Source: an uncultured Pelagibacteraceae bacterium
GTDB taxonomy: Bacteria > Pseudomonadota > Alphaproteobacteria > Pelagibacterales > Pelagibacteraceae
Assembly: GCA_902545405.1 (NCBI GenBank)
Contig: CACCFT010000001.1
Coordinates: 1-64,000 of the forward strand
Direction of reading: 5' to 3'
DNA: 64,000 nucleotides
In this document: piece after piece, positions 1-64,000 of the stretch
How positions within the stretch are numbered: position 1 is the first letter of the stretch
How the letters are laid out: the number at the start of each line of letters is the position of its first letter
Notes under the pieces: model-generated
Told to the model about the DNA's origin: nothing
Databases searched by the model: none
The model's input: only the letters and a program-made list of their open reading frames with translations
Program-made: the position numbers and the translations under genes

Positions 1-1599
1 TTCACCTAGAATGTGAATTCTTCCATCTTTTGCCTGTTTTAAGGCCTGCTCCATAATTTCAAATGTTATTCCTGTAATTTTAATGTCCATTTGGAGAGAT
101 GTTATTCCATCCTTAGTTCCTGCAACTTTGAAATCCATGTCACCAAGGTGATCTTCATCTCCTAAAATATCAGATAAAACACTAAAGTCATCTCCTTCTT
201 TAATTAATCCCATTGCAATACCAGCAACTGGTTCTTTAATTGGTACACCTGCATCCATCAATGCTAAAGATGAACCACAAACAGTTGCCATTGATGACGA
301 GCCATTTGACTCGGTTATCTCTGATACAATTCTAAATGTATATGGAAAACTTTCCTTTGAAGGCAAAGATGAATTAATTGCTCTCCAAGCTAATTTTCCA
401 TGTCCTATTTCTCTTCTACCGGTTCCTATTCTACCAGTTTCTCCAACAGAGAAAGGTGGAAAATTATAATGAAGCATAAATCTCTCTTTTTGTAGACCCT
501 CTAAACTTTCTATTTTTTGTTCATCATCAGATGTTCCAAGTGTAGTTGTAACTATTGCTTGTGTTTCTCCTCTTGTGAACAAGGCTGATCCATGTACTCT
601 AGGAAGTATACCAACTTCACACATAATTGGTCTAACATCTGCAAGCCCTCTTCCATCAATTCTATTTTTATTTTTTAGAATATCAGTTCTTACAATTCTT
701 TTTTCTAAATTTTTAAGTTCAGAATTTACATCAAGATCTGTATAATTTTCATCATCTTCATATAACTTTTTAGCTTTATCAGTTATCTCAGAAATTAAAT
801 TTGATCTTTCCTGTTTATCTTTTATTGAAAATGCTTTTTTAAGCTCCTCAGTAAACTCATTTTCCAACTTGTTTTTTACTTCTGAAAGATCTTTTTTCTC
901 AACAACCCAATCAGGTTTTTTGCATTCTTTAGCTAGTTCCTCAATCATTTCAATTACAGGAACAAACCCATCGTGACCAAACTTAACAGCATTTAACATT
1001 TCCTCTTCAGTTAAACCACTCGCCTCTGACTCAACCATTAAAACTGCATCTTTTGTTCCAGCTACTACGAGATCAAGTTTTGAATCTTTAAGTTCTGCTT
1101 TGGTTGGATTAAGTACATATTCTCCTTCAATAAAGCCAACTCTAGAAGCACCAACTGGACCCAAAAATGGCATTCCTGAAACTGCTAGTGCAGCTGATGA
1201 GGCAATAATTGATAAAATATCTGCTTCATTTTCTTTGTCATAAGATATCACAGTTGGTAATAGCTGAACTTCGTTTTTAAATTCATCTGGAAACAGTGGT
1301 CTAATAGGTCTATCAATTAATCTTGAAATTAATGTTTCACTATCTGTTGGTCTTGCTTCCCTCTTGAAATAGCCGCCCGGAATTTTACCTGCTGCATAAT
1401 ATTTTTCTTGATAATTTACTGATAAAGGAAAGTAATCCATATCTGGATTGACTTTTTTGGCTCCAACTGCTGTTGCTAAAACTACTGTTTCTCCACATTG
1501 AGCGATGATTGCGCCATCTGCCTGTCTTGCTATTTTACCTGTTTCTAAACTTATCTTTTTCCCTGCTACTTTTATTTCTTTCTTTACAATTTTAAACAT
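1..1599 (-). CDS. pnp: Polyribonucleotide nucleotidyltransferase (PNPase), C-terminus beyond window edge
   Basis: Open minus-strand frame from ATG at 1599 ([46 protein letters not shown]...); follows rpsO as in the canonical operon; not in the ORF track because it runs off the window. Confidence 0.95.
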
Positions 1600-1848
1600 T
1601 TACTTCCTTAAGTTTAATTTTGATATTACTTCTTTATAAGACTCAATTTTATTTTTCTTTAAATAGTCTAATAATTTTTTTCTTCTATTTACTGCTCTTA
1701 AAAGTCCAACAGATGAATGTTTGTCTTTTTTGAACTGTTTAATATGTTTAGATAAGTTCTCAATTTTATTTGTTAATTGAGCAACTTGTACTTCTGAAGA
1801 ACCTGTATCCTTATCATGCATTGAAAGTTCTTTTTCGTTTTTCGCCAT
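1600..1848 (-). CDS. rpsO: 30S ribosomal protein S15
   Basis: 82 aa with typical S15 sequence (DTGSSEVQVAQLT..HSSVGLLRAVNRRKKLLDYLKK). Confidence 0.97.
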   Translation of the reverse strand: MAKNEKELSMHDKDTGSSEVQVAQLTNKIENLSKHIKQFKKDKHSSVGLLRAVNRRKKLLDYLKKNKIESYKEVISKLNLRK

Positions 1849-1858
1849 TTTCTTTTCC

Positions 1859-2224
1859 TTATTTATTTGTTTGTTTTATTAAATTTTCAATTTTTTCTGC
1901 GTAATCAAAAGAGTCATCTTTTACAAAAATCAGTTTTGGTAAAAATTTCATTACTATCTTTTTTGATAAGACTTTCCTAATTACAAATGAAAATTCTTTT
2001 AATTTAGTAACAACCTCTTCAGCATCTTTTCCTCCTAAGGGCATTACAAAAATTTTTGCTGTTTTTAAATCTTGAGACATTCTTACTTCAGTCACTGTTA
2101 TTTCTTTAGTAGATAAGTTTAGTAATTTTGCTTCGTCTCTTATAAATAACATACCAAGAGCCTGTTTGATCATTTCACCAACTCTTAACTGTCTTTGGGT
2201 CACTGGTTTTCCTAAACTAGTCAT
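1859..2224 (-). CDS. rbfA: Ribosome-binding factor A
   Basis: 121 aa RbfA-like protein; position between infB and rpsO. Confidence 0.93.
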   Translation of the reverse strand: MTSLGKPVTQRQLRVGEMIKQALGMLFIRDEAKLLNLSTKEITVTEVRMSQDLKTAKIFVMPLGGKDAEEVVTKLKEFSFVIRKVLSKKIVMKFLPKLIFVKDDSFDYAEKIENLIKQTNK

Positions 2225-4443
2225 TATATTGTTCTCTCTGTTATTTTAGAATTATAAACCTCAATTACGTCATTTTTCTGGAAATCGACAAAATCTTTTA
2301 GCGTTATTCCACATTCTAGACCAGCAGATACCTGTTTAGTTTGATTTTTCTCTCTGAATATCGAGCCTATTCTTCCATTGAAAATTATGGTTCCATCTCT
2401 GATAACCCTTGCATTAGAGTCTTGGGTAATTTCACCATCTGTTACTTTTGAACCTGCAACTTTACCAACTTTTGAAACTTTAAATATTTCCAGTATCTCT
2501 GCAGTTCCAATAATTTTTTCGTCTACTTCCGGAGTTAACAGGCCAGACATTTTACTTTTTATGAAATCTAAAACTTCATAAATAATATTAAAATTAGAAA
2601 TTGAAATTTTTTCTTGTTCAGCTCTTTTTTTTGCTTCTTTGCTAGGTTTTACATTAAAAGCTATAATTACGGCATCAGACGCTTTTGCCAGTGTAACATC
2701 TGTTTCTGTGACCATCCCAATATCTGATAAAAGTATTTTTGGCTTTACCTCATCATGTTTAATTTGATTTATTGCATTTTTTATGGCTTCTGAAGAACCA
2801 TGTACATCTGATTTTATAATAATATTTAGTTCTTCAGATGATTTATCTTTAAAAGCAGAGTCTTGAGTAATAAAAGACAATGGATTTTTGCTCTCTTTTG
2901 CCTCTTGTATTCTGACGCTAGATAGAGATTTTGCGTCTTTTTCTGTTTTTAAGACAATAAAGTCATCTCCTGATTTTGCCGCTCCATTAATTCCTAATAT
3001 CTCAATTGGCGTTGAAGGTTCAGCTAAATCAATTTGTTTTCCATTGTCATTAATTATAGCTCTCACTTTTCCCCACTTTAAACCACTAACAAAATAATCA
3101 CCTTTTTTTAAAGTTCCTGCAGTAATAATTACATTTGCGATTGGTCCTCTTCCTATATCAATTTTAGACTCCAGAACAATTCCTTTTGCATCAGTATCAA
3201 AATCAGTTTTTAGGTCTAATATTTCTGCTTGCAAAATAATACTTTCAACTAATTTATCTAAATTTTGTTTTGTTTTAGTGGATATTTCTACCATTAATGT
3301 ATCTCCTGATAAATCTTCAGCTATAAGTTCATATTCCAAAAGTTGATTTTTAATTCTTTGAGGGTCAGCATCAGGAAGATCACATTTATTTATTGCAACA
3401 ACAATTGGTACTTTAGCTGCTTTTGCATGTTTTATTGATTCTATTGTTTGAGGTTTTACTCCATCATCAGCTGCAACAACGAGGATTACTATATCAGTTA
3501 ACTTAGAGCCCCTTGCCCGCATTTCAGTGAATGCTGCATGACCAGGGGTATCTATAAAAGTTATTTTATTTTTTTCATTTGTAATCTGATATGCACCGAT
3601 ATGTTGTGTAATACCTCCAAATTCTCCAGAAACTACATTAGCTTTTCTCAAAGTATCTAAAACAGATGTTTTGCCATGATCTACATGTCCCATAACTGTT
3701 ACTATTGGAGCTCTACTTTTTAAATTTTGAGTTTTTATTTCTTTAATCTTTTCTAGAATTTCCTCTGCTTTTTCCTCTTTAACGGGATTGTGTCCAAATT
3801 CTTTAACTAAATACTCTGCAGTATCTGCATCAATTGTGTGATTGATTGTTACTGTTACACCCATACCCATCAAATATTTTATTATACTGCTAGACTGCTC
3901 AGCCATTCTATTCGCCAATTCTCTTATAGTAATTACCTCAGGTATATTAATATCCCTTTTAACTGGTTTAAAATTCTCCTTTGACTCCTCTTTGTTGAGT
4001 AATCTGTTTTCTTTCTGCTTAGCTCTTTTTAAAGAAGCAAGACTTCTTGATCTTGCACCAATATCATCTTCGTTTAAAGCTCTAGATACTGTGAGCTTTA
4101 ATTCTCTTCTTTTGCTACCAATTTTGGCAGATTTATTTTCTTTTAGAGAATTTTCACCTTTTAATCTTCTTGTTGCTCTTTGTTCTGCTAATTTCCTTTT
4201 TTCAAAATCTGATGTTACAGGAGATGGAGGTTTAGAAAAATTTGTTTTTTTTGGAATAAATGTACTTTGTAATTTACTTTCTGTTAACTTAGCACCTCTA
4301 GAAAAATTTGGCTTACCACCAAACCTTGTAGATCTTTTTTCAATTACAACTGTATTCTTTGATTGAGATTTCGCTTGTTCAATACTATTAATTGTTTTCT
4401 TGGTCGCTCCAGAAATTGATAACTTTAATTTTTTCTTTTCCAT
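2224..4443 (-). CDS. infB: Translation initiation factor IF-2
   Basis: GTPase motifs GHVDHGKTS, DTPGH, NKCD; IF2 domain order. Confidence 0.98.
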   Translation of the reverse strand: MEKKKLKLSISGATKKTINSIEQAKSQSKNTVVIEKRSTRFGGKPNFSRGAKLTESKLQSTFIPKKTNFSKPPSPVTSDFEKRKLAEQRATRRLKGENSLKENKSAKIGSKRRELKLTVSRALNEDDIGARSRSLASLKRAKQKENRLLNKEESKENFKPVKRDINIPEVITIRELANRMAEQSSSIIKYLMGMGVTVTINHTIDADTAEYLVKEFGHNPVKEEKAEEILEKIKEIKTQNLKSRAPIVTVMGHVDHGKTSVLDTLRKANVVSGEFGGITQHIGAYQITNEKNKITFIDTPGHAAFTEMRARGSKLTDIVILVVAADDGVKPQTIESIKHAKAAKVPIVVAINKCDLPDADPQRIKNQLLEYELIAEDLSGDTLMVEISTKTKQNLDKLVESIILQAEILDLKTDFDTDAKGIVLESKIDIGRGPIANVIITAGTLKKGDYFVSGLKWGKVRAIINDNGKQIDLAEPSTPIEILGINGAAKSGDDFIVLKTEKDAKSLSSVRIQEAKESKNPLSFITQDSAFKDKSSEELNIIIKSDVHGSSEAIKNAINQIKHDEVKPKILLSDIGMVTETDVTLAKASDAVIIAFNVKPSKEAKKRAEQEKISISNFNIIYEVLDFIKSKMSGLLTPEVDEKIIGTAEILEIFKVSKVGKVAGSKVTDGEITQDSNARVIRDGTIIFNGRIGSIFREKNQTKQVSAGLECGITLKDFVDFQKNDVIEVYNSKITERTI

Positions 4444-4453
4444 TTTTCATCTC

Positions 4454-6007
4454 TCAATCTTGATACACAATATTTCTTGCAGACATGATCAAATCATCAG
4501 CCTCTTTTTTTGAAAGAGCAAAATCTTCTAAATACCCTTTAATTCTTACTCTTTCACCCTTTACAACATCGTATCCACCTGTCAATTCATCTGAAGCTAA
4601 ATCTGCAAAATCATTTAGAGTCAAAATTTTTTTTTCTCCTAGCGTAACAAGCATCCCAGGAGTTAAACCTCTATGATTAATTAAATCGTTTTCTAAACCA
4701 AGATCTTTTATCCTATTAGCAATTTCCTCTTGATCTTTTTGGTAGAACTCTTTAGCTCTCTCTATTAACTCTTTTGCTGTTTCCTCTTCAATGCCCTCTA
4801 TTTTAATTAATGCATCTGGACTACTGTCTTTAATATCATCAATAGAAGAAAATCCTTCAGCTACCAATAATTGGCCGAGAGTTTCATCTAATTCCAAGTT
4901 TTTAACAAAGTTATCTGTTTTTTCTTTAAATTCTATTTGTCTTCTTTCTGAGTCTTCTTGATCAGTCATAATATTAATTTCATAATTCATTAATTTTGTA
5001 GCTAATCTTACGTTCTGTCCTCTTCTACCAATTGCTTTACTTAAATTTTCCTCGGTTAAAATTACATCAAGTTTTCTACCATCCTCATCTACATTCACTC
5101 TTTGTACCTCTGCAGGGGATAATGCGTTTGCAACTACTACAGCTGGATCCTCTGACCAATTAACTATATCAATTTTTTCACCTTGTAATTCATTTACGAC
5201 TGCTTGAACTCTACTACCTCTCATACCAACGCAAGCTCCTACTGGATCTAATGATGTATCAATAGCTTTAACACAAATTTTTGCTCTGCTTCCTGGATCT
5301 CTTGACGAAGATTTGATCTCAATAAGACCATCATAAATCTCGGGAACTTCTTGTATAAATAATTTTTCCATAAATTTTGGGTGCGCCCTAGAAAGAAATA
5401 TTTGTTGTCCCCGCGGTTCCCTTCTAACGTCTAAACAATATGCTTTTACTCTATCACCTGCCTTAATATTTTCCCTTGGTATCATCTCATTTTTTTGGAT
5501 TATTGCTTCAGTTCTTCCTAGATCAACGATAACATTTCCAAACTCTAATCTCTTAACAATACCACTTAAAATTGTATCTATTTTATCTTTAAAATCGTTA
5601 AACTGCCTTTCCCTTTCTGCCTCTCTAACATTAAAACTAATTACTTGCTTCGCAGTTTGTGCAGCTATTCTTCCAAAATCAAAAGATGGTAATGGCTGAA
5701 GAACTTCATCGCCAATTTGTTTTCCCTCATTATTTTGATTGAGTTTTATTGCATCATCAAGAGTTATTTCTAAATTAGAATTCTCTGGATTTTCAACAAT
5801 TACTAATTTTCTAAAAATTCCAATGTCACCGCTTTCCCTGTTGATTTCCACTTTAATTTCATTTTCTGATCCAAATTTTGATTTAGCAGCTTTAGCTATT
5901 CCATTTTCCATTGATCCTATAATTAGCTCTTTATCAATAGATTTTTCTAGTGCTACAGCCTCAGCTATTCTAATCAATTCTAATTTATCCGCTCTTCTAT
6001 TTAACAT
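4454..6007 (-). CDS. nusA: Transcription termination/antitermination protein NusA
   Basis: S1/KH domains (VGACVGMRGSRVQAVVNELQGEKIDIV; AIGRRGQNVRLA) upstream of infB. Confidence 0.97.
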   Translation of the reverse strand: MLNRRADKLELIRIAEAVALEKSIDKELIIGSMENGIAKAAKSKFGSENEIKVEINRESGDIGIFRKLVIVENPENSNLEITLDDAIKLNQNNEGKQIGDEVLQPLPSFDFGRIAAQTAKQVISFNVREAERERQFNDFKDKIDTILSGIVKRLEFGNVIVDLGRTEAIIQKNEMIPRENIKAGDRVKAYCLDVRREPRGQQIFLSRAHPKFMEKLFIQEVPEIYDGLIEIKSSSRDPGSRAKICVKAIDTSLDPVGACVGMRGSRVQAVVNELQGEKIDIVNWSEDPAVVVANALSPAEVQRVNVDEDGRKLDVILTEENLSKAIGRRGQNVRLATKLMNYEINIMTDQEDSERRQIEFKEKTDNFVKNLELDETLGQLLVAEGFSSIDDIKDSSPDALIKIEGIEEETAKELIERAKEFYQKDQEEIANRIKDLGLENDLINHRGLTPGMLVTLGEKKILTLNDFADLASDELTGGYDVVKGERVRIKGYLEDFALSKKEADDLIMSARNIVYQD

Positions 6008-6018
6008 TTAATAATCCT

Positions 6019-6043
6019 AAAAAAAAATGGGCCGAAGCCCATT
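6019..6043 (-). terminator. Rho-independent terminator between metK and nusA
   Basis: Minus-strand reading AATGGGC-TTCG-GCCCATT followed by an unbroken T run; 7-bp stem, C(UUCG)G tetraloop. Ends 11 nt before the nusA ATG. Confidence 0.85.
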
Positions 6044-6101
6044 CTGAAATTTCAATAATGTAGGTGAAATATATTTATTTTTTTTTAATATTCAACTTTA
6101 T

Positions 6102-7265
6102 TTACCTACTAAATACGTCAGATTTATCTGTCTTTTCCCAAGAAAATGAACCTTTATCATCTGGATCTCTTCCGAAGTGTCCATAAGCGGCTGTTTTTTC
6201 GTAAATAGGTCTGTTTAAATTAAGCATTTCTCTAATTCCTCTAGGACTTAAATCAAAATTTTCATTTATAAGATTTTCTACATGTCTGCTTTTTTCTTCA
6301 TCGTTGTCAAATAAGTCTACATAAATAGATAAAGGTTTTGATACTCCAATAGCATAAGCAAGTTGGATCAAACATTTATCTGCTATTTTTGATGCAACAA
6401 TATTTTTGGCTAAATATCTAGATGCATAAGCGGCAGATCTATCAACTTTGGTTGGATCTTTCCCTGAAAATGCTCCCCCTCCATGCGGAGCAGCCCCACC
6501 GTAGGTATCAACAATAATTTTTCTACCAGTCAAACCACTATCACCATCAGGACCTCCAATTACAAAATTTCCAGTCGGATTTACATAAATTTCTTTTTCA
6601 TCTAATGAACTTAACAATTCCTTTGGTATTGATCTCTCAATGTAAGGCTTAACTAAATCTCTTACTTGTGCTTGATTTACATCAGCTGAGTGTTGTGTTG
6701 ATATAACTACTGATTTTACTGATGATGGTTTTCCATCCTTATATTCAATTGTAATTTGGCTTTTTGAATCTGGCTCTATATTTTTTAATTTTCCTGATTT
6801 CCTGTCCTCTGCCATTAATCTTAATATTTTATGAGAATAGTATATTGGGGCTGGCATCAAAACGTCAGTTTCATTACATGCATAACCAAACATAATTCCT
6901 TGGTCACCCGCTCCCTCTTCTTTATTTCCTGAAGAGTCTACACCCATAGCAATATCAGCTGATTGAGAGTGTAAGTGACTTTCAACTGAAGTTGCTTCTT
7001 TCCAGGTAAATCCTTTTTGATCATAACCAATATCTTTAATGCAATTTCTAACCTTTTGAATTAGATCTTCTTTTTTAATTTCTGGACCTCTTACTTCACC
7101 AGCTAAGACAACTTTGTTAGTTGTTGTCAAAGTTTCACAAGCAACTCTTGATTGAGGTTCAGCTGCCAAATATGTATCAACCACCATATCTGAAATTCTA
7201 TCGCAAACTTTATCTGGATGGCCTTCAGACACTGACTCGCTAGTAAATAAGTAATCTTTTTTCAT
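6102..7265 (-). CDS. metK: S-adenosylmethionine synthetase
   Basis: [43 protein letters not shown] motifs. Confidence 0.98.
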
Positions 7266-8782
7266 TTATTCTCCCTAATTTTTAAAATCACAATGAAAGT
7301 AGTATAAATTAGAACAAAATAAAAGAAGATCTTATTACCTTGTTTCGCAAAATGAGTTTTATTAACACGTTTAATTTCATTAACGTCAAAATATCCTTTT
7401 TCACTAATTTGTTTAATAATTTGACCTTTAGGATTAACAAAAGCAGATATTCCATTATTTGTTGACCTTATAACATTTTTACCTTCTTCAATTGATCTAA
7501 ATATTGAGTGAGTCAAATGTTGTTTGGGTCCTATTGATTTTCCAAACCAACCATCTTCGGAAATATTTAATATAAAATCGTAATAATTTTTATTTGGATT
7601 AATTTTTCCCGAATAAATAATTTCATAACAAATAAGTGGGATAAATTTTAATTTATTAATTTCAAAAATTTCTCTTTTATCATCAGCTGAAAATGATTGA
7701 TATCCTTGAGTTATTTTTTTTAAACCTATTCTTTTAAGAAAATTTTCAAAAGGTAAAAATTCTCCAAATGGAACAAGTTTATTCTTATTATATTTATATA
7801 ATAATTCTGATTCGTTATTTAAAGCTACTAGAGAATTATAAATTTTATTTTGGTTGATGCTATTGATGCCCAATATGACCTTATGATTAATATTATAATT
7901 TTTTTTGAAGATATTTTTGAAAAATTCCAGATCTTTAAAATATATACTTGTAATAATTCCCTCAGGGTAAATAAATAATATTTTTTCTAGGTTATGCGTA
8001 TCACTTAAACTAATTAATTCATTAATATTTCTCTCTATATTTTGGTTTGATAAGAATCTTTCGATGGGTATGTTTGGAGAGACAACTCGAATAATTGAAC
8101 CTAAGTCATCTTTTTTTTTTTTTTCAAAATTTTTAATAATCAAGTTTCCATATAAAAAATTGATTAAAACTAAAATTAAACTAAGGCTAAAAATTAAAAA
8201 CTTAGTTAAACCTTTATATTTAAAAAAAAATATTATTGGTAATAAAAATATAGTTATCGATAATATATTTAATGAATAAGTACCTATATAAGATAAAATT
8301 TGTAAAGAAGGTAAATTATTTGAAAGACTAAAAACTATTAAATTCCAAGGAAAACCACCAAAAATAAAACTTCTTAGAAATTCAATTCCACCAAATATAA
8401 TTGTAAAGATTAAAATTGATGAGATTTTATTTTGTAAATTAAAAAAATTACATAGAAAAGTAACTAAACCATAAAATATCCCTAAAAATAGAGGAATTAA
8501 TATTAATGCAAATGGAATAATAAATTTAAAATTTTCATCAAATGTCAAAGAATTTATAATCCAATAAAGGTTAGAGATAAAATAACCAAATCCAAAGACC
8601 CAACCAACAAAAAATGAAATGGTTTTTTTTTTTACATGATTAATTAATATGAATAGTAATAATGGAAGTGTTAAAAAATTAATAAAAACTAAATTATAAG
8701 GAGGCAAACTAAATGATGTTAGTATGCCTAAAAATAAGCATATTAAAAACAGGTACGCTTTATTTTCTAGAATAGAGTTCAA
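7262..8782 (-). CDS. lnt: Apolipoprotein N-acyltransferase
   Basis: N-terminal TM helices, then a nitrilase-like domain ([40 protein letters not shown]). Confidence 0.93.
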
Positions 8783-9225
8783 TTTATTTTATTCAATTTA
8801 TTAAATATTAAATTTTCTTTTTTCTTCATTAAAAAATAATCTTTATTTTTTTTATGATCATGTCCTAAAAGATGTAAATAACCGTGTATCCACATTTTAT
8901 CTAATTCATGATCAAAACTAGATGATTTTGATCTTCTATTAATAATTTCAAAGGAAATTGCTATGTCTCCTAGGTATAATTTATTTTTTAATTTAGCTTT
9001 TAGAGGAAAAGAAAGCACATCTGTTGAAACATTTTTATTTCTAAACTTTGAATTTAGATATTTCATTTTTTTATTATTGGTGAGCATCACAGTAAATTCT
9101 TGGTTTTTATTTTTAAATGAACTGAATTTAGATAATTTGTTTAATTTCTTTTTGAAATAAATCTCTGGTTTTTTTAATTTTTTTACCCAAATTTTTTTGT
9201 CTATAACTATGTTGACTTTAATCAT
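8779..9225 (-). CDS. ybeY: Endoribonuclease YbeY (rRNA maturation)
   Basis: NKKMKYLNSKFRNKNVSTDVLSFP and HGYLHLLGHDH zinc motif. Confidence 0.94.
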   Translation of the reverse strand: MIKVNIVIDKKIWVKKLKKPEIYFKKKLNKLSKFSSFKNKNQEFTVMLTNNKKMKYLNSKFRNKNVSTDVLSFPLKAKLKNKLYLGDIAISFEIINRRSKSSSFDHELDKMWIHGYLHLLGHDHKKNKDYFLMKKKENLIFNKLNKIN

Positions 9226-10232
9226 TAATCTGAATTTTTATCAGAATAAGCCTTGACTATCTTTGAAACTAGCGGGTGCCTTACAACATCAGTATGATCG
9301 AAATCAACTACAGATATCTCCTTTAAATGACCAAGTAATTTTTTTGATCTATTTAAACCTGACATTGTTTTATTTGGTAAGTCTATTTGGGATGGATCAC
9401 CGTTAATAACTATTTTGGAATTTTCACCAATTCTTGTTAAGAACATTTTTATTTGAGTATCAGTGGCATTTTGTGCTTCATCAAGAATTGCAAAAGAATT
9501 TTTTAAAGTTCTTCCCCTCATAAAAGCAAGTGGTGCAATTTCAATATCTCCAACCTCTATTTTTTTTTGAATTTTTTCAAAATCTAATAAGTCATATAAT
9601 GAATCGTAAAGAGGTCTTAAATAAGGATCAACTTTTTCTCTCATATCTCCGGGCAAAAAACCTAATCTCTCTCCTGCTTCTACTGCTGGTCTAGATAGAA
9701 TGATTCGCTCTATTTTTTTTTCAAGTAACATTGTTAGAGCAACTGCGACGGCTAAAAAAGTTTTACCAGTTCCTGCTGGTCCTGCAGAAATAACTATATC
9801 TGACTCTTTTAAAGCCCTTATATAATTTTTTTGTTTCTCCGATCTTGGTATTACTGATTTTTTTGGAGTTTTTATTATGTATTCAACATTTCCACTTTTA
9901 CTTGTAACTTTCTCATCAATCATAAATTTGTTTACTGATGACTCTATATCCTTTTTTTCTAATGTTCCATTATTTAAAAATTGATCTACAAGGAATTGAA
10001 TTGCGTTCTTTATTATTTCATTTTTTTGAGGAGTATTTTTTAATAAAATTGAGTTTCCTCTAGAGTAAATGCTAGTATTTGTAATTTTTTCTAATTCTTT
10101 TAAGTTATTATTAAATTCTCCTAAAACACCTAAAAGTAATTCGTTACTTTGAAATACAATACTTACAGCGTTATTTTCTGAATATACGAATTTTAAATCA
10201 GGATTAATTTTTGATTTTGCAAAATTTTTCAA
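9225..10232 (-). CDS. phoH: PhoH family ATPase
   Basis: Walker A GPAGTGKT; RPAVEAGERLGFLPGDMREKVDPYLRPLYD; ILDEAQN. Confidence 0.95.
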   Translation of the reverse strand: MKNFAKSKINPDLKFVYSENNAVSIVFQSNELLLGVLGEFNNNLKELEKITNTSIYSRGNSILLKNTPQKNEIIKNAIQFLVDQFLNNGTLEKKDIESSVNKFMIDEKVTSKSGNVEYIIKTPKKSVIPRSEKQKNYIRALKESDIVISAGPAGTGKTFLAVAVALTMLLEKKIERIILSRPAVEAGERLGFLPGDMREKVDPYLRPLYDSLYDLLDFEKIQKKIEVGDIEIAPLAFMRGRTLKNSFAILDEAQNATDTQIKMFLTRIGENSKIVINGDPSQIDLPNKTMSGLNRSKKLLGHLKEISVVDFDHTDVVRHPLVSKIVKAYSDKNSD

Positions 10233-10233
10233 A

Positions 10234-11565
10234 TTATGCTGCTTTCATTTCATCTTTTACTTTGCCAAATAAAGAATTTTGATTACTTTTTTCGATATTA
10301 ACTTTAATTAATTTACCAATATGACTTTCATTACCATCAAAAATAACTGAATTTAAAAATTTATTTCTTCCGAAAAATTTATTTTGGTTTTTAAGTTTAT
10401 TTTCTACAAGTACCTCTAAAGTTTTGCCTTCTAAAGATTTATTCAATTCTATTTGGTTGCTGAATAATTTTTCTTGAAGAGTTATCAGCCTATTTTTAAG
10501 TTTATATTTATCAGTAATCTTTAATTCTGCAGCTTTTGTTCCTGGTCTTGGACTAAAAATAAAAGAGAATGAATTTATAAATTTAATTTTATTAACTAAA
10601 TTTATGGTTTTTTTAAAATCAGATTCCGTTTCTCCAGGGTAACCAATTATAAAATCACTAGAAAATTTTATATCAGGATTAATTTTAATTAATTTTTCAT
10701 AAATATTTAAATAATAATCTACAGTATGCTTTCTGTTCATCATTTTTAGTATTCTGTCAGAACCACTTTGAATTGGTAAATGAACAAAAGGCATTAATTT
10801 TTTCGAATTTTTGTAACATTCAATAAGATCATCTGTCATATCTCTTGGATGAGATGTGGTATATCTTATTCTACTTATTTCGGTATATCTGCTAAGAGTG
10901 TTAATAAGATCTGACAATCTGTACTCTCTGGATCCATCTATATAGGAGTATGCATTTACATTTTGGCCAAGAAAAGTTATTTCTCTAGATCCGTTCTTTA
11001 TTAATCTCTCAGCTTCATCAATAATGCTTTTGAATGGTCTAGAATATTCTGGTCCTCTAGTATAAGGAACAACACAAAAGTGACAGAACTTATCACAACC
11101 TTCTTGAATTGTTAAAAAAGATGAAACATTGGTATTATTATTTTTAATATTGTCGAAATACCTGAACTTTGAAACCGAGTCAAATTCGGTTTCTTCAACT
11201 TTATTTTCTTTTTCAAAAATTTTTAAAAGATTATTTATTTTTTGATAAGATTGAGGGCCTATAACTAAATCTATATATTTTTCTCTATTTAACATCTCAG
11301 TATTTTCAGCTTGTGCAACACAACCTGCAACAACCATTATTGGTTTTTTTTTATCTTTATATAATTTTTTAACCCTTCCAATCTCATGATAAACTTTTTC
11401 TTTAGCTTTATCTCTAACATGACAAGTATTTAAAATGTAACAATCAGCTTCAGCTTGATTTTCGGTTTTATTATAACCTATCGACTTGACAGCATCGTAT
11501 ATCCTGTTGGAGTCATACTCATTCATTTGACAACCAAATGTCTTTATGAAAACTTTCTTATGCAT
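10234..11565 (-). CDS. miaB: tRNA-2-methylthio-N6-dimethylallyladenosine synthase MiaB
   Basis: FIKTFGCQMNEYDS, radical-SAM CDKFCHFCVVPYTRGPEYSR. Confidence 0.96.
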   Translation of the reverse strand: MHKKVFIKTFGCQMNEYDSNRIYDAVKSIGYNKTENQAEADCYILNTCHVRDKAKEKVYHEIGRVKKLYKDKKKPIMVVAGCVAQAENTEMLNREKYIDLVIGPQSYQKINNLLKIFEKENKVEETEFDSVSKFRYFDNIKNNNTNVSSFLTIQEGCDKFCHFCVVPYTRGPEYSRPFKSIIDEAERLIKNGSREITFLGQNVNAYSYIDGSREYRLSDLINTLSRYTEISRIRYTTSHPRDMTDDLIECYKNSKKLMPFVHLPIQSGSDRILKMMNRKHTVDYYLNIYEKLIKINPDIKFSSDFIIGYPGETESDFKKTINLVNKIKFINSFSFIFSPRPGTKAAELKITDKYKLKNRLITLQEKLFSNQIELNKSLEGKTLEVLVENKLKNQNKFFGRNKFLNSVIFDGNESHIGKLIKVNIEKSNQNSLFGKVKDEMKAA

Positions 11566-11568
11566 GAA

Positions 11569-11988
11569 TTATTTTTTTTTGATCCCGTATAGTTCTAATT
11601 TATGATCAACGAGTTTGTAGCCGTATTTATCAGCAATTTTTTTTTGTAATTCTTCGATCTCTTCATCAACAAATTCAATTATTTCTCCAGTTTTAATATC
11701 AATCAAGTGATTATGATCATCATTTAGCTCATATCTTGCTTTGCCAGACTTAAAATCATGTTTTGTTAAAATTCCAGCTTCTTCAAATAATTTTACTGTT
11801 CTATAAACTGTAGCAATACTAATTTTAGAATCTATTTGAGAAACCCTATTATATAATTCATCAACATCTGGGTGGTCAGACTCTCCATATGTTTTTTTAG
11901 ACTCGGATATTACTCTTGCGATTATCCTTCTTTGGTCTGTTAGCTTAACTCCATTTTTTTGGCATTTTTCTTCAATAGTTTCTAGCAT
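11569..11988 (-). CDS. fur: Fur family transcriptional regulator
   Basis: LTDQRRIIARVI..., DELYNRV, SIATVYRTVKLFEEAGI, HNHLIDIKTGEIIEF. Confidence 0.9.
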   Translation of the reverse strand: MLETIEEKCQKNGVKLTDQRRIIARVISESKKTYGESDHPDVDELYNRVSQIDSKISIATVYRTVKLFEEAGILTKHDFKSGKARYELNDDHNHLIDIKTGEIIEFVDEEIEELQKKIADKYGYKLVDHKLELYGIKKK

Positions 11989-11996
11989 AATATATT

Positions 11997-12374
11997 TTAA
12001 CTCGAGTAAAGGGGTTTAATCAAATTAATATTTGTAAAATTTTTTTTATCAATTTTTACTAACTGATCTACGCTTTTATCAATTAAATGTTCACTCAAAA
12101 ATCCATATAAATCAATATTTTTTGCAAAAGCAATACCTTTAGCAATTGCTATTGAATTTCTAATACTTGAGATTTTGCCAGGGCCTTGATTGACAAATAT
12201 TTCACTTATTTTTTCTAAATTTGAATCATGTTCTTTAAGAAAGTTCAAAATTAATATCATTATTTTATCAAAATTTTCTCTACTGTTTATATGAGTGGTA
12301 GTATAAGATTCTATATTGGTTATGAGAGAAAGTAAAATTTTATCATTTGCAGCGTTTATAACTAAAGTACTCAT
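11997..12374 (-). CDS. tsaB: tRNA threonylcarbamoyladenosine biosynthesis protein TsaB, unusually short
   Basis: Likely start MSTLVINAAND at 12374 rather than 12431; VNQGPGKISSIRNSIAIAKGIA motif; adjacent to fur. Confidence 0.78.
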   Translation of the reverse strand: MSTLVINAANDKILLSLITNIESYTTTHINSRENFDKIMILILNFLKEHDSNLEKISEIFVNQGPGKISSIRNSIAIAKGIAFAKNIDLYGFLSEHLIDKSVDQLVKIDKKNFTNINLIKPLYSS

Positions 12375-13374
12375 TTTTTTTATTATTTTTTTAAACGTTA
12401 ATGCAGAAGTAGTAAATAAAAAATATTTCAAAAATGAGCAAGGTATTTTGGCAATTATGTATCATAGATTTGAAGAAAATAAGTATCCATCAACAAATAT
12501 AAGATTAGAAATATTTAAAAAACATATTAATTTAATAAAAGAAAATAATTTAGATTTTTATAATCCTGGTGAATTTTTAATAAATTTTAAAAAAGTTAAG
12601 GAACAAAAAAAAATTTTACTAACTATTGATGATGCATTTTCATCTTTTTATGAAAATGCTTGGCCAATCTTAAAAGAAGAAAAAATTCCTTTTATTTTAT
12701 TTGTCTCAACAGAGTCAGTCGGGAATAAAGGATATATGAGTTGGGACCAAATAAAGGAAATAGAAAAAAATAACTTTGTATACATTGGTAATCATTCACA
12801 TTCACACGATTATCTAACAAAGTTTACTTTTGAAAAGTTTAAAGATGACATTGATTTATCAATTAGAATCTTTAATGATAAATTAGGTTATAATCCGATT
12901 TTTTTTTCATATCCCTTTGGTGAGTATAATTTAGAACAGAAAAATTTTATTTCAAAAAATTTTGAATTTGCATTTGGCCAACATTCAGGTGTTATTGATT
13001 TAAATAAAGATAGATACGAACTTCCAAGGTTTCCTATAAACGAAAAATATGGTGAGCTAAAAAGATTTAAAGAAGTGATATCTTATTTACCACTTCAATA
13101 TAAAATTATTAAACCTGAAAATAAATTTATGAATTACGGACAAAATCCACCTAAAATGATGATAGAATTTTTTGAAGATCAAAAAAATTTAGAAAATATT
13201 AATTGTTTTTCAAATGAAGGTTCTAAATGGAGACAAACAAACATTATTTTAAAAGGTAATATATTAGAAATTAATTTTGCAGAAAAATTTATTGAAAGAA
13301 GAGGTAGAATTAATTGTTCATTAAAAGATGAAAAGGGTTGGAGATTTTCAGGATTTCAGTTTGTTCAAAATTAA
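12322..13374 (+). CDS. Secreted polysaccharide deacetylase family protein
   Basis: N-terminal signal-like segment (KVLIFFIIFLNVNA); ILAIMYHRF, LLTIDDAFSSFYENAWPIL, IGNHSHSHDYL NodB-type motifs. Confidence 0.85.
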   Translation: MRESKILSFAAFITKVLIFFIIFLNVNAEVVNKKYFKNEQGILAIMYHRFEENKYPSTNIRLEIFKKHINLIKENNLDFYNPGEFLINFKKVKEQKKILLTIDDAFSSFYENAWPILKEEKIPFILFVSTESVGNKGYMSWDQIKEIEKNNFVYIGNHSHSHDYLTKFTFEKFKDDIDLSIRIFNDKLGYNPIFFSYPFGEYNLEQKNFISKNFEFAFGQHSGVIDLNKDRYELPRFPINEKYGELKRFKEVISYLPLQYKIIKPENKFMNYGQNPPKMMIEFFEDQKNLENINCFSNEGSKWRQTNIILKGNILEINFAEKFIERRGRINCSLKDEKGWRFSGFQFVQN

Positions 13375-14471
13375 ATTAATTTTTTAGTCTTATTGCTTGT
13401 TGGCATTATATTTACATCATCAAAATCTGTCAGTGAATTTTGATTTATAATTTTTTTTAACACATCAATATACTGTTGCCCTGTCTCCGCGTATTTATCT
13501 AAATAATTTACCAACTTTAAACTGTCTAATTTTTCATCATTGTCTCTTTGAATTGCTCTTTCTTTTCTAAATTCAATATAACTGCTATGAGTATTTAGAT
13601 TTCGCTGATAAGCTCTTACTGATGCTTTAAGAACTGCAAATTTTGCAACTTTGTGCTTAGCATCTTTATCTGCACCTGCTGGTCTAATTCCGTCACCATT
13701 CCATGTCCATTGACCAAATAATGCATTACCTTCTTGAGCAAATCTTGATGTTCCCCATCCAGTTTCTTTAGCAGCTTGAGCAAGTGCCAAAGAAACAGGT
13801 ATTTCATCCATTCTTACTTTCAGAGAATAAAAATCCCCGTCTTTTAAACCATATTGTTTAAATTTTTCTTTTAACCAGTTTTTTTCTTTTTGTGTATTAA
13901 TGTTCTTACTTAATATTCTAAACAATTTTTTTCTATCCAATCTAATTTTAGCATTCTCTTCAACAATTAGAGGTAAAACAATTTGAATAAATAATCTCTT
14001 TCTTTTTTTAGTACTCTCAATGCTTCTAATTTCTTTTGGAAGGTGGTCAATTTTGTTGCCTATATTTACTAACTTAGTATCTCTAACTTTTTCAAGATTA
14101 TAATTTGTATCTTTGAATAATTGTTCAATTGTTCTTGCATCAAATCTTATTGAATTTTGCCCCTCATCATCTGTACTGAAAAAATCAATGTCAGCAAAAA
14201 TATTTTTTAAATTCAGGTTATTTGATTTAGTTTCTGCTTCTCCATCAAGGATTTTTTTTCTTTTTTCTATTTCATAATCAAAATTTATACCAGCACTTGA
14301 TATAATAGATCTTTTGAAATTTAATTTTTTTTCAAAAAAATTGTTTACGGTTGGTAAAGTAAAAAACGAGAAAATCGTTAAAAAACTTACAACTGAAAAT
14401 CTAAAAATATTATTTCTCTTTTTTTTATTTTTAATATTTTTATTTTTTGTATTTTTAACCATCTGTTTCAA
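13371..14471 (-). CDS. Bax-like glucosaminidase domain protein
   Basis: N-terminal TM; PVSLALAQAAKETGWGTSRFAQEGNALFGQWTW glucosaminidase signature. Confidence 0.85.
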   Translation of the reverse strand: MKQMVKNTKNKNIKNKKKRNNIFRFSVVSFLTIFSFFTLPTVNNFFEKKLNFKRSIISSAGINFDYEIEKRKKILDGEAETKSNNLNLKNIFADIDFFSTDDEGQNSIRFDARTIEQLFKDTNYNLEKVRDTKLVNIGNKIDHLPKEIRSIESTKKRKRLFIQIVLPLIVEENAKIRLDRKKLFRILSKNINTQKEKNWLKEKFKQYGLKDGDFYSLKVRMDEIPVSLALAQAAKETGWGTSRFAQEGNALFGQWTWNGDGIRPAGADKDAKHKVAKFAVLKASVRAYQRNLNTHSSYIEFRKERAIQRDNDEKLDSLKLVNYLDKYAETGQQYIDVLKKIINQNSLTDFDDVNIMPTSNKTKKLI

Positions 14472-14490
14472 TATAATTATTATTAATTAT

Positions 14491-15033
14491 TTATACAGCT
14501 AAAACTTCTTTAACTTCTGGAATATAATGACAAAGTAAATTTTCTACACCTTTTTTTAGAGTAAGAGTTGAAGATGGACAGCCTGAACAACTACCTTTCA
14601 ATAAAACTTTAACTTTTCCATCCTTGAATTCTTGGAACTTTATATCTCCTCCGTCTCTTGCAACAGCAGGTCTGATTTTAGAATCTAGAATACTTATTAT
14701 TTTTTTTTCAATCTCTGTATAATTTTCTTTTTGCTCTTCTTCATTTATTTTATCTATAATGCAGGCGTTGCCATTTGCATAATGCTCATTTACATAAGAT
14801 ATAATAATATGCTGAATGTCTTCCCATTTCTTATTTTCTTCCTTATTTATAGAAAAGAAATCTTCTCCTAAAAATACTCCAGTTACTCCATTTATCTGTA
14901 GTAAGTTCTTTATCAATAAATTATTTGTATCTTCTTGTTTTAAAACTTCTAAAGGTCCATTATTAGATACCTTCCTGCCAGGTAGAAACTTTAATGAATT
15001 TGGGTTTGGTGTATTTTCAGTTTGTATAAACAT
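14491..15033 (-). CDS. NifU family Fe-S scaffold protein (Nfu)
   Basis: MFIQTENTPNPNSLKFLPG N-domain and RPAVARDGGDIKF...GSCSGCPSSTLTLK CxxC domain. Confidence 0.93.
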   Translation of the reverse strand: MFIQTENTPNPNSLKFLPGRKVSNNGPLEVLKQEDTNNLLIKNLLQINGVTGVFLGEDFFSINKEENKKWEDIQHIIISYVNEHYANGNACIIDKINEEEQKENYTEIEKKIISILDSKIRPAVARDGGDIKFQEFKDGKVKVLLKGSCSGCPSSTLTLKKGVENLLCHYIPEVKEVLAV

Positions 15034-15070
15034 AAGTGTTATATAGTGTTTATTTCAAAATATTAAATGA

Positions 15071-16072
15071 TTAAAAACCAACTATTTCTTTTATCTTTTT
15101 AACTTTTTTAGATGAAATATCTTGTGCTTTTGCTGCACCATCCTCTAAAATTTGATCTATGTAATTTTTATCAGACAACAATTTTTGTATTTCTTTTGAT
15201 ATAGGTGAAAGTTTCGTCACGATTATTTCAGATAGTTTATTTTTTAGATCAGAAAAATTTTTTCCTTCAAATTCGTTTAATGTATGAGTAATATTTTGAT
15301 TGCTTAAACTAGAGTAAATACCCATTAAATTTTCTGCCTCAGGTCTTCCTTTAAGTCCAATTTCATCACCAGGCAAAGTATCATTATCTGTTTTTGCTTT
15401 TTTTATTTTGTTAATAATTTGATCCTCAGTATCTGTTAAATTTATCCTACTTCCTTCAGCAATATCTGACTTACTCATTTTTTTTGTGCCGTCTTTCAAG
15501 CTCATTATTCTAGAAAAATTTTTTTGTATGAGGGGCTCTGGAAGTTTTAAGAAATCTGGACATTTATATTCGTTATTAAATTTTTGAGCTATATCTCTAC
15601 AGAGTTCTAGATGCTGTTTTTGATCATCTCCAACTGGCACATGAGTAGCATCATATAAAAGAATATCAGAGGCCATTAAAATTGGATAAATATATAAACC
15701 AACACTAGCTTTTTCCTTGTCTTTTCCAGCTTTCTCTTTAAATTGTGTCATTCTATTAAGCCAACCCATTCTGGCGACACATCCTAAAATCCACGAACCC
15801 TCGGAATGTGCTGGAACTAAAGATTGATTGAATATTATACTATTTTTTGGATTAATACCGCTTGCGATAAATGCTGCTGCTGTTTCTCTAATATTATTTT
15901 TTAACTCTATCGGATCTTGCATTACTGTGATGGCATGAAGATCAACAACACAAAAAATACAGCTATTATCTTTGTTGTTTTGTAAATCAACAAAATTTTT
16001 AATTGCGCCTATATAATTCCCTAGATGTAAATTTCCCGTTGGCTGAACTCCAGAAAAAATTTTTTTAGACAT
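15071..16072 (-). CDS. trpS: Tryptophanyl-tRNA synthetase
   Basis: [19 protein letters not shown] and KMSKS motif. Confidence 0.97.
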
Positions 16073-16075
16073 AAT

Positions 16076-17602
16076 TTAATAGTTTAATTTAATATCAGAT
16101 ATTTTAAAGGCCTTAATGAGTATTGAAATCAACAAATAAAAAGCAAAAGTTAAAAGAACTAATAATATAACTGCTAAAAATTTATAACTATTTGTAAATA
16201 TAAAATAATTACTAAAATAATTTATTAATATTTTAAATAATCCCAGACAAATTAAATTTACAATAAATATTTTAAAAAGCTGTGTAAAAAATGAATTGTT
16301 GAAGTTAAAGTAATTTTTATTTAGGACAAATACCATTAGAAAGAATGCATTCAACCATGAAGAAATAGTTGTTGCAATAGGAATTATAATAAAACCTATT
16401 TTACTAAATAAAGATACACTAATGACAATATTCAAAATTACAGAAATCAATGAAAAGTAAAAAGGTGTTTTTGTATCATTTCTGGCAAATATAAAACTTG
16501 AAAATATTTTTATCATTGAGAATGCAGGTAGACCTAATGCAAAATAAAATAATGCAAGAGCTGAATTTTTAACACTTTCTTCATTAAAAGATCCATAACC
16601 AAAAAGCGCAGAAACAATTTCTTCAGAAGCAAAAATTAATGCTAGGGTAGCTGGAAGACTTAAAAATAAACTCAGCTCCAAAGACTTATTTTGTAAAATT
16701 TCTAATTTTATTTTGTTTTTACTCTGAACATATCTGCTTAGGTTGGGTAAAATAATTATACCTATTACAATTCCTGCTATAGCTAAGTTTATCTGATATA
16801 TTCTATCTGCATAATACAAATATGAAACCGCACTTGCTTGAAAAGAAGCAATTATTGTTCCAACTAATATGTTAATTTGAGTAACGCCAGATGAAAATAT
16901 ACTTGGCAAGAGTTTTTTAAAAAAGAATTTTATTTTGTTATCTATTTGGAAATTCAATTTAAAACTTGGATAAAAATATTTTCTAGTAAAAATAATTAAA
17001 AATATGAACTGAACAATTCCGGCAAATGTTATTGCATAACTAAGATAGTAAACTAAATCAGTGTAATTTTTGATAAAAAGGAAACATATTATTAATATTA
17101 TATTTAAAAAAAGTGGAGCAGCAGCAGCTACAGCAAATTTATTGTGGGAATTTAAAATTGCTGAAAAAAAAGAAGCTATGCTTATGAAAAATAAAAAAGG
17201 GAAAGTAATTCTTGTTAAATCAACTGCTAATTTGAACTTTTCATCTATTTCTGAGAAGCCGGGGGCAATCAACTTTATAAAGCTTGGCATAAAAATCTCT
17301 ACTAGTATTGTTAAACTTAAAAGTGCTAAGACCAATAAATTAAATACCGAGTTTGCAAATTTATGAGCTTTTTTTTTACTAGACAGAAGTTCTGATGTAT
17401 AAGATGGAACAAACGCTGCATTAAAAGTACCTTCTGCAAATAATCTTCTAAAAGTGTTTGGTATTCTAAATGCCACGAAGAATGCATCAGCAACTGGTCC
17501 CGATCCAAGATAAATAGCTATAAAAAAGTCTCTAATGTATCCTAAAATTCTACTTATTATAACAAACAGACTAAATGTGCCTGTTGACTTAATTAAATTC
17601 AT
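16076..17602 (-). CDS. murJ: Lipid II flippase MurJ/MviN
   Basis: Polytopic; SRILGYIRDFFIAIYLGSGPVADAFFVAFRIPNTFRRLFAEGTFNAAFVP. Confidence 0.95.
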   Translation of the reverse strand: MNLIKSTGTFSLFVIISRILGYIRDFFIAIYLGSGPVADAFFVAFRIPNTFRRLFAEGTFNAAFVPSYTSELLSSKKKAHKFANSVFNLLVLALLSLTILVEIFMPSFIKLIAPGFSEIDEKFKLAVDLTRITFPFLFFISIASFFSAILNSHNKFAVAAAAPLFLNIILIICFLFIKNYTDLVYYLSYAITFAGIVQFIFLIIFTRKYFYPSFKLNFQIDNKIKFFFKKLLPSIFSSGVTQINILVGTIIASFQASAVSYLYYADRIYQINLAIAGIVIGIIILPNLSRYVQSKNKIKLEILQNKSLELSLFLSLPATLALIFASEEIVSALFGYGSFNEESVKNSALALFYFALGLPAFSMIKIFSSFIFARNDTKTPFYFSLISVILNIVISVSLFSKIGFIIIPIATTISSWLNAFFLMVFVLNKNYFNFNNSFFTQLFKIFIVNLICLGLFKILINYFSNYFIFTNSYKFLAVILLVLLTFAFYLLISILIKAFKISDIKLNY

Positions 17603-17645
17603 AAATCATATTAGTAACTTAATCCTTTCGTATATCTAACAAATA

Positions 17646-19934
17646 ATGAAAAAAAACAAAATTGAACACTATTCTGACAAAGAAGCTTTGGATTTTCATA
17701 CTAACGATAAATCTGGCAAAATAGAGATCGTTTCATCTAAGCCCGTGACTACAAAAAGAGACCTAGCCTTAGCTTATTCTCCTGGTGTAGCGGCACCAGT
17801 AAAAGCAATTGCTGATAATCCTGAGCTAGCATACGAATATACAACAAAAGGAAATTTAGTTGCGGTAATTAGTAATGGATCAGCAATATTAGGGCTAGGA
17901 AATTTGGGTGCTATTGCATCAAAACCAGTTATGGAAGGAAAAGCTGTTCTATTTAAAAGATTTGCAGATATTGATTCTATAGATTTAGAAATAGATACAG
18001 AGGATACAAAAGAAATAATTAATTCCATAAAGCATATAGCAAAAAGTTTTGGTGGTATAAATCTTGAAGACATTGCAGCTCCAAACTGTTTTATAATTGA
18101 GGAAGAATTAAAAAAAATTCTGGATATTCCTGTTTTTCATGATGATCAACATGGGACGGCAATCATAACAACAGCAGCATTAATTAATGCAGTAGATATT
18201 GCAAAAAAAAAATTAAAAAAAATTAAAATAGTAATTAATGGTGCGGGTGCTGCAGCTATGGCATGTGCAAAATTATTTAGAAGCACAGGTATTCCAAAAA
18301 ATAATATCAAAATGTTGGATACAAAAGGAGTAATAAATAAAAATAGAAAAGATATTAACGCTTGGAAAAAAGAGTTTGCAGTAGAAACAAAGGATAGAAG
18401 TTTAGATGATGCAATGAAAAATGCAGATGTATTTTTAGGTTTATCTGCCGCAGGTGTTGTAAAAAAAAGTATGGTTAGAAAAATGGCTAAAAATCCAATC
18501 ATATTTGCGTGCGCAAATCCAGATCCTGAAATTAAACCAGAAGATATAGAAGAAGTGAGGAGTGATGCGATTATTGCAACAGGTAGATCCGATTATCCAA
18601 ACCAAGTAAATAATTTAATTGGGTTTCCATACATATTTAGGGGAGCGTTAGATGTTAGAGCAAAAACTATTAACGAGGACATGAAAGTTGCAGCAGCTAA
18701 TGCTATTGCTTCACTTGCAAGAGAATTTGTGCCTGACGAGGTCGCAGCTGCAATGGGAGGTGAGAGACCTAATTATGGAAAAGAATATATCATTCCATCT
18801 ACTTTTGATCCAAGATTGATAAGTGTGATACCTGTGGCTGTAGCAAAAGCTGCGATGAAATCTGGAGTGGCAAGAAAAAAAATAGAAAATTTTGATCAAT
18901 ACTCAGAGCAACTAAAGCAAAGGCTTGATCCATCTGTAACTATTATGCAAGGAATAAATAATCAAATTAAAAAAACAAAAAAAAAAGTTGTCTTTGCAGA
19001 TGGTGAAGATGAAAATACTTTAAAAGCTGCAATAGCTTTTAAAAATAGTGGACTAGGAACGCCTATTTTGGTTGCGAAAGAAAAAGTGGTTAAAGAAAAA
19101 CTTAGAGAGATTGGTTACGGAGAAAACTTTGATATAGAGATTGTGAACTCTACCTTGAGCGACAAACGAAAAAAATATGTCAATTACCTATTTAAAAAAC
19201 TTCAAAGAACAGAAGGATTACTTGAGAGAGATTGTGATAAAATGGTTAGAAATGATAGAGTTATTTGGGGTTCATGCATGGTTGCGTGTAATGATGCTGA
19301 TGCAATGGTTACTGGTAATTCGAGAAGGTATGGACAATCTCTTGATAAAGTAAAAAAGGTAATAGATGCTAGACCAGGAGAAATTATGTTTGGACTGAAC
19401 ATGATTGTAAATAAAGGCAAAACGGTTTTTATTGCAGATACAAGTGTTCACGAATATCCAACATCTGAGCAACTTTCTGAAATAGCTATTTCTGCATCTA
19501 GAGTTGCAAAATTATTCGGTTTTGAACCAAAAGTCGCTTTTCTTTCACATTCAACATTCGGCCAACCAATTACAGCTAGAACTAAACATATAAGAGATGC
19601 GGTAGAAATTTTAAAAAATAAAAAGGTCAACTTTAAGTTTGATGGAGATATGCAGCCCGATGTAGCCTTAAGTGAAGAATATAAAGACCTTTATCCATTC
19701 TCTGAGATTGTTGGTAATGCAAATATATTAATTATGCCTGGACAACACAGTGCTGCCATAACATATAAAATAATGAAAACTTTAGGAGGTGCTAAAGTTA
19801 TAGGACCGCTATTAATCGGTTTAGGGCAAGCAATTGAAATTGCTCCATTAAGATCATCAACGTCTGACATATTAAATTTAGCATCAGTTGCAGCGTATTC
19901 AGCAAGTGTAATTAATTATAAAAAACCAAATTAA
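17646..19934 (+). CDS. maeB: NADP-dependent malic enzyme fused to a phosphotransacetylase-like domain
   Basis: YSPGVAAPVKAI, FHDDQHGTAI, NGAGAAAMACAKL plus C-terminal PTA-like domain. Confidence 0.95.
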   Translation: MKKNKIEHYSDKEALDFHTNDKSGKIEIVSSKPVTTKRDLALAYSPGVAAPVKAIADNPELAYEYTTKGNLVAVISNGSAILGLGNLGAIASKPVMEGKAVLFKRFADIDSIDLEIDTEDTKEIINSIKHIAKSFGGINLEDIAAPNCFIIEEELKKILDIPVFHDDQHGTAIITTAALINAVDIAKKKLKKIKIVINGAGAAAMACAKLFRSTGIPKNNIKMLDTKGVINKNRKDINAWKKEFAVETKDRSLDDAMKNADVFLGLSAAGVVKKSMVRKMAKNPIIFACANPDPEIKPEDIEEVRSDAIIATGRSDYPNQVNNLIGFPYIFRGALDVRAKTINEDMKVAAANAIASLAREFVPDEVAAAMGGERPNYGKEYIIPSTFDPRLISVIPVAVAKAAMKSGVARKKIENFDQYSEQLKQRLDPSVTIMQGINNQIKKTKKKVVFADGEDENTLKAAIAFKNSGLGTPILVAKEKVVKEKLREIGYGENFDIEIVNSTLSDKRKKYVNYLFKKLQRTEGLLERDCDKMVRNDRVIWGSCMVACNDADAMVTGNSRRYGQSLDKVKKVIDARPGEIMFGLNMIVNKGKTVFIADTSVHEYPTSEQLSEIAISASRVAKLFGFEPKVAFLSHSTFGQPITARTKHIRDAVEILKNKKVNFKFDGDMQPDVALSEEYKDLYPFSEIVGNANILIMPGQHSAAITYKIMKTLGGAKVIGPLLIGLGQAIEIAPLRSSTSDILNLASVAAYSASVINYKKPN

Positions 19935-20524
19935 TTTTTTACAACTCTTAAATCTTCAACTAAAAAAATACTTGTAACAACATCTTCTACATCAAGAACT
20001 TGCTTAGCTTCATTTATAACTTCAGCTCTTTCTTCTTCGTTCTGTGAAATTCCATAAATATAAATTATTTTTTTATATGTATCGATATCGTAATTTGCAG
20101 ACTTTATTTTTTTATTTGTTATCATAGCAGTTTTTATTTGTGAAGTTATCAGTATATCTTTAGCAGTTTGTTTGAAGTTAAACTTTTCTTTTATTTTTAG
20201 ATCATTTTTAACAGACCTTGCACCTTTTATTTCCCATCCCAATTTTGTAATTTTTAGTTTTTCTTCAACTGTATCCACTTTACCTGTTATAAATATTCTA
20301 CCATCTAAAACTTTGGTCTTTACCTTTAACAAATATCCACTGTCCATCAATATTAATTTTGCCCTTAGATTTTTTTGCATTAATGAATCATCTATTTGTG
20401 TCCCAATAGTTCTCGGATCCATTGCAACACTAACTCCAGTACCTAATACTCCAGTAGATGAATAACCAATACATCCTGAAACTAATACAAAAATTAAAAT
20501 TAATATAAAGTTTCTAAATTTCAT
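19931..20524 (-). CDS. BON domain lipoprotein
   Basis: Lipobox LVSGC; BON-type repeats (VDGRIFITGKVDTVEEKLKI; IIYIYGISQNEEERAEVI). Confidence 0.82.
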   Translation of the reverse strand: MKFRNFILILIFVLVSGCIGYSSTGVLGTGVSVAMDPRTIGTQIDDSLMQKNLRAKLILMDSGYLLKVKTKVLDGRIFITGKVDTVEEKLKITKLGWEIKGARSVKNDLKIKEKFNFKQTAKDILITSQIKTAMITNKKIKSANYDIDTYKKIIYIYGISQNEEERAEVINEAKQVLDVEDVVTSIFLVEDLRVVKN

Positions 20525-21371
20525 TTTTTTTCTTCAAACAAAAATCATAAACAATTTTTTTTGATATATTATTTTCCTTACTAATTTTTGTCGTTATATC
20601 TTTAATTGACATTTTTTTTATAAGTTTATTAATTTTTTTTTTAACTGATTCTTCAATTACTTGTAACTTATTTTGTGAATCTAAATTATTTGATATAACT
20701 ATAGTCATCTCACCTTTTTGAGATATTTCAATGTTATTAAGATTTTTCACCTTATCTCTAATATATTCCTCATGTAATTTTGTCATTTCTCTAGTTATTA
20801 GAATATTTCTGTCATTAAAATATTTTTGAATTTGGGCAGTAATCTTTTTAATTTTTTTTGGTGAGATAAAAAAAATAATCGAACAATTTAACTTTGAAAT
20901 TTTTTGGAAAAGCCGATTTATATGTGAAATTTTCTCAGGTAAAAAACCACAAAAGATGAAATTATTAGAAAATCCACTTGTAGAAATAGCAGCTATTGCT
21001 GCAGATGGTCCAGGTACTGGAAATATTTCTATTTTATTCTTAATACATTCATTGATTAAAATTCCACCTGGATCAGATATTGTAGGTGTACCGGCATCAG
21101 AAATGATGGAAATTATCTTATTTTTTTTTAATAAATTTAAAACAATTTTAACATTTTTTTTCTCATTAAATTTATGATTGGGCAATAATTTTGTTTTAAT
21201 ATTGAACTTAGACAATAGTTTACTTGAAACTCTCGTGTCTTCTGACAAAATAAGGTCAGATTTATTTAAAATATAGATAGCTCTAAAAGTAATGTCTCCT
21301 AAATTTCCTATCGGTGTTGAAACACAATATAGCCCAGGTTTCAAACTATCATTTAATTCCAAATTATACAT
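20514..21371 (-). CDS. rsmI: 16S rRNA 2'-O-ribose C1402 methyltransferase RsmI
   Basis: GLYCVSTPIGNLGDITFRAI, EDTR, SDAGTPTISDPG. Confidence 0.95.
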   Translation of the reverse strand: MYNLELNDSLKPGLYCVSTPIGNLGDITFRAIYILNKSDLILSEDTRVSSKLLSKFNIKTKLLPNHKFNEKKNVKIVLNLLKKNKIISIISDAGTPTISDPGGILINECIKNKIEIFPVPGPSAAIAAISTSGFSNNFIFCGFLPEKISHINRLFQKISKLNCSIIFFISPKKIKKITAQIQKYFNDRNILITREMTKLHEEYIRDKVKNLNNIEISQKGEMTIVISNNLDSQNKLQVIEESVKKKINKLIKKMSIKDITTKISKENNISKKIVYDFCLKKKNEI

Positions 21372-21380
21372 TTAAAGACT

Positions 21381-22532
21381 ATGAAAAAATTATATATCAT
21401 AATTTTAAAAGTTTTTCTTATAATCGTTTTCACTAATCTTAAAGCAAATTCAGTTGAGAAAATTAAAATAGGTTTAATTGTACCTTTAACAGGAGAATAT
21501 TCGTATATTGGCAAATCTATAATAAAATCGACAAGAATGGCACTTAATAAAATTAATGATAGTAGGATTACAATAATACCAAAGGATACCAGAGCAAATC
21601 CAATTGACACACTTAGAGTATCAAAAGAGCTATATTCTGATGGTATAAAAATAGTTATCGGACCAGTCTTTAGCGAAAGCAATAAGTATTTGGACGAATT
21701 GAATGAAATAACATTTTTATCTTTTACAAACAAAATAAGAAATAATCCAAAAAATGTAATTTCCAGTGGAGTAAATGCGATATCGCAAATAAATACAATT
21801 AAAAAGTATTTGAGTGAAAATAACTTAAAAAATACAATATTTTTAATTCCTGAAACAGAATATAAAAGAGAAATAGAAGATGCTATTACAAAATCAAATT
21901 TAGTATTAAAAGATAAATTTATTTACAGCAAAGATCCGACATTATTAACAAAGCAAATAGAGGATTTAACGAGATATCAGCAAAGAAAACAAAATTTAGA
22001 AAGCGAAATTAAAAGAATAGAAAATTCAAATACATTTAATAAAAAGAAAAAAATTGATGAATTGAAAAAAAAAGATACTTTGGGTTTCATTAATTTTGAC
22101 TCAGTAATAATTGCTGATTTTAGTGAAAGTCTAAAAAGCGTTGCTACATCATTATTATATACAGATGTCTCTTCAGAAAGAATAAAATACATTACATTAA
22201 ATCAATGGTTCGATGAAAGTTTGTTGAAAGAAACTTCATTGCATCCAATATATTTTCCATCAATAAATAAAGATAATTTTGAAATATTTCAAAAAGAATA
22301 TATTCAAAATTTTAAAAATACTCCAAATCAAATTTCTTTTTTAAGTTATGACCTAATCGGGTTGGTATATTACTTGTTAATTAATAATGATTTTAAAATT
22401 AATGAAAATTTATTTATTGAGCGAAATAAATTTAAAGGAAAAATAGGAATCTTTGAAATAAATGAAAAAACAATCACTCATCAATTAAACTTTTATGAAA
22501 TACAAGATAAAAGTTTTAAAGAAATTTTTTAA
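21381..22532 (+). CDS. Penicillin-binding protein activator / periplasmic ligand-binding family (LpoA-like)
   Basis: Signal peptide; IKIGLIVPLTGEYSYIGKS, type 1 periplasmic-binding fold; next to rsmI. Confidence 0.75.
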   Translation: MKKLYIIILKVFLIIVFTNLKANSVEKIKIGLIVPLTGEYSYIGKSIIKSTRMALNKINDSRITIIPKDTRANPIDTLRVSKELYSDGIKIVIGPVFSESNKYLDELNEITFLSFTNKIRNNPKNVISSGVNAISQINTIKKYLSENNLKNTIFLIPETEYKREIEDAITKSNLVLKDKFIYSKDPTLLTKQIEDLTRYQQRKQNLESEIKRIENSNTFNKKKKIDELKKKDTLGFINFDSVIIADFSESLKSVATSLLYTDVSSERIKYITLNQWFDESLLKETSLHPIYFPSINKDNFEIFQKEYIQNFKNTPNQISFLSYDLIGLVYYLLINNDFKINENLFIERNKFKGKIGIFEINEKTITHQLNFYEIQDKSFKEIF

Positions 22533-23118
22533 TTTTTTTAAAAGCTTTTGCTCGATGATCGTTTTTAAATTTTAACTTTTGGCTCATTTGACCAAATGTC
22601 AACCTTTTGGTTTCAGGAATAAAAATTGGATCATATCCAAAACCTTTATTTCCAATTTTTTTTTTTGAAATTCTTCCATTTATAATTCCCAGTGATTGAA
22701 TTGGATTTTTCTTTAAACCATAAATAGTTAATGCACAAATAAATCTTGCTTTAATCTTTTTTAATTTCCAGTTTGCATCTAACTTCGATAGCTTTTTATA
22801 TACTTTTGATATCGCCAAATTAAAATCGCCTTTTTTTCCACCCCATCTTGCTGAATAAATGCCTGGTTGATTATTTAGTAATTCAATTTCAAGACCAGAG
22901 TCATCTGCTATACAAATTTTCTTTGTTTTTTTTGAAAAGTACTTTGCTTTGATCAAAGAGTTTTTAAGAAAAGTGTCTCCATTCTCTTTAGGGCTTTTAA
23001 GACCATAGTCCTTTGGAGAGGTAATTATATAATAATTGGGCAGTAAATCTTTTATTTCTTTTATTTTTCCTTCATTATTTGAGCCTACTACGATTTCTTT
23101 ATTTTTTTTTTTTAGCAT
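22516..23118 (-). CDS. rdgB: dITP/XTP pyrophosphatase (RdgB/HAM1)
   Basis: SNNEGKIKEI, ADDSGLEIELLNNQPGIYSARWGG, FGYDPIF. Confidence 0.95.
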   Translation of the reverse strand: MLKKKNKEIVVGSNNEGKIKEIKDLLPNYYIITSPKDYGLKSPKENGDTFLKNSLIKAKYFSKKTKKICIADDSGLEIELLNNQPGIYSARWGGKKGDFNLAISKVYKKLSKLDANWKLKKIKARFICALTIYGLKKNPIQSLGIINGRISKKKIGNKGFGYDPIFIPETKRLTFGQMSQKLKFKNDHRAKAFKKIKKFL

Positions 23119-23154
23119 CTAGAATTTTATGAATTTCTTACCATATAGAATGTA

Positions 23155-23793
23155 ATGGAAAAAGAAGAAATGCAGAATAAGAAAGATCCAAATTTAAAAG
23201 ATGAAAATCTGGAGCTAAATGTAGATAAACAACCTCCAGAAGAAATCAAAAAAGAAGATGAAGAGGAACAACTTTCACCCGAAGATGAAATTGCTAATCT
23301 TAAAGATAAAGTTGCTAGAACATTTGCTGAAATGGAAAATCAGAGAAGAAGATTTGAAAAAGAGAAAGATGAAGCTTTTGAATATGGTGGATTTTCATTT
23401 GCAAGAGAAACACTTAATCTTTTAGATAATTTAGAAAGATCAAAACAAACACTGGAAAGTGATGAAACTATAAAAGATAAAGACACTCTAAAAAAATTAA
23501 TTGAGCATATTGATATTATTAATAAAGATATGATTTCAATTTTTAAAAAAAATAATATTGAGCCAATTAAAGCGCTTAACGAAAAACTAGATCCAAATTT
23601 ACATCAGGCTATGATGGAAGTTGAAGATGATACCAAGGATCAGGGCACAATAGTTCAAGAAATTCAAAAAGGATTTATGATGAAGGATAGGTTGCTAAGA
23701 CCTTCGTTAGTAGCTGTATCTAAAAAAAGAGTTGAAGAGGAACAGAATAACCAAAAAAACCAAGAAAACTTGGAAAAAGAGGCAAAAAATTAA
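23155..23793 (+). CDS. grpE: Nucleotide exchange factor GrpE
   Basis: AEMENQRRRFEKEK..., immediately upstream of dnaK. Confidence 0.95.
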   Translation: MEKEEMQNKKDPNLKDENLELNVDKQPPEEIKKEDEEEQLSPEDEIANLKDKVARTFAEMENQRRRFEKEKDEAFEYGGFSFARETLNLLDNLERSKQTLESDETIKDKDTLKKLIEHIDIINKDMISIFKKNNIEPIKALNEKLDPNLHQAMMEVEDDTKDQGTIVQEIQKGFMMKDRLLRPSLVAVSKKRVEEEQNNQKNQENLEKEAKN

Positions 23794-23854
23794 TTATTTA
23801 TAATGGTTGTAGTTGTAAAATTAACACTTATATGAGCACAAAACAGGACAATTT

Positions 23855-25777
23855 ATGAGTAAAGTTATAGGAATTGATTTAGGAACAACAAACTCTTGTG
23901 TAGCCGTTATGGAGGGAACACAAGCAAAGGTTTTAGAAAATGCTGAAGGAGCAAGAACAACACCATCAGTTGTTGCATTTACAGATGAAGGTGAAAAGTT
24001 AATAGGTCAACCTGCAAAAAGACAAGCTGTTACAAATCCTGAAAATACTATATTTGCAGTTAAAAGGTTAATTGGAAGAAATTTTGATGATCCAACAGTT
24101 AAAAAAGATGTAGAGACTGCTCCTTTTAAAATAGTTAATTCTGATAAAGGGGATGCATGGATTGAAGCAAAAGGCCAAAAATATTCGCCATCACAAATTT
24201 CAGCTTTCACACTTCAAAAGATGAAGGAGACAGCAGAAAAATATTTAGGTTCAGAAGTAAAACAAGCAGTTATCACCGTTCCAGCATATTTTAATGATGC
24301 TCAGAGGCAAGCTACTAAAGATGCAGGTAAAATAGCTGGCCTTGAGGTTTTAAGAATTATAAATGAACCAACAGCAGCATCTCTAGCTTATGGTTTAGAT
24401 AAAAAAGCTAATAAAAAAATAGCAGTGTACGATCTAGGTGGTGGGACATTTGATGTTTCAATTCTAGAATTGGGAGATGGTGTATTCGAGGTAAAATCAA
24501 CTAATGGTGACACATTTTTAGGTGGAGAGGATTTTGATAATGCTATTGTAGATTATTTGCTCTCAGAATTTAAAAAAGAAAATGGTATTGATTTAAAATC
24601 AGATAAACTAGCATTGCAGAGATTAAAAGAAGCTGCAGAAAAAGCAAAAATAGAATTATCATCCGCAACACAAACTGAGATAAATCTTCCATTTATCACT
24701 GCTGATAAAACTGGACCAAAACACATTAACTTGAAAATGACTAGAGCTAAATTAGAGGCATTAGTCGAAGATCTAATTTCAAGAACAATTCCCCCATGCA
24801 AAACTGCTCTAAAAGATGCAGGTTTGTCTGCGAGCGAAGTAGATGAAATAGTTTTAGTTGGTGGTATGACTAGAATGCCAAAAGTTATAGAAGAAGTAAA
24901 AAATTTCTTTGGGAAAGACCCTAACAAATCTGTAAATCCTGATGAAGTTGTTGCTATGGGCGCTGCAATTCAAGCTGGAGTACTACAGGGTGATGTAAAA
25001 GATGTATTACTTTTAGATGTAACTCCTTTATCATTAGGAATAGAAACATTGGGAGGAGTATCTACAAAATTAATTGACAAAAATACAACAATTCCAACAA
25101 AAAAGAGCCAAGTATTTTCAACAGCTGAAGACAATCAACCTGCCGTATCAATCAGAGTTCTTCAAGGTGAGAGAGAAATGGCATCAGATAATAAGGTTTT
25201 GGGAAATTTTGAATTAGTTGGCATAGCCCCAGCCCCAAGGGGTGTTCCACAAATTGAGGTAACATTTGATATTGATGCAAATGGTATAGTTAACGTATCA
25301 GCCAAGGATAAAGGAACTGGTAAAGAACAAAAAATTCAAATTCAAGCTTCTGGTGGATTGAGTGATGAAGAAATAAATCAAATGGTAAAAGACGCAGAGT
25401 CTAACAAAGAAGAAGATAAAAAGAAAAGAGAGGCAGTGGATTCAAGAAACCAGGCAGATACATTAATACACTCAACTGAAAAAAACTTAAAAGAGCATGG
25501 TAGTAAAGTTTCAGATGCAGACAAAAAAGCAATTGAAGATGCATCAGCAAATCTCAGAAATGCTTTAAAAGGGACTGACGTTGAAGAAATTAAAAAGAAA
25601 ACTCAAGATTTAGTTCAGGCATCTATGAAATTAGGTGAAGCGATTTATAAATCTCAACAAGGTGCAAAACCTGAAGATGCTCCAAAAGACGCAAAAAAGG
25701 AAGATACAAAAGACGATAACGTTGTTGATGCAGATTTTGAAGAAGTAAAAGACGACAATAAAGAAAAAAGCGCCTAA
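23855..25777 (+). CDS. dnaK: Chaperone DnaK
   Basis: [21 protein letters not shown] and full Hsp70 sequence. Confidence 0.99.
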
Positions 25778-25805
25778 TAAAACAACTGTTTGTCTATAAC
25801 ATGTT

Positions 25806-26930
25806 ATGGCAAAAAGAGATTATTATGAAGTTTTAGGTGTAAACAAGAGTGCTTCAGCAGATCAAATAAAATCAGCTTACAGAAAACTCGCAGTTAAATA
25901 TCATCCAGATAAAAATAAGGGTGATAAATCAGCTGAAGAAAAGTTTAAAGAAGCATCTGAAGCCTATCACGTACTTTCAAATTCTGAGAGGAAACAAAAT
26001 TATGATAATTTTGGTCATGCAGCATTTGAGAATGGAGGTGGAGGAAGAGGTGGATTTGGAAATTTTGATTTTTCAAATCACTTTTCTGATATTTTTGAAG
26101 ACTTTTTTGGAGAAGGTTTTGGTGGAAGTCGTAGATCTAGAAGAACAAATAATAGAGGCTCAGATCTAAGATATGATTTATCTATATCTCTTGAAGAAGC
26201 TTTTGCTGGTAAGAAACAAGATATAAAATTTTCTACATCTGAAAAATGTGACACTTGTAGCGGATCAGGTTCAAAACCTGGACATCAGCCTGGAGCATGC
26301 TCGATGTGTGGTGGTCATGGACAAGTAAGATCCAGCCAAGGTTTTTTCACAGTTCAACAAACCTGTCCACAATGTGCTGGTGCTGGAGAAGAAATAACTA
26401 ATCCTTGTTCTGGCTGTAATGGACAAGGAAAAAAACAAGCTTCAAAAAGATTATCAGTTACTATTCCTAAAGGTGTGGATGATGGAACCAGAATAAGGCT
26501 ATCAGGAAAAGGTGAGGCTGGCTCAAGAGGTGGTAGTAATGGTGATTTATACTTATTTATTAATGTTCATTCTCATGAATTATTTAAAAGATCCGATGAA
26601 AACTTATTTTTTGAATGTCCAGTTTCTATTGCTGATGCAGCTCTTGGGACATCAATTGAAATTCCTACAATTGATGGAGGTAAAGCAAAAATTAAAATTC
26701 CCGCTGGTACTCAAACTGGAAAACAATTTAGATTAAAAGGTAAAGGTATGCCTTATATGAGAGGAAATGATTTTGGCGACTTATATGTTCAAGTCAACAC
26801 AGAAATACCAATTTCTTTAAATAAAGAGCAAAAAGAGTTACTCGAAAAGTTTAGAGAAATTGAAAATGAAAGGTCTAACCCTAGTATAAGAAAATTCTTT
26901 CAAAAAGCCAAAGGTTTTTGGAAAAATTAG
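25806..26930 (+). CDS. dnaJ: Chaperone DnaJ
   Basis: J domain with HPD, G/F region, four CxxCxGxG-type zinc motifs. Confidence 0.99.
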
Positions 26931-26942
26931 TATATGTAGCGT

Positions 26943-27761
26943 ATGAATACATTGGAAAAAAATGCTCCAAACTGGAGTAGAGATGAAATAATTAAAGAAT
27001 TAAAAATTTTCAAAGATATTTATAAAAGAAGACCAATTAAAGATAACTTGCATGGTATGAGATTTCCGCACATGTTTGCAACTTATTTTCTGCTAAAAAA
27101 GATTAAACCAAGCTATGTAATAGAGTCTGGTATTTATAGAGGTCAATCCACATGGTTAATTGAAGAGACCTTACCAAACGCTAAAGTTTTAAGCATAGAT
27201 ATAGATTTAAGTAATAGGAAATACATTTCAGAGAAAGTAAATTACTCGAATATAGATTTTAAACACCAAGATTTCTCCAATATACCGGAAGACACTTTGG
27301 TATTTTTTGACGATCACGTAAATCATTACCAAAGATTAATGCAAGCAAAGTTTTTTAATATAAAAAATATTATATTCGAAGATAATTATAATATTGATAA
27401 AGGTGATTTTTACAGCTTAAAACATGTAGAAAATTACAACGGATTTAATCATAATTACTCAAAAAAGAGCCTTATTAAAACTTTTTATATTTTTTTTATT
27501 GAGATATTAAAAAAATTTATTTTAAAAAAATATTATATAGATAATGATAAAATTTTATTTAGATTAAGAGACCATATCCCTAATAAAAATGATTTTTTCA
27601 ATATTAGAAAAAATATTGAAATTTATTATGAGTTTCCACCAATCATTAATAATGAAAATACAGATAAAAAACCAATTTTAGAAGATATTAACTTTGAATT
27701 AGAAGTTACAAAAGAAGACCTTTCAGGATATAATAATATTACCTACTTAAAGCTTTTTTAA
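26943..27761 (+). CDS. Putative class I SAM-dependent methyltransferase-like protein
   Basis: YVIESGIYRGQSTWLIEETLPNAKVLSIDID and VFFDDHVNHYQRLMQA suggest a Rossmann-like fold; family not firmly assigned. Confidence 0.5.
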   Translation: MNTLEKNAPNWSRDEIIKELKIFKDIYKRRPIKDNLHGMRFPHMFATYFLLKKIKPSYVIESGIYRGQSTWLIEETLPNAKVLSIDIDLSNRKYISEKVNYSNIDFKHQDFSNIPEDTLVFFDDHVNHYQRLMQAKFFNIKNIIFEDNYNIDKGDFYSLKHVENYNGFNHNYSKKSLIKTFYIFFIEILKKFILKKYYIDNDKILFRLRDHIPNKNDFFNIRKNIEIYYEFPPIINNENTDKKPILEDINFELEVTKEDLSGYNNITYLKLF

Positions 27762-27773
27762 AGAAAGGAAAAA

Positions 27774-27965
27774 ATGGCTACTTACAATTGTTCTAAATGT
27801 GGAATGTCTGTAAATGCAACATGTGGTAAATGTAATAAACCACTTCTAAACGATAATTTAAAATTAGATGATGGGACCAATGTTCAAATTTCGAAATGTC
27901 CTAATGAGCATGGGAAGATAAAATCTCCGATATGCTGTGGTAAAGATATGTCTTGTTCAATTTAG
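27774..27965 (+). CDS. Small Cys-rich zinc-ribbon-like protein
   Basis: 63 aa with multiple CxxC pairs (CSKC, CGKC, ICCGKDMSC); good upstream purine-rich RBS (aaagaaagg). Confidence 0.75.
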   Translation: MATYNCSKCGMSVNATCGKCNKPLLNDNLKLDDGTNVQISKCPNEHGKIKSPICCGKDMSCSI

Positions 27966-27977
27966 TGTAACTATTTA

Positions 27978-28754
27978 ATGGGTAAAATTAAATTAGCGAT
28001 TACAGGATGTATGGGCAGAATGGGTCAGCAACTAATTAAATCTGCTAATAAAGATAAGTCAATTAAGTTAGTAGCTCTTACAGAAAATAGATTATTTAAT
28101 AAGAAGATAAGAGGAATTAGACCCGAATTAAATACTGAAAATACTTTGAGTAAAGCAAATGTTATAATAGATTTTACAACACCAAAATGTACATTCGAAG
28201 TTTTAAAAATAGCTGCGAAAATTAAAAAAAAAGTAGTTATTGGTACCACAGGTTTTACTAAAAATGAGGAGGATTTAATAAAAAAGTTTTCCAAAAAAAT
28301 CCCAATTTTAAAAGCTGGAAACATGAGCCTTGGGATAAATTTACTAATGTACCTAACAGAAATTACATCAGCTTCACTGGGGAATAATTATTTAAGTAAA
28401 GTTTTTGAAGTTCATCATAAACACAAGAAAGACCATCCATCAGGCACCGCATTGATGCTTGGAAAAGGAATTGCTGTTGGAAAAAATAAAGATTTTTATA
28501 GAATGATTGGGAAAAAATATTTTAATAAAAAAAATTTTCCATATGGAAAGAAAATTAATTTTAATTCTATGAGGAAAGGTGAAATTATTGGTGAACACGA
28601 AGTCACTTTTTCAAGTGGAAAAGAAGTTATTACTCTAAACCACGAAGCTTTTGACAGAACATTATATTCTGAAGGTGCATTAACGGCTGCTAAATGGTTA
28701 ATGAAGAGAAAACCAGGTCTTTATTCGATGAGAAATCTTCTAAATTTTAAATGA
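27978..28754 (+). CDS. dapB: 4-hydroxy-tetrahydrodipicolinate reductase
   Basis: ITGCMGRMGQQLI, GTTGFT, EVHHKHKKDHPSGTAL. Confidence 0.97.
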   Translation: MGKIKLAITGCMGRMGQQLIKSANKDKSIKLVALTENRLFNKKIRGIRPELNTENTLSKANVIIDFTTPKCTFEVLKIAAKIKKKVVIGTTGFTKNEEDLIKKFSKKIPILKAGNMSLGINLLMYLTEITSASLGNNYLSKVFEVHHKHKKDHPSGTALMLGKGIAVGKNKDFYRMIGKKYFNKKNFPYGKKINFNSMRKGEIIGEHEVTFSSGKEVITLNHEAFDRTLYSEGALTAAKWLMKRKPGLYSMRNLLNFK

Positions 28755-28873
28755 ATATAAAAAAATTTTTAAAATCATCATTATATTCGTTAGCTCTTCC
28801 AACAGTTCATAACACAAATAACAGTGGTGCGAGAGTAGTCACAGATGTTTTTATATCATGCCTATTTGACTAA
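28751..28873 (+). CDS. Possible 40-aa small ORF between dapB and nth
   Basis: ATGA overlap with the dapB stop; MNIKKFLKSSLYSLALPTVHNTNNSGARVVTDVFISCLFD; fills the dapB-nth gap exactly. Confidence 0.35.
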   Translation: MNIKKFLKSSLYSLALPTVHNTNNSGARVVTDVFISCLFD

Positions 28874-28877
28874 ATTT

Positions 28878-29531
28878 ATGAATGAAGAAGAGAGAGCAAA
28901 AATTGCTCTAAAAATATTAAATAAGACGTATCCTAAAACTCCAATTCCATTAAAACATCGAAATATTTTTACATTGTTAATATCAGTTTTATTATCAGCA
29001 CAATGTACTGACGTGAATGTAAATAATGTTACAAAAAATATCTATCCAAAATATAATAAACCTGAACATTTTGTTAAACTCGGTAGAAGAAAAATTGAAA
29101 AATTAATAAGAAGCATAGGTATATTTAGAATTAAAGCGAAAAGTGTCTATAATCTCTCTAAAACTCTAGTTGAAAAATACAATAGCGAGGTTCCCAAAAC
29201 TTTTGAAGAATTAGAAGAATTGCCTGGAGTTGGACACAAAACTGCAAGTGTAGTTATGTCTCAAGGTTTTGGATACCCAGCATTTCCAGTAGATACCCAC
29301 ATACACAGACTAGCACAACGATGGGGTTTAACTAACGGAAAAAATGTTGTCCAAACTGAAAAAGATTTAAAAAGATTATTTCCAAAAAAATATTGGAACA
29401 AACTACATCTCCAAATAATTTATTATGGTAGAGAATATTGTAAAGCAAGAGAATGTTATGGTATTTCTTGTAAAATTTGTACTTCTTGTTATCCTAAAAG
29501 AAAAAAACCAATAAAAACAAAGAAAGCTTAG
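28878..29531 (+). CDS. nth: Endonuclease III
   Basis: LLSAQCTDVNVN, LPGVGHKTASVV, C-terminal 4Fe-4S cysteines; likely start MNEEERAKI. Confidence 0.96.
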   Translation: MNEEERAKIALKILNKTYPKTPIPLKHRNIFTLLISVLLSAQCTDVNVNNVTKNIYPKYNKPEHFVKLGRRKIEKLIRSIGIFRIKAKSVYNLSKTLVEKYNSEVPKTFEELEELPGVGHKTASVVMSQGFGYPAFPVDTHIHRLAQRWGLTNGKNVVQTEKDLKRLFPKKYWNKLHLQIIYYGREYCKARECYGISCKICTSCYPKRKKPIKTKKA

Positions 29532-29532
29532 T

Positions 29533-30462
29533 ATGAAAATCTTAGGAATAGGAAATGCAATAGTTGATGTAATTTGTAAAGTGGAAGACGATTTTATTAA
29601 TAATAATAATTTAACAAAAGGTACAATGAAACTTATTTTTGATGATAAAGAATTTCAAAAGCTATTATCAAATCTTAAAATTGAAAAAACAATATCAGGT
29701 GGATCAGTTGCTAATTCTATTGTCGGATTATCTCAATTAGGTAATGAAGTTGGATTTATTGGCAAAGTATCTGATGATAATTTAGGGGAAAAGTACGAAG
29801 AAGGTCTTAAGTCTGAGAGAGTAGAGTATTTTTATAAAAAAAAAAAAGAAGAGTTGCCCACTGGAACATGTTTAATTTTAGTAACACCCGATTCAGAGAG
29901 AACAATGTGTACTTTCCTTGGTACAGCAGGTAAAATTAGTGAGAATGATATTGATACAAGAACTATAAAAAATAGTGAGATAATATTTCTAGAAGGATAT
30001 TTATGGGACGAGGGAGAACCAAAAAAAGCATTTGAGAAAGCAATTAATAACTCTAAAAAGGTTGCAATGTCTTTATCTGATCAATTTTGCGTTGATAGAC
30101 ATAAAAATCATTTTTTGGATTTGGTAAAACATAAATTAAATATAACTTTTGCAAATGAACAAGAAATGATTTCATTGATAAATGCAAAAAGTTTTGATGA
30201 GGTTATAACTTTTGCAAAAAGCCTTAATAATTTGATTGTAATTACAAGAGGAGAGAAGGGTGCCATATCAATATTAGGCAATGAAATAAATGAAAATGAA
30301 GCTGAAAAAAATTTAGATATTAAAGATTTAACAGGTGCTGGAGATTTATTTGCTGCAGGATTTCTTCACGGCTACCTGAATAATTTAAATCCAATGGATT
30401 GTCTGAATAAAGGCCGAGAAATGTCATCTAGAGTTATTCAACAAATAGGAGCTAGACTTTAA
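29533..30462 (+). CDS. PfkB-family sugar/adenosine kinase
   Basis: SGGSVANSIVGLSQLG..., C-terminal LTGAGDLFAAGFLHG. Confidence 0.88.
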   Translation: MKILGIGNAIVDVICKVEDDFINNNNLTKGTMKLIFDDKEFQKLLSNLKIEKTISGGSVANSIVGLSQLGNEVGFIGKVSDDNLGEKYEEGLKSERVEYFYKKKKEELPTGTCLILVTPDSERTMCTFLGTAGKISENDIDTRTIKNSEIIFLEGYLWDEGEPKKAFEKAINNSKKVAMSLSDQFCVDRHKNHFLDLVKHKLNITFANEQEMISLINAKSFDEVITFAKSLNNLIVITRGEKGAISILGNEINENEAEKNLDIKDLTGAGDLFAAGFLHGYLNNLNPMDCLNKGREMSSRVIQQIGARL

Positions 30463-30580
30463 TTTTTTTTCTATTGAAGCTACCTTTACCCTTTTTAGGT
30501 TTGACAACCCTCTGCTTATATTTTTTAGAAAATAAATCTTTAGCGTAATAGTTTTTATTAGGTTTGAATTTTATAACCAT
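30452..30580 (-). CDS. arfA: ArfA-like alternative ribosome-rescue factor (42 aa), absent from the ORF track
   Basis: Translation MVIKFKPNKNYYAKDLFSKKYKQRVVKPKKGKGSFNRKKIKV resembles the E. coli ArfA core (LFRQRVEKNKKGKGSYMRK, from memory). Confidence 0.8.
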   Translation of the reverse strand: MVIKFKPNKNYYAKDLFSKKYKQRVVKPKKGKGSFNRKKIKV

Positions 30581-31121
30581 TTTTTACACTCATTATGAAT
30601 AGCCTATCATTAAACTTTTTTTCTACTTTTTTTCTTAATCTATAAACATGGGTTTCAACAGTATGTGTTTCTAATTTAGATTTATGTCCCCAGACATTAG
30701 ATTGTAATTCATTTATTGTAATATTTTTATTTGAACTACTTAAGAAATTAATAATTTTTAACTCTTTCTCAGTCAAAGAAAGTATTTTGTTGTTGTAATT
30801 CATAGTTCTTGCATTGAAGTTAATTGTATATTTTCCAACAACTTTATTGTTTTGTTGATTAAATTTGTTTTTTAAGAATTGAATATTAATTATTTCTGTA
30901 AGTTTGTTAATTCTTATGGGATAGTTATCAATTTTTAATTGAAACTTTGATTGAAATTTTTTTTCTCCTGAGATGATTACTAGATTATTTTCATTTGCTT
31001 TATCATCAAAGTTGTTGTCATTTATTATGACTACATTAAAATTCAAAATATTTTTAATCTCAGTTAATATGTTAGATAATGCTGGAAATTTATGAACTAT
31101 AAGAAATTGAGAATTGCTCAT
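30558..31121 (-). CDS. Winged-helix (OmpR/PhoB-type) response-regulator-like transcription factor with degenerate receiver
   Basis: C-terminal LSLTEKELKIINFLSSS...ITINELQSNVWGHKSKLETHTVETHVYRLRKKVEKKF. Confidence 0.83.
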   Translation of the reverse strand: MSNSQFLIVHKFPALSNILTEIKNILNFNVVIINDNNFDDKANENNLVIISGEKKFQSKFQLKIDNYPIRINKLTEIINIQFLKNKFNQQNNKVVGKYTINFNARTMNYNNKILSLTEKELKIINFLSSSNKNITINELQSNVWGHKSKLETHTVETHVYRLRKKVEKKFNDRLFIMSVKNGYKIQT

Positions 31122-31132
31122 ATTTGTACTTT

Positions 31133-31627
31133 ATGACAATTGTTGTAAAAAATAAAGAGACACTAATATTCGGTGACTTTAAGTTTAGATGTTGTGTTGG
31201 AAAAAAAGGTTTTATAAGAAATAAAGAAGAAGGTGATAAAAAAACTCCTACAGGAATTTTTAAGATTGGAGACCTCTACTACAGAAAAGATAAAAAGCTT
31301 AAACCAAAGACAAAACTAAAAATTATTGAGATAAAAAAAAATATTGGATGGTGTAATGATATAAATTCGAAGCAATATTATAATAAACCTGTTGAGGTAA
31401 GCTCAAAATTAAAACATGAAAAACTGTATAGACATGATTACAAGTATGACTATTTTATTCCAATTAAATACAATTGGAATAAAACTATTATAGGTAAAGG
31501 AAGTGCAATTTTTATTCATTTAACAAAAAACTATAAACCTACAGCAGGGTGTATTGCGCTATCAGAAAAAGATTTTTTAATTTTGATAAAGCTGATTAAA
31601 AAAAATAGTTATATAAAAATACTTTAA
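31133..31627 (+). CDS. L,D-transpeptidase (YkuD-like) family protein
   Basis: KTPTGIFKIG, SAIFIHLTKNYKPTAGCIALSEKDF (catalytic HxnSxGC-like motif, here ..TAGC). Confidence 0.87.
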   Translation: MTIVVKNKETLIFGDFKFRCCVGKKGFIRNKEEGDKKTPTGIFKIGDLYYRKDKKLKPKTKLKIIEIKKNIGWCNDINSKQYYNKPVEVSSKLKHEKLYRHDYKYDYFIPIKYNWNKTIIGKGSAIFIHLTKNYKPTAGCIALSEKDFLILIKLIKKNSYIKIL

Positions 31628-32286
31628 CTTCTTTTACCAAAAATACTTGAACCCACTCTAACGTAGGTTGAACCATTGTCTATCGCATTCAAGTAATCAG
31701 AAGACATTCCCATACTAAGTTCTTGCAACTGAAGCTTTTCGCATATCTTTTTCATTTCATTAAAGTAATCTGAGCTATCTTCATTAAAAGGTGGGATGCA
31801 CATTAAACCTAAAATATCTAAATCAAGTTCTTTGCAATATTCATAAAATTTATAAACGTCAGCTTTATTTATTCCTGACTTTTGATCTTCATCACCTATA
31901 TTTACTTGAATAAAAAGTTTTGTTCTCAAGTTATATTCTTTTTGTTGATATGATATTTTGTTTGCAAGTTTTTCACTGTCAAGAGAATGTATGTAATCAA
32001 ATAATTTTATAGCAACTTTTACTTTATTAGTTTGTAGCTTCCCTATTAGGTGGAGTTTAATGTTTTTATTTTTTTTTTTAATTTCTGTCCACTTTAGTTG
32101 CGCTTCTTGAACTTTGTTTTCACCATAATGAATATGACCGTGTTCAATCAATGGCATTATATTATTCATTTTGAATGTTTTTGATACAGCTATAATTTTA
32201 GGAATTTTATTTAATTTATGAATTTTTTGTAATTTACTCTTAACATTTTCTTCAATTTTAAGTAAATTTTTGACATTAATATGCAT
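31624..32286 (-). CDS. YggS-family PLP homeostasis protein
   Basis: KIIAVSKTF, HYGENKVQEA, HLIGKLQTNKV, SMGMSSDYLNAIDNGSTYVRVGSSIFG. Confidence 0.95.
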   Translation of the reverse strand: MHINVKNLLKIEENVKSKLQKIHKLNKIPKIIAVSKTFKMNNIMPLIEHGHIHYGENKVQEAQLKWTEIKKKNKNIKLHLIGKLQTNKVKVAIKLFDYIHSLDSEKLANKISYQQKEYNLRTKLFIQVNIGDEDQKSGINKADVYKFYEYCKELDLDILGLMCIPPFNEDSSDYFNEMKKICEKLQLQELSMGMSSDYLNAIDNGSTYVRVGSSIFGKRS

Positions 32287-32844
32287 AATAATTTTCCTAA
32301 TAATTTTTATTTTATAAACAGTTTCAACAAAAATAATATTGATAATTTAGAAAACAATACAGGTGTTATTTATAGAAGTTATAAAAAGAATATAAATTTA
32401 AAAGACGTTATTGAGACAAAAAATTACTGTTTTCAAAGGAAAATTAAATTTTATTTATCAAATAACTTTAAATTAGCACTAAAATTAAATTTAAATGGAG
32501 CATATATACCGTCATTTAATAAAAACTTTAATCATTTAAATTATTCATTAAAAAAATCTTTTATAATTTTGGGATCAGCACATAATATCAAAGAAATACG
32601 CCACAAAGAAAGACAAAATGTTAGATTAATATTTATATCATCATTATTTAAAAAAAATAAAAATTACCTTGGCATATATAAATTTATGAATTTAAAGAAG
32701 TATAGTAAAAAAAAAATTATAGCTCTTGGGGGTATCTCTAAAGAAAATCTTAAGAAGGTAAAACTCTTGAACTGCGAAGGTTTTAGCTCTATTTCTTATT
32801 TTGAAACAAAAAAAAAGGCCCCAAAAAGGGGCCTTCTTTTATAA
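32281..32844 (+). CDS. Thiamine-phosphate synthase-like (ThiE/TenI family) protein
   Basis: Degenerate TIM-barrel sequence with GAYIPSFNKN, IILGSAHNIKEI, IIALGGISKENLKKVKLLNCEGFSSIS. Confidence 0.7.
   Translation: MHNNFPNNFYFINSFNKNNIDNLENNTGVIYRSYKKNINLKDVIETKNYCFQRKIKFYLSNNFKLALKLNLNGAYIPSFNKNFNHLNYSLKKSFIILGSAHNIKEIRHKERQNVRLIFISSLFKKNKNYLGIYKFMNLKKYSKKKIIALGGISKENLKKVKLLNCEGFSSISYFETKKKAPKRGLLL
32815..32834 (+). terminator. Intrinsic terminator shared by the convergent ThiE-like and porin genes
   Basis: AAGGCCCC-AAAA-AGGGGCCTT hairpin with A run on one side and T-rich stretch (ttcttttata) on the other; overlaps the last ThiE-like codons. Confidence 0.85.
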
Positions 32845-32858
32845 TATAAAGCAACTTA

Positions 32859-33800
32859 TTAGAAGCTGAATGAAATTCCAACTTCGTATGCTTCTCTGTC
32901 GTTAGTTGCAGTATTAGCAATGTTATCAACATTGTTAAACGCACCACTTATAGACATAGAACCCATAGTGTAAGAAACACCTACACCAGTCGCCTCTTGG
33001 TCATCACCAGTATTGTATTCGATCTCGTGAGTTCCAATTGAAACTGTTAGTTCATCACTTACTTGGTATGAAGCACCAAAACCAGTTGACTCTGTGTCAG
33101 CTGTTGCGTTTGCACTTCTATCATTCTCAGATAATTGTACACCAAGAGTTAAACCTTCGATTGCATATGTTGCAAACATAGTGTGTTCATCAGTTTTAGT
33201 ACCAGTTACTGCCTCTACTTCACCAGCAGCGTAACCAATTCTTAAACCTTCTACACCAGTATACTCAACTGCAAAGTCTGAGTAAGATACGTCAACACCA
33301 GCATCACTCGCGTTTACGTAGTGAAGGTTAAGTAATAGACCTGAATCGTGATTATAAGTGTAGTTCCAGCTGTTTTCTGCTGTAGCACCATTTATAATAT
33401 CAGCATCAGCACCAGTAACAACATCCCATGGCTCTTCATAAGCATTTGGAGTTACGTCGTCTCTTGCACTCAATGCACTAGATCCACCGTGACCAGCAAA
33501 TACTAATGTTCCTAGATCACCGAAGTCTAAACTGATTGAATGATCGTCAAAAGTATCTGTAGCAGCACCTTGACCATCTAACTCATATGATAAAGTTATA
33601 CCAATATCATTTACATCTCCTGAAGCAGAAAACGTAAGTGAGTCACCCATTGTAAAACCATTACCTGTAACGGCGTTCTCATCACCACCAGATAATGTAA
33701 TCGCAGCAGAACCAGAAACTGACATTTCAGCAGCATTCACAGCACCTGCAACTAGAGAACCAGCTAAAGCTGTTAACCCTATTTTTTTTAGATTGTTCAT
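32859..33800 (-). CDS. Outer-membrane porin
   Basis: Strong SD (aaggagtattaaatATG), signal peptide MNNLKKIGLTALAGSLVAGAVNAAE, alternating beta-barrel sequence ending VGISFSF. Confidence 0.9.
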   Translation of the reverse strand: MNNLKKIGLTALAGSLVAGAVNAAEMSVSGSAAITLSGGDENAVTGNGFTMGDSLTFSASGDVNDIGITLSYELDGQGAATDTFDDHSISLDFGDLGTLVFAGHGGSSALSARDDVTPNAYEEPWDVVTGADADIINGATAENSWNYTYNHDSGLLLNLHYVNASDAGVDVSYSDFAVEYTGVEGLRIGYAAGEVEAVTGTKTDEHTMFATYAIEGLTLGVQLSENDRSANATADTESTGFGASYQVSDELTVSIGTHEIEYNTGDDQEATGVGVSYTMGSMSISGAFNNVDNIANTATNDREAYEVGISFSF

Positions 33801-33996
33801 ATTTAATACTCCTTCGTATTGTGTTAATATTAATATTAAACAGTGTGTTATTAACAAAAAACTTAATAAAATCGTATTTTTTTGAATATTATTTGTGATT
33901 TTTAGTAGATGTGTTGCAAATTTGCATCATAAAAAAGTCTCGTAAAATATACAATTTTTAATTTATTTGTATTAAATAAAGCAAATTTTAAAAATT

Positions 33997-34554
33997 ATGA
34001 TCTATCAAAACATTTTCAAGCATTTATTAATCGTTATTTCTTGCGCATTGATTCTTTCTTCCTGTGAGAACTCAGGTGATGCAAGGAAAATTCCCCCAAA
34101 TGCTAAAGACAGGGTTAAAAAAAATATCGAAGAAGGTAGAGGATTTAGACTGGGCTCTCTTGGAGGTAATAAAAAAGTAGGAGATTTTGATTTTGCAAGT
34201 TCTAATGAATTATGGAGGGCATCATTAGATAGTTTAGATTTCATGCCTTTGGCTTTAGCTAACTACAGCGGAGGAATACTCGTTACAGATTGGTATAATG
34301 ACGGTAGCTCAGAAAATGAGTCAGTAAAAATTTCGGTTAGATTTTTAAGCAATGAAATTAGATCTGATTCATTAGCGATTAAGGTATTTTACAAAAAATG
34401 TTCAATAAATGAAAATTGTGTAGTAACAGATAGATCTGATAGTCTATCTATGCAATTATCAAAAAAGATCTTAACAAAAGCAGCTTTATACAAAGAAGAA
34501 AATAAGTCAAAAAAAAAAAGAAAATATATTAATTCTCAATTAGAGAATGATTAA
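33997..34554 (+). CDS. DUF3576-like lipoprotein
   Basis: Lipobox LILSSC; SNELWRASLDSLDFMPLALANYSGGILVTDWY. Confidence 0.85.
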   Translation: MIYQNIFKHLLIVISCALILSSCENSGDARKIPPNAKDRVKKNIEEGRGFRLGSLGGNKKVGDFDFASSNELWRASLDSLDFMPLALANYSGGILVTDWYNDGSSENESVKISVRFLSNEIRSDSLAIKVFYKKCSINENCVVTDRSDSLSMQLSKKILTKAALYKEENKSKKKRKYINSQLEND

Positions 34555-34569
34555 TCTTCAATAAATAGA

Positions 34570-37113
34570 GTGGAAAGATATAATTTTAAAACTATCGAAG
34601 AAAAATGGCAAAAAATTTGGAATGATAAAAACAAATTCCAATCACAAATAGATAAAAATAAAAAAAAATTTTATTGCCTAGAAATGTTTCCTTATCCTTC
34701 AGGAAAAATTCACATGGGACATGTAAGAAACTATACAATTGGAGATGTCCTATCTAGATACAAAGATTTAAAAGGTTTTAATGTCCTACATCCAATGGGA
34801 TGGGATGCGTTTGGAATGCCAGCCGAAAATGCAGCTCGAGATAATAATTTAGATCCTAAAGATTGGACAAATAAAAATATTAATACAATGAAAAAACAAT
34901 TAAAAAGACTTGGACTATCTATAGATTGGAACAGAGAAATATCTACATGCTCAGAGGAATATTATAAACATCAACAGACATTTTTTTTAGAATTATTTGA
35001 AAAAAAATTAGTTTATAGAAAAGAAAATTACGTCAACTGGGATCCTGTTGATCAAACTGTTTTAGCAAATGAGCAAGTTATTGATGGAAAGGGTTGGAGA
35101 TCTGGTGCGGTTGTTGAGAGAAAAAAGCTAAATCAATGGTTTTTTAAAATATCAAAATTTTCACAGGATTTACTTGATGGTCTTGACGATCTTGGGAGTT
35201 GGCCAAACAAAGTTAAAACGATGCAAAAAAATTGGATCGGAAAATCATTTGGTTGTGAAATAAACTTTAAAACTAAAGGAGATTTGCCCGTCAATGAAGT
35301 AAAATGTTTCACAACTAGACCTGACACACTTTTTGGTTTTTCATTTTTGGCATTGTCAGTTGATCACCCTATTTCAGATTATTATAGAGAGAATAATGAC
35401 TTTATAAAATTCAAGGAAGAATGCTCTAAAACTGGTACAACTGAGGAGGCTATAGCAGTTGGAGAAAAAATTGGATTCAAAACAAATCTAAGAGCAATTA
35501 ATCCGCTGAAACCAGAAGAGGACGTTCCGGTTTACTTCGCAAATTTCGTACTAATGGATTATGGATTTGGGGCAGTTTTTGGATGTCCTGCACACGATCA
35601 AAGAGATTTTGATTTTGCAAAGAAATACAAATTAGATATCAAGACTGTTGTTAAGCCATTTGATAAAGATGATAATTTTAAAGTTGATAATGAGGCTTAT
35701 TCGGGACCTGGTATTTTGATTAATTCAGAAGAATTAAACGGTCTTGAGGCACCAGAAAAATCTGTAAAAGAAACTATTAAAATTTTGGAAGATAAAAATT
35801 TAGGAAAAGAGCAAGTCAATTATAGACTTAAAGATTGGGGAGTGTCCCGTCAAAGATATTGGGGCTGCCCAATACCAATTGCTTATGATAAAAATAAAAA
35901 TGCTTATCCAATTCCTAAATCAATGTTGCCAGTAAAACTCCCTGAGAATATTAACTTAAATGTTAAGGGTAATCCATTAGATAGTCAAAAAGAATGGAAA
36001 GAAGTTACAATAAACGGAAAAAAATTAACTCGTGAAACCGATACTTTAGATACTTTCGTTTGTTCATCTTGGTATTATTTAAGATTTTGTTCTCCTAGAG
36101 AGGAAAATTATGGTTATAATGGAAAAGAAATAGATTACTGGATGCCTGTTGACCAATATATAGGAGGGGTTGAACATGCTATACTTCATTTGCTTTATTC
36201 TAGGTTTTTCATGAGAGCTCTAAATTATGAAAATAACAATTTTAAAATAAAAGAACCCTTTGAAAATTTATTCACCCAAGGCATGGTTTGTCATGAGACC
36301 TATAAAGATAAAGATGATAATTGGCTAAGTCCAGATGAAATTAGGAAAATTAATAATAAAGTTGTAAAAAAAAGTAATCCAGATGAATTGGTAAAGGTTG
36401 GTCCATCTGAGTCAATGTCAAAATCAAAAAAAAACGTTATTGACCCAGAATTTATTATAGAAAATTATGGAGCAGATGCTGTCAGATTATTTATATTATC
36501 TGATAGCCCACCTGAGAAAGATGTGCAGTGGTCAGAGCAAGGGATGGTATCTTCTTATAAATTTATTCAAAAACTTTGGATTCTTCATCAAGAAGTAAAA
36601 AAGAAAATAAACACTGAGCAAAAAGAAAATAATGATAAGGATCTGGATAATTTTACTAATGAGCTTGTCGCAAAAATAACAAATAATCTAGAAAAGTTTC
36701 ACTATAATGTGATTGTAGCTAACATGTACGAAACATATAACTTCTTAGTAGGTTATTTGAAAAAAATAAAGAATTTAAAAAATTTAGAAACCAATTATAA
36801 AAAAATGCTTATTTGTTTTACTCCAGTCATTCCTCACTTCACGAACGAATGCCTAAAGGATTTAAATACAGATCAACAAATTGTTTGGCCTGAATATGAC
36901 AAAGCTATGCTTGAAAAAGACGATTTGAGTTTTGTAATTCAAATAAATGGTAAAAAAAGGTCAATTTTAAAGGTTAAAAAGGATATTCTTGAGAGAGAGC
37001 TATTAGAAATCGTAAAAAAAGATAAAAATACTGAAAAGTATTTAAAGAATATGGAAATAAAAAAAATTATCTTTGTTAAAAACAGATTAATGAATATTTT
37101 AATAAATGAATAA
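34570..37113 (+). CDS. leuS: Leucyl-tRNA synthetase (GTG start)
   Basis: [20 protein letters not shown], editing domain, [12 protein letters not shown]. Confidence 0.98.
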
Positions 37114-37555
37114 AGTATTTTTAATAATTTTCTGTTTTTTTTTTATGTATTCATGCTCGTACGAACCAATTTTAACAAATAAAAAATATAATTTTCAATT
37201 CGAGAATATAAGACATTCTGGAGAAGAGAATATTAATGGGATTATAAAAAATAATTTATACCAAAGGAGTGCCGGTATAAAAAAATATGAAATAATTTTT
37301 GATACTGAAAAAAAGAGGGAAATCTTATCGTCAAACGAAAAAGGAGATCCAACAATATTTAGATTAAACATTAATTTAAATTACATAGTAAATTTTGATG
37401 GTGTAGAAGTATTAAAAAATTCTATAAAGAAAGAAATTACATACAACAATATTGATGATAAGTTTGAGCTATTCAAATATGAAGAAAATATTTTAGAAAG
37501 TCTTGCAGACAACCTAACTGATGATATATTAATTTCGATCGTCTCACTAAATTAA
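37106..37555 (+). CDS. lptE: LPS-assembly lipoprotein LptE-like
   Basis: Lipobox [11 protein letters not shown]; position between leuS and holA. Confidence 0.82.
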
Positions 37556-38529
37556 TGATTGTCAAATCTTATGAGTTAGGGAAATTTGACTTTACGAATT
37601 TTGATTTTTTTTTAATTTATGGGAAAAATGAAGGTCATCAAAATGAGATAATTAATAATAATTTAAACTCTAATTTCAAAGGTTTGATGTCAAAGTATGA
37701 GGAAAACGAATTTGTTAAAAATTTTGAGACAATAAGTAGTGAAATAAGAAATAGATCTCTATTCGACGAAAATAAGACTATTATTATTTCTCGGGTAACT
37801 GAAAAAATTTTAAAATTTATCGAAAAACTTATTGAAATAAAAATTAAGGATACAAAAATTATTTTGAAATGTGGTATTCTTGAAAAAAAATCAAAAATCA
37901 GAAATCTTTTTGAAAAAAAAAAGAATCTTATAATTATTCCCGTATATGAAGATGATGATAAAACTTTATCAACTATAGCTTTCAATTTTTTAAGAAAAAA
38001 TAACATTAAGCTCTCAGGTGAATCTGTTAGTTTAATAATCGATAGATCAAACGGAAGTAGAGAAAATCTTAATACAGAATTAACTAAAATATTAAATTAC
38101 TCTTATTCAGATAAATCATTAGACTACGAAAAAGTTAAAAAATTGACAAATTTATCAGAAAATTATGGAGCTAACGAACTAGCAGATAATTACCTTGCTA
38201 AAAATAAAAAAAATATATCTAAGATTTTAAATGAAAATAGTTATTCTGATGAAGATTGCATTTTAATACTAAGAACAATACTAAATAAATCGAAGAGATT
38301 ATTGGATATTTTAGAAAGATATGAAAAAATAGCAAATCTTGATGAAGTAATTTCTACAACAAAACCACCTATATTTTGGAAAGATAAAGAGATAGTAAAA
38401 AATCAAGTAAATATGTGGGAAATAGATGATTTAAGAGAAAATATTTATAAAATTAATCAAGTTGAAACTACAATAAAAAGTAATTCAAAAAATTCATTAA
38501 ATCTTGTTTCAGATTTTATCGCTAACTAG
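37555..38529 (+). CDS. holA: DNA polymerase III subunit delta
   Basis: Typical delta-subunit layout (FFLIYGKNEG...; C-terminal helical domain); leuS-lptE-holA order. Confidence 0.88.
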   Translation: MIVKSYELGKFDFTNFDFFLIYGKNEGHQNEIINNNLNSNFKGLMSKYEENEFVKNFETISSEIRNRSLFDENKTIIISRVTEKILKFIEKLIEIKIKDTKIILKCGILEKKSKIRNLFEKKKNLIIIPVYEDDDKTLSTIAFNFLRKNNIKLSGESVSLIIDRSNGSRENLNTELTKILNYSYSDKSLDYEKVKKLTNLSENYGANELADNYLAKNKKNISKILNENSYSDEDCILILRTILNKSKRLLDILERYEKIANLDEVISTTKPPIFWKDKEIVKNQVNMWEIDDLRENIYKINQVETTIKSNSKNSLNLVSDFIAN

Positions 38530-39377
38530 TAATTATTTTTTATAATATTAATTAATCTATCTAATTGGTCATTATCTTTGTATTCAATTGACAAAGTTCC
38601 AGAGTTATTTTTCTTACCGTTTAGAATTACTCTCATTCCTATTTGTGTGGATAATTCGTTCTCAACTGCAATAATATTACTATCTTTTGATTTATATAAT
38701 TTTTTTGAACCATTTTTTATCAATCTTACTAAATTTTCGACTTGTCTAACTGACAGCTTTTTCCTCACTATCTTTTCACCAAGAAGTAAAGCATTATCTA
38801 AACCAATTAATATTTTTGCGTGCCCTTGAGAAATTTTATTGTTTCTTATCATTTCAATTAATTTTTCTGGAAGGGAAAGTAAACGAATACAATTAGAGAT
38901 ATGTGATCTACTTTTACCTATAAATTTAGATACTTTCTCATGATCGTAACCAAAATTTTCAATCAAATTTTTATAGCTTTCTGCTTCTTCAATTGCATTT
39001 AAATCTTTTCTTTGTACATTTTCAATAATTGCTAATTCTAGGGATTTCAAATTATCAGCTTCAATTATAATAACTGGCACTTCATGAAAACCCGCAGCTT
39101 GTGCAGCTTGCCATCTTCTTTCTCCAGCAATTAATTCAAATTTGTTATCTTGATCCTCTGATCTCCTTACTATTAATGGTTGAATTATGCCTCTCTCTTT
39201 TATTGATTCAGTAAGCTCATTTAAAGCTTCTTTTTCAAAAAATTTTCTTGGCTGATTTCTGTTTGGAATTATAGAACTTATAGAAATTTTATCGTTAGTC
39301 TGTTTTATACCACCATCACCTATTAAAGATGAAAGTCCTCTACCTAATCCCTTTTTGCTTTTAAATGGATTTATCAC
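38526..39377 (-). CDS. parB: Chromosome partitioning protein ParB
   Basis: GLGRGLSSLIGD, IPNRNQPRKFF, LIAGERRWQAAQAAG, VQRKDLNAIEEA. Confidence 0.98.
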   Translation of the reverse strand: MINPFKSKKGLGRGLSSLIGDGGIKQTNDKISISSIIPNRNQPRKFFEKEALNELTESIKERGIIQPLIVRRSEDQDNKFELIAGERRWQAAQAAGFHEVPVIIIEADNLKSLELAIIENVQRKDLNAIEEAESYKNLIENFGYDHEKVSKFIGKSRSHISNCIRLLSLPEKLIEMIRNNKISQGHAKILIGLDNALLLGEKIVRKKLSVRQVENLVRLIKNGSKKLYKSKDSNIIAVENELSTQIGMRVILNGKKNNSGTLSIEYKDNDQLDRLINIIKNNY

Positions 39378-40174
39378 GCTGCACTCTCAACTGGTTTGTC
39401 TTGTTCTAAAAATTCTTCTGTAAATTTGAAATAAGCTTTACTTCCTGGACAAATTTTATCATATATTAGAACCGGCATACCGTGAGATGGCGCCTCTGAT
39501 AGTCTAACATTTCTAGGTACAACAGTTGAATAAACTTTTTCTTTAAAATAATTTCTTGCCTCTATTTCGACTTGCCCTGATAATTTATTTCTTTTATCAT
39601 ACATTGTTAGAATAATTCCTCTTATCTCTAAAGAAGGATTCAAATTTGATTTTATTCTTTCAATTGTTTTCATTAATTGTGTAAGACCTTCTAAGGCAAA
39701 AAATTCTGTCTGAAGAGGCACCACTAACGCATCAGAAGCAACTAGAGCCATAATTGTGAGAAGGCTTAAGGATGGGGGACAGTCAATCAAGATGTAATCA
39801 TATAGAGCTCCAGAATCATTTAAAATAGAGGCTAATTCGTCCTTTAGTTTAAAGGCCCTGCGATTATCTCCAGCTGTTTCTACCTCAATACCTGATAAGT
39901 CCACATTCGAAGCTATTAAATTAAGATTTACAAAATCAGTTGTCTGTATGACTTCTGAAATTTTTTTATTACCATTAAGAACACTGTAAATAGTTTTATC
40001 CAAACTTGTATCATTTGATAATCCTAATCCAGTCGTAGCATTACCTTGGGGATCAAGGTCAATTACCAAAATTTTTTTTCCTTTCATTGATAATCCTGCT
40101 GCTAGATTGATGACAGTAGTTGTCTTTCCTACTCCTCCTTTCTGATTTATTACTGAAATAATTTTTTTATCCAT
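39374..40174 (-). CDS. parA: Chromosome partitioning ATPase ParA
   Basis: NQKGGVGKTTTVINLAAGL, DLDPQGNATTGLG. Confidence 0.98.
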   Translation of the reverse strand: MDKKIISVINQKGGVGKTTTVINLAAGLSMKGKKILVIDLDPQGNATTGLGLSNDTSLDKTIYSVLNGNKKISEVIQTTDFVNLNLIASNVDLSGIEVETAGDNRRAFKLKDELASILNDSGALYDYILIDCPPSLSLLTIMALVASDALVVPLQTEFFALEGLTQLMKTIERIKSNLNPSLEIRGIILTMYDKRNKLSGQVEIEARNYFKEKVYSTVVPRNVRLSEAPSHGMPVLIYDKICPGSKAYFKFTEEFLEQDKPVESAA

Positions 40175-40251
40175 TAATTTTATTTATTGTTATCAATTTT
40201 TAATATCCTCTTCAGTCAAATTTACATTTTTATTAATTAAAATTTTTTTTA

Positions 40252-40893
40252 TTAATTTTTTTTTCTCAAATTAGAAATTTTTACCACCATGGACTCATTG
40301 CTTGTTAAACTTTTTTTCTGCTCATAATCAAATTTCCAAAGCTTAAGTGAGTCATCTAAAACTTTTTTTCCACTTTTGCCTAAAAATAATATTATGTACT
40401 TAAAATTTTTAAAATTATTTTGTGATATTTGAAAAATTATTGGTAAAGGTTTAAAAGCTCTAGAAATAATGACATCAGTAATTAAATTTTCTTCATTAAA
40501 AATATTTTTCCTGTGTATTTCTGCGTTTAAATTAAATTTTTTTACCATCTCCTTTAAGAAAATACTCTTATGATAGCTTTTTTCATAAAAAATTAGCTTA
40601 AATCTAGGTTTTTTGGGTTTCATTAAAATGCCTAAAACTATACCAGGCAGACCAGCTCCAGATCCTAGATCCGTGCAAGTTTTAATATCTTTTTCATTAA
40701 TAAAATCAATAGTTTGTGCACTATCTTCTATATGTCTGTTTTTTATCGAATTTTCTGTATTTTTGCTTATTAAATTTATAGTATTATTTTTCTTTAATAT
40801 TGCTTTCGAAAAGTTTTCAAGCTCATTCAATGTTTCACGTGAAACATTTGAGGATCTAATTTTATCAATTTTTAAAATATTCGAATCAATCAA
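40252..40893 (-). CDS. rsmG: 16S rRNA (guanine527-N7)-methyltransferase RsmG
   Basis: [28 protein letters not shown]. Confidence 0.95.
40831..40846. promoter_or_regulatory. parS centromere site (perfect 16-bp palindrome)
   Basis: TGTTTCACGTGAAACA, the classical ParB-binding consensus, inside rsmG (encodes VSRET). Confidence 0.95.
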
Positions 40894-42767
40894 TCTATGT
40901 ATTTAATAGACTTTCTTTTGACGTGAGACAACAAAATATATACTGCAGCAGGTGTAATTCCATCAATTCTAAGTGCTTGACCCATTGTTTTAGGCCTAAT
41001 TTTATTAAATTTTGATTTTACCTCATTTGATAATCCAGAAAAATCGTCATAATTTAAATTTTCTGGTATAATTAAATTCTCGTCTTTTTTAAAGGCTAAT
41101 ATATCAGCTTTTTGTTTCTTCAAGTAACCTTTATAGTGTGAATTTATCTCTAATTGCTCATCAATTTCACGTGAAAAAAACTTAATTTCAGGCCATATTT
41201 CCCTGATTTTACTCATTTTTACTAATTTTTGTCCTAATACTTGATTTGCACTTCTGCTTATACCATCTTTAGCGATATTAATTCCGTATTTAGCAACTTT
41301 GGACGGTGATATTTTTAATTTGTCCATTTTAGACTGGGTGATTAGTAGTTGGTTATATTTTTCTTTAAATATTAGCTCTCTATCTTTAAGAACAACTCCA
41401 ATATCTATGCCTTTATTTGTTAATCTTACATCAGCATTATCTGCTCGTAATGATAGTCTATATTCTGCTCTAGAGGTAAACATTCTATATGGTTCAGCAA
41501 CTCCTTTCGTAACTAAATCATCTATCATAACTCCAATGTATGCATCCGACCGATCCAATATAAATGGTTCTTTACCCTTTAAGGAAAGAGCAGCATTTAT
41601 ACCTGCAATCAATCCTTGAGCAGCAGCTTCCTCATATCCTGTAGTTCCATTTATCTGACCAGCAAGATATAAATTTTTTATTTTCTTTGTTTCTAGAGTT
41701 AAAAAAAGCTCTCTAGGATCAACAAAATCATATTCTATAGCATATCCTGGTCTTAAAATTTTTACGTTTTCTAAACCATTGATTTTACTACATATTTCTT
41801 GTTGTATGTCTGCCGGCAATGATGTGGAAATACCGTTTGGATAAATTGTTATATCATTTAGACCCTCAGGCTCTAAAAAAATTTGGTGCCTCTGCTTATC
41901 TGAAAATTTTTTTATTTTATCCTCAATAGATGGACAATACCTTGGACCTACTCCTTTAATATTTCCAGAATACATAGCACTCCGGTTTAAGTTTTTTGAT
42001 ATAATTTTGTGAACATTCTCATTCGTGTATGTCATCCTACATGAAATCTGTTTATTAAAATTTTTTTTGGTCAAAAAGGAAAAATAATATGGATCTTCGT
42101 CTGCAAGCTGTTCTTCTAAGTTTGCAAAATTTATCGTACGAGAGTCTAATCTAGGAGGAGTCCCAGTTTTTAATCTTCCTAATTTAAAATCATATTTTTG
42201 CAACTGCTCACTTAAACCTGTTGAGGGCTTTTCATTAAATCTACCAGCTGGTGTTTTTTCCTCACCTATATGTATAAGCCCGTTTAAAAAAGTTCCAGTT
42301 GTTAGAATTATTTTATTTGATTTAATTTCTTTTCCAGATTGTGTTATAAAACCTAATATATTATTTTTTATAAAATTGAACTTAATTACAGGATCAGAAA
42401 AAATGCTTAAATTACAGTAGTTTACAAGTTTTTCTTGCATAAATTTTTTATAAAGTGATCTGTCACTTTGAGTTCGTGGTCCTCTAACAGCAGGTCCTCT
42501 GCTTCTGTTCAACAATCTAAACTGAATACCGGATTTATCAGCTACCTCACCCATTAGGCCATCTAATGCATCTATTTCTCTTACAAGGTGTCCTTTTCCT
42601 AGACCTCCTATAGCTGGATTACATGACATCTCTCCTATTGTGCTAAATTTATGAGTAAATAATGCTGTATTAACTCCTAATCTAGCTGCTGCTGCTGCAG
42701 CCTCGCAACCGGCATGGCCACCTCCAATGACTACAACATCAAATGTTAACTGATTTTTCATATTCAT
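40890..42767 (-). CDS. mnmG: tRNA uridine 5-carboxymethylaminomethyl modification enzyme MnmG
   Basis: [42 protein letters not shown]. Confidence 0.98.
41163..41178. promoter_or_regulatory. Probable second, imperfect parS site
   Basis: AATTTCACGTGAAAAA, 13/16 match to TGTTTCACGTGAAACA with intact TTTCACGTGAAA core, inside mnmG. Confidence 0.7.
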
Positions 42768-42836
42768 AATTTATTATTGATCTTAAATTTTACAAGGTTA
42801 CACTTAAACTTAATAAAAAACACCAAATACCAACGG

Positions 42837-44168
42837 TTATTTGCCTATACAAAAATCATTGAAAATTGAGCCTAATATCTCTTCAACATCTACTTTGCCT
42901 ACTATTTTTCCCAAACATCTAGTTGCTAATCTTAAATCTTCAGCCCCTTTATCAAAATCTTCTATAGATCTTTTTTCTTCAAAATTTCTTAAATATTGAA
43001 CGCATCTTTCAAGACTTTCCCTGTGTCTTTTTCTGGTTATAAAAATATCTTTTGAATAGATAAATTTATTTTTTAAATTTTCTTTTATTGCATTTATGAG
43101 TTTATCTAAATTTTTTTCCTCTTTAATTGAAATGTATATTGGATTAAATTTATTTAATTCATTATTTATATTATCAATACCTAGATCTGTTTTATTAACT
43201 ACTAAAATTACCTTTTTCAGGTCAAAATTACGAAAAAACCCAGAAATATCAACACTTTTAGGCTCTATTACAATAATATTTAAATCAGCATTTTCAGCTC
43301 TATTTAGAGCCAGCTTAATTCCTCTTTTTTCAATTTCATCATTTGATTCTCTTATGCCCGCAGTATCAGAAATTATTACTGGATAACCATCCAGATTTAA
43401 GTGCGCTTCAATAACGTCTCTGGTTGTTCCTGCTGTTTCGGAAACAATTGCTATTTCTCTTTTAGACAAATAATTTAATAATGTAGATTTACCTACGTTA
43501 GTCGGCCCGACTATTGCAATTTTAAATCCTTCTCTTATTCTTTCTCCTACACTTTGATCATCTAGAATTTTTTCTATTTCATTTTTTATACTTTCAGTTT
43601 CTAAGTGGACATTTTTTAAAATATTATCTGGTAAATCATCTTCAGGAAAATCAATTTTAGCCTCTACATATGATAAAATTTTTAAAAGTCTTTCTCTTAA
43701 GGAGTTAAATTTGATTGAGCTTTTACCAGACATAATTTTCATAGCTTGCTGTCTTTGCATTTCTGTTTCAGAGGAAATTATGTCTGAAATACTTTCTGCT
43801 TTTAATAGATTTATTTTGCCATTTTGAAAAGCTAACTTTGTAAATTCACCCGGATCAGCTAATCTGCATCCTTCAATTTTTGAAATTGATCTGTGAATTA
43901 AGTCAACAACAGCTTTGCTACCATGTACATGGAATTCTACCATGTCTTCACCTGTGTAGCTGTCAGGAGCTGGAAACCACAAAATAATACCTTCATCAAT
44001 TAATTCATTGGTTTCTGGATTTCTTAACTTTCTTAATGTTGCTACTCTAGGATCTGGTAATCTTGAAAAAGTTAAGTATTTCAATACTTTTTGTGTTTCT
44101 GATCCAGAAACCCTAATTACTGCAATACCAGACGTTCCCGGTCCTGACGAAAGTGCAAAAATAGTCAT
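42837..44168 (-). CDS. mnmE: tRNA modification GTPase MnmE
   Basis: LSSGPGTSGIAVIRVSG, GPTNVGKSTLLNYL, C-terminal CIGK. Confidence 0.97.
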   Translation of the reverse strand: MTIFALSSGPGTSGIAVIRVSGSETQKVLKYLTFSRLPDPRVATLRKLRNPETNELIDEGIILWFPAPDSYTGEDMVEFHVHGSKAVVDLIHRSISKIEGCRLADPGEFTKLAFQNGKINLLKAESISDIISSETEMQRQQAMKIMSGKSSIKFNSLRERLLKILSYVEAKIDFPEDDLPDNILKNVHLETESIKNEIEKILDDQSVGERIREGFKIAIVGPTNVGKSTLLNYLSKREIAIVSETAGTTRDVIEAHLNLDGYPVIISDTAGIRESNDEIEKRGIKLALNRAENADLNIIVIEPKSVDISGFFRNFDLKKVILVVNKTDLGIDNINNELNKFNPIYISIKEEKNLDKLINAIKENLKNKFIYSKDIFITRKRHRESLERCVQYLRNFEEKRSIEDFDKGAEDLRLATRCLGKIVGKVDVEEILGSIFNDFCIGK

Positions 44169-44210
44169 TTTATTATAGCTACAATATGAATTTAATATAA
44201 AAATAATTCA

Positions 44211-45068
44211 ATGATTATTTGGATTGCTTCATACCCTAAAAGCGGAAACACTTGGGTTAGAGGTTTTGTTTCATCACTAGTATATTCAAAAGATGGAAAT
44301 CTTAATATGGCAGATTTGGAGAAGATTAAGCAATATCCTATATTTCCTCAATTTAATAATTTAATAAAAAATAAAGAAGATTTAAAACTTAATACAGAAG
44401 AGGATATTAATTTAATTTTCAAAAACTTTATTCCTTCTCAGGAGATTATAAATTTTAATGACGAAATGATTTTTCTAAAAACACATTTTATGAATTGTAA
44501 AATTGGTGATTACAATTTCACTAATAATGAAAATACTTTTGGTGCTATTCATGTGGTCAGAGATCCTAGAAATGTAATTACATCTATAATGAATCACTTT
44601 CATAAAAAGACGATAGAGGAAGCTTATAAATTTATAACAAATGATAATAACTGGTTATATAGCAAACAATATGATCATTCTTTTCCAACCTTAATTAGCT
44701 CATGGAAAACACACTACAATTATTGGAAAAAATCTAAGAAAAATTATCTTCTATTAAAATATGAAGAATTAATATCTAATCCTGACAAAGAATTCGGTAA
44801 AATACATAATTACTTAGTTGATTTAAAATTAATAAGTAAAGATGATGTAAAATTTAAAAACGCCATTTCATCTACGAAATTCGAAAATTTTAAAAAATTT
44901 GAAGCATCCGGAGAATTTTCTGAAAACGTATTTGAAAAAACAGGTGAAAAGACCCCTTTTTTTAATTTGGGTATGAAAAATGACTATAAAGAACTATTGT
45001 CAGTGGAAATAAGGAGAAAGATTGAGGATGAGTTTAAAGCTGAAATGATTGAATTAGGTTATTTGTAA
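44211..45068 (+). CDS. Sulfotransferase domain protein
   Basis: PAPS-binding-like WIASYPKSGNTWVRGFV and HVVRDPRNVITSIMNHF motifs. Confidence 0.88.
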   Translation: MIIWIASYPKSGNTWVRGFVSSLVYSKDGNLNMADLEKIKQYPIFPQFNNLIKNKEDLKLNTEEDINLIFKNFIPSQEIINFNDEMIFLKTHFMNCKIGDYNFTNNENTFGAIHVVRDPRNVITSIMNHFHKKTIEEAYKFITNDNNWLYSKQYDHSFPTLISSWKTHYNYWKKSKKNYLLLKYEELISNPDKEFGKIHNYLVDLKLISKDDVKFKNAISSTKFENFKKFEASGEFSENVFEKTGEKTPFFNLGMKNDYKELLSVEIRRKIEDEFKAEMIELGYL

Positions 45069-45071
45069 AAA

Positions 45072-46343
45072 TTATGAAGGTTTATTCATTGAATTAAAAA
45101 ACTCAGAATTATTTTTGGTGTCCTTTAATTTAGAATTTATAAATTCTATAGCATCCATAGATCCCATAGGTGCTATTATTCTTCTTAATACATTCATCTT
45201 TTGAAGGTCATTTTTTTCAAAAATAAGCTCCTCTCTTCTTGTGCCAGATTTAGTTATATCTATAGCTGGAAATATTCTTTTTTCTGATATCTTCCTATCC
45301 AATATTGTTTCACTATTACCAGTTCCTTTAAATTCCTCAAATATTACTTCATCCATTCTACTACCTGTATCTATCAAGGCGGTTGCAATTATAGTTAAAG
45401 ATCCTCCTTCTTCAATATTTCTTGCAGCACCAAAAAATCTTTTGGGTCTTTGTAAAGCGTTTGCATCAACACCACCAGTTAATACTTTCCCAGAACTTGG
45501 CACAACAGCATTATACGCTCTTCCAAGCCGCGTTATTGAGTCTAATAAAATAACTACATCTTTTTTATGTTCTGTTAATCTTTTTGCTTTTTCAATTACC
45601 ATTTCTGCAACAGCGACATGTCTTTGAGCAGGCTCATCAAATGTTGAACTAATTACCTCTCCTTTTACTGTTCTTTGCATATCTGTTACTTCTTCTGGTC
45701 TTTCGTCAATAAGTAAAACCATTAAATAACACTCTGGATGATTTGCAGTTATTGAGTTAGCTATACTTTGTAAAATCATTGTTTTACCAGCTTTAGGAGG
45801 TGATATAATAAGTGATCTTTGACCTTTGCCAATTGGGCTAACTAAATCGATCAGCCTTGGGGTTAAATCGATTTTTTTTTCAATTTTGTTCGTCTCTACT
45901 TCCATAACCAACTGTTTATTTGGATAAAGTGGAGTTAAATTGTCGAATGCAATTTTGTGTTTAAACTTATCAGTTTCTTCAAAATTAATCTTACTTACTT
46001 GTAACAATGCAAAATATCTCTCACCTTCTTTTGGTGCTCTAATTGGTCCCTCAACAGTATCTCCTGTTCTTAAACCAAATCTTCTTATCTGATTTGGACT
46101 TACGTAAATATCGTCTGCGCCAGGAAGATAATTTGATTCAATAGCTCTTAGGAAACCGAAGCCATCTTGAAGCAATTGAAGAACACCACCACCTGTTATT
46201 TCTTCACCTTTTTCAGCTAATTTTTTAAGTATAGCAAAATAAATTTCCTGTCTTCTTAGGGTGCTCGCGTTTTCAATTCCTAAGTTTTCTGCTTCATTAA
46301 TAAGTTTTTCTGAACTTTTTTCTTTTAATTCTTGTATATTCAT
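45072..46343 (-). CDS. rho: Transcription termination factor Rho
   Basis: [46 protein letters not shown]. Confidence 0.98.
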
Positions 46344-46403
46344 ATTGTGGGAGGTTTATAATTAGATAATATTAATATAATAGCCTGTTTAAAGATTTCA
46401 AGC

Positions 46404-46841
46404 CTATAAAGGCTTAAATATTACAACAAAAACAATCAAAATAAGCAATATTGTAGGAATTTCGTTAATTAATCTGTAAAATTTATGAGAATGAGTATTT
46501 TGATCAAATTTAAACTGATTTAAGGTTTTCCCTAGATAGAAATGATACAAAGTAAGGAATATTACAAATATTATTTTTAATACCATCCATGTTTGACCTA
46601 ATTGATGAAATCCTATGCTATGAATTAAAAGCAATCCAAATACCCATGATAAAATCATGGCTGGTGTCATAATGTAAAAATACAATTTTTTTTCCATCGT
46701 CTTAAATACATCTGAAATTTTTTTATCATCACTATTTGCAGCATGGTATACGAAAATTCTTGGTAAATATAATAGACCAGCCATCCATGAGATAACTGAG
46801 ATTAAATGCAAAGATTTAAAAAGAAGATAATAATTCATCAA
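46404..46841 (-). CDS. hemJ: Protoporphyrinogen oxidase HemJ
   Basis: Polytopic; KSLHLISVISWMAGLLYLPRIFVYH; adjacent to hemH/hemE. Confidence 0.92.
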   Translation of the reverse strand: MMNYYLLFKSLHLISVISWMAGLLYLPRIFVYHAANSDDKKISDVFKTMEKKLYFYIMTPAMILSWVFGLLLIHSIGFHQLGQTWMVLKIIFVIFLTLYHFYLGKTLNQFKFDQNTHSHKFYRLINEIPTILLILIVFVVIFKPL

Positions 46842-47831
46842 TTAAATATTTTTTTTTATCAAATTATTAATCAATTTTATATGATCATCATTATCATTAA
46901 GACACGAAACCATATCAAAATTTTCTCCACCAGCTTCCAAAAAACTTTCTTTTCCTTGTATTAATATTTCTTCTAATGTTTCTACACAATCTGAAGAGAA
47001 TCCTGGACAAATTGCTAGAACATTTTTAACTCCCTCTTTTGGTAAACGTTCTAAAGTTTTATCAGTATAAGGCTGTAACCATTCCTCGGGTCCAAATCTT
47101 GATTGAAAAGTAGTTTTAATTTCGATTTCTTCAAACTTTTCAGAAATAAGTCTTGTAGTTTTGTGACAATAACAATGGTATGGGTCTCCTTTATCAAAAT
47201 ATTTTTTTGGTATTCCATGATAAGAAGCTAATATTAAATCTGGTTTCCAATCTATGTTTTGTATTTTAGAATTAATAGAATTAACCAAAGCGTCAATGTA
47301 CAAAGGATCAGACTCATAATGAGGAATAATCTTAAGTGAGGGCTGCCATCTCATAGACATTAATGTTCTGTAAACTTCATCGCATACTGTCGCTGTAGTT
47401 GGGGCAGCATACTGTGGGTACAAAGGTAAAATAACAAGATTTTCACAACCACTATCATGTAATTTTTTTATTTTACTTTTAATACTAGGATTTCCATATC
47501 TCATTGCAAAGTCGACTAATATGTCCTCATTCGATATTGAATTTGAGACTTTTTCTGCTTGCTTTTGTGTATAATACATTAATGGAGACATGTTTATTTC
47601 TTTCATCCAAATTTCTTTATAAGCTTTTGCTGTTTTAGACGGTCTTAAATTTAAAATTATAAGATTTAATATTAATTGCCATAGAATTGGATTAACCTCT
47701 ATGACTCTTCTATCAGACAGAAACTCTTTTAAATACCTTCTAATATCTAACCATTTTGTAGAATCAGGGGTGCCCAAATTGATAATTAAAACTCCAGTTT
47801 TACCAAATTTAATTTTAGGGTGATCTTTCAT
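46842..47831 (-). CDS. hemH: Ferrochelatase
   Basis: GVLIINLGTPDS, NMSPLMYYT, SYHGIPKKYFDKGDPYHCYC, FQSRFGPEEWLQPYTD. Confidence 0.97.
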   Translation of the reverse strand: MKDHPKIKFGKTGVLIINLGTPDSTKWLDIRRYLKEFLSDRRVIEVNPILWQLILNLIILNLRPSKTAKAYKEIWMKEINMSPLMYYTQKQAEKVSNSISNEDILVDFAMRYGNPSIKSKIKKLHDSGCENLVILPLYPQYAAPTTATVCDEVYRTLMSMRWQPSLKIIPHYESDPLYIDALVNSINSKIQNIDWKPDLILASYHGIPKKYFDKGDPYHCYCHKTTRLISEKFEEIEIKTTFQSRFGPEEWLQPYTDKTLERLPKEGVKNVLAICPGFSSDCVETLEEILIQGKESFLEAGGENFDMVSCLNDNDDHIKLINNLIKKNI

Positions 47832-48832
47832 TATGTGAAGTCTCTAACTATTTTTACTAATTCTTCTACCATCTCAATTTTTGTTTCTGGGAGAATACCA
47901 TGTCCAAGGTTAAATACGTAAGGGTGATCTTTAAAAATATCTAAATATTTAGTAACTTCTTTTTTTAAGTGCGCTTTATTTGTTAATAACACCTCAGGGT
48001 GCAATCCACCTTGTATAGGTATATCTATATATTTAAGTAAATTTTTTGGATCGACATCATAATCTATATTAATCATACTTGGTTTAACGATTCTACAAAA
48101 TTGTCTGTAGTCTGCTATTCCCCTTGGAAAACAAATCACTGGTACCCCTAAGCTCTTAGTATAATTTACTAAAGATAAAGTTGGATTGTACAAGTATTTT
48201 TCAAAATCAGATTCGATCAATCCAGACCAGCTATCGAATATTTGGATTAAGGTGGCTCCAGCATTTACTTGGTTTTTAATGTGGGTTTTAATAAATTTAT
48301 CTAAAATTTTTAACAAATTATTAATTAAACCAATATCTGAAAAAAAATTGGTTATTAAACCATTTTTTGGAGAAACCTTATTTATCATATACACGAGTAA
48401 AGTCCAAGGGGCCCCTACAAAACCAATTATGTCCTTTTTTTTTAAATCTTCACTTTTTTTTAAATCGGCTAAAAGTTGATATATTGGAGATAAATTTTTT
48501 ATAAAATTTTCTTCATCAATTTCTAGTAATTTATTTATTTTAAAATCTTCAAGTTTAGGTCCAAAATTTTTTTTAAACTCAACTTTTTGACCAAGTCCGT
48601 AAGGTATCATTAAAATGTCAGAGAAGATAATTGCTGCATCAAAACCAAATCTTTTTATTGGTTGAAGAGTTATTTCTTTTGATAATTTTGAGTTTAAACA
48701 AAGATTTATAAAATTTGGATTATTTTTCCTTATTTCTCTGAATTCAGGTAAGTATCTACCTGCTTGCCTCATTAGCCAAATAGGAATGAGATCTGTTTTA
48801 TTATTTATTAAACATTCTTTTATCGGTGTCAT
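47831..48832 (-). CDS. hemE: Uroporphyrinogen decarboxylase
   Basis: PIWLMRQAGRYLPEFREIR, GFVGAPWTLLVYM. Confidence 0.98.
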   Translation of the reverse strand: MTPIKECLINNKTDLIPIWLMRQAGRYLPEFREIRKNNPNFINLCLNSKLSKEITLQPIKRFGFDAAIIFSDILMIPYGLGQKVEFKKNFGPKLEDFKINKLLEIDEENFIKNLSPIYQLLADLKKSEDLKKKDIIGFVGAPWTLLVYMINKVSPKNGLITNFFSDIGLINNLLKILDKFIKTHIKNQVNAGATLIQIFDSWSGLIESDFEKYLYNPTLSLVNYTKSLGVPVICFPRGIADYRQFCRIVKPSMINIDYDVDPKNLLKYIDIPIQGGLHPEVLLTNKAHLKKEVTKYLDIFKDHPYVFNLGHGILPETKIEMVEELVKIVRDFT

Positions 48833-48838
48833 TTATAA

Positions 48839-49113
48839 TAAGATAATTATATTTAGATTTATTATTAGTATGAATTGTTGATAACGTAAATTACTCAATT
48901 TCAACACTTTATTCACTTTTTATTCATTAATATAAAAAAATAATCCTTAAAAATAGGGATTATTTAATGACTTTTATATATATGAAAATTGTTAATAACT
49001 TATTCACAATTATAAAAATGTTAATTAAAGAACAACAAGTATAATAAAGATAGATGTGTTTGCTAAATCAGGAGTTTTTCTTATTCTATAATTAAACTAT
49101 AAACAATTTATAC
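48839..49113. other. Probable chromosomal origin of replication (oriC)
   Basis: AT-rich intergenic region between hemE and ppsR, DnaA-box-like 9-mers (TTATTCACA at 49000; TTATTCACT at 48909; TTATCAACA on minus at 48876-48884), gene-strand switch here, parAB/parS nearby. Confidence 0.78.
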
Positions 49114-49935
49114 ATGAAGAATACACACCAAGTTTATTTAATATCAGACTCAACAGGAGAGACGCTTGATAGAATATTCATGGCTCTTAAAGCACAATTT
49201 AATAACTTTGATTATGATCTAAACCAATTTTCGTTTACAAGGACCGAAAATCAAATTTCTACAATACTTAATAATGCTAAAAAACAAGAGAGCCCAATTA
49301 TTTTATATACTGTTGTTAATAGTAAATTAGCAAAGTTTCTTGCTGAAGAAGCTAATAAAAAAAACATTCCATGTTTTGGTGTTCTAGGTGATTTAATACT
49401 CAACTTCTCAAAAATTTTAAACGAAAAAGCAACACATCAGCCTAGTGCTCAACATGTTTTGGACGAAGATTATTATAAAAGGATTGAAGCGATACAATTT
49501 ACCATGAATCATGACGATGGTAATAATACAGAAAACATTTTAGAGTCAGATATTATTTTAATTGGTGTTAGCAGAACAAGCAAGACACCAACTTCCATAT
49601 ATCTTGCAAATAAGGGATTAAAAACTTCAAATATCCCACTTGTAAATGATATGAGTATTCCAAATGATATTCTGAAATCAAAGACACTATGTGTTATTGG
49701 CTTAACCACAGAAGCCGAAAGGCTCTACGACATAAGAAGAAATAGATTAAATTCACTGAAAGAAAATGAAGCATCAGATTACATAAATCTAGAAAAAATT
49801 AGACTTGAGGTAGAACAATCTAAGAAGTTATTTAAAAAAAACAAATGGCCAACAATAGATGTAACTAGAAAATCTGTTGAAGAAACTGCAGCATCAATAA
49901 TTAAAATATTTGAAATACAAAATAAAAATGGTTGA
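49114..49935 (+). CDS. ppsR: Pyruvate, phosphate/water dikinase regulatory protein (DUF299)
   Basis: VYLISDSTGETLDRI, ILIGVSRTSKTPTSIYLANKG, GLTTEAERLYDIRRNRL. Confidence 0.93.
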   Translation: MKNTHQVYLISDSTGETLDRIFMALKAQFNNFDYDLNQFSFTRTENQISTILNNAKKQESPIILYTVVNSKLAKFLAEEANKKNIPCFGVLGDLILNFSKILNEKATHQPSAQHVLDEDYYKRIEAIQFTMNHDDGNNTENILESDIILIGVSRTSKTPTSIYLANKGLKTSNIPLVNDMSIPNDILKSKTLCVIGLTTEAERLYDIRRNRLNSLKENEASDYINLEKIRLEVEQSKKLFKKNKWPTIDVTRKSVEETAASIIKIFEIQNKNG

Positions 49936-50512
49936 TATTATTTTAGCTTCAAAAAGTAAGGTTAGAGAGGAAATTTTAAAAAAAAATGGAATTCAATGTG
50001 TAGTATTTCCTTCGAATGTTGATGAAGAACCTGTAAAAGAAAGTTTATTAAATGAAGGTGCGTATCCAGAAATAATTTCAAAAAATTTGGCCGAACTAAA
50101 AGCAAATAAGGTTAGCCAAAAGAATTATGATGTTTTAGTCCTTGGCGCAGATAGTGTAATAGATTTAAACGGAGAATTAATTTCAAAACCTGAAAATAGA
50201 ATAGAAGCCTTTAATATTTTAAAAAAATTAAATGGAAAAAAACATTCATTGATAAGCTCAGTTTGTATATCTTTTAATGGATCAATGATTTGGAATTATA
50301 CAGATAAAGCGTACCTCACAATGAAAAATTTTTCAGACAAACAAATAAAAGAATACTTAGAAAAAATAACAGACGAAGCCCTGTATGCATATAATGTTTA
50401 TCAAATAGAAGGAGAGGGTAGAAATTTATTTACATCGATTGATGGAGATGAAAATACTATTATGGGATTACCTATAGTTGATATTAAAAAATTTCTGGGT
50501 AACTATAAATGA
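49928..50512 (+). CDS. maf: Maf-family nucleotide pyrophosphatase
   Basis: IILASKSKVREEILKKNGI, VLGADSVIDLNG, likely start MVDIILASKS. Confidence 0.93.
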   Translation: MVDIILASKSKVREEILKKNGIQCVVFPSNVDEEPVKESLLNEGAYPEIISKNLAELKANKVSQKNYDVLVLGADSVIDLNGELISKPENRIEAFNILKKLNGKKHSLISSVCISFNGSMIWNYTDKAYLTMKNFSDKQIKEYLEKITDEALYAYNVYQIEGEGRNLFTSIDGDENTIMGLPIVDIKKFLGNYK

Positions 50513-51309
50513 AAAAATTCTTAGTCATTGGAAATCCAATAGATCACTCATTATCTCCAAAATTGCATAATTTCTGGATAAAAAAATACAATTTAGAAGC
50601 AATTTACGGAAAATTGGAGACACACAAAAGTGATTTAGCAGAATTATGTGAGAACTTAAAACAAGGTTTGTTAGATGGTCTTAATGTTACTGTTCCTTTT
50701 AAGAGGGAAATAATTCCCCACATTAATGTCTTAAGCGGCCATGCTTTAAGAACAAAATCTGTAAACACCATTTCCTTAGAAAATGGAAATTTAATAGGTC
50801 ACAATACTGATATTGATGGTTTTGAACTCAGCATAAAAAAATTAAATTATGATGTAACTAACAAAACTATAATTATTCTGGGTGCTGGTGGTGTTGTTCC
50901 ATCGATATTATATGCATTAAAAAGAATGAACGCTTCAAAAATATTTGTAAGCAATAGAACGAAAGGCAAAGCTGATGAATTAAAAGATTTATTTAATGAC
51001 TTAACTATATTGGATTGGGGTGATTTAGTAGATTTTGATATGATAATTAATGCAACCAGCGTTGGTCTTAAAAAAGATAAAGATAATGATTTTGAGCATG
51101 ATTTTAGTCAATTTGGAAAAAACAAATTTTTTTATGATGTAATTTATGATCCGCATGAGACAAAATTTTTTAATATAGGAAATCAAAAAGGTAATATTTT
51201 TGAAAATGGATTAAATATGTTCCTTTACCAGGCTCAAAAAGCCTTTAATATTTGGCATAACATTGAACCAGATATTGACGAAGAAACTATAAATTTATTA
51301 AAAAATTGA
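50509..51309 (+). CDS. aroE: Shikimate dehydrogenase
   Basis: VIGNPIDHSLSPKLHNFW, LNVTVPFKREI, GHNTDIDGFE. Confidence 0.97.
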   Translation: MKKFLVIGNPIDHSLSPKLHNFWIKKYNLEAIYGKLETHKSDLAELCENLKQGLLDGLNVTVPFKREIIPHINVLSGHALRTKSVNTISLENGNLIGHNTDIDGFELSIKKLNYDVTNKTIIILGAGGVVPSILYALKRMNASKIFVSNRTKGKADELKDLFNDLTILDWGDLVDFDMIINATSVGLKKDKDNDFEHDFSQFGKNKFFYDVIYDPHETKFFNIGNQKGNIFENGLNMFLYQAQKAFNIWHNIEPDIDEETINLLKN

Positions 51310-51312
51310 ATT

Positions 51313-52053
51313 ATGAGATTAAAAAATAAAGTTGCAATAATAACAGGATCAGCTTCTGGATTTGGGAAAGGTATAGCAAAAAAGTTCACTGGCGAGGGTG
51401 CTAATTTAATAATGGTAGACATAAATTCAAAATTATTAAAAAAGGTTTCAAAAAATTTGTCTCAAGATTATTTTGTTGCTGATGTTTCTAAAGCATCAAA
51501 TTTTAAGTCATTATTTAAATATGTTTATAAAAAATATAACAAGATAGATATAATAGTAAATAATGCAGGAGTAACTCACAAGCCTAAATTTATGGAAACC
51601 GTGACCGAGAAAGAGTTTAACAAAGTTTTTAACGTAAATGCCAAGTCAGTTTATTATTGTGGAAAATTTTTTGTTCCAAAAATGAAAAAACTTAAAAAAG
51701 GTGTCATTTTAAATGTTGCATCGACTGCTGGTTTATCCCCTAGACCAAAGCTAAATTGGTATAATGCAAGCAAAGGGTGGATGATAACTGCAACAAAAGC
51801 GATGGCGATTGAACTTGCTCCTTATAAAGTAAGAGTAAATGCAATAGCTCCTGTAGCTGGAATAACGCCTTTATTGAAATCTTTTATGGGTGGTGATACT
51901 CCTAAAAAAAAACAAGCTTTTTTATCAACTATTCCAATAGGTAGATTTTCTACACCTCATGATATGGGAAATGCCGCATGTTTTCTATGTTCTGACGAAG
52001 CAAGTATGATAACAGGAACAGTATTAGAGGTTGATGGGGGAAGGTGTATCTAA
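51313..52053 (+). CDS. Short-chain dehydrogenase/reductase (FabG-like)
   Basis: VAIITGSASGFGKGIA, NNAG, YNASKG, VDGG. Confidence 0.92.
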   Translation: MRLKNKVAIITGSASGFGKGIAKKFTGEGANLIMVDINSKLLKKVSKNLSQDYFVADVSKASNFKSLFKYVYKKYNKIDIIVNNAGVTHKPKFMETVTEKEFNKVFNVNAKSVYYCGKFFVPKMKKLKKGVILNVASTAGLSPRPKLNWYNASKGWMITATKAMAIELAPYKVRVNAIAPVAGITPLLKSFMGGDTPKKKQAFLSTIPIGRFSTPHDMGNAACFLCSDEASMITGTVLEVDGGRCI

Positions 52054-52059
52054 TAAAAA

Positions 52060-52647
52060 ATGATTAGGGCTGCAGTAATTGGTAGTATAGGATCTGGTAA
52101 AACTTTTGTAGCCAAACTGTTTAAATGTCCAGTATTTAATGCTGATGATGAAGTAAAAAAAATTTATAAAACAAATAAAGTATGTTTTAATAAACTAAAA
52201 AAAATATTGCCAAGTTATATTAAGTCTTTTCCAATTAAAAAGAAGGAATTAGTAGAAGCAATTAGCAAAGATAAAAAAAATCTCAAAAAAATCTCATATA
52301 TTGTTCATCCATTAGTGAGACAAAAAATGAATTTCTTTTTGGAAAAAAATAAAAAAAAAAAACTAGTTTTACTTGATGTGCCTTTATTAATTGAAAATAA
52401 CTTAAATGAGAAGGGTGATATTTTAATATTTATTAAATCAAAAAAAAGTAAAATTTTAGAGAGATTATCGAAAAGAGAAAACTATGATAAAAATATTTTA
52501 AAAATATTAAAAGAAAATCAAACAGTTTTATTAAAAAAAAAAAAATTAGCTAATTATATTATTTACAACAACTATTCTTTAAAAATAATGGAAAAAAAAA
52601 TTAAATATTTAAAACATAAAATTATTAATGAAACAAATTATACTTGA
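52060..52647 (+). CDS. coaE: Dephospho-CoA kinase
   Basis: VIGSIGSGKTFVAKLF, FNADDEVKKIY, LLDVPLLIENN. Confidence 0.92.
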   Translation: MIRAAVIGSIGSGKTFVAKLFKCPVFNADDEVKKIYKTNKVCFNKLKKILPSYIKSFPIKKKELVEAISKDKKNLKKISYIVHPLVRQKMNFFLEKNKKKKLVLLDVPLLIENNLNEKGDILIFIKSKKSKILERLSKRENYDKNILKILKENQTVLLKKKKLANYIIYNNYSLKIMEKKIKYLKHKIINETNYT

Positions 52648-53293
52648 TACAGAGACAACAGGCTTGTCAGTCAAAGATGGACATAGAATAGTTGAGATAG
52701 GCTGTATTGAACTTGATAATTTAATTCCAACTAAAAATATTTTTCATTGTTATTTAAACCCTGAAAGAAAAGTTTCAGAAAGTGCCTTAAAAGTTCATGG
52801 ATATACCGATGCATTTTTAGCTGACAAAAAAAAGTTTAAAGAAATTGCTGATGATTTTCTTAATTTTATAGATGAAAAACAAATTGTAATTCATAACGCA
52901 GAATTTGATATTACACACTTGAATAACGAGCTACTATTAGCTAACAAAAAAAAAATTTCAAATGAAAATGTTATAGATACACTCGAATTAGCAAGAAACA
53001 AATTTCCAGGTTCGGGAGTAAGTTTAGATGCTTTGTGTAAAAAATTTAGAATTGATAATTCAAGAAGAAAGAAGCATACAGCAATATTGGACTGTGAGCT
53101 TTTATCAAAAGTTTATATAAATCTCATTGGACAAAAAGAACCAGTTTTTCAATTTGAAAATAAAATACAAAAAGAAAAAATCACAACTCAAAAAATAAAA
53201 AACTATTCAAAAAAAATTATTTCTGTTTCAAATAAAGAAATCGACGATCATAAGAAATTTTTAAGAACAAATTTAAAAAAAAATTTTTTTTAG
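52628..53293 (+). CDS. dnaQ: DNA polymerase III subunit epsilon
   Basis: LDTETTGLSVKDGHRIVEIG, HNAEFDITHLN, ALCKKFRID..RKKHTAILDCELLS. Confidence 0.96.
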   Translation: MKQIILDTETTGLSVKDGHRIVEIGCIELDNLIPTKNIFHCYLNPERKVSESALKVHGYTDAFLADKKKFKEIADDFLNFIDEKQIVIHNAEFDITHLNNELLLANKKKISNENVIDTLELARNKFPGSGVSLDALCKKFRIDNSRRKKHTAILDCELLSKVYINLIGQKEPVFQFENKIQKEKITTQKIKNYSKKIISVSNKEIDDHKKFLRTNLKKNFF

Positions 53294-53721
53294 TTACCTT
53301 TTTGTCTATAAAGTTTTTCAAAGTCTATTTTTTTTTCCATTTTTAGAACAGGAAAGCCAGAATCTTTAATCAAATTTATTAAGATTTTTTCAATATCTGG
53401 ATAAACTTTTTTTTGAACATCACAAAGAAGTATTTTTTCTAAATCTTTTTTATCTATTTTTTGGTCTTTAATTTTTATCACAGTACAATAGGAAATTTCA
53501 AAATGAGATTTCCTTTTATTTTGATTCGGATCACTAAATGATAATTTTGTAACTACTTCAATTAATTTATTTTTTAATGTTTTAGTACTAATATTTATCC
53601 CAAGAGTGTATTTTGTTATATAGTCCCTACTAAATATGAAAGTTTCAGCATTTGGAATCTCCACAGATAAATCCTGAATATATTTAAAAATTATTTCATA
53701 TTTTTCTGTCATTATTGTCAT
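53290..53721 (-). CDS. secB: Protein-export chaperone SecB
   Basis: KYIQDLSVEIPNA..., LLCDVQKKVYPDIEKIL; conserved position near dnaQ. Confidence 0.88.
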   Translation of the reverse strand: MTIMTEKYEIIFKYIQDLSVEIPNAETFIFSRDYITKYTLGINISTKTLKNKLIEVVTKLSFSDPNQNKRKSHFEISYCTVIKIKDQKIDKKDLEKILLCDVQKKVYPDIEKILINLIKDSGFPVLKMEKKIDFEKLYRQKGN

Positions 53722-54127
53722 CTATATCCTCAAATTCACCTTCAATAAAATTTTTATTATTTTCAGATTTATTACTTTTTTTATTTTTGTTCACAAACTT
53801 TTTTAAGATCACTTTTCTTGAATAAGGTATTATTAATAGTAGCCCCATAAAATCCGTAGCAAAACCTGGAAATATTAATAGAATTGCCGCAAAAGCCAGT
53901 GTTGCGCCTGAAATTAATTCATAAACTGGCAACTGGTTTTTTATTAATTGCCCAATTCCGGACTTTAATGTGTTGAATCCCTCATATCTTGCATACGCCA
54001 CTCCAAGAATTGCTGTAAATAAAATGAGCAAAACTGTATTAAATGCACCTATTTGTGATCCAATTTTAATAAATAAGTAAATTTCGATAAGTGGAATGCC
54101 AATGATAAAAATTAATACTGTGTTCAT
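53696..54127 (-). CDS. fxsA: FxsA family membrane protein
   Basis: IGIPLIEIYLFIKIGSQIGAFNTVLLILFTAILGVAYARYEG, LIFPGFATDFMGLLLI. Confidence 0.93.
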   Translation of the reverse strand: MNTVLIFIIGIPLIEIYLFIKIGSQIGAFNTVLLILFTAILGVAYARYEGFNTLKSGIGQLIKNQLPVYELISGATLAFAAILLIFPGFATDFMGLLLIIPYSRKVILKKFVNKNKKSNKSENNKNFIEGEFEDIDDNNDRKI

Positions 54128-54185
54128 TTGTCTATAATTTAAATAGCAGGTTGAAATTTATTAACATAGTAAATATTATACACTT

Positions 54186-54773
54186 ATGAGTTATAGCTTT
54201 GAATACATTGATATTATACTTCTTGCAATGATTGCAGGCTTTATTTTTTTAAGATTAAGAGGAATTTTGGGAAAAAAAACAGGTTTTGAGGAAGATGTAG
54301 AGTCAAGCTTTGCACATGAAGCTCCTCCTGTTAAAACTGTAACAGATATTAATGCTAAAACTTTTGATGATAATGCAAAAAAAGATTTCATAAAAGGTGC
54401 TAAAATTGCATACGAAACAATAATCACTAGCTTTGCAAATGGTAAGTTAAAAGAGATAAAATCTCTATTAGATAAAAATGTTTATCAACAATTTGAAGAA
54501 GCAATCAAAGATAGGGAAAATAAAGAATATTTATCAGAAACTACATTCATAGGTATAAATTCAGCTGAAGTTAAAGAGCATCAACAAAACAAAAATATGT
54601 TAGAAGTAACAGTTGAGTTTGTAAGTGAAATTATATCATGTGTGAAAGATAAAGATAATAAAATAGTCTCAGGGGATCCAGAAAAAATAAAAAAAGTATT
54701 AGATACATGGAAGTTTTCGAAAGATAGCAATTCTTCAAATCCAAATTGGCTTTTAATTGATACTCAAGCTTGA
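54186..54773 (+). CDS. Tim44/TimA domain membrane-associated protein
   Basis: N-terminal TM, FLRLRGILGKKTGFEED; Tim44-like domain. Confidence 0.9.
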   Translation: MSYSFEYIDIILLAMIAGFIFLRLRGILGKKTGFEEDVESSFAHEAPPVKTVTDINAKTFDDNAKKDFIKGAKIAYETIITSFANGKLKEIKSLLDKNVYQQFEEAIKDRENKEYLSETTFIGINSAEVKEHQQNKNMLEVTVEFVSEIISCVKDKDNKIVSGDPEKIKKVLDTWKFSKDSNSSNPNWLLIDTQA

Positions 54774-55183
54774 ATAATAAACTTTCAGAAAAAGACAAAA
54801 AAGATTGGGAAAATTTCTTAAATAACAAAGATCCTTTGGAGGTGAAAGATAAAGAACTCCCGCAAAAAAAAACAATTATGGTGAAGTCAATTGATCTACA
54901 TGGCTTAACTTTAAATGAAGCAAATAATAAAATATATGAATTCATAAAATATTGCTATGAAAACAATGTAAAAAAAATTAATGTGATTACAGGAAAAGGT
55001 ATGAGATCAAAAAATATTAACGATCCATATCAATCTAAGGATCTTAGTATCCTTAAGCACTCAGTTCCAGAATATATTAAGGGTAATTCAGAATTAATGA
55101 ACAGGATACTCAAAATTGATTTTGAAGCAGTGAACAGTAGTTCTGTGGGAAGTTTTGATATTTTTCTTAAAATTACAAAATAA
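54770..55183 (+). CDS. Smr/MutS2-type domain protein (TTG start)
   Basis: [30 protein letters not shown]. Confidence 0.92.
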
Positions 55184-56540
55184 ATTTTGATAAATCTGTA
55201 TCTTTAACTAACTCGCCTATATTATCTTTAATATATTTACCATCGACTACAATTTTTTCACCTGCTCTATCTGTTGCTGTAAAGCTTATTTCATCTAAAA
55301 CTCGCTCTATAATAGTATGTAGTCTTCTAGCTCCTATATTTTCAACAGAGGAATTTACTTCACTTGCTATATGAGCAATTGTATTTATTCCTTCCTCTGT
55401 AAATTCTAGGTCTACCTTTTCGGTTTTAAGAAGTGCTTTATATTGTTTAATTAAGCTATTGTCTGGTTCTTTTAAAATTCTAATGAAATCATCACTATTC
55501 AATGCATCAAGTTCAACTCTTATAGGTAATCTTCCTTGTAATTCCGGCAAAAGATCAGATGGTTTTGCTAATTGAAAGGCTCCTGAAGCAATAAATAAAA
55601 TATGATCTGTTTTAACAGGTCCGTATTTTGTGCTAACTGTTGTTCCCTCAATTAATGGCAATAAATCTCTTTGAACACCTTCTCTTGATACATCACCACC
55701 AACACGGTCAGTTCTTGCTGAAATTTTGTCAATTTCATCTAAGAAAACTATACCATTATTTTCGGTTGAGTCCTTTGCAGATTTAATTATTTTGTCTTGC
55801 TCAATTAATTTGTCTGACTCTTCATTAATTAAAATTTCATGAGATTCTTTTACAGACATCTTCTTCTTTTTTGGCTTTTGACCCATAGATTTTCCAAGCA
55901 TGTCTGAAATATTTATCATTCCAACGTTTGCTCCTGGCATTCCAGGTATTTCAAATGATGGCATTTGATTAGACTCGCTAACGGCTATTTCAATTTCATT
56001 ATCATCTAAATCCCCATCTCTTAGTCTTTTTCTAAAACTTTCTCTGGTTGCAACACTTGCTTTATTTCCGACTAAAGCATCTAAAACTCTGTCTTCAGCT
56101 AATTTTTGAGCTTGAGCGTGAACTTCTTTTCTTTTCTTCACTTTTTCCATTGCAATTGCAATTTCTAAAAGATCTCTTACAATTTGTTCTACATCACGTC
56201 CCACATATCCTACTTCTGTAAATCTTGTCGCTTCTACTTTTACGAATGGTGCTTCCGCTAATTTAGAAAGTCTTCTGGAGATTTCAGTTTTACCAACACC
56301 AGTAGGGCCGATCATTAAAATATTCTTTGGAAGAACTTCGTCTTTCATTTCATCTTCTAATGCTTGTCTTCTCCATCTATTTCTCAAAGCTATAGCAACA
56401 GCTCTTTTGGCTTTATTTTGCCCAACAACAAACCTGTCTAATTCCGATACAATTTCCCTTGGTGATAATGAATTTGTAATTGTTGTCTTTTCTTTTTCTA
56501 CTTTTCCTTTGGGGAATGTTGTTACGTTTGAATTTTCCAC
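55173..56540 (-). CDS. hslU: ATP-dependent protease ATPase subunit HslU
   Basis: [44 protein letters not shown]. Confidence 0.98.
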
Positions 56541-57055
56541 TATATTTTCTCCATACTTAAATTATCATTTGTAAATACACAGATATCTGATGCAACTTTA
56601 ATAGATTTTTTCGCAATTTCTTCAGCAGACATTTCTGTATCCATTAAAACTTTTGCTGCTGCTAAAGCATAATTTCCTCCAGAGCCAATCCCTATAACAT
56701 CTCCTTCAGGCTCCAAAACATCACCAGTTCCTGAAATTATAAAACTTTTTTCTTTATCGCCTATTGCCATTAAGGCCTCTAATCTTCTTAAATATTTATC
56801 AGTACGCCAATCTTTTGCCAATTCAACTGCAGCTCTGGTTAAATTCCCAGCGTGTTTTTCTAGCTTAGACTCTAATCTTTCAAATAACGTTAATGCATCA
56901 GCAGTAGATCCTGCAAATCCTGCGATCACATTTCTTTTCTCAATTTTACGAACTTTATTAGCAGTTTTCTTAATTACAGTGTTACCCATACTAACTTGAC
57001 CGTCACTGGCCACAACTACGTCATTATTTTTTCTTACAAGTACAATTGTTGTCAT
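56540..57055 (-). CDS. hslV: ATP-dependent protease subunit HslV
   Basis: [29 protein letters not shown]; overlaps the hslU start. Confidence 0.97.
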
Positions 57056-57145
57056 GGACTATAAATGGATATGAATTTCAATAGTTCAAGCCCAGGTTTA
57101 GTATTATTGATATAATCAAAAATACCTATATACCTAATTTAAATT

Positions 57146-57736
57146 ATGAAAAGAAAAGCAAAAATAGCTAGAAAAACAAAAGAAACTAATATCAGTGTTG
57201 GCCTTAATATTGATGGCAAAGGTAAGTACAAAGTTGACACAGGAATAGGTTTTCTAGATCATATGCTTGAGCAGTTATCTAAACATTCATCAATCGATTT
57301 AACTGTTAAAGCTAAAGGTGATACACACATTGATCTTCACCACACAACAGAAGATACTGGAATTGCTATTGGAGAATGCTTAAAGAAAGCTTCAAAAAAA
57401 TTTGTGGGTATTAAAAGATATGCTCATATTCTGTTACCAATGGATGAAACATTAACTAGAGTTGCAATAGATGTCTCAAACAGACCTTATTTGATTTGGA
57501 ATGTAAAACTAAAAGTTGAAAAACTTGGTGAGATGGACACTGAATTATTTAAAGAATGGTTCCAGGCATTTTCACAAGCAGCCGGAATTACTTTGCACGT
57601 TGAAAATATTTACGGTGACAACAGTCACCATATAATTGAGTCTTGTTATAAAGGCTTGGCGAGAACTTTAAGAGCTGCATTAGAATTAGATCCAAGAAAT
57701 AAAAGTACAATTCCCTCTACAAAAGGCTCTTTATAA
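57146..57736 (+). CDS. hisB: Imidazoleglycerol-phosphate dehydratase
   Basis: [34 protein letters not shown]. Confidence 0.98.
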
Positions 57737-57741
57737 AATTA

Positions 57742-58368
57742 ATGGACGTCACAATTGTTGACTATAAATCGGGTAATATAAGTTCTGTAATTAACTCTTT
57801 TAAGGAAGTTGCAAAAGATAATGTTAATATTGAAGTAACTTCAGATTTAAATAAAATTAAATCTAGCGATAAAGTTGTTTTACCAGGGCAGGGATCTTTT
57901 AAAAGCTGTATAGATGGTTTAAATGGCATAAATGGCTTAATTGATACTTTAAGCGAATTTGCTTTAAGTAATAAAAAACCTCTTCTAGGTATTTGCGTAG
58001 GTCTTCAGATGTTTGCTGATGTTGGATATGAAGAAGTTGAGACTAAAGGACTAGGATGGATTTCTGGTAAAGTATCTAAAATTGATAATCAAAATGGAAA
58101 ATATAAACTACCACATATTGGCTGGAACCAAATAAATTTTGTCAAAGATAGTAAAATTTTTAAAGATATAGAAAATAAGTCACATATGTATTTCGTCCAT
58201 AGTTATGAATTTGTTCCAAATGATAATTCAGTCACGGCTGCTACAACTGATTATTCGTCGAAAATAGTTTGTGCAGTTGAAAAAGAAAATATATTTGGAA
58301 CTCAGTTTCATCCTGAAAAAAGCGATAAAACTGGCCTAAAAATAATAAATAATTTTATAAATTTATAA
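57742..58368 (+). CDS. hisH: Imidazole glycerol phosphate synthase subunit HisH
   Basis: LPGQGSFKSCI, LLGICVGLQMFAD, FGTQFHPEKS. Confidence 0.97.
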   Translation: MDVTIVDYKSGNISSVINSFKEVAKDNVNIEVTSDLNKIKSSDKVVLPGQGSFKSCIDGLNGINGLIDTLSEFALSNKKPLLGICVGLQMFADVGYEEVETKGLGWISGKVSKIDNQNGKYKLPHIGWNQINFVKDSKIFKDIENKSHMYFVHSYEFVPNDNSVTAATTDYSSKIVCAVEKENIFGTQFHPEKSDKTGLKIINNFINL

Positions 58369-58371
58369 AAA

Positions 58372-59310
58372 ATGAAATTAATTAATTATATTATTTTTTT
58401 GACAATTCTAATCATTGGTAATGTAAATTCTAAAAATATTAATATTCAAGATATAACTTTTGAAGTTCCTCAAAGCCATATTTACATTGAATATACGAAT
58501 GATGAAGTTGAAGATTTTTTCCAGGAGTTTGTGAATTCAGCAAATATCAAGATGTATCTTCTGGGACCCAAAAAATATGTCGATTTAGAAAGAGCCATTT
58601 TAAATGGAGAAGATGTTATGAATAATCAATATGCAAAATCAATCATGAAAAAAATGGAAAAAAAGAGTTTCAAAGATGAGGTTCAAGCTTCTAAGTGGGT
58701 AATGTCAGAAGTAAAAAAAATAATGAAAAAGGAGAAAATTGATTTCATATCTTATGTAATATTTTCAGACCAAAATTTAAAAAATACTTTTTCTGATAAT
58801 GATTTTTCAGAAATTATTGATGAGCTAAATCAGATGAACTCTACTGAATTGGCTGAACAAACAAAAGAGATTAGAAAAATGATTACAAGTTTATCAGGTA
58901 ATAATAAAAGTATTCCAATTAATGATGATATGACGATAAATTTATCAAAATTTAAAATATCTAAAAATAAAAATAACCAATTATATCTAAAATCTTCAGG
59001 TGATTTTATTTATATATTTGGTCCTATGAGATTAGATATAGATTTAAATCTTTTTTTAACTGAGCATAATGATAAGGCAATTATGTTAATTTCAGCGTGT
59101 TATGTAAATTGCTCAAAATTTAATTCTAAATTTGATAAAATGAAAAAAAACTCATTCAATAATATTAAAATTAACAAAGCCAATTTAAAAGACAATAATG
59201 AAATCAAACCTAATATTATTAAACAATTAGAGGAATTAAATAAATTATATAAAATTGGTGTTTTAAGTGAAGACGAGTTTAAAAAAGCAAAGAAAAAAAT
59301 ATTAAATTAA
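58372..59310 (+). CDS. Secreted hypothetical protein with C-terminal SHOCT-like module
   Basis: Signal peptide; C-terminus IIKQLEELNKLYKIGVLSEDEFKKAKKKILN. Confidence 0.75.
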   Translation: MKLINYIIFLTILIIGNVNSKNINIQDITFEVPQSHIYIEYTNDEVEDFFQEFVNSANIKMYLLGPKKYVDLERAILNGEDVMNNQYAKSIMKKMEKKSFKDEVQASKWVMSEVKKIMKKEKIDFISYVIFSDQNLKNTFSDNDFSEIIDELNQMNSTELAEQTKEIRKMITSLSGNNKSIPINDDMTINLSKFKISKNKNNQLYLKSSGDFIYIFGPMRLDIDLNLFLTEHNDKAIMLISACYVNCSKFNSKFDKMKKNSFNNIKINKANLKDNNEIKPNIIKQLEELNKLYKIGVLSEDEFKKAKKKILN

Positions 59311-59323
59311 GATATATTAAATT

Positions 59324-59983
59324 ATGAAAAAAAGTTTCTTCTTATTAATCTTAGTATCATTATGTTTCAATTTTTCAGTCGCATATTCAAATGTCAAATC
59401 ATATAAAAAGGGAAAAGGTGATCTAATTGTATCTGAAAATACAGCAAATGTTCTAGAATATTATTTTAGTGGTGGCAAGATGGGAAAGTTTGCTGAAAGT
59501 GAAGACCCTGGGTGGAAGCCTGGATTGATAGCAATATCTATTGATGGTCAATTTTACAATTTTTTTACACAACCAAAATGGTTACAAGACCACCAAATAA
59601 TGAGTGGGAATTATGCTGGAAGAGCTGTTAAAAAGTGTGAACAAATGGCAGTGGAATATAATGTTCCACAAAAATGTTTTTTATTTGCAAAAGGGTATAA
59701 GATAGTCTGGGATAACGGAACCACATCAAAAGAACGAAGAATTAAAAGAAGTGATATTAAAAATGGAAGAACAATTGAGATTTTAACAAACTTGGGATTC
59801 TATCTTGGATCTTATAATAACCAGAGTAACGATACAAAAGAAACAAATAATTTATCAACTGTAAATAATTCTGAAAAAGGTGAAGATGTGGTATCTAAAA
59901 TAAAAGAATTAAAACAATTGTTTGATGAAGGCATTTTATCTGAAGAAGAGTTTGAAAAAGCAAAGAAAAAAATATTAAAATAA
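59324..59983 (+). CDS. Secreted hypothetical protein with C-terminal SHOCT-like module
   Basis: Signal peptide MKKSFFLLILVSLCFNFSVAYS; C-terminus VVSKIKELKQLFDEGILSEEEFEKAKKKILK. Confidence 0.75.
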   Translation: MKKSFFLLILVSLCFNFSVAYSNVKSYKKGKGDLIVSENTANVLEYYFSGGKMGKFAESEDPGWKPGLIAISIDGQFYNFFTQPKWLQDHQIMSGNYAGRAVKKCEQMAVEYNVPQKCFLFAKGYKIVWDNGTTSKERRIKRSDIKNGRTIEILTNLGFYLGSYNNQSNDTKETNNLSTVNNSEKGEDVVSKIKELKQLFDEGILSEEEFEKAKKKILK

Positions 59984-60703
59984 GTGAAGATATTTCCAGC
60001 TATAGATATCAAGGATAAAAAATGTGTTAGATTAATAAAAGGAGACTTCGACAATAAAACTGAGTATGAAATGTCTCCTGTAGATCAAGCAGGAAATTAT
60101 AAACATAACGGATTTAAAAACTTACATATAGTTGATCTAGATGGCGCATTAACTGGAGTTCCAATTAATATTGATATTATTCAAGAAATAGTTAGAAAAT
60201 TTGACCTTAAAATAGAAATAGGAGGTGGAGTTAGAAACTTTGAAACTATTCAAAAATATATTGATACTGGTGTTGAAAAAGTAATATTGGGAAGTGCTGC
60301 CATTAAAGATAGAAGGTTTTTAGAAGAAGCTTGTAGAAAATTTCCTAAACAAATTGCCTTAGGTTTAGATGCAAAAGATGGTCATCTTGCAATTTCAGGG
60401 TGGACAGAGGAGTCTGATAAATTAACAACAGATTATTTAAAAAAAATAAATAATTATGGAGTAAGCAGAATTATTTACACAGACATTAATAGAGATGGAA
60501 CAAAAGAAAGCCCAAATTTTGAAGGAACACAAAAAGTGGCTGATATTTCAAATTGTCCAGTAGTTATATCTGGTGGCGTTTCATCAATTAACGATATTAA
60601 AAAAGCTAAAAATTTAAATAATATCGAAGGCGTTATAGTTGGGAAAGCTATATATGATGGAGACATAAAGTTAGATGAACTTGCAAAAGAAATAGATGCT
60701 TAA
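59984..60703 (+). CDS. hisA: Phosphoribosylformimino-5-aminoimidazole carboxamide ribotide isomerase (GTG start)
   Basis: [37 protein letters not shown]. Confidence 0.97.
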
Positions 60704-61448
60704 AAATAGAATTATTCCTTGTTTAGATGTTAAAAATGGTCGCGTTGTAAAAGGTATTAATTTTGTTGATCTTAAAGATGCAGGAGATCCTGTAGAACAA
60801 GCAAAAATTTATAGCGATAGCGGTGCAGATGAAATTTGCTTTTTAGACATCACTGCTTCAAATGAAAATAGAGATACTATTTATGAAGTGGTACATAAAA
60901 CTTCTAAAAAATGTTTCGTACCACTGACTGTAGGTGGTGGTGTTAGAAGTATTGATGATATTAATAAATTGCTTAATTGTGGGGCTGATAAAGTATCAAT
61001 CAATACAGCAGCTGTACAAAATGCAAAAGTTGTTGAAGATAGTTCTAGAAAATTTGGATCACAATGCATTGTTGTTGCTATAGACGCGAAAAGAAAAGAT
61101 GATGGTTGGGAAATCTTTACTCACGGTGGTAGAAATCCAACAGGCATAAACGCTTTAGAATTTGCTTCTAAAATGGAGAAATGTGGAGCGGGAGAGCTTC
61201 TCGTAACATCCATGGATAAAGATGGGACTCAATCAGGGTATGATATAGAATTGATGCAAAAGATATCATCAATGGTAAACATCCCAGTTATAGCATCAGG
61301 TGGAGTTGGAACTTTAGATCACTTAGTAGATGGAATAAAATCAGGTGCCAGTGCTGTTTTAGCTGCATCTATATTCCATTATGGTACTTTCTCAGTAAAT
61401 GAAGCTAAGCAATATTTGGCTTCAAAAGATATACCTGTTAGGATTTAG
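60696..61448 (+). CDS. hisF: Imidazole glycerol phosphate synthase subunit HisF
   Basis: [30 protein letters not shown]. Confidence 0.98.
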
Positions 61449-61449
61449 A

Positions 61450-61722
61450 ATGTTAAAGATTTTAGAAGATCTAGTTATCCTTGCAAGAGAGAGAAAAAGT
61501 AACCCTGTTGAAGGCTCATACACTAATAAGCTTTTAGAAGACAAATCTTTAGCAAAAGAAAAGGTTTTAGAAGAAATAAATGAACTAATAGATGCCGTTG
61601 AGCAAGACTCTAATAAAATCCACGAAGCAGCAGATGTTTTATATCACTTAATCATGTACCTTGAAAAAAATGGAATAAAAATTGAAGAAGTAATGGAAGA
61701 ACTGAAGAGTAGAAAGAAATAA
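61450..61722 (+). CDS. hisE: Phosphoribosyl-ATP pyrophosphatase
   Basis: ILARERKSNPVEGSYTNKLLEDK, EAADVLYHLIMYLEKN; true start MLKILEDL at 61450. Confidence 0.93.
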   Translation: MLKILEDLVILARERKSNPVEGSYTNKLLEDKSLAKEKVLEEINELIDAVEQDSNKIHEAADVLYHLIMYLEKNGIKIEEVMEELKSRKK

Positions 61723-61733
61723 TAAACTACATC

Positions 61734-61758
61734 AGAGCGCGGGACTCATAAGCCCGAG
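61734..61758 (+). repeat. 25-bp direct repeat (tRNA core), left copy
   Basis: agagcgcgggactcataagcccgag identical at 63236-63260. Confidence 0.95.
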
Positions 61759-61768
61759 GTCAGTGGTT
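61734..61768 (+). pseudogene. Partial tRNA (CAT anticodon; Met or Ile2): anticodon arm, variable region and part of T arm only
   Basis: agagcgcgggactcataagcccgaggtcagtggtt; no acceptor 5' strand and no completion of the T arm. Confidence 0.85.
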
Positions 61769-61813
61769 ATATAGCCTTAATACACAATCATTATTTGCAA
61801 ACAATAAAATATT

Positions 61814-61831
61814 GATCACACATAGATCACA
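61814..61831 (+). repeat. GATCACA-N4-GATCACA paired motif, left copy
   Basis: gatcacacatagatcaca; 11-bp spacing; the same arrangement recurs at 63126-63143. Confidence 0.9.
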
Positions 61832-61850
61832 GTGATAGAGTCTGTCTGTC

Positions 61851-63089
61851 ATGAAAAATAATTGGATCACAAAAATATTAAGCCTAATTGTTCTAATTAT
61901 ATTTTGTCCATATTCTGCAAATGCTGCAAAAATAATGAATAATAGTGACAACGTATTTACAATTTCGTGTGAAGGTAAAATAAATTCTGTCAATAGTGGA
62001 AGCTGGGGTACCGAAACAACATCTGATAGATTTTCTGAAGATTTAAAAATTATAGCTTTAGATAATAAAAAAATTTTTTCTGTAGAGATTGAGGATAGCA
62101 CAGATTATTACGCAAGAGATATGATATATTTTTTTGGAGCAAATTTAAAAACTGTCTCAAATGGAAAAACATTAATTATGAAATCCAAAGAAGTAGTATC
62201 TGATGATGGTGATTTAATAAGAAAAAATACAAAAATGAGGTTATCAATTACTAATGGCACTTATAATGGAGAATTCGATATTATATGGAAAGATGGATCA
62301 GCAAAAAGATTTAAAACAATTGATGCGGTATGTTCAGGCACCGATAGACTATTAGCATATATAAATGAAGAAAAAGAAATAGATCCACTTCCAAAAATTA
62401 AAGATGAGGAAATAGTACCTGCATCTTCAGGTACAGGTTTTTTTGTTTCAAAAAAGAGTCATATCATAACAAATTTTCATGTGATTGATAGTTGCTCGAA
62501 AGTAAAAGCAGTAACTAAAGGCAATGAATATGATACAGAAATTTTAGCTGTAGATAAAGTAAATGATCTTGCAATTTTAAAAACAAATTTTGTGCCAAAA
62601 AAAGTTTTTTCAATTTCTGATGAAGATGGTCAACTTTTAGAAGAAGTGATTGTAGCAGGATATCCTTTGGGAAAAAAAATTAGCGCGTCAATTAAAGCCA
62701 CTAGCGGAACAGTAACAGCTTTAGCTGGTTTAGGAGATAATTATGCAGAATTCCAAACAGATGCTGCGTTAAACTCAGGTAACAGTGGAGGACCTATAAT
62801 AAATGAGTATGGAAATGTTATAGGGGTCGCTGTTTCAAAAATTCAGCAAGAGGGAGTTGAAAGTTTCAATTTTGGAATTAAATCATCAGTCTTAAAAATA
62901 TTTGCAAACGCAAATGGTTTGAAATTCTTCCCACCAAATAACAGGGAAATGAAAAAAAAAGATTTAGGATCACTTATAACTGAAGCAACAATATATTTAG
63001 ATTGTTGGATGACAGGTAAAGAAATAAAAAGACTAATCTCACAAAATCAAAAATCTCAGAAAGCTTTTTATAGTAAGTTTATTAATTAG
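61851..63089 (+). CDS. Secreted trypsin-like (S1-type) serine protease with novel N-terminal domain
   Basis: Signal peptide ..IIFCPYSANA; triad motifs TNFHVID, VNDLAIL, ALNSGNSGGPI. Confidence 0.88.
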   Translation: MKNNWITKILSLIVLIIFCPYSANAAKIMNNSDNVFTISCEGKINSVNSGSWGTETTSDRFSEDLKIIALDNKKIFSVEIEDSTDYYARDMIYFFGANLKTVSNGKTLIMKSKEVVSDDGDLIRKNTKMRLSITNGTYNGEFDIIWKDGSAKRFKTIDAVCSGTDRLLAYINEEKEIDPLPKIKDEEIVPASSGTGFFVSKKSHIITNFHVIDSCSKVKAVTKGNEYDTEILAVDKVNDLAILKTNFVPKKVFSISDEDGQLLEEVIVAGYPLGKKISASIKATSGTVTALAGLGDNYAEFQTDAALNSGNSGGPIINEYGNVIGVAVSKIQQEGVESFNFGIKSSVLKIFANANGLKFFPPNNREMKKKDLGSLITEATIYLDCWMTGKEIKRLISQNQKSQKAFYSKFIN

Positions 63090-63125
63090 ACGCGGGACAA
63101 AGCTTAATTTTTACCTTTAAAAAAG

Positions 63126-63143
63126 GATCACAATCTGATCACA
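63126..63143 (+). repeat. GATCACA-N4-GATCACA paired motif, right copy
   Basis: gatcacaatctgatcaca. Confidence 0.9.
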
Positions 63144-63214
63144 CTCAGGTTGGAAATTACATAAATCTTGTTTGCATCAAAAAATAAAAGTAGTATAAAC
63201 CAACAATTATTTAC

Positions 63215-63260
63215 GGCGGGGTAGCTCAGTTGGTTAGAGCGCGGGACTCATAAGCCCGAG
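63215..63260 (+). pseudogene. Partial tRNA (CAT anticodon): intact 5' acceptor strand, D arm and anticodon arm, no T arm or normal 3' end
   Basis: ggcggggtagctcagttggttagagcgcgggactcataagcccgag, then unrelated ttcagcttttctcccc. Confidence 0.88.
63236..63260 (+). repeat. 25-bp direct repeat (tRNA core), right copy
   Basis: agagcgcgggactcataagcccgag, identical to 61734-61758. Confidence 0.95.
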
Positions 63261-63276
63261 TTCAGCTTTTCTCCCC

Positions 63277-64000
63277 TTATAATTTCCCAGGTAACCAAGT
63301 TGAGAATATTGGAAATAGAATCATTAGTATTCCATAAATTATTCCAACAATTGTAAATAGAGGAACTTCTTTGAAAGCTTTGGCTGGATTTTCTTTGATC
63401 ACACCTGCAGCTGTATAAATACCAACACATACGGGGGGTGTTATCATTCCTATTCCTGCAAAGGCTACGAACACTACATAAAGATGAAGTAAACTTTGAT
63501 TGAACGATAATGTGATTGCTGCAAAAATTGGAACAGTTAAATAAAAAACAGGAACAATTTCAATAAATGTTCCAAGAATTAAGCAAATTGCTCCTAGCAT
63601 TATCCAGAACAGATTTACGCTAACACCTTTGTCTGTGAAGAATGTAATAATTTTTTGAGGAGCCTGAGTGTATGTTAAAACGACACTTAAGAATGTTGCA
63701 GTTGCTATAATTGCGAAAATTACAGCTGTTATGATTGCAGTTTCCCTTAAACAGCTCATCAAAGATGAAAAAGTAAGTTCACGGTAAATTAAAAATCCAA
63801 TTAGAACTGCATATACTCCTGCAACAGCTGCAGATTCAGACGGAGTTAGTATACCAGCATAAATTCCACCCAAAATTATAACTGGAGTGATCAATGCGGG
63901 TAATGCAGCGATGAAAGAACTTACTCTTTCCTTAAAAGATGCCTTCTCATCTGTTCTAATATGCCTGCATTTAAACAAAACTAGAAGGACCATCAAAACA
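63277..64000 (-). CDS. TRAP transporter large permease (DctM-like), N-terminus beyond window
   Basis: GGIYAGILTPSESAAVAGVYAVLIG, PVFYLTVPIFAAI, AGIGMITPPVCVGIYTAAGV. Confidence 0.92.
   Translation of the reverse strand, partial: VLMVLLVLFKCRHIRTDEKASFKERVSSFIAALPALITPVIILGGIYAGILTPSESAAVAGVYAVLIGFLIYRELTFSSLMSCLRETAIITAVIFAIIATATFLSVVLTYTQAPQKIITFFTDKGVSVNLFWIMLGAICLILGTFIEIVPVFYLTVPIFAAITLSFNQSLLHLYVVFVAFAGIGMITPPVCVGIYTAAGVIKENPAKAFKEVPLFTIVGIIYGILMILFPIFSTWLPGKL

Follow-up and report, generated by a model that had tools for sequence, protein, structure and literature searches.

A conserved terminator hairpin upstream of nusA in SAR11 bacteria, a probable minimal NusA-responsive attenuator in an operon without rimP

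The leader of the nusA-infB-rbfA-rpsO-pnp operon of SAR11 bacteria is probably a minimal NusA-responsive transcription attenuator. This reading draws on a GGGC/GCCC terminator hairpin directly upstream of nusA, its conservation, its single copy per genome, its gene neighbourhood, a promoter signature, the absence of rimP and a like hairpin before rimP in related bacteria. The window analysed is a stretch of 64,000 nucleotides from an uncultured Pelagibacteraceae bacterium, and the positions of the relevant features are collected in Table 1. Its nearest named relatives belong to the Pelagibacteraceae (SAR11). Pfam searches confirmed the operon composition proposed in an earlier interpretation made from the letters of the window alone (the sequence-only reading). 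Besides NusA, the operon codes for IF2, RbfA and S15. The nusA start codon has the identical alignment position in full-length Pelagibacteraceae homologues. In the window rbfA adjoins rpsO (1848-1859) without an intervening truB, a gene that frequently sits between the two in other Proteobacteria.

Table 1. Features of the metK-nusA region and the nusA operon in the window
Feature	Position	Strand	Basis
metK, gene upstream of nusA	6102..7265	-	ORF and Pfam
-35 element TTGAAT	6090..6095	-	TTGA invariant in 19-sequence multi-genus alignment; 87-90% conserved in 69 sequences
-10 element TATATT, spacer 16	6068..6073	-	Same hexamer in 55/73 named relatives with promoter match
Predicted transcription start A, 7 nt past -10	6061..6061	-	Conservation; inferred
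Terminator stem AAUGGGC-UUCG-GCCCAUU, core GGGC/GCCC	about 6026..6043	-	Sequence, terminator scan and folding; core invariant in 69/69
U9 tract, first bases also pairing at stem base	6019..6027	-	Exactly 9 T in 69/69; 78/80 named loci
Shine-Dalgarno-like AGGA, immediately 3' of U tract	6015..6018	-	Sequence; SD-like motif in gap of 49/69 relatives
nusA, 517 aa (NusA_N, S1, KH and HhH domains)	4454..6007	-	ORF and Pfam
infB	2224..4443	-	ORF and Pfam
rbfA	1859..2224	-	ORF and Pfam
rpsO	1600..1848	-	ORF and Pfam
pnp, continuing past window edge	1..1599	-	Pfam

Read 5' to 3' on the minus strand, the metK stop codon is followed by TTGAAT-N16-TATATT, AATGGGC-TTCG-GCCCA, nine T residues, AGGATTATTAA and the nusA ATG. 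The U tract lies 11 nt and the GCCC 21 nt from the start codon, confirming both sequence and coordinates of the strong terminator that the sequence-only reading had placed 11 nt before nusA. Folding of the 22-nt hairpin element yielded -11.9 kcal/mol (z -3.6), a value reached by none of 200 shuffled sequences, and the hairpin exceeds chance expectation. It was the top-ranked match in a terminator scan of the first 12 kb and is one of two convincing intrinsic terminators within the 64-kb window. The other strong terminator, GGCCCC-UUUUU-GGGGCC followed by U9 (32816-32837, minus strand), is located just 3' of a porin-like ORF (33857-32859).

Sequence comparison revealed that GGGC-N4-GCCC followed by exactly nine T residues precedes nusA by 20-32 nt, counted from the end of GCCC, in all 69 Pelagibacteraceae with a readable region upstream of nusA, which belong to 12 genera. 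The loop varied among 23 sequences; the GGGC/GCCC core was unchanged throughout. In these 69 sequences stem core and U tract were conserved to 100%, the rest of the spacer mostly to 40-80%. Among the named loci the hairpin was present before nusA in 80/80, with nine T residues in 78 and ten in 2. Of the 112 Pelagibacteraceae genomes in which the exact signature was matched, 111 had a single copy beside nusA, and the remaining one contained two copies and also two nusA matches; a reversed control pattern gave 0 matches. The sister family f2 carries GUGGG(U)...(A/G)CCCAC and U9 before nusA (7/7). Compared with the Pelagibacteraceae stem, the inner C-G pair is replaced by U-A or U-G and an outer A-U pair by G-C, paired changes as a conserved RNA hairpin would predict. 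Conservation across SAR11, on which the sequence-only reading had made its interpretation depend, is complete in the sampled order. The genomes compared are unevenly sampled, many of them being incomplete assemblies. In the f2 genomes a gene ending in ..DFVNKIAFGMAIYVAA.SDS is followed by a single GGGCC-UUCG-GGCCC-C-U8 terminator. This single GGGC...GCCC copy, a lookalike unrelated to nusA, was rejected as the nusA hairpin of f2 since it serves as 3' terminator to a different gene. A study of structured RNAs in Pelagibacter (Meyer et al. 2009) mentions neither nusA nor metK.

Conservation also extends to promoter-like elements upstream of the hairpin. The sequence-only reading had placed a possible promoter here and was nearly right: the -35 element agrees, but the remainder is N16-TATATT (6095-6068) instead of N17-ATATTT. 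Within the -10 element the TA is invariant in the 19-sequence multi-genus alignment, as is A6061, which is 99% conserved in the 69 sequences amid poorly conserved neighbours and is an A in 69/73 named loci with a promoter match. From the conserved TTGA, TA and A6061, transcription is predicted to start at about position 6061. The predicted leader would comprise 54 nt, with the GGGC core about 20 nt past A6061, and a terminated RNA would measure about 40 nt. Since promoter and putative start lie 5' of the hairpin, nusA transcripts must read through it, as the sequence-only reading had proposed. That reading had further held that the gap between U tract and ATG has room for an SD sequence and not for a promoter, which agrees with the SD-like motif found there in 49/69 relatives and with a TANNNT in the tail of just 17/69. 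Its alternative of a leaderless start 3' of the hairpin found no support, as no conserved -10 element exists between hairpin and ATG.

The upstream neighbour of nusA is metK in the window and in most other Pelagibacteraceae genera. In several genera it is another, trmB-like gene, probably trmB to judge from the ends of its ORF and from the gene order common in Alphaproteobacteria. Such neighbourhoods suggest that a presumed metK-trmB-rimP-nusA order has eroded step by step. The hairpin remains with nusA irrespective of whether metK or this other gene lies upstream. It fails the test of metK-linked conservation, which argues against the hairpin being solely the 3' terminator of metK with nusA transcription starting downstream of it, leaderless or nearly so. 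Neither the sequence nor the 64-kb terminator scan revealed another terminator in the metK-nusA interval, and metK transcripts must meet the hairpin. Yet a like hairpin precedes rimP in other Alphaproteobacteria, the conserved promoter and A6061 lie upstream of the hairpin, and the gap holds an SD-like motif far more often than a TANNNT. We consider this explanation improbable. The hairpin probably also ends metK read-through transcripts, and this termination could be part of the selection acting on it.

When the predicted leader was folded, the terminator hairpin was the sole structure (-12.4 kcal/mol, z about -3), leaving the 16 nt 5' of the stem unpaired. No 5' aptamer or antiterminator fits into this leader. 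Likewise, folding, the 19-sequence alignment and column conservation in the 69 sequences revealed no larger conserved element or antiterminator around the hairpin. A second stem between GUAGGU at the metK end and ACCUAC was considered as an alternative or antiterminator structure and rejected (z -1.6; lost in close relatives). An Rfam search here gave no family at threshold. Matches to Bp1_162, L20_leader and MIR5241 were far under the cut-off and were discarded as products of the symmetric GGGC hairpin and the A/T runs.

A leader that folds into a terminator alone argues against control by another factor, be it NusG, Rho, a different operon product or translation coupling. The operon does encode IF2, RbfA and S15, and in B. 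subtilis NusG acts as an intrinsic termination factor (PMC8060035), but NusA is the best-documented regulator of such leaders, and control by another factor appears very unlikely. Somewhat more weight, although still a low one, is due to a constitutive partial terminator that keeps the output of the nusA operon at a fixed low level without feedback. All sequence facts are equally compatible with it, and conservation alone, including the invariant core and U9, would fit. However, a promoter could set a fixed output, and the order-wide maintenance of one dedicated stem sequence, together with the NusA response in B. subtilis (PMC12288461), favours regulation.

The SAR11 operon has lost the gene that marks this type of leader elsewhere. 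Profile searches with two Pfam models, on which the absence of rimP is based, detected the RimP N-domain in 0/142 cases in Pelagibacteraceae and 0/118 in the SAR11 order, and the C-domain in 0/98 in the order. RimP was found in 203/240 genomes across Alphaproteobacteria, a search run with positive controls. A class-wide search with the strict pattern was too noisy, as matches to the reversed control were common in GC-rich genomes, and was replaced by inspection of the regions upstream of rimP and nusA. In rimP-bearing Alphaproteobacteria a terminator-like hairpin, called by a simple script, preceded rimP in 41/58 cases compared with 3.4 in shuffled sequences. Thirty-two of the 41 have a GGG...CCC stem; these hairpins share the TGGGC/GCCCA stem, with changed outer pairs. 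The location of the hairpin before rimP in relatives and before nusA in SAR11 indicates that the leader follows the operon and outlived the loss of rimP in SAR11. Elsewhere it was not kept universally after this loss: among other rimP-less alphaproteobacterial genomes a hairpin was present before nusA in 4/11 and not found in 7/11. A G-rich/C-rich terminator hairpin also lies immediately upstream of nusA in four other alphaproteobacterial families that lack rimP. Feedback by RimP, named as possible by Naville and Gautheret (PMC2965389), would require a protein of which neither the N- nor the C-terminal domain could be detected in SAR11 as an order. A riboswitch would have to act with about 16 nt between predicted start and stem and without any Rfam family at threshold. 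Either possibility is extremely unlikely.

NusA promotes hairpin-dependent termination. In the proposed attenuator, the promoter between metK and nusA would initiate transcription at about A6061. The GGGC(N4)GCCC hairpin and U9 would be made about 20 nt further on, and RNA polymerase would either terminate, releasing an RNA of about 40 nt, or enter nusA. Abundant NusA would increase termination and reduce synthesis of new NusA, so that the protein would hold its own level constant. The device probably derives from the leader of rimP-nusA operons as found elsewhere, retained when rimP was lost.

The closest known counterpart is the rimP-leader described by Naville and Gautheret in 2010, a conserved, unusual GGGc(...)gCCC terminator stem with a U stretch, located 4-130 nt before the gene and lacking an antiterminator, for which NusA was considered the best candidate regulator (PMC2965389). 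The SAR11 leader resembles it in the GGGC/GCCC stem with U9 directly after it, in its location within 4-130 nt of the first gene of the operon and in the lack of a visible antiterminator. It is also an operon-specific motif, as the Pelagibacteraceae signature stands beside nusA and is not generic, although GGGC hairpins also occur as ordinary terminators, as the similar one at another gene in f2 illustrates. In contrast to the known family, rimP is undetectable in the order, metK and nusA are adjacent and the hairpin abuts nusA. RF01770, the gammaproteobacterial rimP leader, matched over its full length and on the correct strand with 21.5 bits against a gathering cut-off of 47, the structural match being limited to the terminal hairpin. 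We therefore do not class the SAR11 element as a strict rimP-leader, since the defining downstream rimP is absent and the score lies below the Rfam cut-off. It is a variant of a known attenuator, without rimP and with a minimal leader. The known-leader signature with its proposed NusA feedback (PMC2965389) and the attenuation in B. subtilis (PMC12288461) lend support to the NusA feedback attenuator that the sequence-only reading had called plausible; that reading had recognised neither the rimP-leader family nor the missing rimP.

Among predicted transcription attenuators the rimP-leader has been described as the most ubiquitous, and its candidate regulators are NusA and RimP. SAR11 bacteria, which are among the most abundant in the ocean, separate these candidates genetically: rimP is gone and the hairpin core is unchanged. 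Their leader can be regarded as a natural experiment that favours NusA over RimP as the feedback protein, the missing rimP being the informative part. We lean, with some reserve, towards the view that SAR11 possesses a stripped-down NusA homeostat with a single hairpin as the whole device, and that the survival of this hairpin marks NusA, and not RimP, as the protein to which the widespread rimP-leader responds. In these streamlined genomes with few intrinsic terminators, the leader of about 54 nt would be a very short natural substrate for NusA-controlled termination.

Terminators at the 5' side of NusA-encoding operons are known from several bacteria. In E. coli two terminators, t1 and t2, precede rimP in the metY-rimP-nusA-infB operon, and NusA feedback has been reported (PMC6511841). 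The location of the terminators is shared with SAR11, whereas the E. coli operon differs in its several promoters, a tRNA gene in the leader and the presence of rimP. Transcription of rimP-nusA-infB in S. agalactiae terminates 31 nt past the start; short and long transcripts have the same start, and negative NusA feedback was suggested (PMC4448216). Intrinsic termination very near the start is the common feature here, but this Gram-positive operon contains rimP. In B. subtilis, nusA is controlled by intrinsic termination in its leader, which NusA stimulates, and PMC12288461 reports this autoregulation as established, citing Mondal et al. 2016. As in SAR11, the 5' leader of the NusA-encoding operon contains an intrinsic terminator. 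The B. subtilis leader is long (180 nt; PMC2965389) and precedes ylxS/rimP, and its response to NusA has been reported, while the SAR11 leader has a predicted length of 54 nt and a putative NusA response. A mechanism like that of B. subtilis would be the most economical reading of the SAR11 leader.
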